Below are positions 1 through 64,000 of a stretch of DNA of 64,000 bases, one piece after another (the stretch's first letter is position 1; the number at the start of each line of letters is the position of its first letter). Below the pieces are notes generated by a model. It had not been told where the DNA came from and made no database searches. It saw nothing but the letters and a program-made list of their open reading frames with translations. A program made the translations under genes and the position numbers. Source of the stretch: Pseudomonadota bacterium (GTDB lineage Bacteria; Desulfobacterota; Binatia; Binatales; Binataceae); NCBI GenBank assembly GCA_021325355.1, contig JAJPHI010000019.1:1-64000 (forward strand), in the 5' to 3' direction.

Positions 1-119
1 AGCGGATCGATGCGCGAGATTTCGGTCGCGAAGGCGGGGTTGAAGATATAGCCGTAGGAAAGACGCTCCGCCTCGGCGACGGCGCGGACGACCTCGGGGT
101 CGGCGGAGAAGTCGAGCCT
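1..119 (-). CDS. Helicase-like protein fragment, runs off left edge
   Basis: On the minus strand the first 119 bases read as one clean coding stretch containing the phrases LDFSADPEVVRAVAEAE and NPAFATEISRIDPL. This resembles the N-terminal region of SNF2/DEAD-type helicases carried on defence or mobile islands, which continue with a PLPHQ-type segment. The open frame extends back to a TAG at 201-203, but no ATG or GTG lies in it, and the nearby ATG on this strand is followed at once by a stop in another frame. The true start is therefore unclear and the gene may be a broken remnant. Only about 40 residues are visible, so the family call is tentative. The neighbouring tmRNA-like 3' end raises the possibility that this is the edge of an integrated element. 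Confidence 0.35.
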
Positions 120-300
120 TGGGGTTACATCAGACTGCGATTCGCGGCCATCGGCTCGACTCGAACCAGGTTCAGTCGGCCGCTGTAGCGCTTTCGGCAG
201 CTATGAAAGAATCATCAATGATCCCTTGATTTGAAGGGGTGCCGCCGGTGGCTGGTTAGCGACAATTGTTTGTAACGGAATAGTCGGGGCGTTATTGCTG

Positions 301-370
301 GAGAATCAAGCAGATTCTCGGTAGCAGGCTGCGAAGCCTGTGGGGGGTTCAATTACCCCCGCCTCCACCA
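301..370 (+). ncRNA. tmRNA-like 3' end (partial ssrA or attachment-site copy)
   Basis: Three consecutive hairpins are visible: a 7-bp stem (301-319, loop AAGCA), a 6-bp stem capped by GCGA (325-340), and a T-arm of five G-C pairs around a TTCAATT loop (about 343-360). These are followed by GCCTCCACCA, i.e. an acceptor strand plus encoded CCA ending at 370. The arrangement matches the last part of tmRNA, where a stem precedes the T-arm and CCACCA end. No 5' partner (a GGGG..GATTCGAC-type start) and no clear tag reading frame ending in ALAA is present upstream or just downstream, and no D-arm is present for a normal tRNA. It may be a 3' fragment left by integration of a mobile element into ssrA, or a split tmRNA piece. 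Confidence 0.4.
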
Positions 371-615
371 AAATTCTGTAGAAAATTCGGGTCTTTTTCT
401 GAACACCCCCTTGGGGGGGCAGGTCAGGGGTCCGGTTTCTTCACCGACCGTGCGGGTGGCCAGGTCCGGTGAACCGATCTAAGCGCCGGCGGGAAATCGC
501 GAATTTGATCGTCATCTCCCGCGCCGCGCCCGATTGTTCGTCAGATCGTGGTGAAGCGGAGAACCGCGCGAGCGGCGACGCCCTCAAAACACATAGGTCT
601 CTGCGCAAGCGCCCG

Positions 616-2027
<1,412 letters not shown>

Positions 2028-2168
2028 GCGCGATCTCCTTTGTCCTCAAGATATTTTCTTCGGCACCATCTGTCGGCGGTGCCAATTAGCTCAACCTCGA
2101 ATGTAAGGCGCGGCGGATTTCCCGACTAGATGGTAGAATATGCATGAAGCTATGAAGGAAGCTCATGA
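2028..2168. promoter_or_regulatory. Divergent promoter region between DUF2255/AKR and lysR
   Basis: This 141-bp spacer separates divergent units, the classical place for LysR-type binding. Close to the lysR start is an imperfect inverted repeat (CATGAAGCT ... AAGCTCATG, about 2141-2166) overlapping ATGAAGCT/ATGAAGGA direct repeats. No exact T-N11-A site can be called with confidence. Confidence 0.3.
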
Positions 2169-3059
2169 ATGCGCCGCGACCATCTGTATGATCTTGGGGT
2201 CTTTATAGCCGTCGCCCGCGAGCGCAGCTTCACCCAGGCGGCGGCGAAGCTCGGCGTTTCGCAATCGGCCCTGAGTCACGCCGTGCGGGCGCTCGAGGCG
2301 CGGCTCGGCCTCCCTCTCCTGGTTCGCACGACGCGAAGCGTCTCGCCCAGCGAGGCGGGCGAGCGTCTGCTTGACGCGGTCGGTCCCAGGTATGAGGAAA
2401 TCGCCGCCGCGATCGCGGCTTTAGGTGAACTACGCGCCAAACCTGCGGGCACGATTCGGATCACCGCTACCGAGCATGCGGCGGATAGCGTGCTCTGGCC
2501 GAAGCTGCCCAATTTCCTCCGCAAATATCCGGAGATAAAGGTCGAGATCGCTATCGACTACGGACTTACGGATATCGCGGCGGAACGCTACGACGCGGGC
2601 GTGCGATGGGGCGAACAGGTCGCCAGAGACATGATCGCCGTGCGAATCGGACCGGATATGCGGATGGCGATCGTGGGCGCGCCGTCGTATTTCGCGAAAC
2701 GGCCACCGCCCCGAACACCGCATGACCTGACGGAACACAATTGCATCAATCTCCGTCTGCCGAATCACGGGCTCTATGCGTGGGACCTGGCAAAGGGAAA
2801 GCGCAAACTGTATGTCCGAGTCGATGGCCAACTGATCTTCAACAGTACCTACAAGATAGTCAGCGCGGCTGTGGCCGGGCTCGGGCTGGCCTATGTGCCC
2901 GAGGGCCTGGTGCGGCCGCATATCGCCCGGGGCGATCTTAGGGAAGTGCTCAAGGACTGGTGCCCGCTGTCTTCGGGCTACCACCTTTATTATCCGAGCC
3001 GCCGCCAGGTCAGCCCTGCTTTCGCCCTGTTCGTCGAAACTCTGCAGCGAGGGTGCTGA
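2169..3059 (+). CDS. LysR-family transcriptional regulator
   Basis: 296-aa LysR-type regulator. The N-terminal winged helix-turn-helix (residues about 5-64) is clear: FIAVARERSFTQAAAKLGVS followed by QSALSHAVRALEARLG and LLVRTTRSVSPSEAG. The remainder is a periplasmic-binding-protein-like effector domain. It is divergent from the DUF2255/aldo-keto reductase pair and probably regulates it, a common arrangement for LysR members next to oxidoreductases. The effector is unknown. Length and architecture are normal for the family. Confidence 0.93.
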   Translation: MRRDHLYDLGVFIAVARERSFTQAAAKLGVSQSALSHAVRALEARLGLPLLVRTTRSVSPSEAGERLLDAVGPRYEEIAAAIAALGELRAKPAGTIRITATEHAADSVLWPKLPNFLRKYPEIKVEIAIDYGLTDIAAERYDAGVRWGEQVARDMIAVRIGPDMRMAIVGAPSYFAKRPPPRTPHDLTEHNCINLRLPNHGLYAWDLAKGKRKLYVRVDGQLIFNSTYKIVSAAVAGLGLAYVPEGLVRPHIARGDLREVLKDWCPLSSGYHLYYPSRRQVSPAFALFVETLQRGC

Positions 3060-3248
3060 TTCGCCAGCGATCATTTGAAACTACTGTGCGCTCGCGGGCG
3101 GCGGATCCTCACAGCTCGGCGCTGCGGCAAGTCTGGTTCCGTTATGGCCGTTGAGAAGGTGTGCTCCGAGCACAACGAGAGAGGGCTATGCTTGCGTAAA
3201 CTGGGAATAGGGCCTTTTGAGAGCGAGGCCATCGTAGGGTGAAAATGC

Positions 3249-3266
3249 CGTAACATATTCGTAACA
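3249..3266 (+). promoter_or_regulatory. Pho-box-like tandem repeat upstream of pstS
   Basis: CGTAACA is repeated exactly with a 4-bp spacer (TATT), giving the 11-bp period of PhoB-binding Pho boxes (two 7-mers, 4 bp apart). It lies 65 bp upstream of the pstS start, where a PhoB-activated promoter would sit. The 7-mer differs from the enterobacterial CTGTCAT, so assignment rests on geometry and context. Confidence 0.55.
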
Positions 3267-3330
3267 CATTTGCGCTAAAAGAATCCGAACTCTCGAAAAA
3301 AGGAGCGCCCCATCGGCGGGCACCGAAAGA

Positions 3331-4386
3331 ATGACCGTGCGGCCAAGACCTCTGAATCTGTTTGCTTACCTCACCTGTGCGTTGCTCGTGACCTGCGCGC
3401 TATTCCTGCCGGGACAGAGCCGCGCGGCAACCGAACTGACAGGGGCGGGCTCGACCTTCGACTACCCGTTCTTTTCCAGGGCCTTTTACCAGTATACGCA
3501 GAACAATCCGGACGTCACCGTGAACTATCAGTCGATTGGCAGTGGCGGCGGGATTCAACAGTTCATCGCCAAAACCGTTGATTTCGGCGCCAGCGACGTG
3601 CCGATGAACGCGGCGGAATTGCAGCGCGCCGGCGGCCCCGTGCTGCAGATTCCCGTGACGCTCGGCGGCGAGGCAATCTGTTACAACCTGCCCGGGATCG
3701 ATTCGGGCCTCAAGTTCACCCCCGACCTTATCGCCGACATCTATCTGGGGAAGGTGACCAAATGGAATGATCCGGCGCTTCAGAAGCTGAATCCGAACGC
3801 GAAACTGCCCGACATGCCGATCATGGTCGTTCACCGCTCCGACGGTTCCGGCACGACCTACATCTTCACCGACTTCCTCAGCACGATATCGAGCGAATGG
3901 AAGCAGAAGGTCGGCACGGGAAAGAGTGTAAGCTGGCCGGCGCCGAGCAGCGTAGGCGGCAAGGGTAATGAAGGCGTCGCCGGCCAGGTCCGACAGTCAG
4001 CGGGCGCGATCGGCTACGTCGAGCTCGCCTATGTGCTGCAAAATCACATCACCTATGGCCAGCTTCAAAACAAGGCCGGCGCGTGGGTTTCGCCTTCGAT
4101 CGAAACCGTCGCCGCCGCCGCGGCGACCAAGCCGACGGTTAGCGCCACGGACTTCTCGATCGTCAACGCGGCGGGCGCCAATTCCTATCCCATAAGCGGT
4201 TATTCGTGGGTGATGGTCTATCAGAAGCCGGCCGACCCGGCGCGCGCCGCACTGGTTAAGAAGGTGTTGAGCTGGTTGGTGACCGACGGTCAGGAAGTCG
4301 CCAAAGCCGTCAGTTATGTGCCGCTTCCGCAAAACGTCCAGAAGGTTGCGCTCGACACGCTCGGACGGATGGAAGTTGGCCACTGA
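3331..4386 (+). CDS. pstS: Phosphate ABC transporter substrate-binding protein PstS
   Basis: Periplasmic high-affinity phosphate-binding protein that delivers phosphate to the PstC/PstA permease. A signal peptide covers about residues 1-33 (hydrophobic core, then QSRAA). The mature part opens with LTGAGSTFDYPFF, and carries IGSGGGIQQF and HRSDGSGTTY, the loops that ligand phosphate in PstS. Length of 351 aa is typical. The next gene, pstC, follows after 48 bp. Expression is likely phosphate-controlled through the repeat at 3249-3266. Because arsenate mimics phosphate and arsM lies downstream, discrimination against arsenate would matter here, though that is inference. Confidence 0.96.
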   Translation: MTVRPRPLNLFAYLTCALLVTCALFLPGQSRAATELTGAGSTFDYPFFSRAFYQYTQNNPDVTVNYQSIGSGGGIQQFIAKTVDFGASDVPMNAAELQRAGGPVLQIPVTLGGEAICYNLPGIDSGLKFTPDLIADIYLGKVTKWNDPALQKLNPNAKLPDMPIMVVHRSDGSGTTYIFTDFLSTISSEWKQKVGTGKSVSWPAPSSVGGKGNEGVAGQVRQSAGAIGYVELAYVLQNHITYGQLQNKAGAWVSPSIETVAAAAATKPTVSATDFSIVNAAGANSYPISGYSWVMVYQKPADPARAALVKKVLSWLVTDGQEVAKAVSYVPLPQNVQKVALDTLGRMEVGH

Positions 4387-4434
4387 AAGCCGCAGTGGCA
4401 ACGCCGCCACCTGCTTCGGGACGCTTAACCGCCG

Positions 4435-5466
4435 ATGGCACGGCGACTGACCTCACCTATGGCACCTCATGCAAGTATTGAGCGCCACGAGTACCCTGCC
4501 CTGGTGACTGAAACCCAGGTGCGGCGGGGCGTGGCGGCGCGCACGAACGCGCGCAATTCGCTGATGCGGCGCTGTTTCCCTTTGATGGTCGGCAGCGCCA
4601 CCGGGATCTTCGTCCTTATAATCGCGGCGCTGTTCGTTGAGCTGCTGGTGAATTCCCTGCCCTCGATTCGTCAGTTCGGGCCGGGTTTCCTCTGGAGCAG
4701 CGAATGGAATCCCGTAACCGAACGCTTCGGCGCACTGCCCTTCATCTATGGGACGATCGTCAGTTCGCTCATTGCGCTCGCGATCGCCGCCTGGATCGGA
4801 ATCCTTGGCGCCGCCTTTCTCGCGGAATTCTCGCCGCGCTATCTCGCGACTCCGCTCGGGTTCATCATTGAACTGCTCGCGGCGGTGCCAAGCGTCGTGT
4901 ATGGCTTGTGGGGATTATTCTGCCTCGCGCCGGCGATGCAGCACTACATCGAGCCGGCCCTGCAGCGATACCTCGGCTTTCTGCCGATCTTCAGCGGCCC
5001 CGCATACGGGGTGGGACTGCTGACCGCCGCGCTGATCCTCGCGCTCATGATAGTGCCGACGGTAATCGCGATTTCGCGCGACCTGCTGCAGGCGGTGCCG
5101 GCCGAGATGCGCGAAGCGCTGCTCGCGCTTGGCGCAACGCGCTGGGACACGTTCAAGATGGTGGTGCTGCCTTATGCCCGCGCCGGAATCTTCGGCGCCT
5201 GCATTCTCGCTCTGGGCCGCGCGCTCGGCGAGACCATTGCGACCACCATGGTGATCGGCAACCGCCCGGCAATCTCGCTATCGCTACTGGCGCCGAGCTA
5301 CACCCTTTCCAGCGTGATCGCCAACGAGTTCACCGAGGCAACGACCCGGCTCTACCTCAGCGCTTTGATCGAGCTCGGTCTCGTGCTGTTCCTGATCAGC
5401 GTGCTGGTCAACTCGCTAGCGCGCCTGCTGATGCGCGCCGTATTCGGCACGGTGGTGCGTCCATGA
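4435..5466 (+). CDS. pstC: Phosphate ABC transporter permease PstC
   Basis: Inner-membrane permease subunit of the Pst phosphate importer. It has about six hydrophobic helices, and the cytoplasmic coupling loop includes EALLALGATRWDTFKMVVLP and LGRALGETIA (EAA motif), which contacts the ATPase. Length of 343 aa is usual. A second in-frame ATG at 4459 is possible. The stop overlaps the pstA start by 4 bases (ATGA), so the two are translationally coupled. No pstB ATPase or phoU follows in the window, so the ATPase must be supplied from elsewhere or has been lost. Confidence 0.95.
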   Translation: MARRLTSPMAPHASIERHEYPALVTETQVRRGVAARTNARNSLMRRCFPLMVGSATGIFVLIIAALFVELLVNSLPSIRQFGPGFLWSSEWNPVTERFGALPFIYGTIVSSLIALAIAAWIGILGAAFLAEFSPRYLATPLGFIIELLAAVPSVVYGLWGLFCLAPAMQHYIEPALQRYLGFLPIFSGPAYGVGLLTAALILALMIVPTVIAISRDLLQAVPAEMREALLALGATRWDTFKMVVLPYARAGIFGACILALGRALGETIATTMVIGNRPAISLSLLAPSYTLSSVIANEFTEATTRLYLSALIELGLVLFLISVLVNSLARLLMRAVFGTVVRP

Positions 5467-6311
5467 GCGGCCGCGATCACACCCGGTGGCGGCGTTTGCG
5501 CGCCGCCGCGGGCATTTTTGGCACCGCCCTATGCGCCGGCACGGCCGCGGCCCTGCTGCTGATCATCCTCGGCTACGTCGTTCAGCAGGGCGCAACGGCC
5601 ATCGACCTGCCGTTTTTGACCCAGATCCCGCGCCCCGTCGGTATCGAGGGGGGCGGCGTCGCCAACGGTATCGTGGGCAGTCTGATCATCGTCGGTATCG
5701 CCACCCTTGGCGCGATCCCCATAGGCATTCTGACGGGGATCTACCTTGCGCTCTATGGACGCGGACGTTTTCCCGACGTCGTTCGCTTCATGTCCGATGT
5801 GCTCTCCGGCATTCCGAGCATCGCCATTGGTCTGTTCGCCTATACCGTATTGGTGCAGCCGATGGCGCATTTCTCGGCGGTTTCCGCCTCGTTCGCTTTC
5901 ATGGTCATGATGCTGCCGATTATCGTCAGGGCGACGGAGACCGCGATTCTGAGCGTGCCGGGCACGATCTACGAAAGCGCGCTGGCCCTGGGCTCGTCGA
6001 ACTACGCGGCGATCGTGCACGGCGTTCTGCCGGCGGCGCGGCCGGCGATCGTGACCGGGCTCTTGCTCGCGGTTGCGCGGGTCACCGGCGAGACCGCGCC
6101 GCTCCTGTTCACGGCCTTCGGTAGTCAGTTCTGGGTGCTCAATCCGCTGCGTCCGATGGCGGAACTGTCGCTGCAGATTTTCACCTACGCGCTGTCGCCC
6201 TACGAATCCTGGCATCAACAGGCGTGGGCGGGGGCGCTCCTGCTGATTGTCGCGGTGTTTGCGCTGAACCTCCTTGCGCGCCTGATACTCACGCGGCGCG
6301 CCCGCGTCTGA
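5463..6311 (+). CDS. pstA: Phosphate ABC transporter permease PstA
   Basis: Second membrane subunit of the phosphate importer, partnering PstC. The 282-aa protein starts at an ATG that overlaps the pstC stop; the same frame is open much further upstream but only as a shadow of pstC. Hydrophobic helices alternate with loops; YESALALGSSNYAAIVHGVLP and VTGETAPLLFTA form the EAA coupling segment typical of PstA. It is the last intact gene of the pst unit. Instead of pstB, a degraded GAPDH pseudogene follows about 100 bp downstream. Confidence 0.95.
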   Translation: MSGRDHTRWRRLRAAAGIFGTALCAGTAAALLLIILGYVVQQGATAIDLPFLTQIPRPVGIEGGGVANGIVGSLIIVGIATLGAIPIGILTGIYLALYGRGRFPDVVRFMSDVLSGIPSIAIGLFAYTVLVQPMAHFSAVSASFAFMVMMLPIIVRATETAILSVPGTIYESALALGSSNYAAIVHGVLPAARPAIVTGLLLAVARVTGETAPLLFTAFGSQFWVLNPLRPMAELSLQIFTYALSPYESWHQQAWAGALLLIVAVFALNLLARLILTRRARV

Positions 6312-6409
6312 GGCGGCCACGCGGTGCTGAATCCCGCCGCTGGGTTACGGAAATCGGCAAAATGGACCTGGCGGCGTGACAGGCGGCCGGAGCGAAGAGG
6401 CGGCGCAGG

Positions 6410-6914
6410 ATGCCGATACGAGTTGGAGTCAACGGCTTTGGCCGCATGGGCCGGCTGGCGCTGCGCGCCGCAGTGGAGCGCCCTGAAATTAGCATCGTGC
6501 ATATCAACGAGCTCAAGGGCGACCCTTATACTGCCCTCACCTGCTCGGATTCGACAGCGTCCATGGTCGTTGGCGCGTGCCGCTTGCTGCCGATGCGCGC
6601 CAGCTCAGCGTGAACGGGGAAACCATTGCCTACAGCAGCTTCGACGCCCCGGGCAAAGTGTCATGGGCCGCGCCGGAAGGCGAGTTGCGCGGAATTCTCG
6701 GTTTCGAGGATCGTCCGCTGGTCTCGGTCGATTTCGTGAACGATTCACGTTCCGCGATCGTCGATGGACCCTCGACCATGATCGTCGACGGTACTCAGGT
6801 CAAAATTATCGCCTGGTACGACAACGAATGGGGCTACGTCATCGCCTGGTCGAGCTTGCCGCGAAGGTCGCCTCGAGTCTGCCGGTGGCCAAAGGGGTCG
6901 CCGCGGCGAAATAG
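6410..6914 (+). pseudogene. ArsJ-associated-type GAPDH pseudogene (two frameshifts, internal deletion)
   Basis: The start encodes a good NAD-binding N-terminus ([20 protein letters not shown], then [13 protein letters not shown]). Near 6540 the frame shifts, and the next frame continues [20 protein letters not shown] as expected of GAPDH. After SWAAPEGELRG the sequence jumps straight to GILGFEDRPLVSVDF, so about 160 residues are missing, including the catalytic cysteine region. The C-terminal WYDNEWGY is present, then a second frameshift near 6840 moves RLVELAAKVASSL into another frame that ends at TAG 6912-6914. HINE plus FDSVHGRW is typical of the GAPDH that makes 1-arseno-3-phosphoglycerate for the ArsJ exporter. 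The location before arsM supports that origin; no arsJ is present. It cannot make a functional enzyme. Confidence 0.85.
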
Positions 6915-7253
6915 GTGGGCGTCTGCGGCTTTGGTGCTGGCTGCCGCTACATTGTTCGTCAAGCTGCCGCGTGCCCGGGCGATCCCAGTCACCGTCCAGC
7001 TATCCGAGGCTGATGCCTGATACTGACCACGGCGCCACACCGCGCATTTGCATTTTCGCGCGATGAGACAATTATGAATTGCCAGCTGCGAACCAGTGAT
7101 GTGGCCGCTGTGTGCATAAAGTAGACGATTCTCCGAGCTTCGGGGCGACGGTTTCGCTCAAGGCGCCGGCAACCTTGGACCGCCGACACCGACATCCCGT
7201 CGACGCCGGTGTCGAGTCCGGGAGGCTACGCGCAATCGCGAAGGAAATGAAAT

Positions 7254-8084
7254 ATGGAAAATAAGGAAGCGATCAAGGAGCAGGTCAGGGCGCACTATGC
7301 CCATCAGGCCGAGCGCGTCCGCCAAACCGGCACCAAAGCCTGCTGCTGCGGCAGCTCCTCGGCGGATCCGGCTACGGCGAAGCGCGACCCCATCACCTCG
7401 AACCTTTACGCGGCCGAGGAAACCGCCGAACTGCCGACTGACGCCGTTGCCGCCTCGCTCGGATGCGGCAATCCGACGGCGCTCGCCGAGCTCAAGCCGG
7501 GCGAGACCGTGCTCGACCTCGGCTCCGGCGGTGGCATCGACGTGCTCCTGTCGGCGCGCCGCGTCGGTCCGCGCGGCAAAGCCTACGGCCTTGACATGAC
7601 CGACGAGATGCTCGCGTTGGCGCGCGAGAATCAGCGCAAGGCCGGCGTGGTCAACGTCGAATTCCTCAAGGGTGAGATCGAGCGGATTCCCCTGCCCGAT
7701 AACTCGGTCGACGTGATCATATCCAACTGCGTGATCAATCTGTCCGCCGACAAGGATCGTGTGCTGGTCGAGGCCTTACGGGTCCTGAAGCCGGGCGGAC
7801 GCTTCGCGGTGTCCGACATTGTCGTTCGCGGCGCGCTGCCAGACGCGATTCGCCGCCGGCTCGAGCTGTGGGCCGGATGTATCGCCGGAGCCCTCGAGGA
7901 GACGGAATATCGGTCGAAACTGGCCGGCGCCGGCTTCGAGCAGATCGCTATCGAACCGACGCGAATCTACAGCGCGGCTCAAGCGAAGGAGTTTCTCGGC
8001 GATACTCCCGACGCGGACCAGCTTGCGCAGATGGCTGACGGCAAGTTCATGAGCGCATTCGTGCGCGCCCGCAAACCCGTCTGA
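7254..8084 (+). CDS. arsM: Arsenite S-adenosylmethionine methyltransferase ArsM
   Basis: Cytosolic class I SAM-dependent methyltransferase that methylates As(III), a detoxification step that can yield volatile arsines. The SAM-binding motif is [14 protein letters not shown] (about residues 86-99). The three conserved arsenite-ligating cysteines are at Cys71 (SLGCGNP), Cys159 (SNCVINLS) and Cys209 (WAGCIAGAL). An additional CCCGSS cluster near residue 30 could also bind arsenic. Length 276 aa is normal. The gene sits beside the decayed arsenic-type GAPDH and the pst genes. No ArsR gene or ArsR-type operator was recognised, so its regulation is not evident. Confidence 0.93.
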
Positions 8085-8469
8085 GTCCCGCAAGCCCGGA
8101 ACTTACCATCGCCGCACCGCCAGGGTAGCTCGTGGCCGGGCTTCACAGGGCTTGCCACCATATCAGCGGCGCTGGCAATCGCGATCGCGCGCCAGTTCGG
8201 CGCGGCTCTGGATCACGGTCATCGCTGCCGCGCCGCGCGGAGCCTTTGCAAGGCAGCCCACGGCGCATAACCGTCGACCGAGTTGTCATCCTGATACCCC
8301 GCTTGATCTGATATCCCGCCGCGTCCGCTGACGACCGCGTCGGTTTGGCGCCGCGCAGACCGCGCTGCGCCAAACTGCGGTCAATGCGCGAGCCCGCCTG
8401 CGCGCGCTTGTGGGTGGTTTTTCGGAGCTGCGAATTCTGATACGACGCGCTTGACATCGTCGGCAGATT
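8085..8469. other. Gene-free spacer between arsM and the Fur-box promoter
   Basis: About 385 bp without a convincing gene. Open frames here are low-quality shadows without family resemblance or ribosome-binding sites. The right end carries a possible TTGACA -35 element (8451-8456) for the cupredoxin cassette. Confidence 0.6.
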
Positions 8470-8470
8470 T

Positions 8471-8485
8471 TGAGAATCATTCTCA
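8471..8485 (+). promoter_or_regulatory. Fur-box-like perfect palindrome
   Basis: TGAGAATCATTCTCA is a perfect 7-1-7 palindrome with the GAGAATNATTCTC core of Fur/iron boxes. It lies 5 bp before the ATG at 8491 and just downstream of a TTGACA -35-like hexamer, so repressor binding would cover the promoter and start. This predicts iron-dependent repression of the following three-gene cassette. Confidence 0.7.
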
Positions 8486-8490
8486 GTATC

Positions 8491-8829
8491 ATGAGAACTC
8501 GCAACTTGTCCCTGCTGGTCGCCCTCTGCGCCATCGTCACCTGCCCCATCCTCGCGCAGGCGGATTCGACGCCGATCACCATCCGTTTTCATGACCATCG
8601 CTGGGAGCCGCTGTCGTTGACCGTTCCCGCCGGACAACCGTTGACCATCAGGGTGCTCAACGACAGCCAGGAGACCATCGAGTTCGAAAGCTTCAAGTTG
8701 AATCGCGAACAGGCGATGACGCCCGGTCAGACGATCCAGGTTCGCCTGCCTGCCCTGAGCCCCGGCTCTTACGACTTTTACGACGATTTTCACCAGGACG
8801 TGCCTCAGGGAAGCATCATTGCGAAATGA
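8491..8829 (+). CDS. Secreted cupredoxin-like protein
   Basis: A 112-aa exported protein with a signal peptide (LSLLVALCAIVTCPILAQA) and one beta-sandwich domain of the cupredoxin_1 type, as in periplasmic proteins linked to iron uptake (EfeO/P19/FtrA contexts). Phrases such as ITIRFHDHRWEPLSLTVPAG and SYDFYDDFHQDVPQGSIIAK are typical. The cysteine ligand of type-1 copper sites is absent; His and Met residues could still bind metal. The ATG at 8491 is chosen because an upstream TTG would begin inside the Fur box. The stop overlaps the next ATG (ATGA), giving translational coupling. Role in iron acquisition is inferred from the promoter site and family. Confidence 0.75.
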   Translation: MRTRNLSLLVALCAIVTCPILAQADSTPITIRFHDHRWEPLSLTVPAGQPLTIRVLNDSQETIEFESFKLNREQAMTPGQTIQVRLPALSPGSYDFYDDFHQDVPQGSIIAK

Positions 8830-9299
8830 CCGAGCCAGTGCCGCCGCGCGACAGAAAGCGGAAGTGGATTTGGTGGGCGGTCGGGGTGCTCGCGATGGTT
8901 TTTGGCCTGATGCAATTGTTTCCCGCTACTGAAACGAATCCTGAAGTGCTAGGTGATCTCGCGGCCCCGCCGGCGGTTGCAAAGATCCTCAGACGTTCCT
9001 GCTACGACTGTCATTCCAACGAGACGCGCTGGCGATGGTACAGCAGGATCGCGCCGATTTCCTGGGTGATCGCCAGTCACGTCAACGCCGCGCGCCAGCA
9101 ACTCAACTTTTCCGAATGGGCGACCTATTACCCGCAGACGCGGGTCCGAAAACTGGAATGGATGGGCCGCGCGCTCCAGACCGAGCAGATGCCGCCGACG
9201 GCATACCTGCTGTTCCATCCGGATGCGCGTCTGAGCCCCGATGAGCGCGCCGAGCTGGAACGCTGGATCGCCGCGTCTCTCAACCAACCCGGAAGCTAA
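8826..9299 (+). CDS. Haem-binding domain protein (CxxCH cytochrome-like)
   Basis: 157-aa protein with an N-terminal membrane anchor (IWWAVGVLAMVFGLMQLF) and one c-type haem motif in SCYDCHSNETRW, typical of the Haem_bd domain family. ERAELERWIAASL near the end is the usual closing helix of such domains, and MPP(T) may supply the distal ligand. It would face the periplasm and carry electrons or sense redox. It overlaps the cupredoxin gene by 4 bases and is 12 bp before the outer-membrane protein gene, so all three probably form one Fur-controlled transcript. Confidence 0.85.
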   Translation: MTEPVPPRDRKRKWIWWAVGVLAMVFGLMQLFPATETNPEVLGDLAAPPAVAKILRRSCYDCHSNETRWRWYSRIAPISWVIASHVNAARQQLNFSEWATYYPQTRVRKLEWMGRALQTEQMPPTAYLLFHPDARLSPDERAELERWIAASLNQPGS

Positions 9300-9311
9300 A
9301 ACCTGCAGAAC

Positions 9312-10178
9312 ATGGGGGATCAAAGAATGCACAGGGTCTATTTTTGTCTCGGCGTCTGCCTGATCGCGTTGCTAAGCCTGGCGGTGCTGCCGCCGCGGGT
9401 TTTCGCGCAAATCGATCCGTGGGAGTTCGAGGTCTATCCTTACGCGACCGAAAGCCGCGGCGTGCTGGAAATCGAAAGCGACAACGCGGTAGTCGCCAAC
9501 GGCCACAACAGCGCGCCCAACGGCACAGCGGCGGGGACTTATCCGAGTCAGGGGATGTGGTACAGCGGCGAGGAATTCACTTACGGCCTGACTGATCGCA
9601 TCGAAACCGCAGCCTATATTACCTTCGCTCAGCCGCGCGGGCATGGCTTCTGGTGGGCGGGAGATAAGTTCCGCTTCCGCGGCCGGCTGTTCGACGAAGG
9701 TGTACTGCCCGTGGACGTCGGATGGTACGCGGAACTGGAATGGCACAAGACGCCGCAGTTTGACGACGCCGATCTCGAGCTCGAACTGAAACCGATTATC
9801 GAAAAGGATCTGGGGCCTTTTTCGCTGGTGCTCAACCCGGTTTTCGAAAAACCGCTCTACGGCGCCGGCCACGATCAGGGGTTCGAATTCGGCTATCGCA
9901 ACGGCGCCTACTATCGATGGCTGCGTTATCTGTCACCCGGCGTCGAGTTTTACGGCGGTGTCGGCCTGATCGACGACACCGATCCGTTGAGCGAGCAGCA
10001 GCACTATATTTTCCCGGTGGCCTGGGGTGAGCTGCCGCACGGTCTCGAATACAGCGTCGGTCCGGGCTTCGGCTTAACCCGCGGATCGGACCACGTGCTG
10101 GTGAAGTTCAATATCGAGCTCGAACACTTCATCGGCGCGCTCTTCGGTCCCTCGAGCGAAACCGGATGGTTCTTCTAA
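9312..10178 (+). CDS. Outer-membrane beta-barrel-like protein
   Basis: 288-aa protein with a signal peptide (CLIALLSLAVLPPRVFA) followed by many alternating amphipathic, aromatic-rich strands (YGLTDRIETAAYITFAQP, LEYSVGPGFGLTRGSDH) and a terminal aromatic (WFF), as expected of a small outer-membrane barrel. No specific family is recognised beyond a general resemblance to outer-membrane transporters without a plug. A downstream ATG (9327) is an alternative start. It is the last gene of the Fur-box cassette and overlaps the convergent P450 stop by 4 bp. A role in iron or metal handling is inferred from operon context only. Confidence 0.65.
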   Translation: MGDQRMHRVYFCLGVCLIALLSLAVLPPRVFAQIDPWEFEVYPYATESRGVLEIESDNAVVANGHNSAPNGTAAGTYPSQGMWYSGEEFTYGLTDRIETAAYITFAQPRGHGFWWAGDKFRFRGRLFDEGVLPVDVGWYAELEWHKTPQFDDADLELELKPIIEKDLGPFSLVLNPVFEKPLYGAGHDQGFEFGYRNGAYYRWLRYLSPGVEFYGGVGLIDDTDPLSEQQHYIFPVAWGELPHGLEYSVGPGFGLTRGSDHVLVKFNIELEHFIGALFGPSSETGWFF

Positions 10179-11437
10179 GCGGCGGCGCGCCGCGGACGGA
10201 TGCGCAAGCGCACGGGCATGTGCTTGATGCCGCCGACGAAGTTCGAGCGCATCCGTTGAATCGGCCCGGTCATCTCGGCGTAATCGAGGCGTTCCATCAG
10301 TTGGCGGAACATGATCTGTAGTTCGAGACGGGCGAGGTTGGCGCCGAGACAGTAGTGCTCGCCGATCCCGAAGGCCAACTGCGGGTTAGGATTGCGCGTG
10401 ATATCGAATCGGAACGGCTCGGCGAAAACCTCCTCGTCGCGATTGGCCGAGGGATAGAACAGCGCAAGGAAATCGCCGGCATGAATCTGCTGGCCGCGCA
10501 AAACGGTGTCGCGGCTCGCGATGCGGGTGAACTGAACGACCGGCGAAACCCATCGCAGGATCTCTTCGGTGGCGGTCGGAATGAGCCCGAGGTCGCCGCG
10601 CAGCCGCTGCCATTGCTCCGGATGCTGCATCAGGGCGTAGAGACCGCCGCTGATCGCGTTGCGCGTGGTTTCATTGCCGGCGATGATGAGCAGCGCAAAA
10701 TACGAGAGCTGCTCGAACAGAGGCATCGGCTGGCCGTTGACCTGGGCGTGCGTGAGAGCGGTCGACAGGTCGTCGCGCGGGGTCTTTTGGCGATCGGCAA
10801 TAAGCCCGCTGAAGTACTCGAAGAAATCGAGCCGCGCGCGTTCGACATTCTCCTTGATGCTTTCCGTGCGATGGAACTCTTCGTCTTCGGCCGCGATCAT
10901 TTCATTGCTCAGCCGGAACATCCGATCCCAGTCCTGGCGCGGAATGCCGAACATCTCGGAAATAACTGCGAGCGGCAGCCGGGCGGCGACCTCCGTCACG
11001 AAATCGCATTCACTGCGATCGACTACTTCGTCGAGCACCGCCGCTGTCACCTCTTCGATCTGCTCGCGCAGCTTGCCGATGGCATGGGGCGTGAAGCGCT
11101 TGTTGACCACGGCCCGGTAGGCGCCGTGCTGCGGCGGATTCATCGTCAGCAGCGTGTGGAAGACCGGCTCCTCGCTGCGCGGCTGGTCGGGGTTTTTTTT
11201 GAAGACAAACAGGGGACGGTCGGGCGGCACGGAATTGAAGAGGTCCGGCCGGCGCGAGACTTCGAGCAGGTCGGCGTGTTTCGTGATCGCCCAGAACGGC
11301 GGATGGATGTTCTCCCGTTGATACCAGTAGACGGGGGCTTCACGACGCAGCAGCGCCCATTCCTCGTGTGGATACCCGCGCTGAACGAACAGATCCGGAT
11401 CGACGATATCAATCGAATTCAACGTCATGCCTGCCAT
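10175..11437 (-). CDS. Cytochrome P450
   Basis: 420-aa soluble bacterial P450 monooxygenase. The I-helix oxygen-activation motif is AGNETTRN, the K-helix ExxR is in TEEILRWVS, and the haem-thiolate loop is FGIGEHYCLGANLARLE with Cys as iron ligand. It needs ferredoxin and ferredoxin reductase, neither of which is encoded nearby. It lies 61 bp downstream of a close paralogue on the same strand, so the pair arose by tandem duplication and is probably co-transcribed. The substrate is unknown; the residue pattern is that of the soluble CYP groups acting on steroids, terpenes or aliphatic compounds. Confidence 0.95.
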   Translation of the reverse strand: MAGMTLNSIDIVDPDLFVQRGYPHEEWALLRREAPVYWYQRENIHPPFWAITKHADLLEVSRRPDLFNSVPPDRPLFVFKKNPDQPRSEEPVFHTLLTMNPPQHGAYRAVVNKRFTPHAIGKLREQIEEVTAAVLDEVVDRSECDFVTEVAARLPLAVISEMFGIPRQDWDRMFRLSNEMIAAEDEEFHRTESIKENVERARLDFFEYFSGLIADRQKTPRDDLSTALTHAQVNGQPMPLFEQLSYFALLIIAGNETTRNAISGGLYALMQHPEQWQRLRGDLGLIPTATEEILRWVSPVVQFTRIASRDTVLRGQQIHAGDFLALFYPSANRDEEVFAEPFRFDITRNPNPQLAFGIGEHYCLGANLARLELQIMFRQLMERLDYAEMTGPIQRMRSNFVGGIKHMPVRLRIRPRRAAA

Positions 11438-11498
11438 AGCACCTCCTCACTTTTCCCTGGCCGAGCGGTCGCGACTGAGTGCGGTTGGCTGCAACAAC

Positions 11499-12782
11499 TT
11501 AAACGCCCGAGGCTGCGGCAGCCGAAGCCTCGCGCCGCGGCAGCATCCGATATCGAATCGGCATGTGCTTGATCCCGCCGACGAAACTCGACCGCATCCG
11601 CTCGATCGGCCCCGTCAGTTCGACCTCAGCCAGCCGGTCAATCAGTTGCCGAAACATGATCTGCAGCTCGAGTCGCGCAAGGTTGGCGCCGAGGCAGTAA
11701 TGCTCGCCGATGCCGAAGGCGACGTGCGGATTGGGATTGCGTCGAATATCGAATTCGAAAGGATCGACGAAAACCTCTTCGTCCCGGTTGGCTGACGGAT
11801 AGAACAGCGCCAGGACCTCACCCTCGCGGATCTTTTGACCGCGTAGCTCGGTATCGCGGGTGGCGATACGGGTGAACTGGATAACCGGCGATACCCACCG
11901 AATGATCTCGTCCACCGCGCTCGGAATCAGCCCGGGATCGCGTCTCAGATCCTGCCACTGCTCCGGATGCTGAACGAGCGCGTAAAGCCCGCCGGTGATA
12001 GCGTTCCGCGTGGTTTCATTGCCGGCGATAATCAACAGCGCGAAGTAGGAAAGCAGCTCGAAGGGCTGCATCGGCTCGCCATCGACGCGCCCGTGCGTCA
12101 GCGCGCTTGCCAGGTCGTCGCGCGGCGTTTGGCGACGATCTTCGATGAGGCCGCTGAAATATTGAAAGAACTCCATACGCGCGCGTTCGAGGGTATCGGC
12201 GATCCCGCGGGTATCGCGATATTCAGGATCCGACGGACCGATCATTTCATTACTCAGACGGAACATCCGGTCCCAGTCGCTGCGCGGGATTCCGAACATC
12301 TCGCAGATCACCGCAAGCGGCAGGCGGGCCGAAATCTGCGTGACGAAGTCGCCGTCAGTACGGTCCATGGCGCTGTCGAGGACCTGCGCCGTGACCTGTT
12401 CGATCTGATTGCTCAATTGTCTTACCGCCTGCGGCGTGAAGCGGCGATTGACCACCGCGCGATAAGCGCCGTGCGTCGGCGGATTCATGTTAAGCAGTTG
12501 ATGAAGAACCGGTTCGTCCAACTCGCGCTCGTTCGGGTCGTGCTCGACGATAAAGAGCAGGCGGCGCTCGGCGGGGAGCGCGTTGAACAGCTCGGGCTGG
12601 CGCGAAACCTCGATCAGGTCGGAGTGCCGGGTAATCGCCCAGAATGGATGAACATTCGGACGCTCGTACCAGTACACCGGGGCTTCGCGGCGCAACAGCG
12701 TCCATTCCTCGTGCGGATAGCCGCGCGCGACGTAAAGATCGGGATCAATGATATCGAGGGAATCAAGCGTCATCGCCGCCAT
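11499..12782 (-). CDS. Cytochrome P450 (tandem paralogue)
   Basis: 427-aa P450 closely related along its whole length to the adjacent downstream P450 (shared IDPDLYVARGYPHEEWTLLR-like N-terminus, AGNETTRN I-helix, EIIRWVSPV ExxR, FGIGEHYCLG haem loop). It is the promoter-proximal member of the pair. Differences concentrate in the regions expected to form the substrate pocket, so the two copies may have diverged in substrate. No redox partner gene is linked. Confidence 0.95.
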   Translation of the reverse strand: MAAMTLDSLDIIDPDLYVARGYPHEEWTLLRREAPVYWYERPNVHPFWAITRHSDLIEVSRQPELFNALPAERRLLFIVEHDPNERELDEPVLHQLLNMNPPTHGAYRAVVNRRFTPQAVRQLSNQIEQVTAQVLDSAMDRTDGDFVTQISARLPLAVICEMFGIPRSDWDRMFRLSNEMIGPSDPEYRDTRGIADTLERARMEFFQYFSGLIEDRRQTPRDDLASALTHGRVDGEPMQPFELLSYFALLIIAGNETTRNAITGGLYALVQHPEQWQDLRRDPGLIPSAVDEIIRWVSPVIQFTRIATRDTELRGQKIREGEVLALFYPSANRDEEVFVDPFEFDIRRNPNPHVAFGIGEHYCLGANLARLELQIMFRQLIDRLAEVELTGPIERMRSSFVGGIKHMPIRYRMLPRREASAAAASGV

Positions 12783-12957
12783 AAGACAACTCCGCGCCCA
12801 TGAATGAACCGTCGTTCAGTCAACCATAGCACGGCGCCGGATGCGAACCTACTGCAATTGTGACCTTTCAATCCTCCGCGCGCCCGAATTTATTACGATC
12901 CGCAGGGGCGCCAATCGCGCGATACCCGGCAGCCGGCGCCTCAGTTCGAGCCGCGCT

Positions 12958-13965
12958 TCAGCGCATCAGGCCGGGATCATTCATGCGCGGCAGGCGAAAC
13001 CAGATATCGTTGCAGAAGTCCATTTCTTCCTTATCAAGCGTCAGCTCGGTGGCCGGCAATGATTGCCGAAGTTGCGCCGCGGAGGTCGCGCCAACGATCG
13101 CCGAGGTGATTGTCGGTTGGGCCAGCATCCACGCGATCGCGACCTGGGTAAGCGGCTTGTTGCGCTGGGCAAAGTAATTCATCAACTCGCCGACCGCAGC
13201 GAACTGCGCATCGTGCCAGTAGCGCTCGCGATAGATCTTGAGCGCGCGGCCTGAGATAAAGCCGAAGCGCGCTTCTCGCGGCGGCTCGGCGTTCGCCTGA
13301 TATTTGCCCGTCAGGAATCCGCCAGCGAGCGGATTATAGGCGATCACGCCGATTCCATGATGTTCGCACAGGGGCAGGAGCTCGTGCTCGATCTCGCGGA
13401 ACAGCAGATTGTAGCGCGGCTGCACGCAATCGAAGCGTGCCACCCCGTGCTTGTCGCTCAGCCACAGCGCGGTGGCCAGCAGCCAGGCCTTGAAGTTCGA
13501 GCATCCGATGTAACGGACCTTGCCCTGACGCACGAGGTCATCGAAGGCGCGCAGGGTCTCGTCCAACGGCGTATCGGGATCGGGCGCGTGGGCCTGGTAC
13601 AGGTCGATATAATCGGTCTGCAGGCGTTTCAGGCTGGCCTCGACGGCCTCGAGAATATGCTTGCGCGAGAGCCCGCCGTCATTCGGTCGCGGTCCCATCG
13701 GCACCCAGCACTTGGTCGCGAGCACAATCTGATCGCGCTTGCCCTTGAGCCACTTGCCGATGATCGTCTCGGTGCGGCCGACGGTTTCGAGCGTCCCACC
13801 CATCGGATAGCCGTCCGCCGTGTCGAAGAAGTTGACGCCGTTTTCGACGGCGGTGTCCATGATCGCGAAGCTGGTCGCTTCGTCGCACTGCAGGCCGAAG
13901 GTCATCGTGCCGAGGCAGATTTCGGAGACCTTCAATCCTGTTCGCCCCATCTTTTTGATCTTCAT
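12958..13965 (-). CDS. Aldo/keto reductase
   Basis: 335-aa NAD(P)H-dependent aldo/keto reductase. Catalytic Asp and Tyr are in FFDTADGYPMG, Lys in VLATKCWVP, and His in LYQAHAPDPD. The cofactor loop is IVGATSAAQL. A strong ribosome-binding site (GGGAGAGGA) precedes the ATG. It is only distantly related to the enzyme at 616-1611. It lies upstream of the P450 pair on the same strand, with a 175-bp gap, so it may participate in the same oxidative/reductive pathway, but this is not shown. Confidence 0.9.
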   Translation of the reverse strand: MKIKKMGRTGLKVSEICLGTMTFGLQCDEATSFAIMDTAVENGVNFFDTADGYPMGGTLETVGRTETIIGKWLKGKRDQIVLATKCWVPMGPRPNDGGLSRKHILEAVEASLKRLQTDYIDLYQAHAPDPDTPLDETLRAFDDLVRQGKVRYIGCSNFKAWLLATALWLSDKHGVARFDCVQPRYNLLFREIEHELLPLCEHHGIGVIAYNPLAGGFLTGKYQANAEPPREARFGFISGRALKIYRERYWHDAQFAAVGELMNYFAQRNKPLTQVAIAWMLAQPTITSAIVGATSAAQLRQSLPATELTLDKEEMDFCNDIWFRLPRMNDPGLMR

Positions 13966-14042
13966 TCGTATCCTCTCCCTGGCAGCTGGTGATTATTGCC
14001 TGCGAGTTGCGTGCGCGCGATGCACCAGAGATGCTGCTCGAC

Positions 14043-14255
14043 ATGGATCGCTTGACGCTATTCGGCGTGATCGCCGTTGCCCTGATGCTCATCTGTTATG
14101 CGCTCGAGCACCGCAGCCACTGGTTCGTCCTCGCCTTCGCCGGATCCTGTGCCCTGGGGTCGGCGTACGGCTTTCTGCAAGGAGCGTGGCCGTTCGGCGT
14201 AGTCGAAGCGGTGTGGTCGTTGGTTGCCCTGCGCCGATGGTGGTGGCGACTCTAG
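14043..14255 (+). CDS. Small integral membrane protein
   Basis: About 70 aa with three hydrophobic stretches (LTLFGVIAVALMLICYALE, HWFVLAFAGSCALGSAYGFL, FGVVEAVWSLVALRRWW). Similar short hypothetical membrane proteins occur widely in soil proteobacteria; no function is known to me. The frame is open further upstream, with alternative starts at 14031 and 13989, but the ATG at 14043 gives the most natural N-terminus. It diverges from the aldo/keto reductase gene. Confidence 0.6.
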   Translation: MDRLTLFGVIAVALMLICYALEHRSHWFVLAFAGSCALGSAYGFLQGAWPFGVVEAVWSLVALRRWWWRL

Positions 14256-14373
14256 GGGCGCGTCATCCTGCCCCGCCCTTGGCTTTGCCCGACGAATTGT
14301 CGATTGGATTTTGTGACTGTGATTTAGTCCACCACGCCTGTATCTTATCCCAGCAGCGTTTACGGGGGATGCG

Positions 14374-16185
14374 ATGGGGCGCAGCGCCATTGTTAGTCTT
14401 TTGCTGGTTTGTGTTATCTTTTGCAAAGCGCCTTTGACGGACGCACAGTCCACCTGCTCGCCGTGTTCCTTAACCGTACAGCAGTTTCAGAAAATATCGC
14501 CGAAGTCCGTGACGATCACCAGCGCCTGTGAAGAAACGACACCGGTGAACTTTTGCGAAGTGATTGGCGCGCTGGTCTCCGATCGCCGCAAGCATGACTC
14601 GATCAAGTTCGAGGTCGCCCTCCCGGACGCGTCGGCATGGAACGGCAAATATGTATTCATCGGCAATGGCCTTTTTGGCGGCAAGCTGCCGACGCCGGGC
14701 GACGGCGGCGACTTCGCACAAGCGCTCACCGACGGATATGCGGTCGCCGCCACCGATACCGGCCACAACAGTTGCGATAATACCAACGACGCCACAAAGG
14801 GGGATTGCGATCTGACTGAGGCCGCCTGGGCGCTGCATAATCTGCCGTCGGTAAAGGATTTTGCCTACCGCGCGGTCCATCGCAGTACGGTTGCGGCGCG
14901 CAAGATCGTCAAACGCTTCTACAATTCGACCATAACCGAGGCCTACTTCCAGGGCTGCTCAACCGGAGGCCGCCAGGCGCTGGTCGAAGCCGAGAAGTAT
15001 CCCGACGATTTCGACGGCATCATTGCCGGAGACCCGGCGGCCGGGAACATCTTCGCCGGCTTCAACTGGAACGAGCAGGCGCAGTTGCAGATCGCCTCGC
15101 CGACGCCGAGCCCCTCGCTCGACTATCCCGCAATCCGCCTCATCGATACCGCGGTCCGCGCGCTTTGCGGCGAGACGACGCCGGGGCTTACCACCACGCC
15201 GCTGATTCTTGATCCGCCGACCTGCCCGTTCCAGAGCGCTCCCGCCACGACACCGAACAGCCTAGCTTCACTCGAATGTACCTCCGGTCAGACCAGCGGA
15301 TGCCTGACGGCCAATCAAATCGCGACGGTTAACGCGTTCCTCGACGGTCCGGTCGATACCACTGGCGCGCAAATCTATCCCGGCTACAGTCCGAGTGATC
15401 CGGGCGATACCACCAATGGTGACACGGGCTGGTATTCGTTCACCGATTGCACGCAGTTCGATATTACCGACCCTGGCGGATGTATCCCGCCGGTGCCGCC
15501 CTACCCTCCCACCTACGCGCCAGAGCCGTGGGGTTTTGCCGATCAGCCGCCGGTCGCGCTGCCCAATTTCACGGCCGAGGGTCCGCTGCAATGGGTCGCG
15601 CAGGACGGTTATCTGCGGAACTTTGTTTACGAGGACGTGAATTATGCGCCGCTCACCTTCAGCTTCCAGGATCAGAAGGCTATCAATAAATTGACGAAGA
15701 ATATCGCGCGCTGGGGTGGCGACGGCATGGAGGTTTCGAAACTCACGAGCTTCGTCAAGAAAAACCACATGCTGCTGCTCTACCACGGTTGGAGCGATCC
15801 GGTGATTACGCCGTACAATACCGTGAACTTATTCGCATCGATCCAGAGCATCTTCGGCGCCGACACGGGCAACAATATCCGCCTGTTCATGGTACCGGGG
15901 ATGCATCATTGCAGCGGCGGCCCCGGGCCTAATGTTCTTGGTCCCGCGCCGGGCAGCAGCGATCTGATAAGCGTACTCGATCAATGGGTCAGCGGCGGCA
16001 ATCCGCCTGACGGCAACTCCGCCACGAACCCGCTTATCGCGACCCATTTCGTAAACAACGTGCCGGGCGGCGCGGTCGATCGCACGATGCCGCTTTGCGC
16101 CTATCCGGAACTGCCGGTCTATATCGGGGCACCCGCCAATCCTGAAGTCGCCCCAAGCTGGACCTGCAGCGCGCCGCCGAGTTGA
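14374..16185 (+). CDS. Secreted tannase/feruloyl esterase family protein
   Basis: 603-aa exported alpha/beta-hydrolase of the tannase/feruloyl-esterase family, which cleaves ester bonds of plant phenolics. The signal peptide is residues about 1-24 (SLLLVCVIFCKAPLTDAQS). The nucleophile is Ser in GCSTGGRQALVEAEKYP, the acid Asp in YHGWSDPVITP, and His in MHHCSGGPGP. The Cys next to the Ser and the Cys next to the His are positioned as in the CS-D-HC motif, where a disulfide joins neighbours of the catalytic residues. WVAQDGYLRNFVYED is also conserved. A paralogue follows after 123 bp, so the two form a tandem pair, probably co-expressed. Confidence 0.9.
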   Translation: MGRSAIVSLLLVCVIFCKAPLTDAQSTCSPCSLTVQQFQKISPKSVTITSACEETTPVNFCEVIGALVSDRRKHDSIKFEVALPDASAWNGKYVFIGNGLFGGKLPTPGDGGDFAQALTDGYAVAATDTGHNSCDNTNDATKGDCDLTEAAWALHNLPSVKDFAYRAVHRSTVAARKIVKRFYNSTITEAYFQGCSTGGRQALVEAEKYPDDFDGIIAGDPAAGNIFAGFNWNEQAQLQIASPTPSPSLDYPAIRLIDTAVRALCGETTPGLTTTPLILDPPTCPFQSAPATTPNSLASLECTSGQTSGCLTANQIATVNAFLDGPVDTTGAQIYPGYSPSDPGDTTNGDTGWYSFTDCTQFDITDPGGCIPPVPPYPPTYAPEPWGFADQPPVALPNFTAEGPLQWVAQDGYLRNFVYEDVNYAPLTFSFQDQKAINKLTKNIARWGGDGMEVSKLTSFVKKNHMLLLYHGWSDPVITPYNTVNLFASIQSIFGADTGNNIRLFMVPGMHHCSGGPGPNVLGPAPGSSDLISVLDQWVSGGNPPDGNSATNPLIATHFVNNVPGGAVDRTMPLCAYPELPVYIGAPANPEVAPSWTCSAPPS

Positions 16186-16308
16186 CGGCGCTGATGGCGC
16201 CGCGGCCCGTGGCTGTAACCTCGGCGGTGTCGCCGACGTAAGCCTGTGCGACGACGTGTACTCAATCGGGAAGCCGCAGGGCTTCATCATCGGGGGGTTC
16301 ATCGATAG

Positions 16309-18096
16309 ATGCGGAAATGGTTTTCTCTGTTGCCGTCGCTGTGGCTCGGGTTAGCGGCAAATGCTCTTGCGCAGACTTCAAGCTGTCCCCGCCCGACGCC
16401 ATGTACGTCGGGTTTGTCGGTGTCGGATATTCAAAAATTCGCGCCTGCCGGGGTGACGATCAATGCGGCCTGTGAAGCGAGTTTCATTGATTCCGTCACC
16501 AACCAGACGCTCAATTACTGCGAAGTCCTGGGCTCGATAACGACCAAAAAGAGCAAAAACGATTTTATCAACTTTGAGGTCAGCCTCCCGGACACCGGAT
16601 GGAACAACAAGTTCGTGTTTATCGGAAACGGCCTGTTCGCCGGTCAGATGCCGCAACCCTCGGAGAATGACTACACCAGCGCGCTGGCGGACGGTTATGC
16701 GGTCGCCGGCACCGATACCGGTCACAGCAATTGCAACGGTAATGCCGACTGCTTTCTGATTAACGCCTCCTGGGCGCTCAACAATACTCCGGCAGTCAAG
16801 GACTTCGCCTATCGCGCGGTGCACAAGACGACCGTCGCGGCCCAGGCGATAATTGCCGGCTACTACAATTCAACGGTCGATTTTTCCTATTTCAACGGCT
16901 GTTCGACTGGTGGCCGGCAAGGTCTCGTCGAAGCCGAAAAATACCCGAGCGACTTTAATGGGATCATTGCCGGTGATCCGGCCGCGGGAAATCTCTTCGC
17001 CGGCTTCAACTGGAATCAACAGGCCAACCTGTCGGATCTCGATACCACCACCGACACTCCTGCGCTCGACGTCAACGCGGTCAATCTGATCAGTCAGACG
17101 ATTACCAATAATTGCGGTGAAACCACGCCCGGACTGACCACTACGCCGTTGGTGCTTAACCCCACCACCTGCGATTTCAAAGCACAGGTCGCATCGCTGC
17201 AGTGCCCGTCAGGTCAGAGCCCGCCCGGATGTCTGAGCGCGGCACAAATCGCCACCGCCGATGCGATTCTCGCCGGACCGACGGATACCAAGGGGAATCA
17301 GATTTACCCCGGCTATAGCGCGAGTGACGCCGCCGACACCATGGACGGTGACCTGGGATGGAGTTCAATCACTGGATGCACCGCCTTCCCGACGCCGGCC
17401 TGCGGGACAATCACGGTTGGCGCCCAGGAGCCCTACGGCAGCTCTTCGCCCGGACCGCCCGTCGTCAACCCGCCGAATTTCATCGCGCAGGGGCCGATTC
17501 AATGGGTCGCCCAGGACGGCTACCTGCGCAACATCGTGTTCGACGATATCAACTATGCTCCGCTCACCTTCGATTTCACCAAACAGAAACAAATCAACGA
17601 GCTGACCACCAATATCGCGCGCTGGAACGCGGATGGGATGGAAGCCAAGCATCTCAAGAAATTCATCAAGCAGAATCACGTGCTCCTGCTGTATCACGGC
17701 TGGAGCGATCCGGTCCTGACGCCGTTCAACACCCTCAACCTTTTCACCAATATCCAGAGCACGTTCGGCACGACGGTCAGCAACAATGTGCGCTTGTTCA
17801 TGGTCCCAGGGATGCATCATTGCCACGGTGGTCCGGGTCCGAACTTTATCGGACCGGGGCCGGGCGTCGAGGATCCGGTGACGGTGCTGGATCTGTGGGC
17901 GCGCGAGGGACTCGCGCCCGACGGCATCTCGACCAGCAATCCCATCATCGCGACCCATTTTGTGCAGAATGATCTCGGCGGCACGGTCGATCGTACGATG
18001 CCGCTCTGCTCGTGGCCGGAGGTGCCGAGCTATATCGGCGTGGGCAATCCGAATAATTTCGCCAATTGGACCTGCGTCACGCCCGCGCCGGGCTGA
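16309..18096 (+). CDS. Secreted tannase/feruloyl esterase family protein (tandem paralogue)
   Basis: 595-aa paralogue of the preceding enzyme, with a signal peptide (LLPSLWLGLAANALAQ), GCSTGGRQGLVEAEKYP (nucleophile Ser), YHGWSDPVLTP (acid) and MHHCHGGPGP (His). The CS-D-HC cysteine pairs are conserved here too. The sequences align end to end, indicating a local duplication. Their substrates may be different phenolic esters. No transporter or aromatic-degradation gene is adjacent to refine this. Confidence 0.9.
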   Translation: MRKWFSLLPSLWLGLAANALAQTSSCPRPTPCTSGLSVSDIQKFAPAGVTINAACEASFIDSVTNQTLNYCEVLGSITTKKSKNDFINFEVSLPDTGWNNKFVFIGNGLFAGQMPQPSENDYTSALADGYAVAGTDTGHSNCNGNADCFLINASWALNNTPAVKDFAYRAVHKTTVAAQAIIAGYYNSTVDFSYFNGCSTGGRQGLVEAEKYPSDFNGIIAGDPAAGNLFAGFNWNQQANLSDLDTTTDTPALDVNAVNLISQTITNNCGETTPGLTTTPLVLNPTTCDFKAQVASLQCPSGQSPPGCLSAAQIATADAILAGPTDTKGNQIYPGYSASDAADTMDGDLGWSSITGCTAFPTPACGTITVGAQEPYGSSSPGPPVVNPPNFIAQGPIQWVAQDGYLRNIVFDDINYAPLTFDFTKQKQINELTTNIARWNADGMEAKHLKKFIKQNHVLLLYHGWSDPVLTPFNTLNLFTNIQSTFGTTVSNNVRLFMVPGMHHCHGGPGPNFIGPGPGVEDPVTVLDLWAREGLAPDGISTSNPIIATHFVQNDLGGTVDRTMPLCSWPEVPSYIGVGNPNNFANWTCVTPAPG

Positions 18097-18114
18097 TTTC
18101 GGCGCCCCGCCAGG

Positions 18115-18387
18115 TCAGTGCAGAGCGCTGGTCAACGCAATAAGCGCCAGCACCGCGATCGCGATCCAGAGCCAGCCGTGACCGGTCGCGTGGACGCCGC
18201 TATGGGTGCCGTCGCTATGGGTGTAAAAGATGCCGGTTCCGGGGATGCCGACCGTCCGCGTAATTCGACCATGTCCGAAGGTGACGTGAGCCCCGCGCAC
18301 GCCGACACTCAACGAGGGTCCTGAACGTGAAAAGTTCACGCTCAGTCCCGGAAGTACGCGTACGCGTCGATAGAAGCGCAGGGGCAT
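18115..18387 (-). CDS. DUF4236 domain protein
   Basis: About 90 aa. The N-terminal half shows the DUF4236 pattern: MPLRFYRRVRVLPGLSVNFS, SGPSLSVGVRGAHVTFG and TVGIPGTGIFYT. The C-terminus is a single membrane helix (WLWIAIAVLALIALTSA). The ATG at 18387 fits the family start; another ATG lies 6 bases upstream. It is convergent with the second tannase gene. The function of the family is unknown. Confidence 0.8.
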   Translation of the reverse strand: MPLRFYRRVRVLPGLSVNFSRSGPSLSVGVRGAHVTFGHGRITRTVGIPGTGIFYTHSDGTHSGVHATGHGWLWIAIAVLALIALTSALH

Positions 18388-18587
18388 AATCAACCGCCGT
18401 TGCTATCTTTAACCGCGAAAAAGGCTATGTCCAGCTTGCTGCCACGCTGTGCAATTCCGTCGCGAGGTTCCCTTCGTACCCGTTGCGCGTGGTCACGATA
18501 TTCGCCACAGTTGAGCGTCAATAATTGCGCCGCGGTCGCGCTTCCTGATGAATTATCGGCGAAGGACGGGCAAAGTTTGCCAGGGGG

Positions 18588-19265
18588 ATGATACCCAAGA
18601 GCCTTATGAGAGTAGTTGCTGCGATAGCATCCGTAATGATGGTCGCCGCGCTGGCGGCGCCGGCCCTGGCGAATCCCTCGGGCGAAATCCGACTTGCCTA
18701 CGTCGATATTCAGCGCGCGCTCAACGAGTGCCGCAACGGCAAGACCGTGAAATCGGATTTTCGCGGCCGCATCGAGCGCCTGCAATCCCGCCTGCAGGGC
18801 GAGCAGGACGAGGTCGAACGGCTGAAGAAAGAGCTCGAAGACAAGGGCCCCTTGATGCAGCCCGATCAACGGCAGAACCTTGAAGACGAGTACACCAGGA
18901 AACTGCACGAATTCCAGGACGACTACAAAAACTCCAGCGAGGATCTCAAGGAAAAGGACAACGAGATGACGGGCGCCATCGTGCGCGACCTCGCTCTCGT
19001 CGTGCAGCAAATCGGCCAGCGCAGCGGCTATACGATGGTCATGGAGAAGGGCTCTCTGCTGTGGGCAACGCCCGGTATCGACATCACCGACCAGGTGATC
19101 CGTCAGTATGATGCGATGAACGTCAAGCCGGGGGCGCTGGCGCAGGAAGCGATGATGGGTCAGGGTCGCTTCGGCGAGGCCGCGCAGCCGCGCTCCGCCG
19201 GGCCGCCGCCTTCCGAAGGCGAAAGCGAAGCGCCGGTCAGCGGTGGTTCGACCATAACCAAGTAG
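18588..19265 (+). CDS. ompH: OmpH/Skp family periplasmic chaperone
   Basis: 225-aa exported protein. After the signal peptide (ending APALA) comes LAYVDIQRALNECRNGK and a long charged coiled coil (about residues 55-140), the tentacle helices with which Skp holds outer-membrane proteins. The C-terminal AQPRSAGPPPSEGESEAP tail is low-complexity and longer than usual. Two ATGs (18588, 18606) are possible starts. It opens the lipid A operon, where Skp genes commonly precede lpxD-fabZ-lpxA; here lpxD is missing between ompH and fabZ. Confidence 0.85.
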   Translation: MIPKSLMRVVAAIASVMMVAALAAPALANPSGEIRLAYVDIQRALNECRNGKTVKSDFRGRIERLQSRLQGEQDEVERLKKELEDKGPLMQPDQRQNLEDEYTRKLHEFQDDYKNSSEDLKEKDNEMTGAIVRDLALVVQQIGQRSGYTMVMEKGSLLWATPGIDITDQVIRQYDAMNVKPGALAQEAMMGQGRFGEAAQPRSAGPPPSEGESEAPVSGGSTITK

Positions 19266-19271
19266 CGTTCC

Positions 19272-19718
19272 TTGGCCGCTCCGTCACAAGACTTGAACCG
19301 TTTCCTCGAGCTGTTGCCGCATCGCTACCCGTTTCTGCTGCTCGACCGCGTGCTCGAGCAGACACCCGATCATGTGCTGACGCTCAAGAACGTCACGATC
19401 AATGAACCGTTCTTTACAGGCCATTTTCCCGGCCTGCCGGTGATGCCGGGAGTGCTGATTATCGAAGCCCTCGCCCAGTCGGCGGCGGTTCTGGCGCTGA
19501 GCATAATCGGCGAGCGGCGCAGCGTCTTTATGCTGACCGGTATCGATAAGGCGCGCCTGCGCCGCCGCGTCGTGCCCGGCGATCAGCTCAAGATGGAAGT
19601 GCGGCTGCTGAAGCATCATCACCCCTTGTGGAAGATGCGCGGCGAGGCGCGCGTCGAGGGCGAGTTAGCCGCCGAGGCCGAACTCTCGGCGATGGAAGTC
19701 GAGGGGCAGCTCCCATAG
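19272..19718 (+). CDS. fabZ: 3-hydroxyacyl-ACP dehydratase FabZ
   Basis: 148-aa hot-dog-fold dehydratase of type II fatty acid synthesis, converting 3-hydroxyacyl-ACP to trans-2-enoyl-ACP; it competes with LpxA for the same hydroxyacyl-ACP pool. PHRYPFLLLDRV and GHFPGLPVMPGVLIIEALAQ contain the catalytic His and Glu. It begins at a TTG only 6 bases after the ompH stop, which is the only start giving the full family N-terminus. It is followed 5 bases later by lpxA. Confidence 0.95.
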   Translation: MAAPSQDLNRFLELLPHRYPFLLLDRVLEQTPDHVLTLKNVTINEPFFTGHFPGLPVMPGVLIIEALAQSAAVLALSIIGERRSVFMLTGIDKARLRRRVVPGDQLKMEVRLLKHHHPLWKMRGEARVEGELAAEAELSAMEVEGQLP

Positions 19719-19723
19719 CCGGA

Positions 19724-20509
19724 ATGATTCATCCGAGCGCGGTGGTCGATCGTCGCGCGGAAATCGACAGCTCGGCCGAAATCGGTGCCGGCGCCGTCAT
19801 CGGCGCAAACGTCAGCATCGGCCCGGGCACCATCGTCGGTCCTTACGCGGTGATTCAGGGGCAGACCACGATTGGGGCGCGTAACCGCATTTTTCAGTTC
19901 GCCTCAATCGGCGCCGATCCGCAGGATCTCAAGTATCGCGGCGAACCTTCGCGCCTGGAAATCGGCGACGACAACCGTATCCGCGAATTCACCACGATCC
20001 ATCGCGGCACCGAGGGCGGCGGGATGGTCACGCGCATCGGCAATCGCGTACTGCTGATGAACTATGTTCACGTCGCGCATGACTGCGTGATCGGTGACGA
20101 TTCCATCATCGCCAATTCCACCGAGATCGCCGGCCATTGCGTGCTCGAGGAATGGGTGGTGACCGCCGGGATGTGCGGGATTCATCAATTCAGCCGGATC
20201 GGCGCGCACGCGATCGTCGCCGCCGGCTCGAAGGTGGCGCAGGACGTGCCTCCCTATTCGATGGTCGCCGGCGGCGATCGGGCGCGGCTTGTCGGCGTCA
20301 ATACGATCGGCCTCGAACGACGCGGCTTCAAACCGGAAACGATCGCGGCGCTGAAGGCTGCCTTCCGCAAGCTCTTCTACAGCAAGCTGCTGCGCGACGA
20401 AGCCATCAGGGAAATCATCGCGCAGCACGGAGAATTCTCGGAGATTCGCCGCCTGGTCGATTTTATCTCGAACTCGCCGCGCGGCGTGGTTGGCCGCGAT
20501 CGTGACTGA
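19724..20509 (+). CDS. lpxA: UDP-N-acetylglucosamine acyltransferase LpxA
   Basis: 261-aa cytoplasmic enzyme catalysing the first step of lipid A synthesis (3-O-acylation of UDP-GlcNAc). Left-handed beta-helix hexapeptide repeats begin at IHPSAVVDRRAEI and run through IGANVSIGPGTIVGPYAVI. The catalytic His is in YVHVAHDCVIGDD. The C-terminal helical part starts near LERRGFKPETIAALK. The start is the ATG at 19724; the frame is open into fabZ but that part is not coding. It overlaps lpxI. Confidence 0.97.
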   Translation: MIHPSAVVDRRAEIDSSAEIGAGAVIGANVSIGPGTIVGPYAVIQGQTTIGARNRIFQFASIGADPQDLKYRGEPSRLEIGDDNRIREFTTIHRGTEGGGMVTRIGNRVLLMNYVHVAHDCVIGDDSIIANSTEIAGHCVLEEWVVTAGMCGIHQFSRIGAHAIVAAGSKVAQDVPPYSMVAGGDRARLVGVNTIGLERRGFKPETIAALKAAFRKLFYSKLLRDEAIREIIAQHGEFSEIRRLVDFISNSPRGVVGRDRD

Positions 20510-21323
20510 GCCAGCTCCGCCAACCAGACTCGGACTCATCGCGGGCAACGGAACGTTTCCGCTGGAAGTGGCCCGCGCAGCGCGTGCCCGCGGTATCGCG
20601 ATCGTCGCCGTGGCACATCAGGGTGAGACCAGCCCACTCCTCGAACAGTTCTGCGACAGTCTGCTCTGGATCAGGGTTGGCGAGCTTCAGCGCATCATCG
20701 ATACCTTCAGGCAGGCCGGCGTGCGCCAGGCGGCTATGGCAGGCGGGATCACCCGCGCCCGTCTGGCCGAGTCGTTCGCCCCGGACGCCCGCGCCCTGGC
20801 GATGCTCGCGCGCGTCGGCCGCTTCAGTGACGATGCCGTCCTGCGCGGTGTGGCCCGGGAACTCGAGTCGGAAGGTATCGCTGTGATCGATCCGGTGCCG
20901 ATGCTGCCTGACGTGCTGGTCACTGCCGGTCTGCTCGCCGGACCACCGCCCAGCGAGGGGCAACTCGCCGATCTCAAACTCGCGTTCGCCCTGCTGGCGG
21001 CAATCGGACCATTCGATGTTGGACAGACCGCGGCAGTGCGCGACGGCGTGGTGTACGCGATCGAAGCCGTCGAGGGGACCGATGCCGCGCTGCGCCGCGC
21101 GTACGCGGCGGGCGGTCGCGGGTTAATCGTCGCGAAGGCCGCCAAACCATCCCAGGATCTGCGTTTTGACCGACCGACCGTCGGTCCTCACACGCTCGAT
21201 TTGCTCGGCGAGATCGGCGCCGCGATGCTCGGGGTACAGGCGCATCAGGCGATGATCCTCGATCGCGACCTCACGCTCGAGCGCGCCCGCGAACTGAATC
21301 TTACCGTCTATGGCAGCGCGTAG
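20490..21323 (+). CDS. lpxI: UDP-2,3-diacylglucosamine pyrophosphatase LpxI
   Basis: 277-aa enzyme that hydrolyses UDP-2,3-diacylglucosamine to lipid X, replacing the LpxH of enterobacteria. RLGLIAGNGTFPLEVARAAR, AGGITRA and DAVLRGVARELESEG are recognisable LpxI (former DUF1009) segments, and KAAKPSQDLRFDRPTVG closes the C-terminal domain. The start could be TTG 20490 or GTG 20502, both overlapping the end of lpxA; neither has a clear ribosome-binding site, which fits translational coupling. LpxI is typical of alpha- and delta-type lineages. Confidence 0.95.
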   Translation: MAAIVTEPAPPTRLGLIAGNGTFPLEVARAARARGIAIVAVAHQGETSPLLEQFCDSLLWIRVGELQRIIDTFRQAGVRQAAMAGGITRARLAESFAPDARALAMLARVGRFSDDAVLRGVARELESEGIAVIDPVPMLPDVLVTAGLLAGPPPSEGQLADLKLAFALLAAIGPFDVGQTAAVRDGVVYAIEAVEGTDAALRRAYAAGGRGLIVAKAAKPSQDLRFDRPTVGPHTLDLLGEIGAAMLGVQAHQAMILDRDLTLERARELNLTVYGSA

Positions 21324-22275
21324 GCTCAGAGCCGCGGTCGTCGGCGCGGGCCGCCTGGGCACGCTCCATGCGCGCAAATACGCGGCGATGCCTGAGGTCG
21401 AACTGCGCGCCATCGTCGACGTTGACCTGGCGCGCGCCGAGGAGCTGGCGCGCGAACTGCACGCCGCCGCTCTGCGCGATTACCGCGATCTCGGCGATAC
21501 GGTCGACCTGGTCTCGATCGCGGTGCCCGGCGTCGCGCATCATACCGTCGCCCGCGACCTCCTGCTGAGCGGCATCGACGTGCTGCTCGAAAAGCCGATG
21601 GCAGCGACGCTCACGGAAGCCCGCGATCTGAGCGCGATCGCCGCCGCGAGCGGACACCTTCTGCAGATCGGCCATCTCGAACGCTTTAATCCGGCGATCG
21701 TTCACCTGCGCTCGATTCTCGACGAGCCGCGCTTCATCGAGTGCCATCGGCTGGCCCTGTTCACCGAGCGCGGCCTCGACGTCGACGTTGTGCTCGATCT
21801 GATGGTGCACGACCTCGACGTCGTCCTATCGACGGCCGCGGCCGCCCCGACCTCACTCGAAGCGGTCGGCGTGGCCGTCCTGACCGATCAGGTAGATGTC
21901 GCCAACGCGCGCATCCGCTTCGCCGACGGCATGATCGCGAATCTGAATGCGAGTCGGGTGGCGCCGCGGCGCGAGCGCAAAATTCGTTTCTTTCAGCACG
22001 ATGCCTATATTTCCGTGGACTACGAAGCGCGGCGTCTGCAGCTTTATCGCCGGACCCCGCCCGCGCCGGGTTCGGCTTATCCCACGATCGCGGCCGATCA
22101 AATCGATCTCGAGGAAGGGGATCCGCTGGCCGACGAGATTCGCGCCTTCGTCGCGTGCGTGCAGAGCCGCACCGCGCCCCCGGTTGGACCCGCCGACGGC
22201 TTGCGCGTCATGGAACTATGCGAGTTGATTCGCCGCTCGATTAGGGAGCAGGGCCGCGTGGTTGCTTACCGCTAG
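21310..22275 (+). CDS. Gfo/Idh/MocA-family oxidoreductase in lipid A operon
   Basis: 321-aa NAD(P)-dependent oxidoreductase. The Rossmann motif is VVGAGRLGTLHARKYA, and the cofactor/substrate lysine lies in LLEKPMAATL. A C-terminal alpha/beta domain follows. It is placed between lpxI and lpxB, a position seen in other lineages with LpxI, so it likely modifies a UDP-sugar or lipid A precursor. One option is GnnA-like oxidation of UDP-GlcNAc, but no GnnB aminotransferase is adjacent. It overlaps lpxI by 14 bases and lpxB by one base. Confidence 0.88.
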   Translation: MAARRLRAAVVGAGRLGTLHARKYAAMPEVELRAIVDVDLARAEELARELHAAALRDYRDLGDTVDLVSIAVPGVAHHTVARDLLLSGIDVLLEKPMAATLTEARDLSAIAAASGHLLQIGHLERFNPAIVHLRSILDEPRFIECHRLALFTERGLDVDVVLDLMVHDLDVVLSTAAAAPTSLEAVGVAVLTDQVDVANARIRFADGMIANLNASRVAPRRERKIRFFQHDAYISVDYEARRLQLYRRTPPAPGSAYPTIAADQIDLEEGDPLADEIRAFVACVQSRTAPPVGPADGLRVMELCELIRRSIREQGRVVAYR

Positions 22276-23414
22276 TGCCTAACGGACGTCAGCGAAAAAT
22301 CATGATGATCGCCGGCGAGGCTTCAGGCGATCAGATAGGCGCCGACCTCGCCGCGCAAATTCTCGCCGTCGCGCCCGATGCGCAGTTATTCGGGATGGCG
22401 GGGGAGCGGATGCGTGCGGCAGGTGTGCGTGCTCTGGTCCGCACCGAGGAAGTCGCGCGCATGGGCGCCGCGGAGTTGGCGGGCGGCTTGCGCCCCATCC
22501 TGCGCGCGTTCACGACTCTGCGCCGCGCCCTGCGCCACGAACGCCCGGACCTCGTCGTGCCGATCGATTATCCGGACTTCAACCTGAAGCTCGCCTGGTG
22601 CGCGCGACGGGCCGGCGTGCGCGTGCTCTACTACGTGGCGCCGCAGGTCTGGGCGTGGCGTCGATGGCGTATCCGCACGTTAACCAGGCGCAGCGACCAT
22701 CTTGCCGTGGTGCTGCCCTTCGAGGCGGAGCTTTATCGGCAGGCCGGCGGCAAGGTCACCTTCGTCGGCCATCCCCTGCTTGATCGCGTCAAACCGGCGC
22801 AGGATCGAGCGGCAACCCTGGCGCGTCACGGCCTGCCGCCGCGCGCGCGTCTGCTCGCCCTGCTGCCCGGCTCAAGACGCGGTGAAATCAAGTACCTGCT
22901 GCCGCCGATGATCCAGGCGGCGCGGATTCTCGCCGGCGACCACGATCTTCATCCCGTGATCCTGCGGGCCAGCACGCTTGGCATCCACGACCTTGAAACG
23001 GCCGCCGGCGGCCTTCACGGGGTTCGAGTTATCGACCACGACGCGTATAGTATCATCGCAGCGAGCGAGCTGGCTCTGGTCGCGTCCGGAACGGCGACCT
23101 TGGAAACCGCGCTGCTTGGCTGCCCGATGGTGATCGCTTACAAAATGTCGGCCGTCAGTTACCTGATCGGCCGCGCCCTCATCCACGGTATCGACTTCAT
23201 CGGGATGCCCAACCTGATTGCCGGTCGCGCTCTGGTACCCGAGCTTATCCAGTATGATGTAACGGCGGAGAAGCTCGTGCGCGCCGCCGAACCGATGCTT
23301 ACCTTGCAGCTTCACGATCAGGTGGCGCGCGACCTCCTCAGCGTGCGCGAGCGGCTCGGCAAGCCCGGCGCTGCCGCGCGCGTCGCAACGATGGCGCTGG
23401 AGCTTATCGGATGA
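22275..23414 (+). CDS. lpxB: Lipid-A-disaccharide synthase LpxB
   Basis: 379-aa GT19 glycosyltransferase joining UDP-2,3-diacylglucosamine and lipid X into the lipid A disaccharide at the inner membrane. IAGEASGDQIGADLAA opens the N-terminal domain, and PIDYPDFNLKLA, YYVAPQVWAWR, FVGHPLLD, LLPGSRRGEI and ASGTATLETALLG are all conserved. It starts at GTG 22275, directly on the preceding stop codon. Its stop overlaps the start of the msbA-type gene. Confidence 0.97.
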   Translation: MPNGRQRKIMMIAGEASGDQIGADLAAQILAVAPDAQLFGMAGERMRAAGVRALVRTEEVARMGAAELAGGLRPILRAFTTLRRALRHERPDLVVPIDYPDFNLKLAWCARRAGVRVLYYVAPQVWAWRRWRIRTLTRRSDHLAVVLPFEAELYRQAGGKVTFVGHPLLDRVKPAQDRAATLARHGLPPRARLLALLPGSRRGEIKYLLPPMIQAARILAGDHDLHPVILRASTLGIHDLETAAGGLHGVRVIDHDAYSIIAASELALVASGTATLETALLGCPMVIAYKMSAVSYLIGRALIHGIDFIGMPNLIAGRALVPELIQYDVTAEKLVRAAEPMLTLQLHDQVARDLLSVRERLGKPGAAARVATMALELIG

Positions 23415-25210
23415 GGCTGCCACCGCTCTACCGACGGCTCCTGGCGTATGCGCGCCCCTACCTCTTCCCGCATATCATCGTCATGGCCGTGGCGATGCTC
23501 GTGCTCAGCGCGACGGAAGGCAGTTTCGTCGTGGCGATCAAACATCTCGGCGATGAGCTCGAATTGAGCCTGCGCCACCTTGGCCGCCCCCGCCTGCTCA
23601 ATCGCGACTTTGCCGCCGTGGAAGTCGTCTCGGCGGCGGTGTTCGGCCTGTTCGTGCTGCGCTCGATCGCCGAGTTTGGTTCGGATTACCTCGAAGCCTA
23701 CGTAACCCAGCGGGTGACGCTCGACCTGCGCGCCGCTTTGCACGGTGCCTTGCAGGACAAGCCGCTCTCTTTCTTTAATCGCACGCCGACGGCGGTGATG
23801 CTCTCACGCGTGGTCAATGATGTGCAGGTGACCAACTCCGGCGGCATCGGCAGTCTGCTCGACGTATTCAGTAATGCGACGCGTCTCGCCGCGATGCTCG
23901 CGGCGATTATTTTCCTCGATTGGCGGCTCGCCTTATGCTCGCTCACGGTGTTTCCGGCGGCGATCCTGCCGGTCGCCCGATTTTCGCGCCAGATGCGCCA
24001 GATGACGCGCGACGCGCAGAAACAACTGAGCGGGCTCGCCATCCTGCTGCAGGAAGCCTTCCAGGGCAATCGCGTGGTCAAAGCTTTCGGCATGGAAGAC
24101 TACGAGCGGGAGCGCTTCCGCCGCGAGCTTCGCCGCCTGATGCGCATCAATCTGCGCGTCGCGCGCATCAAGGCGGCCACCGGACCGATTATGGAAGCGA
24201 TGGGCGCCATCGCGGTCGTCGCCGCGATTCTGTGGGGCGCGCACTCGGTGATGACCGGAACCCGCACGCTCGGAACCTTCATCTCATTTATCGGCGCGAT
24301 GGTCCTCGCCTACCGCCCGTTCACCGCCCTCACGCGGACCAACAATAATATCCAGGCCGGTCTCGGCGCCGCCGAGCGGGTCTTCGAGATGATGGACTCG
24401 CCAAGCGACGTTCCTGATCCTCCCGACGGCCTCGATCTGCCGCCGCGCGACCTGGGAATCGAGCTGCAGGGCGTCTACTTCCGCTATGCCGACGAATGGG
24501 TGCTGCAGGATGTCAATCTGACGATCGCGCCCGGTGAGATGGTCGCGCTGGTCGGGATGAGCGGTGGCGGCAAATCAACGATTAGCGACCTTATCCCGCG
24601 CTTCTACGATGTTCAGCGTGGACGCGTGATGGTCGGCGGTATCGACGTGCGCCGGCTGCGGATCGCCGCGCTGCGCGCCCGCATCGGCATCGTCACCCAG
24701 CAGACCTTTCTCTTCAACGATACGATCCGCGCGAATATCGCCTACGGCAGTCCCGAACGATCGCTCGACGAGGTAATCGCTGCGGCGCAGGCCGCCAACG
24801 CGCACGACTTCATCATGCGTTTGCCCGACGGTTACGACACCGTGGTTGGCGAACTGGGCGTGCGTCTCTCCGGGGGCGAACGCCAGCGCCTCGCCATCGC
24901 GCGCGCCCTGCTCAAAAACGCGCCGATTTTAATTCTCGACGAGGCCACTTCGTCGCTCGACTCAGAGGCCGAGCGCCAGGTGCAGGAAGCGCTCGAGCGG
25001 TTGATGGAGAACCGCACCACGCTGGTGATTGCGCATCGGCTCTCGACGGTGCGGCGCGCCAATCGAATCGCCGTGGTGGTCCATGGTCGAATCGTCGAAG
25101 AAGGCTCGCACACGCAGCTCCTCGCGCTCGGCGGCGAATACTGCCGCCTGCATGAATTGCAGTTCGCGTCGTCTGCCGATATCGCGGGCGCCGATGCGCT
25201 AACTCAATGA
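23411..25210 (+). CDS. msbA: Lipid A export ABC transporter MsbA
   Basis: 599-aa half-transporter with an N-terminal six-helix membrane domain (residues about 10-330) and a C-terminal ATPase. Walker A is GMSGGGKST (near residue 385), the signature is LSGGERQRLAIARALLK, and Walker B is ILILDEATSSLDSEAE. A homodimer would flip core-lipid A across the inner membrane. It overlaps lpxB (ATGA) and is followed 9 bp later by waaA. The genomic position distinguishes it from generic multidrug half-transporters. Confidence 0.93.
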   Translation: MRLPPLYRRLLAYARPYLFPHIIVMAVAMLVLSATEGSFVVAIKHLGDELELSLRHLGRPRLLNRDFAAVEVVSAAVFGLFVLRSIAEFGSDYLEAYVTQRVTLDLRAALHGALQDKPLSFFNRTPTAVMLSRVVNDVQVTNSGGIGSLLDVFSNATRLAAMLAAIIFLDWRLALCSLTVFPAAILPVARFSRQMRQMTRDAQKQLSGLAILLQEAFQGNRVVKAFGMEDYERERFRRELRRLMRINLRVARIKAATGPIMEAMGAIAVVAAILWGAHSVMTGTRTLGTFISFIGAMVLAYRPFTALTRTNNNIQAGLGAAERVFEMMDSPSDVPDPPDGLDLPPRDLGIELQGVYFRYADEWVLQDVNLTIAPGEMVALVGMSGGGKSTISDLIPRFYDVQRGRVMVGGIDVRRLRIAALRARIGIVTQQTFLFNDTIRANIAYGSPERSLDEVIAAAQAANAHDFIMRLPDGYDTVVGELGVRLSGGERQRLAIARALLKNAPILILDEATSSLDSEAERQVQEALERLMENRTTLVIAHRLSTVRRANRIAVVVHGRIVEEGSHTQLLALGGEYCRLHELQFASSADIAGADALTQ

Positions 25211-25219
25211 AGGCGCGCG

Positions 25220-26530
25220 ATGAACTCTCCGCGACGCAACCCTTCGCCGGCGCGCCTTTACAATGCCCTCTGGTATGCCGCCCTGCCCTTTGCCCTGATT
25301 GGTTCGGCGCGCGCTGATCCGCAGGCCTGGCGTGAGCGACTCGGCCGCTGCCTTGAAGCTCACCGCTCCGGCGGCGGCACCAGACGAGTCTGGGCGCATG
25401 CGGCGTCGGTCGGCGAAGTCGAGGCGTTGATGCCGATTCTCGTCAGACTCGAAGGCGCGGTCGGCCGGCTCGAGCTTCACCTCACGACGATGACCGCGAG
25501 CGGACGCGAGGCGGCGCGCCGGCGGATGCCGCAACTGGCCTCCTGCCGACTCGCTCCTTTCGATTTCACCGGTTCGGTGCGCGCATTTCTCCGTCATCTG
25601 CAGCCGCATCTGATTCTCGTTGCCGAAACCGAACTGTGGCCGAACTTCTTTATCGAGGGCGCGCGGCATAACGCCCGGATCGCAATCGTCAACGGTCGCA
25701 TCTCACCGCGCTCGATGCCGCGGTATCGCCTGGTAAGCCGCACGATGGCCCGTGCGCTCGCCTGCGCCGATCGCATCCTGGTCCAGACGGAGGCCGATGC
25801 GGCGCGGTTTCAGGAGCTTGGCGCCGGGTGTGATCGCGTGGTTGTGACCGGCAATACCAAGTTCGATCTTGCGGCCTCGCCGCCGCCGACCCGCCCCGCG
25901 CTGGTCGAGTTCCTGCGCGATCGCCCGGTGCTGATTGCCGGTTCGACGGCACAGGGCGAAGAGCGCCTCGTGCTCGAGGCCTGGCGAGGACTCGCGACCC
26001 GCTTTCCTCATCTCGCACTGGTCATCGCGCCGCGTCATCTCGAACGCGTGCCCGAGGTCGAAGCTGAGCTGCACAGGTGCGCGGCAGCCTTTATCAGGGC
26101 GACGGGGCTTAATGGCGACCGCCCGCGCGAGACGCGGATTCTGCTGCTCGATACGCTCGGCGAACTGCGCGGACTCTATCGCTACGCGACCATCGCGTTC
26201 GTCGGCGGCAGTATCGCGCCACTGCGCGGCGGCCAGAATCTTGGCGAGCCCGCCGCGGCCGGCGTGCCGGTATTGTTCGGACCGCATTTCGAGAATCAAC
26301 AGCTCACCGGCGATGCGCTCCTCGGCGCCGGCGGCGGCTTTGTGGTCGCCAACGCGCCAACACTTGAAGCACAATGTGTCCGCCTGCTCGCCGACCCCGA
26401 CGCTCATCGCGAGGCGGGTCGGGCCGCCCGCGAAGTAATCGAGCAGAGGGCTCAGGGCGCCGCCGTCACGGTCGCGCATCTGCTACCCTTGCTCGACGCC
26501 CATCCGGCCAATCGCAGCGAAACCTCATGA
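25220..26530 (+). CDS. waaA: Kdo transferase WaaA (KdtA)
   Basis: 436-aa GT30 enzyme adding Kdo from CMP-Kdo to lipid IVA. Family landmarks are RVWAHAASVGEVEA, LHLTTMTASGREAA, ETELWPNFFIEGARHNA, NGRISPRSMPRY, VTGNTKFDLA and FVGGSIAPLRGGQNLGEPAA. The N-terminal hydrophobic segment anchors it to the inner membrane. The stop overlaps the lpxK start (ATGA). Confidence 0.95.
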   Translation: MNSPRRNPSPARLYNALWYAALPFALIGSARADPQAWRERLGRCLEAHRSGGGTRRVWAHAASVGEVEALMPILVRLEGAVGRLELHLTTMTASGREAARRRMPQLASCRLAPFDFTGSVRAFLRHLQPHLILVAETELWPNFFIEGARHNARIAIVNGRISPRSMPRYRLVSRTMARALACADRILVQTEADAARFQELGAGCDRVVVTGNTKFDLAASPPPTRPALVEFLRDRPVLIAGSTAQGEERLVLEAWRGLATRFPHLALVIAPRHLERVPEVEAELHRCAAAFIRATGLNGDRPRETRILLLDTLGELRGLYRYATIAFVGGSIAPLRGGQNLGEPAAAGVPVLFGPHFENQQLTGDALLGAGGGFVVANAPTLEAQCVRLLADPDAHREAGRAAREVIEQRAQGAAVTVAHLLPLLDAHPANRSETS

Positions 26531-27663
26531 GTGCGCGATCGCGTCTTGAGCAGAAGTGGTACGAGACGAGCCACTCCCCGCGGCCGCTCGACCTCGCCTT
26601 GCGATCGCTCGCCGTCTGCTACAGGGCCGGTCTCCGCGTGCGGTCGCTCTGGTGGCAGACGCGTCGGCAGCCGGCGCCCGTGGCGACGATCAGTGTCGGC
26701 AACCTGACGGTCGGCGGTAACGGCAAGACGCCGCTCACACTTTTTCTCGCCCAGCGCCTGACGAATCGGGGCCTCCACGTCGGGATCGTCAGCCGCGGCT
26801 ATCGCGCCGCGCACCGCGGTCGCCCGTTGCTGGTCGCGAATCGCGGCACGGCCTTGGTCGGTGTGGACGAGGCCGGCGACGAGCCGCTCATGATGGCTCA
26901 TCGCTTCGATGGTCCGATCGCGGTGGCGCGCCGCCGGCTCGACGCGGTCGAACTGCTCGTCCGCGATTTCGCGCTCGACGCGATCATTCTCGACGACGGG
27001 TTTCAGCACCTTCGGCTGCGACGCGATCTGGATATCGTTGCGATCAACGATCGGCGCCGCCTCGGCAACTGTCTGGTGCTGCCCGCCGGACCACTGCGCG
27101 AACCCGCCTCGGCGCTCGCGCGTGCGGATTTCGTCGTGATCGTCGGCAGGCGCGATACGCCGGCGATTGAGCGCACCACCGTCGCCGGGCGTCCGACGCT
27201 CCGCGCCTCTCTCGAACCCTCCGCGCTGGTCACGTTGTCGGCACAGGGATGGGTCGTTGGGCCGCTGATGCTCGACGGCAGGCGCGTCGTTGCGGTTAGC
27301 GGCGTGGCCGACCCGGACGGCTTTATCGCGACGCTCACGGCGCACGGCGCGCAGGTGGTGCAACACTTACGTTTTCCTGACCATCATCGGTATTCGCTCG
27401 CCGACTGGCTCGCCATCAGCAGAGCTTCGACCACCGCGGATCTGGTGGTGACGACGGAAAAGGATTTGCCGAAGCTCGAAGATTTCGCCCCTCGGCTGAA
27501 GACTCTGTGCGCCGTGCGTCTTGAGGTAACGATGGCGGCGCTGGACGAAGAACAACTAATTGCGACCGCACTGGCCCGGATTGAACGCCGCCCAGTCGCA
27601 GGTCTTTCACCGGGTACGGCGCGGAGCATAGTCCGTAGCCTGCGACCCGCAGGGAGAGTGTGA
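26527..27663 (+). CDS. lpxK: Tetraacyldisaccharide 4'-kinase LpxK
   Basis: 378-aa membrane-associated kinase phosphorylating the 4' position of the lipid A disaccharide. The P-loop is [16 protein letters not shown], followed by GIVSRGYRA and [20 protein letters not shown], all typical. It begins at the ATG inside the waaA stop; the frame remains open into waaA without coding value there. The proximity of waaA, lpxK and the Trm112-like gene is common in Gram-negative genomes. Confidence 0.95.
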
Positions 27664-27667
27664 ACCA

Positions 27668-27838
27668 ATGGCAGTAAGTCAGGACCTGCTCGACATTCTG
27701 GCCTGTCCCCAATGCAAAGGCCCGCTCCGCCTTACCGCGGCGGGCGACGGCCTTGATTGTGAGGCGTGCAGGCTGCGTTATCCGATCAAGGAAGATATCC
27801 CCATAATGCTGATCGATGAAGCGCAGAAGCTGCCGTGA
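27668..27838 (+). CDS. Trm112 family zinc-binding protein
   Basis: A 56-aa protein. The four cysteines, two in ILACPQCKGPL and two in LDCEACRLRYP, form the zinc-knuckle of the Trm112/YcaR family; the ending YPIKEDIPIMLIDEA is highly typical. Bacterial members often follow lpxK and may act as small partners or activators of methyltransferases; the partner here is unknown. It starts 4 bp after the lpxK stop and overlaps the next gene. Confidence 0.92.
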   Translation: MAVSQDLLDILACPQCKGPLRLTAAGDGLDCEACRLRYPIKEDIPIMLIDEAQKLP

Positions 27839-28562
27839 GGATTGCCGCGCCGCGGCGCATCGTCCCGCCGGATTCGTGTCGATCAGGGACGGCCGTCGAC
27901 ACCTGCTCATCCGTAATGAGCTGACGGGCGCCGCGCCTGCGATCCTCGATGCTTTCGCGACGCTGCGCCATAACTTCAGCGCGGCGCAGGGAAATCGCAA
28001 GAGCGGGATGAGGCTCGAGCTCGACGGCCAACCGCCACTCTTCGTCAGGCGATCGAAGCGCGGCGGTTTCCTCCGACATTTTGTCGACGACCTCTATCTT
28101 GGCTTTCAGCCCCGCGTCGTGCGCGAGATCGGAATTGCCGAAGTCGCGGAGGCGCGCGGCATTCCCGTCGCCCGATCGATGGGCGCGATCATCCAGACGC
28201 TCGCTCCGGCCGTCTATCGCGCCGCCCTCATCACCGCGGCGCTGACCGGGCGGACGCTGTGGGATCTGCTTGCCGACAATCCTGATCGAGCGGCCCTCGC
28301 GCCCGTCGTGGCCGCAACTCGCGCGGCCCTTGCGCAGATGCATCAGGGCGGTCTGGCCCACGCCGACCTGAACCTGCATAACCTTTTCGTGACCGGCGAC
28401 GCCGATTCATGCCGCGTGGTAATCCTCGACCTTGACAAGGCGCGTCTATACCCCGGTCCCCTCCCGGCGCGGGTCCGCCGACGGCATTTGCGGCGTCTGC
28501 TGCGCTCGCGAGCCAAACTCGATCGCGTCTGCCCATGGTTCGATCCTCGCGAGCTGTTTTGA
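27816..28562 (+). CDS. LPS-core (Kdo) kinase-like protein
   Basis: About 230-248 aa with the eukaryotic-like-kinase fold of the KdkA/WaaP family, which phosphorylates Kdo or heptose in the inner core. Key motifs are the catalytic loop GGLAHADLNLHNLFV, the metal-binding VVILDLDKARLY and the N-terminal RRSKRGGFLRHF. The ATG at 27816 overlaps the Trm112 gene; a GTG at 27876 is an alternative start. A single-Kdo core with Kdo phosphorylation would fit, but Kdo versus heptose specificity cannot be read here. It is the last gene of the lipid A operon, convergent with the GFA gene 2 bp away. Confidence 0.82.
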   Translation: MKRRSCREDCRAAAHRPAGFVSIRDGRRHLLIRNELTGAAPAILDAFATLRHNFSAAQGNRKSGMRLELDGQPPLFVRRSKRGGFLRHFVDDLYLGFQPRVVREIGIAEVAEARGIPVARSMGAIIQTLAPAVYRAALITAALTGRTLWDLLADNPDRAALAPVVAATRAALAQMHQGGLAHADLNLHNLFVTGDADSCRVVILDLDKARLYPGPLPARVRRRHLRRLLRSRAKLDRVCPWFDPRELF

Positions 28563-28564
28563 AC

Positions 28565-29056
28565 TTATCCCCGCGCCGCGCGCGGCCTGGTTGCGGCGGG
28601 ACGCCGACCAAGGCGTTCGAGGCTCGCTGCGGACCAGACCTGCTCCAGCCTGTAAAATGAACGAAAAGCCGGCACACCCTCCGGAAGAACAACCCACGGC
28701 AACTTGCTCCGCGTGAAGATATGGACATCGGGCGTGACGCTCGCCGGCCGCTCGAGAGTCCCGGCGCGCACGAAGACAAAATTGTCCGAAGCGCCGCCGT
28801 AAACACTCCACAGGTAGGTGCCGCATGCGCCGCAGAAGAACACGTCGTGCCGGCGACCACTGCCGCCCTGGAGCGTGAACGACTGCGGCGCCGGACCCGC
28901 CGCTTCAAGAAACTTGCGCTCGATCCAGAGGTTGATCACGAAGGCGCTGCCGGTGATCCGCTGGCAGTCGCGACAATGGCACGCATGCACGATCAACGGC
29001 TTGGCCCGCAATCTGTATGTGATCGCTCTGCACGCGCATCTGCCGGTCAGCGCCAT
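28565..29056 (-). CDS. GFA family (zinc-binding, Mss4-like fold) protein
   Basis: 163-aa member of the GFA family named after glutathione-dependent formaldehyde-activating enzyme. Zinc-ligand cysteines are in GRCACRAITY, HACHCRDCQRITGS and FFCGACGTYLW. The enzymatic role of most members is unproven. Monocistronic or paired with the VOC gene 52 bp upstream on the same strand. The C-terminal tail (RRPAATRPRAARG) is basic and probably disordered. Confidence 0.88.
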   Translation of the reverse strand: MALTGRCACRAITYRLRAKPLIVHACHCRDCQRITGSAFVINLWIERKFLEAAGPAPQSFTLQGGSGRRHDVFFCGACGTYLWSVYGGASDNFVFVRAGTLERPASVTPDVHIFTRSKLPWVVLPEGVPAFRSFYRLEQVWSAASLERLGRRPAATRPRAARG

Positions 29057-29108
29057 ACAATCCTCCTGATGGGTCTACCTGCGTCGAAAATCGACGGTTT
29101 TAGGTCCC

Positions 29109-29480
29109 CTACCGTCCGCAGTAGGCCTCGAGGCGGTAGCCATCCGGATCCACGATGAAGGCAGCATAGTAGTTGTCGCCGTAATCCTGTCGCAGTCCCG
29201 GCGCGCCGTTGTCGTGTCCACCCGCCTTCAGCGCCGCTCCATAAAAGCGATCGACCTGCGCGCGATCGGCGGCGTCGAGGCACAAATGCAGGCCCGACTC
29301 CGGATCCGCCGGTACCGGCTTCGCCACCCGCAACACCCAGAGTTCCGGGCTTTCGGCGCCGTAACCGAGCGCCTCGGGACTGTCGTAGAGCCGCTTGTAG
29401 CCAAGCGCGCCGAGCGCAACGTCGTAGAACTCTCCGGCTCGCGCCAGGTCCCGGACACCGATTGATACATGACTGATCAT
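29109..29480 (-). CDS. VOC family (glyoxalase-like) protein
   Basis: 123-aa vicinal-oxygen-chelate fold protein with two beta-alpha-beta-beta-beta modules. ISHVSIGVRDLARAGEFYD is the first module, with a metal-ligand His. AAFIVDPDGYRLEAYC near the end carries the second-module Glu. Such proteins include dioxygenases, glyoxalases and antibiotic-resistance binding proteins; the specific role is unknown. It diverges from the CGNR regulator across a palindromic operator, suggesting co-regulation. Confidence 0.88.
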   Translation of the reverse strand: MISHVSIGVRDLARAGEFYDVALGALGYKRLYDSPEALGYGAESPELWVLRVAKPVPADPESGLHLCLDAADRAQVDRFYGAALKAGGHDNGAPGLRQDYGDNYYAAFIVDPDGYRLEAYCGR

Positions 29481-29534
29481 TCTGTCTCCTCCTAACTGTT
29501 TTACCGGTTAGATAGTTAAATAGCTGGTCAAGAC

Positions 29535-29549
29535 GTGGTTGTCAACCAC
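29535..29549. promoter_or_regulatory. Perfect 15-bp palindrome in divergent promoter
   Basis: GTGGTTG-T-CAACCAC is a perfect 7-1-7 palindrome in the 90-bp gap between the VOC gene and the CGNR gene, 21 bp before the CGNR start. Related GGTTA/TGGTT sequences flank it on both sides. It is a good candidate operator for the CGNR protein acting on both genes. Confidence 0.55.
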
Positions 29550-29570
29550 TGGAATGGTTAGAATTGCCCC

Positions 29571-30209
29571 ATGCCCGACAGCGATTCGACCGCGCTCCAT
29601 GTCACGACGACGCCGACCCTATGCGTCGATTTCGTCAACACGCTCGCCTGGCGGGGCAGCGCGGCCGTGGAGAGCCTGCATCGCCTCGACGACGTGATTG
29701 ACTGGCTCGTGGCAAATCAGGCCGTCGCCCCTGACCAGCGCGCGGCGATCGTCGGCCCGCACGCGCCGCCCTCGGGCTCGGCGCGGGCGGCAGATCTGCT
29801 CAGGGCGATTCGCGAAGCGCGTGAGGCGCTTTATCGGAGTCTGCGCGCCGTGGCTTCAGGTGATGCTCCGGCGGAGAAGGCGATCAGGGAGCTTTGCGAT
29901 CTGATAAATACGGCGCCGCCGCGCCGGCGCGTGATCGCCGTTACCAGTCGCTTCGAGTGGGAACTCGACGCCCGCAGCAGCAGCGCCGCGCTTATCCTCG
30001 CGCCGATCCTCTGGTCGGCCGCGGACCTGCTCGTCAGCGGAGCGTTTCGGAGGCTCCGCGAATGCGCGAATAATCGGTGTCTCTGGCTGTTTCTCGACGA
30101 CAGCCGAAGCGGCAGACGCCGATGGTGTTCGATGCAATCCTGCGGCAATCGCGCCAAAGCGCAACGCCACTACCAGCGCCGCAAGGACGCCGCTGAACCG
30201 GCCGCTTGA
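29571..30209 (+). CDS. CGNR zinc-finger / ABATE-domain regulator
   Basis: 212-aa protein. The N-terminal ABATE-type stress-sensing domain begins with LCVDFVNTLAWRG. The C-terminal CGNR zinc finger is RECANNRCLWLFLDDS followed by RRWCSMQSCGNRAKAQRHYQ, with four cysteines and the name-giving CGNR. Such proteins are putative DNA-binding regulators. It diverges from the VOC gene and likely binds the palindrome at 29535-29549. Confidence 0.88.
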   Translation: MPDSDSTALHVTTTPTLCVDFVNTLAWRGSAAVESLHRLDDVIDWLVANQAVAPDQRAAIVGPHAPPSGSARAADLLRAIREAREALYRSLRAVASGDAPAEKAIRELCDLINTAPPRRRVIAVTSRFEWELDARSSSAALILAPILWSAADLLVSGAFRRLRECANNRCLWLFLDDSRSGRRRWCSMQSCGNRAKAQRHYQRRKDAAEPAA

Positions 30210-30231
30210 GCGATCCTCCGACGCTGCGATT

Positions 30232-31881
30232 TCAGGCTGACGCGCTGAGCGCCTCGCGAATCATCGAGGACGAGCTGTCCACGATCTGTTCGAGATGGGC
30301 CGCGCTCCTGAAGCTCTCCGCGTAGAGCTTGTAAATGTCCTCCGTGCCTGACGGACGCACGGCGAACCATCCGCTTGCGGCAACCACTTTGATTCCGCCA
30401 AACGGCGAGTGGTTCCCGGGCGCCTGTGTCAGGCAGGCAAGCACCGGCTCACCTGCCAACTTGCCGTGTCCGACTGAACCGGGATCGAGCGTCGAAAAGC
30501 GGGCCTTTTCCTCGCGCGAGATCGGCGTGTCGATGCGCGTATAGTAGGCCTCGCCGAACTCTGCGAACAGTTCCCGCAGGTGTTCGCCGGGGTCTCGACC
30601 CGTCACCGCGGTGATTTCTGCCGCCAGCAGGCCCAGGATGAGCCCGTCTTTATCGGTCGTCCAGGTGGTGCCGTTGCGTCGCAGAAAGCTCGCTCCCGCG
30701 CTTTCTTCGCCGCCGAAACAACACGAGCCGTCGAACAGACCCGTCACGAACCATTTGAAACCCACCGGAACCTCGAACAGCCGCCGACCAAATTTCTGCA
30801 CGACGCGATCAATCAGCCCGCTCGAGACCATCGTCTTGCCAATACCTGCGCCGACGGGCCATCCGGGTCGATGGCTGACGAGATAAGCGATGGCGACGGC
30901 CAGATAGTAATTCGGATTCATCAACCCGACTGACGGCGTGACGATACCGTGGCGGTCCACGTCGGGATCATTCGCCCAGGCGACCGCGAAGCGATCCTTG
31001 ATTCTGACCAATCCCGCCATCGCATGCGGACTCGAACAATCCATCCGCAGCTTGCCGTCGTGATCCACCGTCATGAAGCCGAAGGCCGGATCAACCCGGG
31101 TGTTGACCACTTCGAGATCAAGCCCGTACTTGTCAGCGATCGGTTCCCAGTAATGGACGGCGGCTCCGCCGAGCGGATCGACCCCGAGCTTGAGGCGCGC
31201 GCGCCGGATGGCCTCCATGTCGATGACGTTCGCGAGGTCCTCAACGTAGGACCCGCGAAAATCGAAGCTATGGGTGGTCGATGCCGTCCGCGCCCGCTCA
31301 AGCGGCATCCGCGGGACGCCGCCGACGCCCGCGCGCAGCAGCTCATTGGCGCGCTTCTCAATCCATCCGGTGATGTCGGTGTCGGCCGGACCGCCGTTCG
31401 GCGGATTATACTTCAAACCGCCATCCTGCGGCGGATTATGCGACGGCGTGATTACGATACCGTCGGCCTCATTGCCGTGATTGGCCCGGTTGTACGCGAG
31501 AATGGCGCGCGAGATCGACGGCGTGGGCGTAAAACCACCGCCGTCCTGAACTACCGTCTCCGTGCCGTTGGCCGCCAACACCTCGAGCGCAGTCTCCTGC
31601 GCCGGTCCCGAGAGCGCATGCGTGTCCATCCCCATGAAGATCGGACCTGCGATGCCGCGAAGCCGGCGATAGTCGCAAATCGCCTGCGTAATCGCGATAA
31701 TATGGGCCTCGTTGAATGAACCGTTGAGCGACGTGCCGCGATGCCCGCTGGTGCCGAAGCTCACGCGCTGCAGCGGATCATCAGGTTCGGGCTGCGTCTC
31801 GTAATATTTCCGCACGAGGTTCGCGGGATCGATCAGCAGTTCGGCGGGCGCCGGTTGACCAGCCAGTGGATGGAGTTTCAT
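30232..31881 (-). CDS. pgm: Phosphoglucomutase, alpha-D-glucose-specific
   Basis: 549-aa phosphohexomutase interconverting glucose-1-P and glucose-6-P, feeding UDP-glucose and surface polysaccharide synthesis. Landmarks: [17 protein letters not shown] near the N-terminus, the phosphoserine loop [12 protein letters not shown], the metal loop [10 protein letters not shown], the sugar-binding [11 protein letters not shown] and the phosphate-binding [14 protein letters not shown]. Length equals the bacterial Pgm of about 546 aa. It is transcribed alone, convergent with the CGNR gene. Confidence 0.97.
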
Positions 31882-32127
31882 GAGGAATGAACCATTGTCG
31901 TTCGTCCCTCAATCGCAATCAACTGAGCCGCTTCGGCGAGACGCCCGATCGGGCAGCCGACGCCTCCGGACTGCCGCCGCCCTGTAACGACAATTGCGCC
32001 GGCGCGTATCTAAGGCGTGATTGCTCAAGCAGGCCTTCCCTCGGCGCATCGTTTGCTCTGGAATGTTGTCGTCGGCATTTTTTAACGAGCTACCAGCTCA
32101 CAGACGCGCTGCCCTTATGAGGTTCCA

Positions 32128-33270
32128 ATGCTCAGGCGGATTCCTGGTTTGATAGAGCTCGCCGGACTGTCCCTTCTTCTGATGATGATCGTCTCGCCCG
32201 CTGCGACCATGGCGCAGATGGGCCGAGGGAACTCTATCAACGGCATTTTTGCGCTGGCGCCCCCCAATCGTCCGATTCCGGAGCAGATCTACGCCAACCC
32301 CAACGTCGATGGCGTTTCGATCCAGTACATCTGGATGGCAATCGAGCCCAGCGATGGTTTCTATAATTGGGGGCCGATCGATGATGCGATCCGGCAAGCG
32401 CAGGCGCACAACAAAAAGGTCTCGTTGAACATCACGCCGGCGATCTTCACGCCGCAATGGGTTTACGGTGCGGGCGCCCGCCGTTTCACCTTCCTCTGGG
32501 ATAAACCGTGGGGCTTCCCGCCCTGCAGCACTCAGGGCTTCCCGATACCGTGGGACGAAACCTACCAGGCCAAATGGACGGCCTTCGTGCGGGCCGTCGG
32601 TGCCCGCTACAGCGGCAACCCCGCGCTCGTCCTCGTCAAGATTCAGGGTATCAACGGTCAGACCTCCGAACTCCTGCTGCCCCATACCATGCCGGGCGGG
32701 AATCAATACGGTCGGCTGGTGCAGGAATGCCCCCAGCAGAACGACGATAACCAGACCTGGGTCTCGGCAGGTTATCGTCCGAGCAAAATCCTGAGCGCGT
32801 GGAAGAATGACGCTGCAACCTACGGCCAGGTTTTCCCCAACCAGCATCTGGTTATCGAAATCGGTCCCTGGGGTTTCCCGCCGATCGATGAAAACGGCAA
32901 CCTCCTCCAGGGTCGCATGGCCGATACGCACCTGCCGATGGAGATCGTCAACACCGGCCGCGAGATGTTCGATGGCCGCTTCGTCGTCCAGAATGACGGT
33001 TTGAATGCGGTTTGGGCGCCGCCGATGCTGACCCAGCTCGCGACCGTCGTGCCTATCGCCTTTCAAACCGCCTGGTTCGTCACCAATGATCCGAAGTGCC
33101 GCATGAATCACTTCCAGCAGCCGTGCGATGCGCAACAAATGATGCAATCGACGGTCAATCGCGGAATCGAATCAGGCGCCAAGTATATCGAGATCTACGG
33201 CAACGACGTGATGAATCCGCAGTTGCAGGGCATCCTCGCCGAGGCCCATCGCCGTCTCGACAGCCAATGA
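32128..33270 (+). CDS. Secreted glycoside-hydrolase-like (TIM-barrel) protein
   Basis: 380-aa exported protein with a signal peptide (LSLLLMMIVSPAATMAQ). The body resembles beta-galactosidase/GH42- or GH5-like barrels: GVSIQYIWMAIEPSDGFYNW, DDAIRQAQAHNKKVSLNITP, VLVKIQGINGQTSE, LVIEIGPWGFPP, YIEIYGNDVMNP. A Glu in VIEIGP or IEIYGND is a plausible catalytic residue, but no characterised subfamily is recognised. A GAGG ribosome-binding site precedes the ATG. The substrate may be a plant or self-made polysaccharide. It stands alone, followed by a strong hairpin. Confidence 0.7.
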   Translation: MLRRIPGLIELAGLSLLLMMIVSPAATMAQMGRGNSINGIFALAPPNRPIPEQIYANPNVDGVSIQYIWMAIEPSDGFYNWGPIDDAIRQAQAHNKKVSLNITPAIFTPQWVYGAGARRFTFLWDKPWGFPPCSTQGFPIPWDETYQAKWTAFVRAVGARYSGNPALVLVKIQGINGQTSELLLPHTMPGGNQYGRLVQECPQQNDDNQTWVSAGYRPSKILSAWKNDAATYGQVFPNQHLVIEIGPWGFPPIDENGNLLQGRMADTHLPMEIVNTGREMFDGRFVVQNDGLNAVWAPPMLTQLATVVPIAFQTAWFVTNDPKCRMNHFQQPCDAQQMMQSTVNRGIESGAKYIEIYGNDVMNPQLQGILAEAHRRLDSQ

Positions 33271-33319
33271 TGAACCTGCGCTTGAAAGCGATCGGACATG
33301 ACGGTCACCCGCGCTCATC

Positions 33320-33349
33320 ACGGCGCCGCCCTGTAAACGGCGGCGCCGT
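33320..33349 (+). terminator. Strong GC hairpin after the glycosidase-like gene
   Basis: An 11-bp perfect inverted repeat (ACGGCGCCGCC / GGCGGCGCCGT) with the 8-base loop CTGTAAAC, 50 bp after the stop codon. No T-run follows, so it is a processing or non-canonical terminator hairpin rather than a standard intrinsic terminator. Confidence 0.5.
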
Positions 33350-33350
33350 T

Positions 33351-33482
33351 CCACGCGTCTAAGGAGCCGGGGCAAACCTCCGGTCGGAAGCCCGACGGAC
33401 GCTTATACGACCCCAAGGCGGGGGTACCTTCCCGTTAACCGAGAAGGCACTTTGTTTGGTGTTGTCGGCGCCGTCGGGCTTC
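33351..33482 (+). ncRNA. Unassigned structured leader-like RNA with competing stems
   Basis: A gene-free segment rich in short stems. GGGGCAAACC (33369-33378) and GGACGC (33397-33402) flank a hairpin (GTCGG/CCGAC, 33383-33395), an order reminiscent of the cyclic-di-GMP-I (GEMM) aptamer core, but the following AAAGCC is absent. GAAGCCCGACGG (33387-33398) is perfectly complementary over 12 bases to CCGTCGGGCTTC (33471-33482), so the local hairpin and the long-range stem are mutually exclusive, as in a switch. CCTTC/GAAGG adds an internal hairpin. The nearest downstream plus-strand gene is the repeat-rich membrane protein at 33928. Assignment to any known class is not secure. Confidence 0.35.
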
Positions 33483-33577
33483 ACCTTCCAGCCTTATCAG
33501 CGATCAGTGGAACTGTATCGGGCGGTGATGGGCCGCAAAACGTCAGTCGTACTGCTCGATGAGCGCGCCGGCGAAGC

Positions 33578-33793
33578 TCATTCGCCTGCGCGCCGACACT
33601 CGGCTTCACGAATCAGGTTGACATAGCCGAACGGCGGCTGAACGCCGTCGAGCGTCAGGCTCTTGAGGCGCTCCAGATGCGTCGCGGTCGCGCCGAGGAT
33701 GCGGGCGACCGCGGCTGCGCCCTCGGTCGAAAGGTCATAGTCGTAGAGCGCGCGCGCGAGGTTGCTTACGGCGTCGGCGGTTACTCGTGCCAT
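33578..33793 (-). CDS. Small hypothetical protein
   Basis: A 71-aa mostly helical, soluble protein (MARVTADAVSNLARALYDYD, then ATATHLERLKSLTLDGVQPP). No signal peptide, membrane segment or metal motif. No family is recognised; it vaguely resembles small alpha-helical partner subunits found near amidases, which is not enough for a call. It is divergent from the large membrane protein gene. Confidence 0.45.
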   Translation of the reverse strand: MARVTADAVSNLARALYDYDLSTEGAAAVARILGATATHLERLKSLTLDGVQPPFGYVNLIREAECRRAGE

Positions 33794-33927
33794 TTCATCG
33801 ACACTCCGTTGATCTCTCCATCAAGGTAGGGCGACGGGCGGCGCAAAGCGAGGGACGCGGCGATTCGTTAAGACCGCCACTCGGCAAAATCGTTCCATCA
33901 TGACTTAAACCCTGTTATTGGTCGGCG

Positions 33928-36555
33928 ATGTTCGCTCAACATTTCAATCCAAAGCTAATGCTACCGGCGCTCTGCGCACTCCTCATGATGGCAGGGGATC
34001 TCTGTCACCATCCGGTAGCGAGCTGGGCAGCCGAGCCGTCGCTGGCGCAGATTGCGATCGCGCGGTTTCCACATCTCACTCAGTGTGACAGCAGACTGAT
34101 CGCGGCCGCGGCCTCCGGCAGCGTCGCGTATTGCGGGAAGCATCAGAGCGAACAGGACCAATTGCCGGCAGCGAGTGCGACGCGCGATCCGTCGTATATC
34201 CTCGACGCCGCGGTGGTCCGATGGCTGATCGCCAATCCGGATGCGGCAAAGCATGTCGATTCGGCGGGAATTCGCGTCGAGGGCGCGCTGATACCCAACC
34301 AGCTCGACCTGACGAATGTTACGGTTCCGATCGCGCTGAGCTTTGCGAACACCCGATTTTTGAAAGCGCTCGAGGTAGGTGGGGCGGAACTGGTCGCTCT
34401 CCACCTGGAAGGCAGCGCGATGCCGGGGCTGGTGGCGAGCGACGCGATCATTCGCAACGATCTCAACCTGACCGATGCCGTGGTCAATGGCGCCGTGGAT
34501 CTGGCCGACGCACAGATTCAGGGGGACTTGGATGCCGATGGCGGCCGGTTCAGCAATCCGAGCGACCTGGCGATCAATGCCGAGGGCCTACACGTCGGCG
34601 GACGCGTCTATCTGGAAGATCCCTTTTCAGCTATCGGCCGCGTCGAATTCCAAAGCGCGATCATCGGCGGCGACCTTTATGCCAACGGCGCCAAGTTCGA
34701 CGGCCGCTTCACTCCTCCGAATGGTAAAGCGATCGCTGGCGACGCGCTCGCGGGCGACGGCCTGAAAGTTCAGGACATCTGGATCGAGGGCGTCGTAACT
34801 CATGGCAAAGTGCACTTTTACGACGCCGAGATAGCCGGCGACCTGATCGGCAATGGCGCCGTCTTCCTAAGTCACGATGATGACGCCTTGACCGCTGATC
34901 GGATCAAGGTGCACGGCGGCATTTTTCTGAAGGGGATCGGCGCGGACGGCCAGGTGCGCTTCAGCGGGGCTGAACTCGGCGGCGACCTGACCTGCGATGG
35001 TGCCCTGCTTTACAATCCTGACGGCGCATATGCTCTAAACGGCGACGACCTCAAGGCCAAGGAGGTGTTTCTCCAGAAGGGCCCCAAAGAACGGTTCCGG
35101 GCAATCGGCAAGGTCAGCTTCAACGGCGCGGACATAAGCGGCGACTTCAACGTCGACGGCGGCGACTTCGAGAATCCGGGCGGCGACGCGCTGAACGCCA
35201 ACAATCTGAAAGCGTACAACTTCTTCGCTTCTTACACCGACGATCCGAAATTCCCCTTCAAAGCCATCGGCCGCGTCAGCATGGAGTCAGCCGACCTCGG
35301 CGGCGATGCGATTTTCTTCGGCGCGCAATTACAAAACGAGGGTGGTGACGCCCTCAATGCCGATGACCTGAAGGCGCGCAATGTCTACCTCGCTTCGGAC
35401 TTCAGGAGCGTCGGCCGGGTGAGCCTCACCGGAGCGACGCTCAGTGGCGAACTGGCGTGCGCGGGGGGTCAGTTTCGTAATCCTAAAGGCGCGGCGCTCG
35501 ACGCTACCGGCGCGGATATCCGCGGCTTGTTCGATGCTGATGGAGCGGTGTTCAGCGGCGCCAGGGGCGCAGCGGCGATCAGCGCCGAAGAGATGAAGGT
35601 GGCGCGCAGCGTCCATCTTCGTCTCGGGTTTATCGCCAATGGCACCGTCGATCTGCACGGCTCCCAGATCGGCGGCGATCTGAGCTGCAGCGGGGCCCGG
35701 TTCGGCGCTCCGTTGGATGCCAAGGGCTCGGATCCGGCGGGAGTCGCGCTCGAGGCTGAGCGCACTGAAATCGGCGGCAACGTCCTGCTGTCGGACGCTA
35801 GCCCCAAAGACCGTTTCGATGCGCACGGGGCGCTGGACTTCGTCGGCGCCGATATCAAGGGCTATATGGCCGATCTGAATAACGGCGGCCCTTATCAGCT
35901 CGACCTCGAGTACGCGCACCTAAACGGCACTTTTTACGACCAGCAGACGAGCTGGCCGGCGCCGAACAATCTGAAGCTGGACGGCTTCGTTTATGACGGC
36001 TTCGGTCCTGATTCGACCACCACCGCTTACGACCGCCTGAAATGGCTCAGCCTGCAGCCGCACGATCGATTTCGCGCGCAACCCTACGAAAAACTCGCCG
36101 AGGTCCTGCGCGAGAGCGGCGATGATTCAGGGGCGCGGCGCGTGATGATCGCGATGGAGCGGGATCGCCGATCCGGCGTGTCAAATCCGTTGCGCCGCTT
36201 GTGGAACTGGCTCTTATGGCTCTTTATCGGTTATGGCTACGACATCTGGCGCGCCGTCTGGGCCAGCGCCTTCCTGATCGTGATCGGCTCCGCGCTGTTT
36301 ACCTGGGGCGGGCGCCGCGGCTGGATCAAACCGACCGCCGAGCATCCCGATCATTACAAGCCGTTCAACGGCTTCATCTATTCGCTGGAGACCCTGCTGC
36401 CGTTCGTCGATCTCTATCAGGCCAAACACTGGCTGCCGGACGCGCAATCGCGCGCCGGCCGGAATATCCGCCGCTACCTGTGGATCCACACCCTGCTCGG
36501 CTGGTTCCTCACCACCATGATTATCGCCGGCGTGTCCGGCGTCGTGCAGAAGTGA
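33928..36555 (+). CDS. Large repeat-containing membrane protein
   Basis: 875 aa. A signal peptide or anchor lies at the start (LMLPALCALLMMAGDLCHHP). Residues about 110-690 are built of degenerate repeats of roughly 40-45 residues, patterned as IGRVSFNGADISGDFNVDGG followed by FENPGGDALNANNLKA. These recall pentapeptide/bactofilin-like solenoids forming a beta-helix. The C-terminus has membrane helices near 757-785 and 855-873, around a segment (FNGFIYSLETLLPFVDLYQ) also seen in proteins sometimes annotated as membrane-associated oxidoreductases. No enzymatic motif is seen, so it may be an envelope scaffold or channel-like protein. It is convergent with panD and 6 bp from it. Confidence 0.7.
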   Translation: MFAQHFNPKLMLPALCALLMMAGDLCHHPVASWAAEPSLAQIAIARFPHLTQCDSRLIAAAASGSVAYCGKHQSEQDQLPAASATRDPSYILDAAVVRWLIANPDAAKHVDSAGIRVEGALIPNQLDLTNVTVPIALSFANTRFLKALEVGGAELVALHLEGSAMPGLVASDAIIRNDLNLTDAVVNGAVDLADAQIQGDLDADGGRFSNPSDLAINAEGLHVGGRVYLEDPFSAIGRVEFQSAIIGGDLYANGAKFDGRFTPPNGKAIAGDALAGDGLKVQDIWIEGVVTHGKVHFYDAEIAGDLIGNGAVFLSHDDDALTADRIKVHGGIFLKGIGADGQVRFSGAELGGDLTCDGALLYNPDGAYALNGDDLKAKEVFLQKGPKERFRAIGKVSFNGADISGDFNVDGGDFENPGGDALNANNLKAYNFFASYTDDPKFPFKAIGRVSMESADLGGDAIFFGAQLQNEGGDALNADDLKARNVYLASDFRSVGRVSLTGATLSGELACAGGQFRNPKGAALDATGADIRGLFDADGAVFSGARGAAAISAEEMKVARSVHLRLGFIANGTVDLHGSQIGGDLSCSGARFGAPLDAKGSDPAGVALEAERTEIGGNVLLSDASPKDRFDAHGALDFVGADIKGYMADLNNGGPYQLDLEYAHLNGTFYDQQTSWPAPNNLKLDGFVYDGFGPDSTTTAYDRLKWLSLQPHDRFRAQPYEKLAEVLRESGDDSGARRVMIAMERDRRSGVSNPLRRLWNWLLWLFIGYGYDIWRAVWASAFLIVIGSALFTWGGRRGWIKPTAEHPDHYKPFNGFIYSLETLLPFVDLYQAKHWLPDAQSRAGRNIRRYLWIHTLLGWFLTTMIIAGVSGVVQK

Positions 36556-36561
36556 ACGGGC

Positions 36562-36930
36562 TCAGCCGGTTTGAGCCAGGCGGAGTTCACGCGGCCGATT
36601 GTGCTCATCGACGTGGATCACGGTCGGTTGATGGCGGCCGGCGGCCGCCTCGTCCATCGGGGCAAACGTCGCCACGATAATGATATCGCCGGGTTTGCCG
36701 CGTAAGGCCGCGGCGCCATTGAGGGCGACTTCGCCCGATCCGGCCGGCGCTTTTATCGCGTAGGTCTCGAGCCGCTCGCCGTTGCTGACGTTCCACACGT
36801 GAACCTGCTCGTACTCGAGGATGCCGGCCGCATCGAGCAGATTCGCATCGATCCCGATACTGCCTTCATAGTCCGGATCAGCGCCGGTCAGACGCAGTCG
36901 ATGAAGCTTGGCGCGCAACATTATCCGCAT
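36562..36930 (-). CDS. panD: Aspartate 1-decarboxylase PanD
   Basis: 122-aa pyruvoyl-dependent enzyme making beta-alanine for pantothenate. The self-cleavage site is Gly23-Ser24 in YEGSIGIDANLLDAAGI; Ser24 becomes the pyruvoyl group. LNGAAALRGKPGDIIIVATFA is the conserved C-terminal part. An AGG ribosome-binding site precedes the ATG at 36930, only 5 bases after the panC stop. It is the last gene of panB-panC-panD on the minus strand. Confidence 0.96.
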   Translation of the reverse strand: MRIMLRAKLHRLRLTGADPDYEGSIGIDANLLDAAGILEYEQVHVWNVSNGERLETYAIKAPAGSGEVALNGAAALRGKPGDIIIVATFAPMDEAAAGRHQPTVIHVDEHNRPRELRLAQTG

Positions 36931-36935
36931 TCTCG

Positions 36936-37781
36936 TTACCTGCCCAGAATCATGTTATCGATGAGGCGCGTCGCGCCGACGTGGGCGGCGATCGCGACGA
37001 CGATCGGACGCTCGGGCGCGAGCGGCCGTTCGAGCGTTTCCGCATCCACCGCGCTGACGTACTGGATGGCCACCCCGGGGGTGCTTTCCAGCACTTGCCG
37101 GGCCGCGCGCTCCAGTTCCTCGACGTTGCGCTGCCCGCTGCGATAAAGCGCGTCGGCAGCGCGCAGCGCGCAATTCAGCGCCAGCGCCTTGCGCCTTTCA
37201 TCCGGCGACAGGTAGGCATTGCGCGAGCTCATCGCAAGACCGTCGGGCTCGCGTACCGTCTGTACCGGAATGATCTCGAGATCGAAGTTGAGATCCACCA
37301 CCATCCGTTGAATCGCGCGGAGCTGCTGAAAATCCTTCTCCCCGAACAGCGCGTAGTGCGGTTTGACGATATTGAACAGTTTTGCGACGACCGTGGTCAC
37401 GCCGCGAAAGTGGCCCGGACGATGTGCTCCGCAAAGACCTTGGGTCAACTCGGTGACCTCGACCCAGGTCTGGGAGCCCGGCGGGTACATGGTCTCGGGC
37501 GCCGGCGCGAAGAGCGCATCGACTGGAACGGTCCGCATCATGGCGCAATCGCCGTCGAAATTGCGTGGATAGCGCGCGAAGTCCTCGTTGGGGCCAAACT
37601 GCGTCGGATTGACAAAGAGCGAACTGGTCAGCAGGCTCGCGCGCTTGCGTCCCTCGCGCATCAGGGTCAGATGGCCTTCGTGCAGAAACCCCATCGTCGG
37701 CACGAAAGCGATCGTCTCGCCGCGACAGCGGGCCGCTTCCGACCAGGCCTGCATCTCTTTGGGCTTAGTGATTATTTCCAT
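36936..37781 (-). CDS. panC: Pantothenate synthetase PanC
   Basis: 281-aa ATP-dependent ligase joining pantoate and beta-alanine. FVPTMGFLHEGHLTLMREGR contains the HxGH nucleotidyl-transfer signature. VNPTQFGPNEDFARYPR, FGEKDFQQL and SSRNAYLSPDERR are all conserved. Length is normal. It lies 61 bp after panB and directly before panD, so substrate supply is co-expressed. Confidence 0.97.
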   Translation of the reverse strand: MEIITKPKEMQAWSEAARCRGETIAFVPTMGFLHEGHLTLMREGRKRASLLTSSLFVNPTQFGPNEDFARYPRNFDGDCAMMRTVPVDALFAPAPETMYPPGSQTWVEVTELTQGLCGAHRPGHFRGVTTVVAKLFNIVKPHYALFGEKDFQQLRAIQRMVVDLNFDLEIIPVQTVREPDGLAMSSRNAYLSPDERRKALALNCALRAADALYRSGQRNVEELERAARQVLESTPGVAIQYVSAVDAETLERPLAPERPIVVAIAAHVGATRLIDNMILGR

Positions 37782-37842
37782 AAACGAGGCCGCTCTCGTT
37801 TAAGCGCATACGCCGCCTGCCGAAGATTGGCTACTGCTGCCG

Positions 37843-38667
37843 CTAGCGGGCATGGTAGCAGTGTTCCGGACCGGGAAAGACGTGCTCGCGCACTTCGCGG
37901 ATATAACTGTGAGCCGCAGCCAGCGAATCCTTCCAGACACTGGCGTAAGGCTTGGCGAAGCGCGGGATAAACGACTCACTCAAACCCAGCAGATCGTGCA
38001 TCACGAGCACCTGCCCGTCGCACTCCGGGCCAGCTCCAATACCGATTGTAGGGATGCTTAAGCGCTGGGTAATTTCACTCGCCAGTTCACTCGGAATCCC
38101 TTCGAGAACGACCGCGAAGGCCCCCGCCTGTTCGACCGCGGTCGCATCTTCGAGCAGCCGTTCGCGGCATCCGGGCGCCTTGCCGGTGCGGCGACCCTGC
38201 ACGCGATGACCACCCATCCGATGGACCGATTGCGGCGTGAGTCCGATATGCCCCATCACCGGGATATCGATCTCGACGATGCGGCGGATAGTCTCGGCCA
38301 TGGTGATCCCGCCTTCGAGCTTGACCGCTTCGGCGCCGCCCTTCTTGACGAGCTTGCCGGCGCTGCGGAGCGCCTGCTCGACGCTGACCTGGTAGGAGAG
38401 AAAGGGCAGATCGCCGACCACCAGCGCGCGACGGCGGGCGCGCGTGACCATCCGCAGATGGTAGATGATATCGTCCAGCGTAACCGGCAGCGTGCTGTCG
38501 GCGCCCTGCACGACCATCCCGAGGCTGTCGCCCACCAGGAGCACGTCGATTCCGGCCTCGTCGAAAATGCGTGCAAAGGGATAGTCATACGCCGTCAGCA
38601 TCGTGATCGGCGTATGCGCGGCTTTCATCCGGGCCAAATCGGTGACGCGAGTTTTTTCCGTTGCCAT
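37843..38667 (-). CDS. panB: Ketopantoate hydroxymethyltransferase PanB
   Basis: 274-aa TIM-barrel enzyme transferring hydroxymethyl from methylene-THF to alpha-ketoisovalerate. ITMLTAYDYPFARIFDEAGI, LLVGDSLGMVVQGADSTLPV, KLEGG, MGHIGLTPQSVHRMGG and IGIGAGPECDGQVLVMHDLLG are all recognisable. A GGGAAG ribosome-binding site precedes the ATG. It starts the panBCD operon. Confidence 0.97.
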   Translation of the reverse strand: MATEKTRVTDLARMKAAHTPITMLTAYDYPFARIFDEAGIDVLLVGDSLGMVVQGADSTLPVTLDDIIYHLRMVTRARRRALVVGDLPFLSYQVSVEQALRSAGKLVKKGGAEAVKLEGGITMAETIRRIVEIDIPVMGHIGLTPQSVHRMGGHRVQGRRTGKAPGCRERLLEDATAVEQAGAFAVVLEGIPSELASEITQRLSIPTIGIGAGPECDGQVLVMHDLLGLSESFIPRFAKPYASVWKDSLAAAHSYIREVREHVFPGPEHCYHAR

Positions 38668-38934
38668 GTTGAGCTTCCCAAAATCAAAAGCGGAGCCGCC
38701 TTCACCGGCGACTCCACCTCGAGTCCGCGCAAATCACGGCGCGCGTTTAGCCTCGTTCGGAGTCCCGGTCCTCGATTTTCGGATCCAGGCCAGCCCGAGC
38801 CCGCCTATGTTAATCCCACCTCTCGCGAGGCGTTAGCCCTTTTTCCCTCTCGCCGGACTACGCGTCTCAGCGGAGCCGATTTTCTAGCGCGAACCGAAGA
38901 TTTAGTAAAGCGACGAACGAAATGGTCGCGGAAT

Positions 38935-39648
38935 TCAGCGCAGCGGCGGAATGGTCAGCGGAAGCTGTTCGCGAACGCCGTTATGGATAAGACTCAGATA
39001 AACGATCTCCCCCGGCTGCACATCCCGCATGCAGTTGACGATATCCTCCAGGTCGGTAACGCGCGTGCCGTCAACCCCGATAATCAAATAGTAGCTGTCG
39101 CCCATCTGCGACGCTTCGAGCATCGGCACGGCGAACATCGCCGGCGGGAACACCAGGACCGTGGTCGCGACGGCGGCGACCTCGACCGCGGTGCGCGCGC
39201 GATGGCTATAAGCCTTGAGCCCCGCCCCGGCCGCCGGACCATTCTTTTGAACCGCCACCACCAACAGTCCCGAAGCTTCACCACCGGAGGCTAATTTTCG
39301 CGAGTCTTCTCGGACCGAGATACCCAGCGGCGGAACCGCACCGGCCGCGTCGTCATTCGTGTAATCCGTAATGTCGCCAACCTCCGGCGGCTGGGCGTGT
39401 TCGTACTGCACCACGGGGTCGCCGCTCCAGATTGACGCTCCCGACGCCTGGCTTGGGGTCATCGCCGATTGCGTCTGCGGCCCGTCGGGATTACTGGTTG
39501 ACGCACTCGACTGGTTCGTCAGCGCGGTCGAGAGGGCGGGCGTCAGAGGGGCGGTCAAAGCGCCGGATGAAGCTGGCGGGCTGCTCTGCGCGCCGCACGG
39601 CGGCGCGAACAGGATCAACGCCAGCACCAGAGGACCGGCCAGCATCAC
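38935..39648 (-). CDS. Secreted PDZ-like protein
   Basis: About 237 aa. The chosen ATG (39648) begins with a good signal peptide (LAGPLVLALILFAPPCGAQS) 14 bp after the upstream stop; an in-frame ATG at 39711 inside the previous gene is the alternative. A Ser/Thr/Ala-rich linker covers the next 60-70 residues. The C-terminal half has the shape of a PDZ domain: LLVVAVQKNGPAAGAGL, SYYLIIGVDGTRVTDLEDIV and EIVYLSLIHNGVREQLPL. It contains a hydrophobic insert (VEVAAVATTVLVFPPAMFAV). No protease residues are present. It may bind peptide termini in the envelope. Same strand as coaX and the MBL gene. Confidence 0.65.
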   Translation of the reverse strand: MMLAGPLVLALILFAPPCGAQSSPPASSGALTAPLTPALSTALTNQSSASTSNPDGPQTQSAMTPSQASGASIWSGDPVVQYEHAQPPEVGDITDYTNDDAAGAVPPLGISVREDSRKLASGGEASGLLVVAVQKNGPAAGAGLKAYSHRARTAVEVAAVATTVLVFPPAMFAVPMLEASQMGDSYYLIIGVDGTRVTDLEDIVNCMRDVQPGEIVYLSLIHNGVREQLPLTIPPLR

Positions 39649-39664
39649 GCCGGCCGAACCGTGA

Positions 39665-40546
39665 TTATACCCGCGACCAGCGTCCTCCGTCTTCGACGAC
39701 GCGCCTCTCATTGGCGAGCTTCCTCAGATGGGCGCGAACCGACTGCGCCGCCGCTGCGTGAAGAAATTGCGGAACGTCCACATAGATTTTCTCGACGATG
39801 CGCGCGACCTCCAGTGGTCCGTCCTGCAATGCTCCCAACACCTGCCGCTCGCGCAATTCGCGATGCTGAATATATTCCGAAATCTTCCGTTTGGCATCCG
39901 GAATGACCGGTCCGTGAGCCGGATAGATCTTCTCGACATCGAGGGCCAACAGGCGGCGCAACGAGTCCATGTATTGGCCGAGGTCGCCGGTCTGATCGGG
40001 AATCACGGTGGTGCCGGCGCCGAGGATAACATCGCCGGTGAATAAAGCCTTTTCTTCGGCCAGGTAGTAGCACAGATGGTCAGGAGCATGGCCGGGAGTG
40101 AAGACCGCCCGCAGCGTCGCGCCTTCGGTTTCGACCACCGTATCATGATCGATTGCCGTGATCGGGACGCCGGCGGCGTTGTCCGGTCCGGCGGTCGGCC
40201 ATGGACGCTTGAGCACCGGCAGATCGCCAAACAGGCGCGTGACATCCTTCATGCCCCCGATATGATCCTGATGGGCGTGAGTGACGACCACGCGTTCCGG
40301 CCGCTCACTGCCGCACAGCTCGTTAAGTCCGCGCGGCAGCAGTTCGGACCACTTCGGCACGCCGACACCGGTATCGAGCAGCAGCGGCCGCTTTCCCGTG
40401 CCCACCAGATAGGTGTTGGTACCGGGACCGGTAAACGGCCCGGGGTTATGTCCGAGCACGGTGGCGACGCGGGCCGACAGGCGCGCGTAGTCGGGCAGCT
40501 TGAGCCCCATCATCGAGTCGGTCACGATCCTTATCGGTTCAGCCAT
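39665..40546 (-). CDS. MBL-fold metallohydrolase (LACTB2-like)
   Basis: 293-aa metallo-beta-lactamase-fold hydrolase. The dinuclear metal motif is VVTHAHQDHIGG; further ligands lie in TPGHAPDHLCYY and LFTGDVILGAGTTVI. The C-terminal 70 residues (HRELRERQVLGAL, VRAHLRKLANERRV) form the winged-helix domain of the LACTB2/BLACT_WH group, whose members include endoribonucleases and hydroxyacyl hydrolases. A GGAGG ribosome-binding site precedes the ATG. It follows coaX by 61 bp on the same strand. Confidence 0.9.
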   Translation of the reverse strand: MAEPIRIVTDSMMGLKLPDYARLSARVATVLGHNPGPFTGPGTNTYLVGTGKRPLLLDTGVGVPKWSELLPRGLNELCGSERPERVVVTHAHQDHIGGMKDVTRLFGDLPVLKRPWPTAGPDNAAGVPITAIDHDTVVETEGATLRAVFTPGHAPDHLCYYLAEEKALFTGDVILGAGTTVIPDQTGDLGQYMDSLRRLLALDVEKIYPAHGPVIPDAKRKISEYIQHRELRERQVLGALQDGPLEVARIVEKIYVDVPQFLHAAAAQSVRAHLRKLANERRVVEDGGRWSRV

Positions 40547-40607
40547 GCTGCCACTCCTCCGGGGCCGATGCGGTAAAGGGTTGCCTCACGCAAACCAGCG
40601 GCGTGTC

Positions 40608-41384
40608 CTATGGGCGGCGGTTCCGCTCGAAGATGAGACGCAAGCCCTTGAGCGTCAAAAACTCGTCCACATCTTCGATCGTCGCGGACTCGGGTGCAAT
40701 CAACTCGGCCAGTCCGCCGGTGGCAATCACCCGAGTCTTCTCGCCGCGCTCGTGGATAATGCGATCCACCAGCCCATCGACCATCGCCGTATAGCCGAAC
40801 ACGAAACCGGACTGGATCGCCGCGGCGGTCGTCCGCCCGACCACTTCGCGCGGGCGCGCCAGCTCCACGCGATACAGCTTGGCGGCGTGCTCGACCAGCG
40901 CATTCATCGAAATCTCGAGTCCGGGCGCGATAACGCCGCCGACGTACTCGCCGCGGCTGCTGACATAGTCGAAGGTGGTCGCGGTGCCGCTGAAATCGAC
41001 CACGATCACGGCCGAGTTGTAGCGATCATAAGCGGCGACCGCGTTCACGATCCGATCGGCGCCGACCTCCTTGGGGTTCTCGTAGAGGATCGACATCCCG
41101 GTCTTGATACCGGGCCCCACGGTCAGCGGATGGCAGTGGAAATACTTGCGCGCGAGAACCTCAAAGGTGCCGTTCAGCGGCGGCACGACGCAGGCAATCA
41201 CGACTCCCTCGGGCTTCAGCGGAACGCCGAGTCCCGCCGCGCTCAACAGCACCTGCAGCATGACGCCGTGCTCGTCGGCCGTGCGTTCGGCGTCCGTCGA
41301 GATGCGCCAATGATGAGTTAATTCTTCGCCTTCGTAGATTCCAACGACGGTGTGCGTGTTGCCAACGTCGATCGCGACCAGCAT
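40608..41384 (-). CDS. coaX: Type III pantothenate kinase CoaX
   Basis: 258-aa ASKHA-fold kinase performing the first step of CoA synthesis from pantothenate. The phosphate-binding loop is LVAIDVGNTHTVVGI. GPGIKTGMSI, GADRIVNAVAAYDRY, VVDFSGTATTFDYV and GGVIAPGLEISMNALVEHAAKL are typical motifs. Type III kinases are not feedback-inhibited by CoA. Its position near panBCD links supply and use of pantothenate, although birA, its usual neighbour, is absent here. Confidence 0.96.
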   Translation of the reverse strand: MLVAIDVGNTHTVVGIYEGEELTHHWRISTDAERTADEHGVMLQVLLSAAGLGVPLKPEGVVIACVVPPLNGTFEVLARKYFHCHPLTVGPGIKTGMSILYENPKEVGADRIVNAVAAYDRYNSAVIVVDFSGTATTFDYVSSRGEYVGGVIAPGLEISMNALVEHAAKLYRVELARPREVVGRTTAAAIQSGFVFGYTAMVDGLVDRIIHERGEKTRVIATGGLAELIAPESATIEDVDEFLTLKGLRLIFERNRRP

Positions 41385-41475
41385 AACGACGACTAGATCT
41401 CCTTTGCCGGTTGCGGCTCCGGCGTTCAGTTTAATTTAGACAAAAGGGCGTACGGATGCGAAAGCAAAGCCGTGC

Positions 41476-42051
41476 TCAACGCACCCGATGCCACCATCCG
41501 CCGATAATCGGGCCGCTGTGCAGCGGCGGCGCGAGCATCGGACTGGTCGCGGGGATTCCCGGCGCGCGGAGCGGCACCGGCACCAGCATCGGCGCCATGC
41601 GATAGACCGGCACAACGATTATGGTCGGCGGGGGCGGCGGTGAGATCTCAGCGGGCGACCATCCCAGCGGCGTCGCGGCTGCAACGGCGTCATCGGCGTC
41701 CTGGCTCTCGTAGTCGTCGAGGGAACCGACATCGGATGGGGCAGTGTCGGACGAGTCGTCAGCAGCCGCCGCGGCCGTTGACGGGTCGGCGTCAACCGCC
41801 GGTGCCGAGGAATCGACCACCTGCGGCAACTCCAGCACTTCCGCTTCGGGATCTTCGTTATCCTCGGTGATATTTTCCGGAATCGGCCCCGCCGGATCGA
41901 CCGCCGCTTTGCGTGAACCGCTTGCCCACGACCGCGCGGGGCAGAGCGCCCACAGCAGGAGCAGGATTGCTCCGAAGGCCAACTCCGAACTTAATTTACC
42001 GCGGTCGCTCATTCGGCGCATCGCGTTACCCCATGACGGCGCAATCCTCAC
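41476..42051 (-). CDS. Hypothetical exported low-complexity protein
   Basis: 191 aa. A hydrophobic segment (FGAILLLLWALCPARSWA) acts as signal peptide or anchor. It is followed by an acidic Asp/Glu/Ala/Ser-rich region (residues about 65-125) and a Pro-rich end (ISPPPPPTIIVVPVYRMAPM) closing GGWWHRVR. No family is recognised. The composition suggests a disordered periplasmic or wall-spanning protein. Upstream of coaX on the same strand. Confidence 0.5.
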   Translation of the reverse strand: MRIAPSWGNAMRRMSDRGKLSSELAFGAILLLLWALCPARSWASGSRKAAVDPAGPIPENITEDNEDPEAEVLELPQVVDSSAPAVDADPSTAAAAADDSSDTAPSDVGSLDDYESQDADDAVAAATPLGWSPAEISPPPPPTIIVVPVYRMAPMLVPVPLRAPGIPATSPMLAPPLHSGPIIGGWWHRVR

Positions 42052-42143
42052 GCTAGCACCTCCGGGTATCGGGTGGACAGATCGACGCGAAACTTTGGAC
42101 TATCGGTTGGCCGCGCTCACCCTTCAGGTTAAGATGCGGTCCC

Positions 42144-42887
42144 ATGTCTCAAGACAAGGTTGCCTTAATTACCGGGGCCGGACGCGGCATCGGTCGTGAT
42201 ATCGCCCAGCGGCTGGGCCGCGAGGGCTATGCCTGCGGCCTGATCGCCCGCACCAAATCGCAACTCGAGGAGACCGCCGAGCTGATTCGCGGCGCCGGCG
42301 GCCGCGCGCTGGTGACGCCCACCGACGTCTCGAAACGCGAACAGGTCGTGGCCTCCGTTGCGACGATCGAGCGCGAGCTCGGCCCGATAAACGTGCTCAT
42401 CAACAATGCCGGCGCCTACCTGCGCAAGCCATTTACCGAAATCAGCGAAGAAGACTTCGATTTCCAACTGAAGGTCAACTGCTACGGACCCTTCTTCGTG
42501 ACGCAGGCGGTGGTTGGTGGGATGGCGCAGCGCGGCCATGGGACGATCATTTTCGTGCTCGGCTCGGAGACGCGGGGAGGCCCGGCCCAGTATTCCGCCT
42601 ACAACGCGTCGAAGGTCGCGCAGCGCGCACTGGCCGAGTCGTGTGCCTACGAGTTCATGCATCGCGGCGTCCATTCGGTCGCGCTCGATGTCGACGGCGC
42701 CGTCGGCTTGCCGCGGATTACCGAAGGCGCGCCTCAGGAAGACCCGGACCACTTCGTGTCGACTGAAGCTATCTGCAACGAGATCGTGCATCTAATTAAC
42801 CAGCCTCGGAACGCGTGGACCTTTGCCGTCGATTTGCGCTCTTATTGGCAGTGGCGTCCGCGGGTCGCGGCAAAGAAAAAAGAGTAA
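42144..42887 (+). CDS. Short-chain dehydrogenase/reductase
   Basis: 247-aa classical SDR. The NAD(P)-binding motif is LITGAGRGIGRDIA, NNAG stabilises the core, and the active-site Tyr/Lys lie in YSAYNASKVAQRAL with Ser in VLGSETRGG. The substrate is unknown. It ends 14 bp before tRNA-Pro. No close operon partner. Confidence 0.92.
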   Translation: MSQDKVALITGAGRGIGRDIAQRLGREGYACGLIARTKSQLEETAELIRGAGGRALVTPTDVSKREQVVASVATIERELGPINVLINNAGAYLRKPFTEISEEDFDFQLKVNCYGPFFVTQAVVGGMAQRGHGTIIFVLGSETRGGPAQYSAYNASKVAQRALAESCAYEFMHRGVHSVALDVDGAVGLPRITEGAPQEDPDHFVSTEAICNEIVHLINQPRNAWTFAVDLRSYWQWRPRVAAKKKE

Positions 42888-42901
42888 GCTGAGCATGCGG
42901 T

Positions 42902-42978
42902 CGGGGCGTGGCGCAGACTGGTAGCGCACACGCTTGGGGTGCGTGTGGTCGCCGGTTCAAATCCGGCCGCCCCGACCA
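42902..42978 (+). tRNA. tRNA-Pro (GGG)
   Basis: A 77-nt cloverleaf: 7-bp acceptor CGGGGCG/CGCCCCG, D-arm with GGTAGCGC, anticodon loop containing GGG, and T-arm GCCGG-TTCAAAT-CCGGC. CCA is encoded (42976-42978). Anticodon GGG reads CCC/CCU proline codons. Confidence 0.95.
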
Positions 42979-43418
42979 ACCTAAAAGCCTTCAGACACTT
43001 ATGCCTCCTCACCCCGCTCCTGCGGACCGGCTTCGATACTCGGCTCTGATTTCGAGTCCGGCTTCCTCCGATACGTCCGCGTCGCCGGCGCCGTCTATAA
43101 CTCAAGCCCAGCGATAGTCCCCGCTTCCCGGCAGGACTGAGCCCGGATACGACCATAACGGCGAGCGTTGCCGTAAGCATTGCAACCGTAGGGACCCAAG
43201 TGATGAGCCGGTTTCCCCCTGCGCCGGCCTTCGCGGATGCGCTTTTACACCCTCGGACAAAGTGTTGGCGTCGATAGGACGGCCGAGCTGACGATGTAAC
43301 ACGTGTGATACGACTCGCCCAGTTTAGATGATAAGACATCATTTATACTATTGACTGATTAGTCCGGCTAGTTTAAGCTTCGTTCGTCCCTCGATGAGAG
43401 TCCAAAGCGAGGAGGCCG
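42979..43418. other. Gene-free region before the exosortase cluster
   Basis: About 440 bp without a credible gene. A minus-strand frame crossing this region and the tRNA shows the AAGFEPATTRTPS phrase, which is the antisense translation of a tRNA and not a protein. A TATACT -10-like hexamer (43344-43349) and a TTGACT -35-like hexamer (43351-43356) may belong to a promoter for the downstream sorting-signal proteins. Confidence 0.5.
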
Positions 43419-43742
43419 ATGCGTATGATTACTCGCACGATCAAACTGATCCTTTTGCCCTTGGCGATTTCGCTGTCTCTGATGGGCGCCTCGCTGGTCT
43501 ATGCAAATGGCGGCAATGCCGGAGGAAATCTCGGCTTCGGCAGAAATGGCAACTCCTGGGGTAATCACCGTACCGGAGGGAACGGTAATGGCCGGGGTCA
43601 CGGTCGCGGCAGCGGCGGCGGGGGGCATGGCGGGTATGCCGCTCCGGAGTTGGATACGACCGCCGTCGGGGCCGGCGTGGCGGTCCTCGCAGGGCTTCTT
43701 CTGCTGGACCAGCATCGCCGCAAAGAGCAGAAGGCAGGCTAA
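43419..43742 (+). CDS. Gly-rich exported protein with VPEID-type C-terminal sorting signal
   Basis: 107 aa. N-terminal signal peptide (ILLPLAISLSLMGASLVYA), then a Gly/Asn/His-rich mature segment (residues about 30-70). The C-terminus has a tripartite signal: APELD, a hydrophobic helix (AVGAGVAVLAGLLLL) and a basic tail (DQHRRKEQK). This is the layout of exosortase substrates and is close to the VPEID-CTERM type. GGAGG precedes both ATGs (43419, 43425). It lies just upstream of a second such protein and of the exosortase E gene, its presumed processing enzyme. Confidence 0.75.
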   Translation: MRMITRTIKLILLPLAISLSLMGASLVYANGGNAGGNLGFGRNGNSWGNHRTGGNGNGRGHGRGSGGGGHGGYAAPELDTTAVGAGVAVLAGLLLLDQHRRKEQKAG

Positions 43743-43787
43743 CCGGCCATAAGCTCACAATAAGTTTTGGCCCCGCGAAGTGACGAT

Positions 43788-44084
43788 ATGGAGTTCAGGT
43801 CTCGATCGTTCAAGATGGCTCGTTCATTGTTGATGTGTGCTTTATTGGCGGTGCTCACGGCTGGAACAGCTAGGGCCAACGGCCTGAAGATTTCTCCGCC
43901 CAGCCCTCCGATTGGTCATAAACTCCCTCCCCTGCCCCCTCCCATTCCTCCGGGCGTCCCTAAGTTGCCCATCCCTCCGAAACCGGTTGCGGCTCCCGAA
44001 TTTGACGCCAAACTGCTGGCAGGAGGTGTTGCGGTCCTCGCTGGTGTTCTCCTGCTTTATGGGCATCGGCGCCGACCTAACTAG
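43788..44084 (+). CDS. Pro-rich exported protein with VPEID-type C-terminal sorting signal
   Basis: 98 aa. Signal peptide (LLMCALLAVLTAGTARA), a Pro-rich mature region (PPSPPIGHKLPPLPPPIPP), then APEFD, a hydrophobic helix (LLAGGVAVLAGVLLLYG) and HRRR. The C-terminus is strikingly similar to that of the preceding protein (GVAVLAG-LLL), although the mature parts differ completely. A TTG 21 bases upstream is an alternative start. The 3' end overlaps the exosortase gene start by 26 bases, tying substrate and enzyme translation. Confidence 0.75.
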   Translation: MEFRSRSFKMARSLLMCALLAVLTAGTARANGLKISPPSPPIGHKLPPLPPPIPPGVPKLPIPPKPVAAPEFDAKLLAGGVAVLAGVLLLYGHRRRPN

Positions 44085-45705
44085 CAACCGATTACCTGCG
44101 CCCGCCGCTTACGGGCGGATTACTTTGGCCCAATGCCGAACGGCCTTGCTGGTATTGCTTCTGGCGGCCGAAATAACGCATCTCGGGCTGCCGGTGTTAT
44201 CGAGCCTGAAAGGTAACAGCGGGCAATGGTGGTGGCTTCCGGTAGCGAACGGTCGCGCGATAGCAGAGGCAGTCCTGTGCGCGTCCTTCGTCATCGTCCT
44301 GCTCACCTGGCCCGCATTCGTGGGCGAACTACGCGCCAACCTTGCTCACCTCAACGATACGGACCGCAACCGATGGCTCGCGCTTCACTTGGCCTGCGCC
44401 ACCCTCTTTGCCGGTTGGCTCTGGATTGGCACTTCAAGCGGGCAACTGCCTCCCCTGCTCGGAACCCTTTGGTTCCTGAGCGGCGTCGCGATTAGCACGG
44501 CTACGGCCTGGAGCTGGTGCGCCGCGCTCCTGCCGTTTTCGTTCTGGTGCGGATGGTTTGCGCAGAGTCGCGGATCGTTTGCAGTTGGCGCCTTGATAGG
44601 CTTCACGGCGCGCGCAGCGGGATATCTCGCCCAGGCGCTGTGGCAGTCTCTCAGGGATTCCACGTTTTCGACGGTGGTCTGGATGCTCCGCGTTCTCGGT
44701 GAACCGATCGTCATAGATCGGTCTCAATCGTTGGTTGGGACCAACCGGTTCACCGTGTCGATCGCGCCAATCTGCTCAGGCTTCGAAGGCATCGGCCTAA
44801 TCGTTGTTTTCCTCACGGTATATCTCTGGTACTCGCGTAAAGAACTTCGTTTTCCGCACGCTTTTCTGCTGCTCCCTATAGGGATCGCGACCATCTGGTT
44901 CTTCAACGCAGCGCGGATCACGGCGCTGATCCTGATAGGTGGACACTTCAGTCGATTTGCGCTGCTCGGATTCCACACGGTCGCCGGCTGGATCTTCTTC
45001 AACTGCACCGCTATCGGCTTGGTAATCGCGAGCCGTCGGACCAACCTTTTTACCAAGACTGAAAACCCGCGCCTCGCGGCGACCGCGAACCCGGCTGCGC
45101 CATATCTCGTCCCACTGATCATTATGCTCGCCACTTCGATGATCAGTGGAGGTTTCTTCGCGCAGTGCCTGGATCTCGCCTATCCGTTGACTGTCCTTTT
45201 GACCGGCAGCGCTCTCTGGATCTACCGGAGGCGCTTTGAAAATCCGGTTTGCTCTTTTAACTGGCCCGCGGTTCTGCTCGGCGCCATCGCCGCGATTCCT
45301 CTGCTTATCCTGCATCCGCAGTCTGCGCCGATCGAAGCTGACTTGCTGAGCCTCCCCCGGTCCCTGGCGGTCACTTGGATCGCATTTTGGCTGGTCGGCG
45401 CAATCATAATCACTCCGTTGGCCGAGGAGCTCGCCTTTCGCGGCTTTTTGATGCGCCGGATGGCTTCCTTTGAGTTTCAGAATGTAGCGTACGACAAGGT
45501 CACTGTTTTACCGATTCTAACCTCGTCGATTCTGTATGGCTTGCTGCACCACAATTGGGTCGCGTCGATAGCTTCAGGGTTTATTTACGCATTGGCCGCA
45601 CGCCGACGTAATCGTCTGGCGGACGCGACCTCCGCTCACATGACGAGCGCGGCGATCATCGCCTGTTCGTACTTACCAGCGGCAATGGGTCACCTTCGGC
45701 CTTGA
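44059..45705 (+). CDS. xrtE: Exosortase E/CPBP-protease fusion (VPEID-CTERM system)
   Basis: 548-aa polytopic membrane protein. The N-terminal two thirds is an exosortase with the cysteine in APICSGFEGIG (about residue 238), the arginine in FFNAARITALI (about 286) and the histidine in GFHTVAGW (about 305). The C-terminal part is a CPBP/Abi intramembrane protease with AEELAFRGFL (paired Glu) and LYGLLHHNW. This fusion is typical of exosortase E, paired with VPEID-CTERM proteins, two of which precede it. It should cleave C-terminal anchors at the inner membrane. The start is the ATG at 44059; the open frame upstream overlaps the substrate gene and is out of its phase. Confidence 0.88.
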   Translation: MGIGADLTSNRLPAPAAYGRITLAQCRTALLVLLLAAEITHLGLPVLSSLKGNSGQWWWLPVANGRAIAEAVLCASFVIVLLTWPAFVGELRANLAHLNDTDRNRWLALHLACATLFAGWLWIGTSSGQLPPLLGTLWFLSGVAISTATAWSWCAALLPFSFWCGWFAQSRGSFAVGALIGFTARAAGYLAQALWQSLRDSTFSTVVWMLRVLGEPIVIDRSQSLVGTNRFTVSIAPICSGFEGIGLIVVFLTVYLWYSRKELRFPHAFLLLPIGIATIWFFNAARITALILIGGHFSRFALLGFHTVAGWIFFNCTAIGLVIASRRTNLFTKTENPRLAATANPAAPYLVPLIIMLATSMISGGFFAQCLDLAYPLTVLLTGSALWIYRRRFENPVCSFNWPAVLLGAIAAIPLLILHPQSAPIEADLLSLPRSLAVTWIAFWLVGAIIITPLAEELAFRGFLMRRMASFEFQNVAYDKVTVLPILTSSILYGLLHHNWVASIASGFIYALAARRRNRLADATSAHMTSAAIIACSYLPAAMGHLRP

Positions 45706-45786
45706 TAACCCGAAACCTGGCTTAGCGAAGCGCGCATTATTACGACCTCTGCGGTGCTGACCGGATTACTTTTTCAAACGCTTCTC

Positions 45787-48700
45787 TCACGGAAAGCCGA
45801 TCACAACGCCATCCGCCGGAACTGTAAAGCCGATCGAAGTCGGTGAATTGATTGCCACTTTTGTATTCACAATTGCCATCGCCGGCCGGCTTGCCACGCG
45901 ACCGTTCGTGACAGCCATATTCGTTATCGTCTCGATATGGGCAGGTAGTGGCGCCCGAGCATCAGGGAAAGCCAAAGATACAGTAGATGACTCGGCATTC
46001 GAATTAGCAGCGGCGATGTGCCATCCGTCTGATTGCAGAAAAGCGCCGATCGCCACACCGGCGGAACCTCCATTGACCGTGTAGAAATCGCCCCCTATCA
46101 CATGTTGATTCATCAACTTCATGACCGCTGCACTCAGAGAGTTAGCCGAGGCCGAGTTTCCCAAGAACTGGGCGCTTCCCCCAGCCGTCTCCAACGATGC
46201 CGAGGAGATCATTACGCGAACGCCAGCGCCCAAAGCCTCTAAAATTGATTGCACCTGCGACGCAACCGAAAGAGAGCTTCCGATTGCCGCAGGACTATCC
46301 GCGGTAAGGCCGGACGACGGCTCCGGCACGCCATCAACGAATGCAAGCTGTCGCGCGTAGGCCTGAACGTCCGCGACCATCGAGGCGATCGACGATGGAT
46401 CGACTCCGACGCGATTACACTGATTCTCGTCGTTTACGAACAGTGTACTCTCTTGGCAACCCCAGTAGGGCGAAAGTGCAATGTACTCAGCTTCGGACAG
46501 GAGGCCGGCCATACGTCCGGCACCGCTCCCAAACACCGCATCAGTCTGCAACTGCGCGTTGCCGGCGTATTTAAGATTTGCGCCGAGTCCGGCTGCTCTC
46601 CCGATAAGGCCAAACGCGCGATTTGCCCGTGCGGCGTAGGCTGCCACCCCAAAACCGCCGTTTTGCTGAAGGCTCGAGCTACCATAACCGCTCACAGCCT
46701 CGTTACCACCAAATTCCAGCACGACCTCGGGAAACATATATTTGCGTTGCAAGGCGCCGATTTGTTCACCAAGCGCGTTGTATTCAGCGTCACTGAAAGT
46801 CACGGGAATCGAGACCCATGGTTCAGCTCCAACCCGTGAGCTGAGATCGAAGATCTGCTCAAGCGAATATGTGCCGATAAAATTGCTAACTTTCGTTATA
46901 GAGCCTTGCGCCTCCGCCGGATAAACCAGAAAACTCGCGTAGTCATCCCCGCCCGGGCTTTGTCGAGCGCGGATATAACCCGGATGCAGCTCCTTAAGGG
47001 CCGCAACCGCCTCCGCTCGCCAGCCGCCATCGCTCGCGGCTGGACCCAGGTAAGCATCATCGAGGCGAATAACCCCGTCAGTACCGAGGCAACTAATCGA
47101 CAAATCCGCCACCCCGCTCACCTGAGCTTCAGTATCCTCGCGCACGAAAGACACTGCCGTTTGCGTCCAGTCCTGACCAGGCATCCAGGTGTGCGAAAAA
47201 TATGGCGCTTTGCCTATTTGTCGCAGCGTGGCCGTACACGAGGGTTCGGTCGCGTCAACTGATTTGCTGTAAATCGTAAATTTCCATCGCGACTTAACGG
47301 GCAGGCTGCTTACGCCAAAATAGTAATCGAGCTCGTGCGTGTGCCCGTCCAGATTGAGTTGAATACTCTGGCTACCCTGATGATATGGATTCTGGTCTGT
47401 CGACGTGATCCATTGCGGATCATCCTCGAACCACCACATCGCTACCGGGCCGCAGGACGGTTGCTTCGAACATCCCTGGTCGACCGTGGGCAAATCTCCC
47501 GGTGTGTGCGTGACTACAATGTCGCCAGCCTCAACAGGAAAGCCCGCGACATAGTCCCATCGCGGCGCGCCGTTGCTGCATCCCGAGCCCGTCGGATCAT
47601 ACCCGGCAATCTTTCCGCGCGCGCCGATGCCTGCCGAGACTGAGGAATCGACGACTTCGAACGACGCCCCAGCGTAAAAATCCGCGGGAAACAACTGGCC
47701 GCTGTTAGTCTCACAAAAGCTCGACGAACTCGCGTCTGTTACGTCGATAACTCGTTCGTTTACAACTGGCTCGAATCCGGGATTTGCAAGGATGTTGCTC
47801 TGCAACGCCTTAGAGCCAAAAGAAGCCTCGCCGCTAAGATCTATGCCGATCGGCCGAACCGCCGCTGAAACGGGTTGCGACTGTACCGCGGTAAATACCG
47901 ATCCTCCGGCTGCCACTCTGACCGCCGTACCGCTAACCGACACAACTTGCGGGCTGTTTGACGCTGAGTCAGTGATAGTAATCGATCCATTGCGTACTCC
48001 CGGGTGCTGCGGCGCGAAGGTTACCGTTAAGACGCAACTCGAACCAGCCGCAACTGACGGCCCGCAACTGCCAGTCGAAAGACTTAGCGGCGCCTGAATA
48101 GCGACCTGTATATTGGTTACGGCCGCCCTCGACGGGTTGGTTAAAGTGAGGCTTTGTGGCGCACTTTCGCTCCCGACCGTCACTGAACCGAAGTTAAGGC
48201 TCGTCGGACTGACCTGCAATACCACGGGATCCGGTGTGGGCGTGGCCGTCGCGGTCGCGGTCACTGTCGGCGTAGACGTCGGCGTAGCCGATCGAGTGGG
48301 TGTCGGCGTTGGGCTTCCCGAGCTGGTAAGCAAAGCAACCGTACCCAACGCCGGTATGGTGAAAGTCCCAGTCTGGCCGTTGTAACTCACCCCGCCGCTC
48401 AGGCTGCCGATCGACAAACTTGCGGAATTCTCGTTGTTATCGGCCATACCGTTCGTATAGTTGACCGTATCCGCGATAGTCGGAACATTCGCACCACTGG
48501 GAAACGCGACGCTCACGGCGGTCGGCGTAGTGTTCGTGTTTACGCAGGCTAGCTGATAGTTGTTGGTCGAACTGTGCGCAAAGGCCGCGCAGTATACGCC
48601 CGAAGGCAGACCGGTTACGGCGTGATAATCTCCGTTTTGGTCGGAATCCACAACTACAGCCTTGTTGTAAAGCTCCAGTCCCAAGCCCTGGCCGTTAAGC

Positions 48701-50937
48701 CACGGCCAGACTGGAGCGAAGTTTTCGTCCGTACCGGAATATGCTGCGGTCGCGCTGAAGCGGAATACGCCCGCGTTGTTCGGCTGGTTCAGTTGAAACA
48801 GATGTTGGGCAACCCACGCTTGCGCCGGAGGCGGGACGGTAAGACCCAAAATAAAGGTTTGCATCGCGATACTCGCGCCGCCCCATCCTGCGTTAACCTC
48901 GGAGCTCAACGTCTTGGCGTCCTGTGAGGCATTTTGCGAGGAAAACTCATAGCCGCCAAAAATTCGATTGCACGGACTCAGGGCCGCCGTCTGCGTACTG
49001 TTCTCGCATAATTGTCCCAGGTCGTTCCATCGATTGCCGGCGGCGAACGGACCCGCGAAGTTACCGCTATAATTCGCGTTCATGGTATTTGAAATCGCGT
49101 TCGCGATCGTGTCGCCGGCCAAGTCAGTCGCGGAGCTTGGATAAGGCGCCTCGGAGAATCCATACTGGCTGCTATTAGGCATCGATGCGAACCCGGCATA
49201 GACACCCGCCATCACGCCACTATTGCCTATCTGTTCATTAAGAAAGTATTTGATACGGGAATCCGAGCAGGCTGCCGAAATCAGCGCGAAAGCCCGCCCA
49301 CACGCCATGCCGTAGGCTGGTTCGGTTGCGTCTGCAGTGTCGAAAGGACCGCCGCCACCGTTCCAGTTTTCATTGTTGCATTCGACGGACATCTGCGGAA
49401 AATTGTACGTCGTTTCCCAACTACAGAGCTGATTGCCGAACGCCGTATATTCAGCATCGGTCCATCCCATAGGTATCGTCATCCAGGTATTCGTCGTCGA
49501 GCTGATGGCACGCGCCAGCGTCACCAGATCGGCGAACGAATACTCCTCGTTGTAGACTATTCCCTGGCTGATCCAGCCGCCTTCAGGTGGCATCTGGTAG
49601 CGGTTCGAACTGAGCTGTACCGACTCGCTCAGTGCAGGATTCCGTGATTGAATATTAAACGTATCCGCGGCCCGTACGTCGCCAACATTCATTGCCTGCA
49701 ATTCGCTGATAACCGCCGAGGTGAAGGCTGTAGTGGGATTCGATTGCCCCAGGTACATGTCGTCTACATAGATCACGCCGCCGTTGCAGGTGAAATTGAA
49801 GTTCATCACTGCAGGCTTAGTGGCCGAGGTGTCGGTCCCGGTGAAGTTATACGTGTACTGATGCCACTTGCCGTCGCTGGTCAACGACGTTGAATGGCTG
49901 AAGTAGCTGTTGGCCGTGCTCCCACGATAGAAATTACCCGTACACGTTGCGCCTGAGGACGACGTGTTCGCATAGAAGCTGAAGGTCCAGTTTCCTGTCA
50001 CTGGATGTTGAAGCGCGGGGACTCCACCTGAACAGGTGTCGCCCGAAGGGCAATCGTTGTTGGTCGTACAGATATCTGCCGGATGCGATACGCACGTGTT
50101 CGGCGTGTTACCTGTAGTTACGTTGTCCCATAACTGGCTGATTGTCTGTGCCGACGTAGCGTTGTTAAACTCGAGGGCACTTTTGCCATCGTAAACCGTG
50201 GTGTTTTCGATGCTTATCGTGGGATATCCAGGGCCCCACCCCGCGTAGGTGGCGAAATTGCTGCCCGTAACCGGTACAGTCTGGACGCAACTGACGATAT
50301 CTGCGTTGTTGGCTCCCGAAACGATAGAATTCGGGGCAGGCGCGGCTAAGGTCGGGCAGGCTCCTGAGCAACTGAAGGTGTCGCCATTCGGCCCGGAGGT
50401 CGAGCCGCTCAGAGTGAATGTTGTTCCGGCGTTGCAGTCGGCGACGCCACCGGCGCAACCGCCATTGGCAACCGAGGCGCCCGAGGTCGGGCTGTAGCAA
50501 AAGTTGTTGGATCCGTCCGAGCAGGTCCCAACGCGGACAGTACACGTGGCTCCTGCCCATGCGTTCGAACCATCGCCGCTGTCCTGCTCGGATGTGATGA
50601 CACTTGCAGTTCCGGATTTTACCGTTATATTTTGGCCGAATACCGGCTGCTCAAAGCCTGGATTGGCGAAAATGTTGGATGCTATCGCGGTTCCCCAGTA
50701 CACCTCGCCACTGACGTCTATTCCAGCGCGCGGAGCGTTGGCCACCGACACGCTGCCAGACACCGTCGCGGCCCCGAAGGCAGTCGGGATCGAAGCGAAG
50801 AAAAACGTCAGGAGAATCAGTCCGAGAATCGCTTCCTGAAAGCGACTACAGTTGGCCAAGCTGAGACATTTCTGCAAAGAACTACTTGAAGACTGTGCGG
50901 TTGGCTGTAGTTCACCGAAGACTTGTCCGTAGTTCAC
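45787..50937 (-). CDS. Giant secreted protein with duplicated glycosidase-like modules
   Basis: About 1716 aa. A signal helix (EAILGLILLTFFFASIPTAFG) is followed by module 1 (residues about 45-870), a Thr/Pro linker (PTPTPTRSATPTSTP, about 872-903), a choice-of-anchor-D/ASPM-SPD-2-Hydin Ig-like domain (LQVSPTSLNFGSVTVG, to about 1005) and module 2 (to the end). Both modules start GID[V/L]SGE and SNI[F/L]ANPGFE and carry a barrel-like segment: AEYTAFGNQL then VECNNENWN (about 520), and AEYNALGEQIGAL then EFGGNEAV (about 1411). They resemble GH51-like arabinofuranosidase barrels with an NE acid/base. Two GTG starts exist (50943, 50937); the second has the better-spaced GGGGAG. No sorting signal ends it. 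Confidence 0.75.
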   Translation of the reverse strand: MNYGQVFGELQPTAQSSSSSLQKCLSLANCSRFQEAILGLILLTFFFASIPTAFGAATVSGSVSVANAPRAGIDVSGEVYWGTAIASNIFANPGFEQPVFGQNITVKSGTASVITSEQDSGDGSNAWAGATCTVRVGTCSDGSNNFCYSPTSGASVANGGCAGGVADCNAGTTFTLSGSTSGPNGDTFSCSGACPTLAAPAPNSIVSGANNADIVSCVQTVPVTGSNFATYAGWGPGYPTISIENTTVYDGKSALEFNNATSAQTISQLWDNVTTGNTPNTCVSHPADICTTNNDCPSGDTCSGGVPALQHPVTGNWTFSFYANTSSSGATCTGNFYRGSTANSYFSHSTSLTSDGKWHQYTYNFTGTDTSATKPAVMNFNFTCNGGVIYVDDMYLGQSNPTTAFTSAVISELQAMNVGDVRAADTFNIQSRNPALSESVQLSSNRYQMPPEGGWISQGIVYNEEYSFADLVTLARAISSTTNTWMTIPMGWTDAEYTAFGNQLCSWETTYNFPQMSVECNNENWNGGGGPFDTADATEPAYGMACGRAFALISAACSDSRIKYFLNEQIGNSGVMAGVYAGFASMPNSSQYGFSEAPYPSSATDLAGDTIANAISNTMNANYSGNFAGPFAAGNRWNDLGQLCENSTQTAALSPCNRIFGGYEFSSQNASQDAKTLSSEVNAGWGGASIAMQTFILGLTVPPPAQAWVAQHLFQLNQPNNAGVFRFSATAAYSGTDENFAPVWPWLNGQGLGLELYNKAVVVDSDQNGDYHAVTGLPSGVYCAAFAHSSTNNYQLACVNTNTTPTAVSVAFPSGANVPTIADTVNYTNGMADNNENSASLSIGSLSGGVSYNGQTGTFTIPALGTVALLTSSGSPTPTPTRSATPTSTPTVTATATATPTPDPVVLQVSPTSLNFGSVTVGSESAPQSLTLTNPSRAAVTNIQVAIQAPLSLSTGSCGPSVAAGSSCVLTVTFAPQHPGVRNGSITITDSASNSPQVVSVSGTAVRVAAGGSVFTAVQSQPVSAAVRPIGIDLSGEASFGSKALQSNILANPGFEPVVNERVIDVTDASSSSFCETNSGQLFPADFYAGASFEVVDSSVSAGIGARGKIAGYDPTGSGCSNGAPRWDYVAGFPVEAGDIVVTHTPGDLPTVDQGCSKQPSCGPVAMWWFEDDPQWITSTDQNPYHQGSQSIQLNLDGHTHELDYYFGVSSLPVKSRWKFTIYSKSVDATEPSCTATLRQIGKAPYFSHTWMPGQDWTQTAVSFVREDTEAQVSGVADLSISCLGTDGVIRLDDAYLGPAASDGGWRAEAVAALKELHPGYIRARQSPGGDDYASFLVYPAEAQGSITKVSNFIGTYSLEQIFDLSSRVGAEPWVSIPVTFSDAEYNALGEQIGALQRKYMFPEVVLEFGGNEAVSGYGSSSLQQNGGFGVAAYAARANRAFGLIGRAAGLGANLKYAGNAQLQTDAVFGSGAGRMAGLLSEAEYIALSPYWGCQESTLFVNDENQCNRVGVDPSSIASMVADVQAYARQLAFVDGVPEPSSGLTADSPAAIGSSLSVASQVQSILEALGAGVRVMISSASLETAGGSAQFLGNSASANSLSAAVMKLMNQHVIGGDFYTVNGGSAGVAIGAFLQSDGWHIAAANSNAESSTVSLAFPDARAPLPAHIETITNMAVTNGRVASRPAMAIVNTKVAINSPTSIGFTVPADGVVIGFP

Positions 50938-50943
50938 GGTCAC

Positions 50944-51361
50944 GCTCCCCCCGAGTGTGTCGCGTAACTAATCGCGCAGCCTTATAGAACGACTACGCGT
51001 TTAACGTTGCCCAAGTTTCAATAGAAGCTTCGGGATCATCGCGTCCGCATTATACAGGGCACGCTTTCCAAGGAAACCATTTTGAATTCCAATATGCCCG
51101 GAGTTTCCCTAGCCTGTAGGGCAGACGCATAAGTCTCCCCTAATTACTGGGATTGTCGTGATTCGATGAAGGGCAACGAGAGACCGTAAAAGGCAGAAGG
51201 GGGAGAGTAACCGCGCCGAGTGCACGGCACTAGCTAAACGCACCGCGAAGCCTAATCCATTAGATTTTTTAATGGTCGAATTTCCGCCCGACGAAAAGAT
51301 CGCAGAGCAAATCCGCCTTGTTCCTTAAAGCCACAGTAAAGGATCGATAGGTAAAACTAGA
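50944..51361. other. Divergent promoter region
   Basis: About 420 bp between the giant protein gene and the GT4 gene. It is AT-richer than its surroundings and holds no convincing gene. Several short inverted repeats are visible, for example GCCC...GGGC around 51099-51123 and GTGC/GCAC near 51220. No sigma-54 or known riboswitch motif could be recognised. Confidence 0.5.
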
Positions 51362-52618
51362 GTGGAGGGATCACGTCTTTCGGTAGCCTTTCTTAGTCCC
51401 GCCTGGCCCCTCGGAGCGTCGGCTAATGGCATCGTGTCCTACGTGGATACGATCGGCGAAGCGCTTCGGCGCCAGGGACATAATCCCTGCGTGCTAGCGA
51501 GGGATATGCATGAGGACAATCCGCCTCCTGATGTCTTTCGGGCGGAGGCGCGACGCTCGAACTTCGTGCGGATCTATGATCGTCTGTTTCGATTTGTTGA
51601 TCCGTTAGATGCGATGCGGCACGGATTCGCCAGAGGTATTGTGCACGCCGCGCGCCTAGCCATCGCCAGCCGAGCCGTGCAGCTCCTCGAGATGGAAGAG
51701 ACCTTCGGACTGATTCAATTGGTTAAACCACGCGTGCCGATCCCGATTATAGCGAGACTTCACGGCCCGTGCTTCGTGGTCGGTGCCACCTCGGGGCTTC
51801 CGCAAAATTCTGCCTTTTACCGACGTGTCCGTAACGAAGGCCGCGGAATCTTTACCGCAGACGCAGTATCCGCACCGTCCCGCGACATCCTTGAGCGAAC
51901 CAGAAACTACTACCGGCTCCCTTTGGCCGAGGCCGTTGTTATTCCTAATCCGGGACCCGTGGTGCCCGACGCGGAACGCTGGTCACTGGAGACTTGCGAT
52001 CATTCGCGTCTGCTCTTCGTGGGACGCTTCGACCGCACCAAGGGCGGCGATATCGCGATCGACGCCTTCCGCATCGTTGCGCAACGTTTCCCACAGGTTC
52101 GCTTGTGGTTCGTCGGGCCCGACAACGGCTTCAACGACGAACGACAACGACGCTGGACGATTAGAGAGTATATCGCCGAGCGGGCGCCGGAAGTCGCACA
52201 CCGCATCGATTGGCTCGATCGTCAGCCTAACTCGGCCCTGCCTGAGCTGCGCCGCCGAGCTTTAGTCACGATCATCGCGTCTCGCTACGAGACTTTTTCA
52301 ATGGTAGCGTTGGAAGCTGCTGCTTATGGTTCTCCGATTGTCGCCACGAAAGTCGGGGGAGTCGCAGAAATCGTTAGCGATGGTCTCAACGGCATTCTCG
52401 CCCGCCCGGAAGACCCAGACGGTCTAGCAGCGGCAATCTCAAGCTTACTCGCAAATCCCGTATACGCTGCCAAGTTAGGCCACCAAGCTGCCGTCGACGC
52501 GGTCCGTCGTTATCACCCTGATACTATTGCGCTGCAAACCGTCGCCTTTTATCGCTCGGTGCTCGATAAGGTCAAAAATCGAACCGTCGGAACACCTGCC
52601 AAACCGTCAAATGTCTAA
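51362..52618 (+). CDS. Glycosyltransferase family 4
   Basis: 418-aa cytoplasmic GT-B glycosyltransferase. The N-terminal acceptor domain starts VAFLSPAWPLGASANGIVSYV. The donor domain has LLFVGRFDRTKGGDIAIDAF and the EX7E-type segment SRYETFSMVALEAAAYGSP, followed by ATKVGGVAEIV. Donor sugar unknown. It begins at a GTG with weak ribosome-binding sequence. It is convergent with the O-antigen ligase operon, so it belongs to the surface polysaccharide locus but is transcribed separately. Confidence 0.92.
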   Translation: MEGSRLSVAFLSPAWPLGASANGIVSYVDTIGEALRRQGHNPCVLARDMHEDNPPPDVFRAEARRSNFVRIYDRLFRFVDPLDAMRHGFARGIVHAARLAIASRAVQLLEMEETFGLIQLVKPRVPIPIIARLHGPCFVVGATSGLPQNSAFYRRVRNEGRGIFTADAVSAPSRDILERTRNYYRLPLAEAVVIPNPGPVVPDAERWSLETCDHSRLLFVGRFDRTKGGDIAIDAFRIVAQRFPQVRLWFVGPDNGFNDERQRRWTIREYIAERAPEVAHRIDWLDRQPNSALPELRRRALVTIIASRYETFSMVALEAAAYGSPIVATKVGGVAEIVSDGLNGILARPEDPDGLAAAISSLLANPVYAAKLGHQAAVDAVRRYHPDTIALQTVAFYRSVLDKVKNRTVGTPAKPSNV

Positions 52619-52708
52619 AGCATCGACACGGCCGCCCACGAACTAACCGCATTTCGAATCAACCTGTTGAAACCTGCCTCTTAGCATTTAAGACCTGCTT
52701 ACCTGAAT

Positions 52709-54088
52709 TCAGACCAGCACTCGCCCAAAGGCCAGTTGACCAACGCCTTGCGGTTCCGATGCTTCGAGCTTTGCGCCCTCGACTTCGCGATGCTGCAGCA
52801 AGGACGCACTCCATCCTGTCAAGATAAAGAACAACCCCATGATCGTTTCGTTGGAGGTAAGTGCACCCTCCGTGTTGCAGAGCGCCATAGCTAAATATAC
52901 GGCCGCTATCGTGAATGCGGTCGCAGCAGTCGGATGGTCGCGCGGCAACCGAATGCCTAAAAGACAGAGCCGTAGCGGAGCTAACAATAAGATCGCCGCC
53001 CAAGTGGCGAGAGCGTACGTCCCGTAAACCAGCGCCGTGTACAGGTAACCGTTGTCGATCGACAGCATGTTTTCCTGAACCGGAAAATCGAATCCCCAAC
53101 CCCATCCCGGGCGTTCTTCGATAATCGGAATGTAGACTCTCACCAGTTCACTTCGGTAGGCCGCATCGGAGCGGTCCTTATCACCCGAAAGCTCCGTCGC
53201 AAGCCAGTCCACGGAGGTGTACGCTTTCCATGCTGAATGAACGGGCGCGGCTACAAATACCAGCGTTAAAAGCAATAGAGCGATCGCTAACCTGCGATTC
53301 TTCGCTCTACAGATAGACGTCATGACTGCCGCCGCCGCCGCGCCGATCCAATCTCCATAAGAGATTGACATGATCAAGCCGCCCAGGATCCACCAGGTGC
53401 AGAACCGAATTTTAGTTATCGGCAAGCGCCACAGTTTCTCCTTCCAGACCCCTCTCCATCCCAACCCACGAACGATTATATAACCGATGGCCATAATGAC
53501 GCCCAGCGCCATTGGATGACCGAAAGGGCCTTTAATTCGCATAAAACCGTAGCGGAACAAATAATTTATGCCGGGTATGGCGGGAAAGATTCCATTAAAA
53601 GGCCACAAAAACAAATCGCGGCCCAACCGGAATTCGTATACTGATAAAATCGCCACTGCGGTAAGCAAAACCGCAATACGCTTCATGAGCTGAACAGCGA
53701 ATTCGTCGCGGCTCAAGCTCTGCTTTGCTATAAAATATGGCAAAAAGAAACCGCAGAGCTCGCGAATCGCGATCTGTTGCGTCTGCTTGTACTCGTAACC
53801 GTTGTTGATGCAGGAGGATATAACTGTAAGACCTATATACGCCAAAACAAGGATATCGAAACCGCACCATTTCCACCGAAACTGGGGAGAGAAGAGTACG
53901 AACGGTGCTATCGCGAGCAATGTTACGTCGACGACCGTCAGTTGCAGCGACAATGGCCAACTGTAGTCGGGCATGAGTAGCAGCGCTGGCAGGTATACGT
54001 CGAGGATTGCCCTTTCGGGGCCGCTGAGGACGCATACGACGACCGCTACTAAAGCGGGGAAAGCGACGAAAATGGTCTGCGTCAGCAT
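52709..54088 (-). CDS. O-antigen ligase family membrane protein
   Basis: 459-aa protein with about 10-12 hydrophobic helices. The long periplasmic loop near residues 300-360 carries RPGWGWGFDFPVQENMLSID then NGYLYTALVYGTYAL, matching the GxGxG...N/H-x-Y-L pattern of Wzy_C/WaaL ligases and polymerases. With Wzm/Wzt immediately upstream it would ligate exported polysaccharide to lipid A-core, though a polymerase role is also possible. It ends the polysaccharide operon, 19 bp after wzt. Confidence 0.85.
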   Translation of the reverse strand: MLTQTIFVAFPALVAVVVCVLSGPERAILDVYLPALLLMPDYSWPLSLQLTVVDVTLLAIAPFVLFSPQFRWKWCGFDILVLAYIGLTVISSCINNGYEYKQTQQIAIRELCGFFLPYFIAKQSLSRDEFAVQLMKRIAVLLTAVAILSVYEFRLGRDLFLWPFNGIFPAIPGINYLFRYGFMRIKGPFGHPMALGVIMAIGYIIVRGLGWRGVWKEKLWRLPITKIRFCTWWILGGLIMSISYGDWIGAAAAAVMTSICRAKNRRLAIALLLLTLVFVAAPVHSAWKAYTSVDWLATELSGDKDRSDAAYRSELVRVYIPIIEERPGWGWGFDFPVQENMLSIDNGYLYTALVYGTYALATWAAILLLAPLRLCLLGIRLPRDHPTAATAFTIAAVYLAMALCNTEGALTSNETIMGLFFILTGWSASLLQHREVEGAKLEASEPQGVGQLAFGRVLV

Positions 54089-54107
54089 CTAAGTAAGGAG
54101 ACGACCG

Positions 54108-55322
54108 TCAGACCATCTTCCATGTGGCGTGATTCCAAAAGGCCCCCCTACTGCCACCAAACGAGTGGCCATCTTTAACAACAAGCGGAAAGTGGGTCTC
54201 TGCCAGCACCTCTTCTGTTTCACGATCCGAGCATATTCCGACCCAAATGTCATAGTCGCCATCGTTGAGCATGAGCCGAGGCACGACGCCTTCGCAGGAA
54301 AGCCGCCGCGACGCGGGAACCTCGAATCGCTGACTGTACAGCGTGAAGTAAACGAAACCGTCGGGACTGGTCGCCCGGACAAAAGCCCGGACGCACGGGT
54401 GCGACGGAATATCCGCGACAACGTTCAACCTAATCCCCGATTCGGGAGTTGCTTCGCGCTCCGAGGCCCAGTTTCCGAACGGCGTCAACTCGGCCAGCCG
54501 CAGATCGACCTGAGCGTCCGACGCGCTGCCATTGGTATCCTTAGCAGTACCCTCCTGAACTCCCCGACGGTAGTGATCGATGATGACCTGCGGCTTTCCC
54601 TCGGCCGCCACGCGTCCGCGCTCCAGTAAGATTCCACGCGTGCAAACCGTCTGAATAAGCCACATATGGTGGCTGACGAGAACGATCGTCATGCCGCGTT
54701 CATTTAATTCGCGCATCTTGTCGGTCGACTTCTGGTAAAAGCGCGTGTCGCCCACTGCTAGCACTTCGTCGACCAATAAGATTTCAGGCTCGAGATGTGC
54801 GGCGACGGCGAACGCCAGACGCACATACATCCCGCTGGAGTAGCGTTTAACGGGCGTATCGATGAATTTCTCGACCTCGGCGAACGCGACAATTTCGTCA
54901 AATTTACGGCTGATCTCGCTCCGCCGCATCCCGAGAATCGCGCCGTTCAGAAAGATATTCTCGCGCCCGCTAAGCTCGGGATGAAAACCGGTGCCTACTT
55001 CGAGCAGACTGCGGACTCGACCATATAGCTCGACCCGGCCGGCGGTGGGCCGCGTGATTCGCGAAAGGATCTTCAAAACCGTCGATTTGCCCGCGCCGTT
55101 CGAGCCGATGATGCCGAGGATCTCGCCGCGTGCAACCTCGAAGCTCACATTGTCCAGCGCCCAGAAGTAATTTGGATCCTCGGCGGAATCTCTTCGCTCC
55201 TGCCCGCCCGACCGAGCGCGATGGAACCTTGAAACGATACTCTCCCGAAGGGTCTGATAACCCTGGCTGCCGCCGACGCGATAGCGTTTCCTCAGACCGT
55301 TGACCGTGATCGAAGTTTCCAT
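54108..55322 (-). CDS. wzt: Polysaccharide ABC transporter ATPase with C-terminal sugar-binding domain (Wzt-like)
   Basis: 404 aa. ATPase domain: Walker A GIIGSNGAGKSTVLK, signature-like YSSGMYVRLAFAVA, Walker B EILLVDEVLAVGD, followed by the His switch in VLVSHHMWLIQ. Residues about 250-404 form a beta-sandwich of the Wzt C-terminal type, which recognises the terminal modification of the polymer before export (VRAFVRATSPDGFVYFTLYS). It starts 5 bp after the permease gene. The C-domain implies that chain length is set by a capping group. Confidence 0.93.
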   Translation of the reverse strand: METSITVNGLRKRYRVGGSQGYQTLRESIVSRFHRARSGGQERRDSAEDPNYFWALDNVSFEVARGEILGIIGSNGAGKSTVLKILSRITRPTAGRVELYGRVRSLLEVGTGFHPELSGRENIFLNGAILGMRRSEISRKFDEIVAFAEVEKFIDTPVKRYSSGMYVRLAFAVAAHLEPEILLVDEVLAVGDTRFYQKSTDKMRELNERGMTIVLVSHHMWLIQTVCTRGILLERGRVAAEGKPQVIIDHYRRGVQEGTAKDTNGSASDAQVDLRLAELTPFGNWASEREATPESGIRLNVVADIPSHPCVRAFVRATSPDGFVYFTLYSQRFEVPASRRLSCEGVVPRLMLNDGDYDIWVGICSDRETEEVLAETHFPLVVKDGHSFGGSRGAFWNHATWKMV

Positions 55323-55327
55323 TGCCT

Positions 55328-56284
55328 TCAGATGATGTCGGCGAAGTCGTCTTCCATCCGACGGAACACATAAGTGGAGGCCACGAGCAAAAGACAGATC
55401 ATCAGGATCGACACCGCCAGACCAATAAAATCGAACGGCCGACCGAAAATTGCGCTGCGAAATCCCTCGATAATACCGCTAAGCGGATTCAGACGAAGCA
55501 GCCAGCGCCAACGCGTCGGCAGAAACGTCACTGGATAGATAACCGGCGTCAAAAACATCAGCATTTGGATGGCAAAGGGCAGCGCATACCGGATGTCTCG
55601 ATATTTTACGTTGAGTGCCGCCGTCCAGATCGCAATCGCAGCCGCAGTCAGGGCCGTAAGTGCGGAAAGCGGAATCAGCAGCAATAGGCTTAGATGATAT
55701 GACACGCCACAGATGGGCATCATAACCAATAGAATAACCGCGGCGATACTCATATCCAGCAAGGCGGCACCCAATGCCGCCGTCGGCACCAGAATGCGCG
55801 GGAAATATACCTTCGTAATGAGATTGCTCGTCGAAACAAGGCTATTGGATCCAAAGGTGACTGCCGTTGCGAAGAAGTTCCAGGGCAATAACCCGGCATA
55901 CGAGAAGATCGCATACGGCTCGCCTTCGGACGGTACGCGAGCAAGTCTACCGAACAGAAAGGTGAACACTACCATACCGAACAGCGGTTGCAGTACGGCC
56001 CACGCGGCACCGAGTATCGTCTGTTTGTAACGAACCTTGATATCGCGCCAGACGAGAATATAAAAAAGGTCGCGATGCGCCCAAAGATTATCCAGCTCGA
56101 GACCGGTGCGTCGGCCGGCCTCGATAATCAAGCTGGGCCCTTTGGCCGCCGAAGCCCTGGAATGACCACGCGGATCGCGGTTGCGCGGCTGGTCCTTCGC
56201 GCTGACGTCAGTCTCGTTGGGGGGAAGCGCCAGAGAGTTCGCTTCGGATTCTCGCTTCAGCTCCACAGGAGCGGTGACTATCAA
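55328..56284 (-). CDS. wzm: Polysaccharide ABC transporter permease (Wzm-like)
   Basis: 318-aa ABC-2-type permease with about six helices after a hydrophilic N-terminal extension of about 50 residues. WRDIKVRYKQTILGAAWAVL and YAGLLPWNFFATAV are typical of O-antigen/teichoic acid exporters. RFPRILVPTA-like and VKYRDIRYALPFAIQMLMF segments complete the pattern. Partner of the Wzt ATPase. There is a 130-bp gap to the upstream GT2 gene. Confidence 0.93.
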   Translation of the reverse strand: MIVTAPVELKRESEANSLALPPNETDVSAKDQPRNRDPRGHSRASAAKGPSLIIEAGRRTGLELDNLWAHRDLFYILVWRDIKVRYKQTILGAAWAVLQPLFGMVVFTFLFGRLARVPSEGEPYAIFSYAGLLPWNFFATAVTFGSNSLVSTSNLITKVYFPRILVPTAALGAALLDMSIAAVILLVMMPICGVSYHLSLLLLIPLSALTALTAAAIAIWTAALNVKYRDIRYALPFAIQMLMFLTPVIYPVTFLPTRWRWLLRLNPLSGIIEGFRSAIFGRPFDFIGLAVSILMICLLLVASTYVFRRMEDDFADII

Positions 56285-56414
56285 CTCATTCCTCCACGCA
56301 TTGAAAAGGCTTCACGTTCCGCACGAGGCTCCGTGCGTCATCTAAATCGGCACGTCGTGCTTTATTCCACAAGACCTTGAGTAGAGAACGCTTGTAGCCA
56401 GGCTGCACATACAC

Positions 56415-57470
56415 TTAAGAGTTGAGCGGCGGAGCCACGAGACGCAGATGCCTTCTCCTGTGCTCTTTCCTGCTTACTCGCGGCCAGAGGGCGCTATAGC
56501 GTATGAGATCGCGAACGTAGCCGGGGATATGACGATCCCGACGGCGCTGCACAGCCAGGCGCAGAAAACCCAATCCAAAAGCCAGGATTGCGGCGGCGTC
56601 GACCGCGATCGCGTACCCCAGGCCATGGTTGGCGATGAAATACCAGCGACGAGACTCGAACCAGTAGCCCGGGAGCCGCTTCAAAGGTTGATCGCGTTCC
56701 GTGACTTTCGTGCTTTGCCCCGCAATATGCATGACTCGGCTCTCGGGCACATACCAGGTGGCGAAGCCCATCTTCTTCGCACGGAGGCAGAAATCGGTTT
56801 CTTCGAAATAAAGGAAGAAATTTTCGTCGAGTCCACCGAGAGCATCAAAGACCGTGCGGCGAACCATCATCGACGCTCCGGACACCCAATCGATCGCTTG
56901 CTGCGCCGAGCCCATGTCAACAGCGATCACCGATCGACGCAAAAGCCGCGTCACGAGTCCGAATTGCAGGCCGGCCGCCACTTCGCTCAGGATCGACGGG
57001 AAGCGAAACGCGAAGGGCCAGGGTGTGCCGTCGGGATGCTCGAAGCTGCTGCCCGCGATGCCGACGCCTGGGTTCGACTCCAGAAACTGCACCAGCGCCG
57101 TTATTGAACCGGGTCGCAGAATTGTATCCGGGTTGAGAAGATACAAATAGTCCGGCAAGAGCTGCTGGCGCATATGTCGATAGCCGAGATTATTGCCGTA
57201 GGCGAAACCGCCGTTGCGTGGCGCGGCGATCACGCTCGCCCACGAAGACCAGGAGTTTGTCCGGATCGCCTCCGCGATAAGCGCCGTATCCCCTGAAGCA
57301 TTATCAACTATAACAACTTTGATCTGAATGCCGGGCGCGCAGTGCACGCGCTCGGTCGCAATCGACTGCAAACAGTCCACCGCCAGCGGAGCGGATTTGT
57401 AGGTTACGATAATGATCCCCACGACGATCGGGCTGGAGCCGGTTCGCGAGGCTTCAAGCGTAGCCGTCAT
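56415..57470 (-). CDS. Glycosyltransferase family 2 (rhamnosyltransferase-like)
   Basis: 351-aa GT-A glycosyltransferase. VGIIIVTYKSAPLAVDCLQS begins the nucleotide-binding domain. YLYLLNPDTILRPGS has the DxD-type metal site. ASMMVRRTVFDALGGLDENF and FFLYFEETDFCLRAKKMG give the catalytic-base region. A C-terminal amphipathic/hydrophobic part suggests membrane association. Resembles WcaA/RfbN-type rhamnosyltransferases. Start overlaps the FkbH-type gene stop (ATGA). Confidence 0.9.
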   Translation of the reverse strand: MTATLEASRTGSSPIVVGIIIVTYKSAPLAVDCLQSIATERVHCAPGIQIKVVIVDNASGDTALIAEAIRTNSWSSWASVIAAPRNGGFAYGNNLGYRHMRQQLLPDYLYLLNPDTILRPGSITALVQFLESNPGVGIAGSSFEHPDGTPWPFAFRFPSILSEVAAGLQFGLVTRLLRRSVIAVDMGSAQQAIDWVSGASMMVRRTVFDALGGLDENFFLYFEETDFCLRAKKMGFATWYVPESRVMHIAGQSTKVTERDQPLKRLPGYWFESRRWYFIANHGLGYAIAVDAAAILAFGLGFLRLAVQRRRDRHIPGYVRDLIRYSALWPRVSRKEHRRRHLRLVAPPLNS

Positions 57471-60445
57471 CGGTCCGTTTCTCGCAGATATGGAATAATC
57501 GCTGACGCCAGAGAGTCGACATATTCTTCATGCAGCATCGATGAGTGCCCGCCGGCGACATCGACTACTCTGATGCTGGGAGCAACTGTCTCCCAGCCCA
57601 AGGCCTCGTCAGTGTAAATCTCGCGAAAGGGCGTGTCGTCAGCTTCGCCCCGAGTGGCACGCGCCAGCAGCACAGACGAAGACGTTAGGGTTGCTGGGGT
57701 ATAGTTCAGTTCAGCCAAATTGTAGATTTGACGGACCGTCAGCCCGGGCATCCAGCCTGGCCAAGGACGATTGTCTTTCAATCGTTTGGCTAAGAGGTAA
57801 AAGCGGATACGGGCGGAAAGAGCCTCAGCGCGCTGAATGATTTCCCACCGAATACTGTTAGCGGCTTTCTGGGCCAGCACTCGGATTACCGCGAGCGTTT
57901 TGGCCGATTTCGAGCCGTCCTGTTCAGTAATTATCGCCCGTCGAAGTCGTGCGATCCGTTGATGGCGCCATGACTGTTTACGCGCGCCGGGCCTGGCGGC
58001 ATCGAGCAGCGCCACCAAGCCGACCGCTTGGCCGCTGCTAACGAGTCTTGCAGCAATCTCATACGCAATCACGCCTCCGGCGCACATTCCCCCGAGGAAG
58101 TAGGGCCCTTCGGGCTGCTTTTTTTGAATCTGGCCCAGATAGAATGCGGCCATGTCCGCGATCGTCGTGTGAGCAAGCGGCACGCCTGGCCGTTCGGGCG
58201 GTAGCACGCCAATTACCGAGACCTCCTGCGGCATCCGCCTGGCCAGATTCATATAGAGCAGCGTTTCACCGTCGCCGTCGTGAATGAGAAAGAGATTGCG
58301 GGACCCGCCGCGCTTCAGCTCAACCAGGGTTTCGGTGCGTTGCGGCCGAGGATGATCAATGCGCAGGGCCAGTTCGCGCACCGTGGGAGCTTCAAGAACC
58401 ATCGTCAGTGGCAGCATCGCACCGAAGCGTCGAGAGATCTCCGCGATCAGCCTGACTGAAAGCAGGGAATTGCCGCCGATCTCGAAATAATTGTCCTCCA
58501 CTCCAAGGCCTTTAACGTGCAGCAGGTCCTCCCATAGAGCGAGCAGGCGGCGCTCCGTGTCGTTTGCCGGCGGCACGGGTGGACGCGGTGAAATTCGCGC
58601 TCTCGGCTGGACTCGCTCCGACAGCTCAAGCACCGCTTCGCCCGTGGTCAGCACGCGCGCCAGTTTTTCGTACCGTTGCCATCGCGGGATTCCCACAGCT
58701 CCATTATGCGCGCCCACCGGCTTTCCTTCGGTCGGCTTGCCTTTCAGAACAGGCGCCCGATCGGGTCGAAACGCGACCTCGCACGCCCTTTCAGTAGGAA
58801 GTGCATAGAAGCATCGATCCCGTCTCGTGCAGCGAAATTCCGCCGCCACGCTCTCGAGAAAGACGCGTGCCGGTTCGTTCTTCGCTGTGGCGATATAGGG
58901 CAGATCGATTCGGCAAAGTCCTTTCTGCGAGGCTAACTCGCCGAGCTTGCGCAACATCGCATGCTCGACGCCGCGACCGAGAACCCGACAGCTCAGAAGG
59001 AAAGTATCCACGACGAGGGCGCCCAGGAATTCGTGGGCGATAATCACGCCGACGATTCCATAATCGCCAAAGCGATCGCGAACCTGAACGCGCAGGACTG
59101 TATCTCCCTGGCTTGCGCGCCTGCGCACTTCGTCCTCACGATAGCGTCTGGTGGTGAAATTGAACTGATTCGTTCGCACAGTGAGCTGCGCCACCCGCTC
59201 CCACTCGTCAGCGCAGGGAGGTGCGACGTCGATCTTCAGGTCAAGCGAGGCAATGAACGCGAGCATATCCGCGCTCGACTCCTCGAGCTCGCGACGCGCG
59301 GCATTTTCGCGATACATCCTGGTGCGGCGCAGATCCTCTTCGGTGACCGTGAGCTTGTCGAACGCCCAGAGATTCCGCAGAAACTCCTCGATCCCATCGT
59401 CATGCGGAAGCTGTAAGGTGAGCACCTCCGGCAACGTCGCGCGAACCTCGGCGCATTCGATCGGGTTATCGTCGATAAACACGAAGGCGTCGAGGCCGAG
59501 GTTCAAGGCTTCGGCCAGCGCCGCGAGATTACGCGGCTTCGATTCCCAGTTAATCCGATGGGCTACGATATGAGAGGTTTGCAGGATCATATCGGAGCGC
59601 TGTCGGAACACGTCCAGCACGTCAGACTCGGCGTTTTTGCTGACCAGACAGATGAGAACGCCTTGCGCCTGCTTCTCAACCGCAAACCGTTGAAGACAAG
59701 CCCGACCCGGTGATACGGAAAGGCCTTGAACACCGTCTTCGGCGACCACCCCGCTCCATAACGTCTGATCGCAATCGAGCGCCAGAACCTTATACGGAGA
59801 TAAGCGCAAAGCGTGGACGCGCCTTGCGAGCGCAAGGGCGATCGCCGCGTACTGCTCTTCGCTGAATGGGACGTGGCCCAGGCGATCCGCCAGCGCATCA
59901 TAAGAGTCTTCGGCGAGCTTTTCGATTGAGAGCAGGCTGATTCCCGGACATCCGGCGATCTTCTCAGCGAGCGCCGAGGATGCCTCCACGCTGGCTCGGT
60001 ACAACGGCTCGGCCAAATCCGGCGAGGGTGGTAGCGTTGCAAGAACCGTCGGGATTGCGGTGCGTCGCGAATACTGCGCGAGCGCATCGGCGAGCTCGTC
60101 AGCGGTCTTGGCGAGGTGCCGACGGGCCTCCCGCGAGTCCTGGATATCTCGTACGAAATCCTCGAGTCGTACGAGTACTATCCCGACACCGTCGGTATTC
60201 GTCGCCATCGCGCTGTTCGGCGACAACAGCTCTTGAAATACCTGCCCATAGGGAGCGCAGCGGATTGCGAAGGCAAGCCCGGCTTCCTTGAGCACCAGTT
60301 CCAGATATGGCAGCAGCGGCTCCGCGGTAAACGTCGCCGCGACCACGATCGCCGGTAAGGCGGTCTCCGCTTCGGGGGCCGACGATTCTAATCGCTCTCT
60401 GACATCGCTGTCGGCTATCGCCAGTTTTGCGGAGCTAGCTTCCAT
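57467..60445 (-). CDS. FkbH-like HAD-IIIC / acyl carrier / thioesterase fusion
   Basis: 992 aa, three units. Residues about 1-200: SGNH-like N-terminus. About 220-370: HAD-IIIC domain (VLALDCDQTLWSGVVAEDG, LVSKNAESDVLDVF, FIDDNPIECAEVRA), then a GNAT-like part (to about 560). FkbH-type enzymes load a glyceryl group from 1,3-bisphosphoglycerate onto a carrier. About 620-700: carrier domain with phosphopantetheine Ser in FEIGGNSLLSVRLI. About 715-992: thioesterase with GGMCAGGVIAYE (Cys near residue 788 where Ser is usual), Asp in LLDAARPG and His in VAGGHSSML. It sits in a polysaccharide operon, so glycerate decoration of the polymer is a reasonable inference. Confidence 0.88.
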   Translation of the reverse strand: MEASSAKLAIADSDVRERLESSAPEAETALPAIVVAATFTAEPLLPYLELVLKEAGLAFAIRCAPYGQVFQELLSPNSAMATNTDGVGIVLVRLEDFVRDIQDSREARRHLAKTADELADALAQYSRRTAIPTVLATLPPSPDLAEPLYRASVEASSALAEKIAGCPGISLLSIEKLAEDSYDALADRLGHVPFSEEQYAAIALALARRVHALRLSPYKVLALDCDQTLWSGVVAEDGVQGLSVSPGRACLQRFAVEKQAQGVLICLVSKNAESDVLDVFRQRSDMILQTSHIVAHRINWESKPRNLAALAEALNLGLDAFVFIDDNPIECAEVRATLPEVLTLQLPHDDGIEEFLRNLWAFDKLTVTEEDLRRTRMYRENAARRELEESSADMLAFIASLDLKIDVAPPCADEWERVAQLTVRTNQFNFTTRRYREDEVRRRASQGDTVLRVQVRDRFGDYGIVGVIIAHEFLGALVVDTFLLSCRVLGRGVEHAMLRKLGELASQKGLCRIDLPYIATAKNEPARVFLESVAAEFRCTRRDRCFYALPTERACEVAFRPDRAPVLKGKPTEGKPVGAHNGAVGIPRWQRYEKLARVLTTGEAVLELSERVQPRARISPRPPVPPANDTERRLLALWEDLLHVKGLGVEDNYFEIGGNSLLSVRLIAEISRRFGAMLPLTMVLEAPTVRELALRIDHPRPQRTETLVELKRGGSRNLFLIHDGDGETLLYMNLARRMPQEVSVIGVLPPERPGVPLAHTTIADMAAFYLGQIQKKQPEGPYFLGGMCAGGVIAYEIAARLVSSGQAVGLVALLDAARPGARKQSWRHQRIARLRRAIITEQDGSKSAKTLAVIRVLAQKAANSIRWEIIQRAEALSARIRFYLLAKRLKDNRPWPGWMPGLTVRQIYNLAELNYTPATLTSSSVLLARATRGEADDTPFREIYTDEALGWETVAPSIRVVDVAGGHSSMLHEEYVDSLASAIIPYLRETDR

Positions 60446-60836
60446 GTCCTCTTTTGTCGCTATCAGGGCACAGCGATGCTTCAGCGTCTGGCACGCCGTC
60501 GCATGGAAGGAGGCCGCCTTGCTCCGCTGGGGACTTCGCGTAAAAGCACTACGAATCAGAAGTTCCGAAAGAGTTAATGTGCTCCGGCAATATTGAGCGA
60601 AAAACGCTCGGCTCGCGTTTCAGGCCCAATTCTTCCGCTGCCCGACAATCAGCAGAAATAGCAAGCTAAACTATAAAGCGACGCTGTCAGACGGTCAATA
60701 GCAAGAATAGCAGAACATGTCCTATTTCTGAATGGCATCGTTTTTAATGGTTGACCTAAACACTGCAAAGATGGGCAATCGTCGCCAAGCCTCGAGCTCA
60801 GCCCGGGGCCCTGGCAGTCTAGGGTTATGCTCTTCT
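60446..60836. other. Gene-free stretch upstream of the FkbH-type gene
   Basis: About 390 bp. It is AT-rich around 60560-60760 and has no supported gene. It should contain the promoter of the minus-strand polysaccharide operon; no clear -35/-10 pair is asserted. Confidence 0.5.
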
Positions 60837-61157
60837 TCAATCGAACATGCGGCGAGGATCGCTGCGCCGAGGCGACTGAGCCACCTCAGCCGGTTGCGGC
60901 AGTGGCCAGCAACTGCGATCCCGGCCCGAGCGTCGGCTTTCGTGCGCGAGAGCCTGATCGACGGACGACACTGCTCCTCGCCAGGGGTGATCGATAGTGA
61001 GCCGGAAGCACCTGAGCCTCACGAAAAAGCGGCGCCATTCGAGCACTTTGGCGACCCACTTTTCGGCTCGCCGCCGTCTGGCCTGAACGATCGCTGCTCG
61101 TTCGCCGGGATCACGGGTTTCGCTCATCCTGCCACGGTTGAAACTACGCAAAAGCAT
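60837..61157 (-). CDS. Small hypothetical protein (doubtful)
   Basis: A possible 106-aa Arg-rich product (MLLRSFNRGRMSETRDPGER and AIVQARRRRAEKWVAKVLEW). It starts immediately after the GT2 stop on the same strand, an operon-like position, but has no recognised family, and the opposite strand is open too. It could be a decayed gene tail. Listed for completeness. Confidence 0.2.
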   Translation of the reverse strand: MLLRSFNRGRMSETRDPGERAAIVQARRRRAEKWVAKVLEWRRFFVRLRCFRLTIDHPWRGAVSSVDQALAHESRRSGRDRSCWPLPQPAEVAQSPRRSDPRRMFD

Positions 61158-61160
61158 GAC

Positions 61161-62180
61161 TCATTTGTATTCGATCAGCTCCGTCGTCCGGCCGCTCGCG
61201 AGATTTCTGAAGTATTGGATCTGCCCGATCAGTGTCGGTATCTGCACCAGATGCGAATGCAGGCCGTGCAGTAACCGCGTCGGATAATCGGCACGCTTCC
61301 ACCGGGTTCTCGCGGCCGTGCGAAGCGACAGTGCAGCGACAATTCCGCACGCGACAACCACAGGCATCGTCGATCCGGTAAAAATCGCAAGCACACTCGC
61401 GACGACGAGCAGGACGATCATGAAAGTGCCCTTCAGACGATTGAGCCGGGTCTGTCGATGCCATCCCGGCAGGTGCTCGGGTTTCGATTTGCTCGAAACC
61501 TCGGCATAAGCGTGACCGCTTCGCACCGCCCGTCGCCAGTATTGGTTGAAATGGGTGATCGCCAGATCGTGACTGACCATCGTGCGATCAAGGCAGACGA
61601 TCTTATAGCCCGCCGCGCGGATGCGAGCGCATAATTCCGCATCCTCGCCGGCAATTAGCCGCTCATTATAGCCACCCACCGACTCGAGCACGGCGCGTCG
61701 TATGAAAGCGTCGCCGCCGCAGAATTCCGCTTCTCCGGGATGGATGATCCAGTCCAGATCGAGCACCCGATTATATAGCGACGCCTCGGGATGAAGTTCG
61801 CGGCGATAGCCGAACACCACTCCGACCCGCGGATCATTCAGTTCACGGAGCGCGTAGGGAACAAATTCGGGCGCCAGGATAGTATCACCGTCGAGAAACA
61901 GCACGATCGGTCCGCGCGCCGCGCGCCATCCCGCATTACGCCCGATCGCCGCGCAAGGTCGTTCAGGGTCGACAATTATAACCTTCGCCCCATGGCCTTG
62001 CGCCAATTCAACACTATTGTCGGTCGAGGCCGAGTCTACATAGATCAACTCGATCGCGGCATCCGGCAGATGGATCGCGCCGACCGAGGTGAAACATCGC
62101 GCCAGGCGAGCGCCCTCATTCCGGCCGATCACAACGACTGAAAGCTGCGGCTGCTCGCTGCTCGTTTGGCGATCGCTCAT
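61161..62180 (-). CDS. Glycosyltransferase family 2 with C-terminal membrane helices
   Basis: 339 aa. LSVVVIGRNEGARLARCFTS starts the GT-A domain. IELIYVDSASTDNSVELAQG, IVLFLDGDTILAPEFVPYAL (DxD) and FCGGDAFIRRAVLESVGGYNE with GEDAELCARIRAAGYKI are all typical. One or two hydrophobic helices (FMIVLLVVASVLAIFTG) near residues 255-295 anchor it. The donor is unknown. It follows the Wzz/kinase-like gene by 210 bp on the same strand. Confidence 0.92.
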   Translation of the reverse strand: MSDRQTSSEQPQLSVVVIGRNEGARLARCFTSVGAIHLPDAAIELIYVDSASTDNSVELAQGHGAKVIIVDPERPCAAIGRNAGWRAARGPIVLFLDGDTILAPEFVPYALRELNDPRVGVVFGYRRELHPEASLYNRVLDLDWIIHPGEAEFCGGDAFIRRAVLESVGGYNERLIAGEDAELCARIRAAGYKIVCLDRTMVSHDLAITHFNQYWRRAVRSGHAYAEVSSKSKPEHLPGWHRQTRLNRLKGTFMIVLLVVASVLAIFTGSTMPVVVACGIVAALSLRTAARTRWKRADYPTRLLHGLHSHLVQIPTLIGQIQYFRNLASGRTTELIEYK

Positions 62181-62390
62181 GGGAACTCAGCCAGATGGAG
62201 CCGGAGCCTCCTGGTCGGTGAAAACTTCATCGCGCGCGATAGTCTCAGCGAAGGACCGCCGGTTCCGGTCGCCTCTAAGGGTTGTCGCTCCAGGTTCGTC
62301 GGCACCGCCGAGGTGCTCGCTCAGACGACCGCGTCCGGCGATCCAGGCTGGACCGAAGTTTCGGACCAGCGCGTTAGCCTAATCGGTTCA

Positions 62391-64000
62391 CTACCCGACG
62401 GTCTCCGGTTTGAGGTCGACTCTGGTCACGCGCGCGGCAGAGGTCGCAAACACGCCGGCAATGGTCGGTTCGACTCGCGCGGCAGCCACCGGCACTGGCG
62501 AAGTCTCGGCGACCGCGGCGGCATCGACTCGGTGCTGGCGGACAACGATCCCGATGACCGGCGGCGACAGTCGGCTGAGCTCCCGCATGGTCGCGGCGAT
62601 CTCGGGTAAACGGTCGCGTCCGGCAGCAATTGCCAGCACCACGCCCGCCGGATGCTGAATAAGCATCGCCGCATCCGCCGATTTCAGTACCGGCGGCGCA
62701 TCCAACAGCACGAGATCGTGCGTGTTCAGAACGAGATCGAGAGCGTCGCGGACGCAGGACGTCAGCAGACGATCATTCCGCTGATGCGCGCAGATCGCCA
62801 TACGGTCGGGCAGCTCCGCTGACGCCTTCCTGATCGCATGGACACAGGTATCAGCCAGGGCGCCGCGATGAGCTGTGTCGGATTCTTCGATTGCCGTTGA
62901 AGTACCCTCAGCCACGGCCTGCTGCAAGCGCTTCCTGCCTGACAAGAAGGCGGGCGAGTTCGGCTCCGCGTAACGAATATCGGGAGCTTCCGCGTTTGCT
63001 TCGACCGCGACCGCCGAGGCGCCCAGTTCCGTAAGCTCCCTCGAGAGCGCGAGAGTGAGCGAAGTGGTGCCCGCCCGTTCACCGACCGCGGTAACCACGA
63101 AGACCCGGGTCCCCGCCTGTCGCCGCTCCCGGATAATTCCCAGCGCGATACGGCGTAATGCGTCGCGATCGGAACGATCACCGAAACCGGTACTCCCCAG
63201 CACCGGGAGTTTGAAGACACTCTCGATTTCGAGCGCCGACTTGACCGTAGGATCGGTCAGATCGAGCAGGCAGGGGACGGCAATTCCGGCTATCAGCACC
63301 CCTAAACAGGTGAGCAGCACCAGAAACTTCTGCGGCTTGCCGACCATCGGCGCGTCCGGCTCCAGTGCCGGCAGTTCAAGGCTCGCGACTCCGGGCGAGC
63401 GGCTCTGCACCCGCATCACGTCAACGCGATCGTCGATCTCGCCAAGTTCCTTGAGGTGGTTTTCGTATTCATCATGAATCGCCAGCGCTTGATTGTATTT
63501 CGCGCCGAAGGAGGCCGCGCTCTGCTTCAGCGATGCGACCTCCTGCTGAATTCCCGCGAGCGCGCGTTGCGCCTGATCCACCTGAGTCTGCGCACTCGCA
63601 ATTTTCTGATGCAGGTCGGCGGTGTGCGATGCCTGCAGGATGGTGCGGGCCTGGCGCAAGGCGTCGCCATAGATACCGCGCGTCTCCGCATCGATATCGG
63701 CGATCTTCTGCTCGAGCGCCGGACGCCCGGGATGCGACTGCGAAAGCCCCTGAAGCTGTAAAAAGACGTCCTCGCGCTCTTTCTTCAACTCGGTCTCCTG
63801 CGCGCTCAAGTCCGGATCGTTGAGCAGCAGTTTCTGCGCGAGCGAGTTAAGATCGGCTTCGCTGGGAGCGGCGGAATCCGCCTGCAGCGCCGCCAGTCGC
63901 GACTGATCTTCGATCAAATCCCGTTGTTGGCGTTCCAGCGCCACGTTCGCATTGGCCAGCTTCAGATCATAGGGGTTGCTCGCGGGACCGCTGAACGTCG
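62391..64000 (-). CDS. Wzz/BY-kinase-like chain-length protein (N-terminus beyond window)
   Basis: At least 536 aa; the frame continues past the right edge. The visible part begins with long coiled coils (KKEREDVFLQLQGLSQ, TRGIYGDALRQARTIL), then a Pro-rich segment and membrane helix (FLVLLTCLGVLIAGIAVPCLL). A cytoplasmic ParA/BY-kinase-like domain follows. The Walker A site reads TAVGERAGTTSLTLAL and lacks the lysine of GEGKS/T; the Walker A' region is VEANAEAPD rather than DADLRRP; Walker B VLLDAPPVL is intact. No C-terminal tyrosine cluster is seen. It is probably a polysaccharide co-polymerase with an inactive or altered nucleotide site, regulating chain length or export. Confidence 0.85.
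   Translation of the reverse strand, partial: TFSGPASNPYDLKLANANVALERQQRDLIEDQSRLAALQADSAAPSEADLNSLAQKLLLNDPDLSAQETELKKEREDVFLQLQGLSQSHPGRPALEQKIADIDAETRGIYGDALRQARTILQASHTADLHQKIASAQTQVDQAQRALAGIQQEVASLKQSAASFGAKYNQALAIHDEYENHLKELGEIDDRVDVMRVQSRSPGVASLELPALEPDAPMVGKPQKFLVLLTCLGVLIAGIAVPCLLDLTDPTVKSALEIESVFKLPVLGSTGFGDRSDRDALRRIALGIIRERRQAGTRVFVVTAVGERAGTTSLTLALSRELTELGASAVAVEANAEAPDIRYAEPNSPAFLSGRKRLQQAVAEGTSTAIEESDTAHRGALADTCVHAIRKASAELPDRMAICAHQRNDRLLTSCVRDALDLVLNTHDLVLLDAPPVLKSADAAMLIQHPAGVVLAIAAGRDRLPEIAATMRELSRLSPPVIGIVVRQHRVDAAAVAETSPVPVAAARVEPTIAGVFATSAARVTRVDLKPETVG

Follow-up and report, generated by a model that had tools for sequence, protein, structure and literature searches.

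An FkbH–carrier–thioesterase fusion in a polysaccharide operon and a candidate cassette for glycan acylation

Polysaccharides that bear glycerate exist and, to our knowledge, the route by which glyceryl reaches most of them is unclear. FkbH loading domains of nonribosomal peptide synthetases (NRPSs) supply the glyceric acid starter of cyanobacterial peptides. In methoxymalonyl-ACP and tetronate synthesis (FK520, tetromadurin), FkbH transfers glyceryl from 1,3-bisphosphoglycerate onto a carrier (PMC7489565). The window analyzed here, a stretch of 64,000 nucleotides, encodes a protein that shares the FkbH domain and its HAD motifs with the latter systems, but differs from them in that carrier and thioesterase are part of the same chain and glycan genes adjoin. 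What does such a protein load, and where does the loaded group go?

Domain architecture and gene neighborhood

The features of the window that bear on this question are the following:

52709..54088, minus strand: Wzy_C, O-antigen ligase/polymerase-like (35.6 bits)
54108..55322, minus strand: Wzt-like ATPase (ABC_tran) with a C-terminal domain of ~150 aa (profile matches)
55328..56284, minus strand: Wzm-like ABC permease (ABC2_membrane; profile matches)
56415..57470, minus strand: GT2b, family-2 glycosyltransferase (profile match), overlapping the fusion by ATGA
57467..60445, minus strand: FkbH–carrier–thioesterase fusion, a single uninterrupted ORF of 992 aa
57470..58342, minus strand: thioesterase domain, residues 702–992 (GMCAG Cys788, Asp815, His967)
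58364..58552, minus strand: phosphopantetheine carrier domain (PP-binding), residues 632–694 (54.3 bits; serine in GGNSLL)
58835..59791, minus strand: FkbH domain, residues 219–537 (TIGR01686, 298.6 bits; cut-off 146.65)
61161..62180, minus strand: GT2a, family-2 glycosyltransferase (profile match)
62391..63944, minus strand: Wzc-like chain-length/BY-kinase protein, C-terminal part (weak profile matches only)

Profile matches confirmed the domain order that the first-pass annotation had assigned to this protein, as well as its GMCAG motif in place of GxSxG, with residue 788 as the cysteine. The Thioesterase profile (PF00975) matches from residue 717 with 81.6 bits (cut-off 26.4), and the structural model of this domain, at a mean pLDDT of 73, matches the fold of known thioesterases. 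The FkbH domain carries the HAD motifs DCDQT, S, K, and DD together with an LSCRVLGRG motif. The HAD motif residues and the carrier serine are kept in 12 aligned fusion proteins, a tally that leaves out the cyanobacterial proteins; this alignment was made independently of the GMCAG motif, and the cysteine is present there too. An inactive HAD domain, which the first-pass annotation had allowed for, thus appears improbable from the retained residues. A profile scan of the fusion found neither a condensation (C) nor an adenylation (A) domain, which sets it outside NRPS assembly lines by domain content.

The fusion has GT2a on one side and GT2b, Wzm, and Wzt on the other. The presence of Wzm and Wzt with glycosyltransferases identifies an ABC-transporter-dependent polysaccharide operon in the window. 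The stop codon of the fusion and the start codon of GT2b share the sequence ATGA, which together with the gene order bears out the proposed coupling to a glycosyltransferase followed by Wzm/Wzt. The Wzc-like ORF measures 759 aa in full and runs beyond the window edge. Past this edge, the same contig and strand hold a Wza-like gene, an NRPS with the domain order AL-PCP-C-A-PCP-TE, a second GMCAG thioesterase (TE2), an amino acid:[carrier protein] ligase, and an acyl-CoA-dehydrogenase-like gene, with a small carrier protein and a PPTase on the strand opposite to the fusion. A Pfam scan of 30 proteins from the locus and its surroundings matched no FabH-like or polyketide gene, and the set typical of tetronate/methoxymalonyl operons (a FabH-like protein or a 3-hydroxyacyl dehydrogenase plus methyltransferase) was absent from the matches.

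Relatives in Planctomycetes and control loci

Relatives were surveyed in two classes, those of genomes G530 and G529, reached via Planctomycetaceae and Vasconcelosia records. Planctomycete and cyanobacterial loci were picked by their thioesterase regardless of neighbors; the best five or six candidates per genome were scored, so members of the subfamily may be missed. The thioesterase subfamily was found in 11 of 397 genomes of one Planctomycete class, including Aquisphaera, in which a plasmid-borne Wzm/Wzt operon contains a protein of this domain order (46% identity to the fusion over 97%). The recurrence of this order beside Wzm and Wzt, which the first-pass annotation had suggested as a check, was seen at 8/11 loci, one of which (L140) has only the thioesterase end on its contig, its FkbH domain being unseen though it is counted as FkbH type in the alignment of 53 thioesterases described below. 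These loci support the glycan-synthesis role proposed earlier. The marker search detected NRPS A or C domains at 0/11, so homologs are not confined to polyketide or nonribosomal clusters. GT2s accompany Wzm/Wzt at six of the eight loci; a GT2b homolog is present at 7/11, with none above 200 bits at the other four, and the window GT2a shares 38–40% identity with the glycosyltransferase downstream of the Aquisphaera fusion. The planctomycete locus whose fusion lies closest to that of the window in the trees, L141, shows no Wzm/Wzt within 60 kb.

At 58 other FkbH loci (L019–L076), Wzm, Wzt, or these GT2s exceeded the thresholds at none and NRPS domains at 15; these controls were chosen by query similarity and lean towards NRPS, span at most 10 kb per side and in some cases far less, and include L019, itself a fusion of separate origin. 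The markers were single sequences (thresholds of 50 bits for Wzm, 100 for Wzt, 80 for GT2, and 60 for NRPS), from which distant genes may escape, and weak Wzt-like matches below threshold exist among the control loci.

In the FkbH tree, 11 fusion FkbH domains fall inside a clade (100/100) whose FkbH domains are encoded by NRPS-type and other very long ORFs, possibly including polyketide synthases; the branch of the fusions itself has support of 86/42. The FkbH loading domains of NRPSs are thus the closest relatives and share the FkbH–carrier order, but the fusion differs from them in lacking a condensation domain, ending in a thioesterase, and having a glycosyltransferase as its partner. These trees, which place both the FkbH and the thioesterase domain of the fusion among NRPS-type relatives, raise the alternative that the fusion belongs to the adjacent NRPS cluster, where it would give glycerate to, or release, a small molecule, the polysaccharide genes being mere neighbors. 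Because an NRPS lies close by in its own genome, a small-molecule role is conceivable, and the NRPS, the PPTase, the ligase, and TE2 all share the contig of the fusion within ~20 kb. We nevertheless consider this explanation quite improbable, given the absence of NRPS markers from the planctomycete loci and the embedding of the window's fusion among GT2a, GT2b, Wzm, and Wzt, with a direct overlap with GT2b.

Distribution

No other full-length fusion appeared in the match table for 96 genomes of the window's lineage, its own included. Among 148 genomes of the class, the full-length thioesterase subfamily is restricted to the genome of the window, which has two copies, and G029 has a C-terminal remnant; in a 395-genome sample of the phylum it is again found in this genome only. 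Further genomes with matches (eight in the class, six in the phylum) cover at most about half of the domain, and phages yielded partial matches only, in four records. The result for the class Gammaproteobacteria (0/369) shows little, because that search was run without a positive control. At locus L084 of G029, FkbH and thioesterase fragments lacking a large middle part adjoin a GT2b homolog; we describe this locus as a remnant or mis-assembly.

Cyanobacterial cassettes with exchangeable loading domains

In cyanobacteria, a constant PCP–thioesterase unit is preceded by different loaders: FkbH, A, C, or AL. Among the best 40 of 52 thioesterase matches, which define the cyanobacterial loci, GT2b lies immediately downstream at all 8 FkbH loci with room for it. 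For the non-FkbH cassettes with room in the same best 40 of 52, GT2b is near 15/28 (13/28 within 400 nt), and 13/28 have none within 4 kb. The GT2b partner is therefore not universal, being missing from some non-FkbH cassettes and from some planctomycete loci. Near the separate fusion of Vasconcelosia, no glycan marker was seen.

As a rule, adenylation domains without Asp235 load non-amino acids. This residue is missing in 16/27 adenylation domains of the related cassettes (codes SIFHSGICMK and SIFHFGLSLK; Stachelhaus positions placed by eye on the NRPS A2 domain), which therefore probably load non-amino acids. At two cyanobacterial cassettes, L166 and L170, the surrounding genes did not look polysaccharide-like by eye, and the one L170 neighbor scanned is a sensor kinase; the acceptor at these loci may thus be a lipid or small molecule. 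Both observations would suit an alternative in which GT2b glycosylates a hydroxyl of carrier-bound glyceryl and the thioesterase then releases or passes on the glycosyl-glyceryl unit; the cassette would thereby make a glycosyl-glycerate building block, glycolipid, or small glycoside rather than esterify a completed sugar. The location of the fusion within a polysaccharide operon in the window, and the Wzm/Wzt and GT2 genes of the planctomycete loci, speak against this alternative, which we regard as unlikely.

Catalytic residues of the thioesterase

Thioesterases with a catalytic cysteine have been described (PMC11298585). In the aligned subfamily, the cysteine and the histidine are each present in 53/53 thioesterases, the cysteine count leaning upward because the profile seeds all had a cysteine and the 11 planctomycete thioesterases were located by their GMCAG/GLCAG motif. 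An aspartate follows strand 6 in 48/53, with glutamate in the other 5, and a second aspartate (DD/DE motif) is found in 49/53. The type I fold and the cysteine nucleophile are shared with the thioesterases of AB3403, ObiF1, and SulM, and AB3403 is the top match of the fusion thioesterase by both sequence and fold. These proteins differ in being ring-closing or uncharacterized and in being located in NRPS modules, and the two aspartates set the window's subfamily apart from them.

The next match by fold is the thioesterase of Pks13, a carrier–thioesterase that transfers an acyl chain to trehalose using a serine nucleophile. The curated Pks13 model scored 74.6 bits against the carrier and thioesterase of the fusion, behind EntF (88.5 bits), and ranked first against TE2 with 75.8 bits, both below cut-off. 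Pks13 differs in being a polyketide synthase that handles a very long acyl chain. The sequence data would fit transfer as well as hydrolysis, and are compatible with glyceryl being the group moved.

The C-terminal domain of Wzt

Capped O antigens recognized by Wzt domains are known (PMC9445017), and the first-pass annotation had suggested that the Wzt C-domain reads the glyceryl group. In this version, glyceryl would cap the non-reducing end and so terminate the chain, which would accord with the Wzm/Wzt operons of the window and the planctomycetes. The recognition claim found no support. Against a profile of eight planctomycete Wzt C-domains, one of them (L135) divergent by eye, the window's domain scored –2.1 bits, below five control Wzts at 5.5 to 13.9 bits (a sixth, L111, was dropped as it has no C-domain), and is thus unrelated by sequence to the planctomycete domains; we rejected the domain as a common glyceryl reader for the window. 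A sequence comparison with the PDB returned no solved cap-binding domain but one chance match (E 1.7), and a profile of seven planctomycete C-domains gave nothing at E ≤ 1; the Wzt_C profile had no match at E ≤ 0.001 on the window's Wzt. Its AF2 model is beta-rich, with a pLDDT of only 48. The Wza-, Wzc-, and Wzy_C-like genes also suggest that a second route may run at this locus. We therefore hold a cap read by the Wzt C-domain to be a highly improbable explanation.

Proposed mechanism and wider meaning

On balance, and with moderate confidence, we favor a reading in which the fusion and GT2b form a carrier-protein acyl-transfer cassette that decorates glycans by moving D-glyceryl onto a sugar; we infer the glyceryl group, its transfer, and the acceptor. 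In the first step, the FkbH domain would take D-glyceryl phosphate from 1,3-bisphosphoglycerate, strip the phosphate, and charge the phosphopantetheine of the carrier, a chemistry well established for FkbH proteins in general. The thioesterase cysteine would then accept glyceryl as an acyl-enzyme, as suggested by the conserved Cys-Asp-His residues, and pass it not to water but to a hydroxyl or amine on a sugar of the lipid-linked glycan in whose assembly GT2b may take part. Finally, Wzm/Wzt would export the decorated polymer, a step proposed because the operon holds these genes. The module resembles an NRPS-type loading unit relocated from assembly lines to glycan synthesis.

More tentatively, at somewhat less than even likelihood, the cassettes may represent a modular glycan-acylation system, in which a constant carrier and cysteine-thioesterase, often with GT2b, receive plug-in loaders: FkbH, which would bring glyceryl, adenylation domains that lack Asp235, acyl ligases, or condensation domains. 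Assembly-line chemistry would in this way serve to attach small acyl groups to sugars. This system would span cyanobacteria, Planctomycetes, and the window's lineage, where it would be coupled to an aminoacyl-tRNA-synthetase-like ligase. Since relatives of the same layout adjoin sugar-transferring enzymes in unrelated bacteria, it may be a route of surface-glycan decoration that has received little notice. It is apparently undescribed before, and we found no FkbH–thioesterase fusion in a glycan operon described in the open-access literature. If the reading is correct, NRPS-type carrier chemistry would be joined to glycan synthesis through a few swappable parts, and the cassette genes would serve as markers by which acyl decorations could be predicted in genome sequences.

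A second thioesterase beside an amino acid:carrier-protein ligase

TE2 is 51% identical to the thioesterase of the fusion (TE1), forms its sister in the thioesterase tree (100/99), and starts 3 nt after the ligase. For operons of amino acid:[carrier protein] ligase, carrier protein, dehydrogenase, and DUF1839, the predicted function is the aminoacylation of a surface sugar (PMC2922099), and the role of the ligases has been stated as unknown (PMC9437257). Ligase, carrier, and dehydrogenase are likewise present upstream of the fusion. The arrangement departs from such operons in that DUF1839 was not found in the window's own genome (95% complete) and that the ligase adjoins a paralog of the fusion's thioesterase. 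TE2 thus seems to be a copy of the thioesterase that partners the ligase where a DUF1839 protein would usually stand, and the pair would attach an aminoacyl group in parallel to the glyceryl route. If so, the coupling would give the aminoacyl-tRNA-synthetase-like ligase a role, and the role of amino acid:carrier-protein ligases would become testable in a defined operon. In G029, the ligase is followed by a glycosyltransferase and no thioesterase, so the replacement of DUF1839 by TE2 is an idea drawn from one genome. The acyl-CoA-dehydrogenase-like gene of the window's contig stands with the ligase.

An FkbH-carrier-thioesterase fusion in a polysaccharide export operon

The single reading frame of FkbH, carrier and thioesterase domains described in the first-pass annotation was borne out, and its strand is added here.

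Features of the fusion protein
57467-60445, minus strand: FkbH-carrier-thioesterase fusion, single ORF, 992 aa
Residues 219-537: FkbH domain (TIGR01686, 298.6 bits against a cut-off of 146.65)
Residues 632-694: carrier domain
From residue 717: type I thioesterase

The carrier serine and the HAD motif residues are all intact. The nucleophile elbow of the thioesterase reads GMCAG, with Cys788 as nucleophile; the other two usual residues are Asp815 and His967. The fusion gene is flanked by two family-2 glycosyltransferases: GT2b, whose start shares an ATGA overlap with the 3' end of the fusion and which is followed by Wzm, Wzt and a Wzy_C protein, and GT2a, which lies 5' together with a weakly Wzc-like protein. 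Adjoining this operon, a 1718-aa protein (45787-50943, minus strand) contains an ASH/HYDIN-type Ig-like domain.

FkbH domains have been seen in glycan loci before: cj1302, of the flagellar glycosylation locus of Campylobacter, is one (PMC7099621). For the fusion, or a loader-carrier-thioesterase-GT2 cassette, searches of an open-access library listed no report.

Glycan operons and assembly lines

The planctomycete Aquisphaera giovannonii has a full-length homologue (46% identity over 97%) on a plasmid, where the annotation reads, in order, glycosyltransferase family 2, fusion, glycosyltransferase, epimerase/dehydratase, ABC permease, ABC ATPase. The two glycosyltransferases flanking it correspond to GT2a and GT2b (38-41% identity). 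With the Aquisphaera thioesterase as query, matches were found in 11 of 397 genomes of one Planctomycete class, Aquisphaera included. Wzm and Wzt are present at eight of these loci; the contig ends too early at two others (L132, L138), and at L141 the pair is absent within 60 kb. Two loci (L136, L137) share the window's order GT2a-fusion-GT2b-Wzm-Wzt, with one extra ORF before GT2b. A marker search detected NRPS domains at none of the 11. The same domain order, which the first-pass annotation proposed to seek in other Wzm/Wzt operons, thus recurs there, and the outcome that it named as refuting the idea, homologues always lying in polyketide or nonribosomal clusters, did not come about.

A comparison set of 58 relatives of the query, obtained from a scan of genome contigs, has NRPS domains at 15 loci and, by the markers and thresholds applied to the planctomycete loci, Wzm, Wzt or window-type GT2s at none. 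In many of the better matches, the FkbH domain lies within a long multidomain ORF. By the markers used, the set includes only one free-standing FkbH-carrier-thioesterase protein, from Vasconcelosia minhoensis, a cyanobacterium; its gene stands alone, with neither glycan nor NRPS markers nearby.

A tree of 74 FkbH domains places those of the 11 fusions of the window's family in one weakly supported group (86/42), nested in a clade (100/100) drawn from NRPS-type and other very long ORFs. L141 is the nearest row to the window's fusion (96/97); the Vasconcelosia fusion branches separately. In a tree of thioesterases, the subfamily (98/99) also includes the terminal thioesterase of a Symploca NRPS. 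Both placements suggest that an assembly-line loading unit probably moved into glycan operons. Among 53 aligned subfamily thioesterases, the cysteine and the histidine are each present in 53, and the residue after strand 6 is aspartate in 48 and glutamate in five.

Cyanobacterial cassettes

The thioesterase subfamily occurs in 39 of 388 genomes of one cyanobacterial class. Among the best 40 of 52 matches, 10 have the FkbH-carrier-thioesterase architecture, and the other 30 have an adenylation domain, condensation domain or acyl ligase as loader. GT2b lies at most 100 nt downstream at all eight FkbH loci with more than 1200 nt of downstream sequence (326-359 bits against the window's GT2b); L171 is a ninth FkbH locus with GT2b, and the sequence of L164 ends too soon. 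Of the 28 non-FkbH loci with room, 13 have GT2b within 400 nt and 15 have it within 4 kb; the remaining 13 have none in that range.

The first or only adenylation domain has the code SIFHSGICMK (13) or SIFHFGLSLK (3) in 16 of 24 adenylation-domain proteins. In adenylation codes, an aspartate at a defined position holds the amino group of the substrate. Both codes are without this aspartate, so these domains likely load a non-amino acid. GT2b lies within 4 kb at 12 of these 16 loci, and one of the remaining four is without room. Neighbours were scanned for two of the 16 (L174, L185), and at both an HPPD-like dioxygenase gene adjoins the cassette. Adenylation-carrier-thioesterase proteins with the unusual code SIFHSGICMK, mostly adjoining GT2b, are found at L174:3467-6970, L185:4371-11216 and similar cyanobacterial loci. 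A purely polysaccharide role for the loader-carrier-thioesterase cassette is harder to reconcile with L166 and L170, where it sits among genes that by eye are not glycan-like; the sole L170 neighbour scanned is a sensor kinase.

A second thioesterase beyond the window

The window forms bases 1-64000 of a 277-kb contig (C17).

Genes just past the window edge
Same strand as fusion: Wza-like gene
Same strand: NRPS of AL-PCP-C-A-PCP-TE type
Same strand: TE2, thioesterase, 362 aa, GMCAG
Same strand, 3 nt before TE2: amino acid:[carrier protein] (aa:CP) ligase (NF005479, 398.9 bits)
Same strand: acyl-CoA-dehydrogenase-like gene
Same strand: sugar-phosphate transferase gene
Opposite strand: small carrier protein gene
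Opposite strand: PPTase gene

TE2 and the fusion thioesterase are 51% identical and are sisters in the thioesterase tree (100/99). The specificity positions of the NRPS A2 domain read DVWHISLVDK, which we take to be a serine code; the nearest solved structures to its A1 domain are oxalate-CoA ligases. At L005:6361-16005, the NRPS, TE2, aa:CP ligase, dehydrogenase-like and small carrier protein genes adjoin Wza/Wzc-like genes. Beyond the PPTase (L006:4292-10632), genes for a 2OG-Fe(II) oxygenase, a divergent acyl ligase, a Cys/Met PLP enzyme, a homoserine O-succinyltransferase-like protein and a PLP decarboxylase lie in a row.

Proposed mechanism

Alongside the observed anatomy, conserved residues and conserved neighbours of the fusion, we infer a mechanism in which the FkbH domain would load a group, putatively glyceryl, which the Cys-thioesterase would take over and transfer to a sugar acceptor connected with GT2b. 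The nearest curated models and folds include Pks13, whose thioesterase is reported to transfer to trehalose.

Recognition of capped O antigens by a Wzt domain is established (PMC9445017). That the window's Wzt C-domain reads the glyceryl group, as first suggested, found no support: it scores -2.1 bits against a profile of planctomycete Wzt C-domains, below all five control Wzts (5.5 to 13.9), and so falls outside their group, and neither the profile nor the window's domain detected a solved relative.

In aa:CP ligase operons elsewhere, an uncharacterised protein is predicted to act as the ligase that attaches the amino acid to a surface sugar (PMC2922099, note added in proof); from L064 and L069, this protein would be DUF1839. 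DUF1839 was found in two of nine genomes tested, both gammaproteobacterial, and not in the window's own genome, G017 or G029, all three of which have the aa:CP ligase. In the own genome TE2, the copy of the fusion thioesterase, adjoins the ligase. A thioesterase in this position where DUF1839 was not found may argue for transfer, on the basis of one genome, because in G029 the ligase is followed by a glycosyltransferase instead of a thioesterase.

At both gammaproteobacterial loci, an FkbH gene lies close to the aa:CP ligase and DUF1839. L069:9344-20175 further contains the carrier, the dehydrogenase, an acyltransferase and a glycoside-hydrolase-2-like gene, and L064:1-11119 a glycosyltransferase and a MaoC/SDR protein. 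In G017 (L083:603-9426), dehydrogenase-like and aa:CP ligase genes adjoin a type I PKS that ends in a thioesterase domain. G029 has fragments of a fusion homologue (L084:2039-3767), which lack a large part of FkbH, the carrier and the thioesterase and adjoin a GT2b homologue (454 bits); homologues of the NRPS and the aa:CP ligase are found on separate contigs (L086 and L085, respectively).
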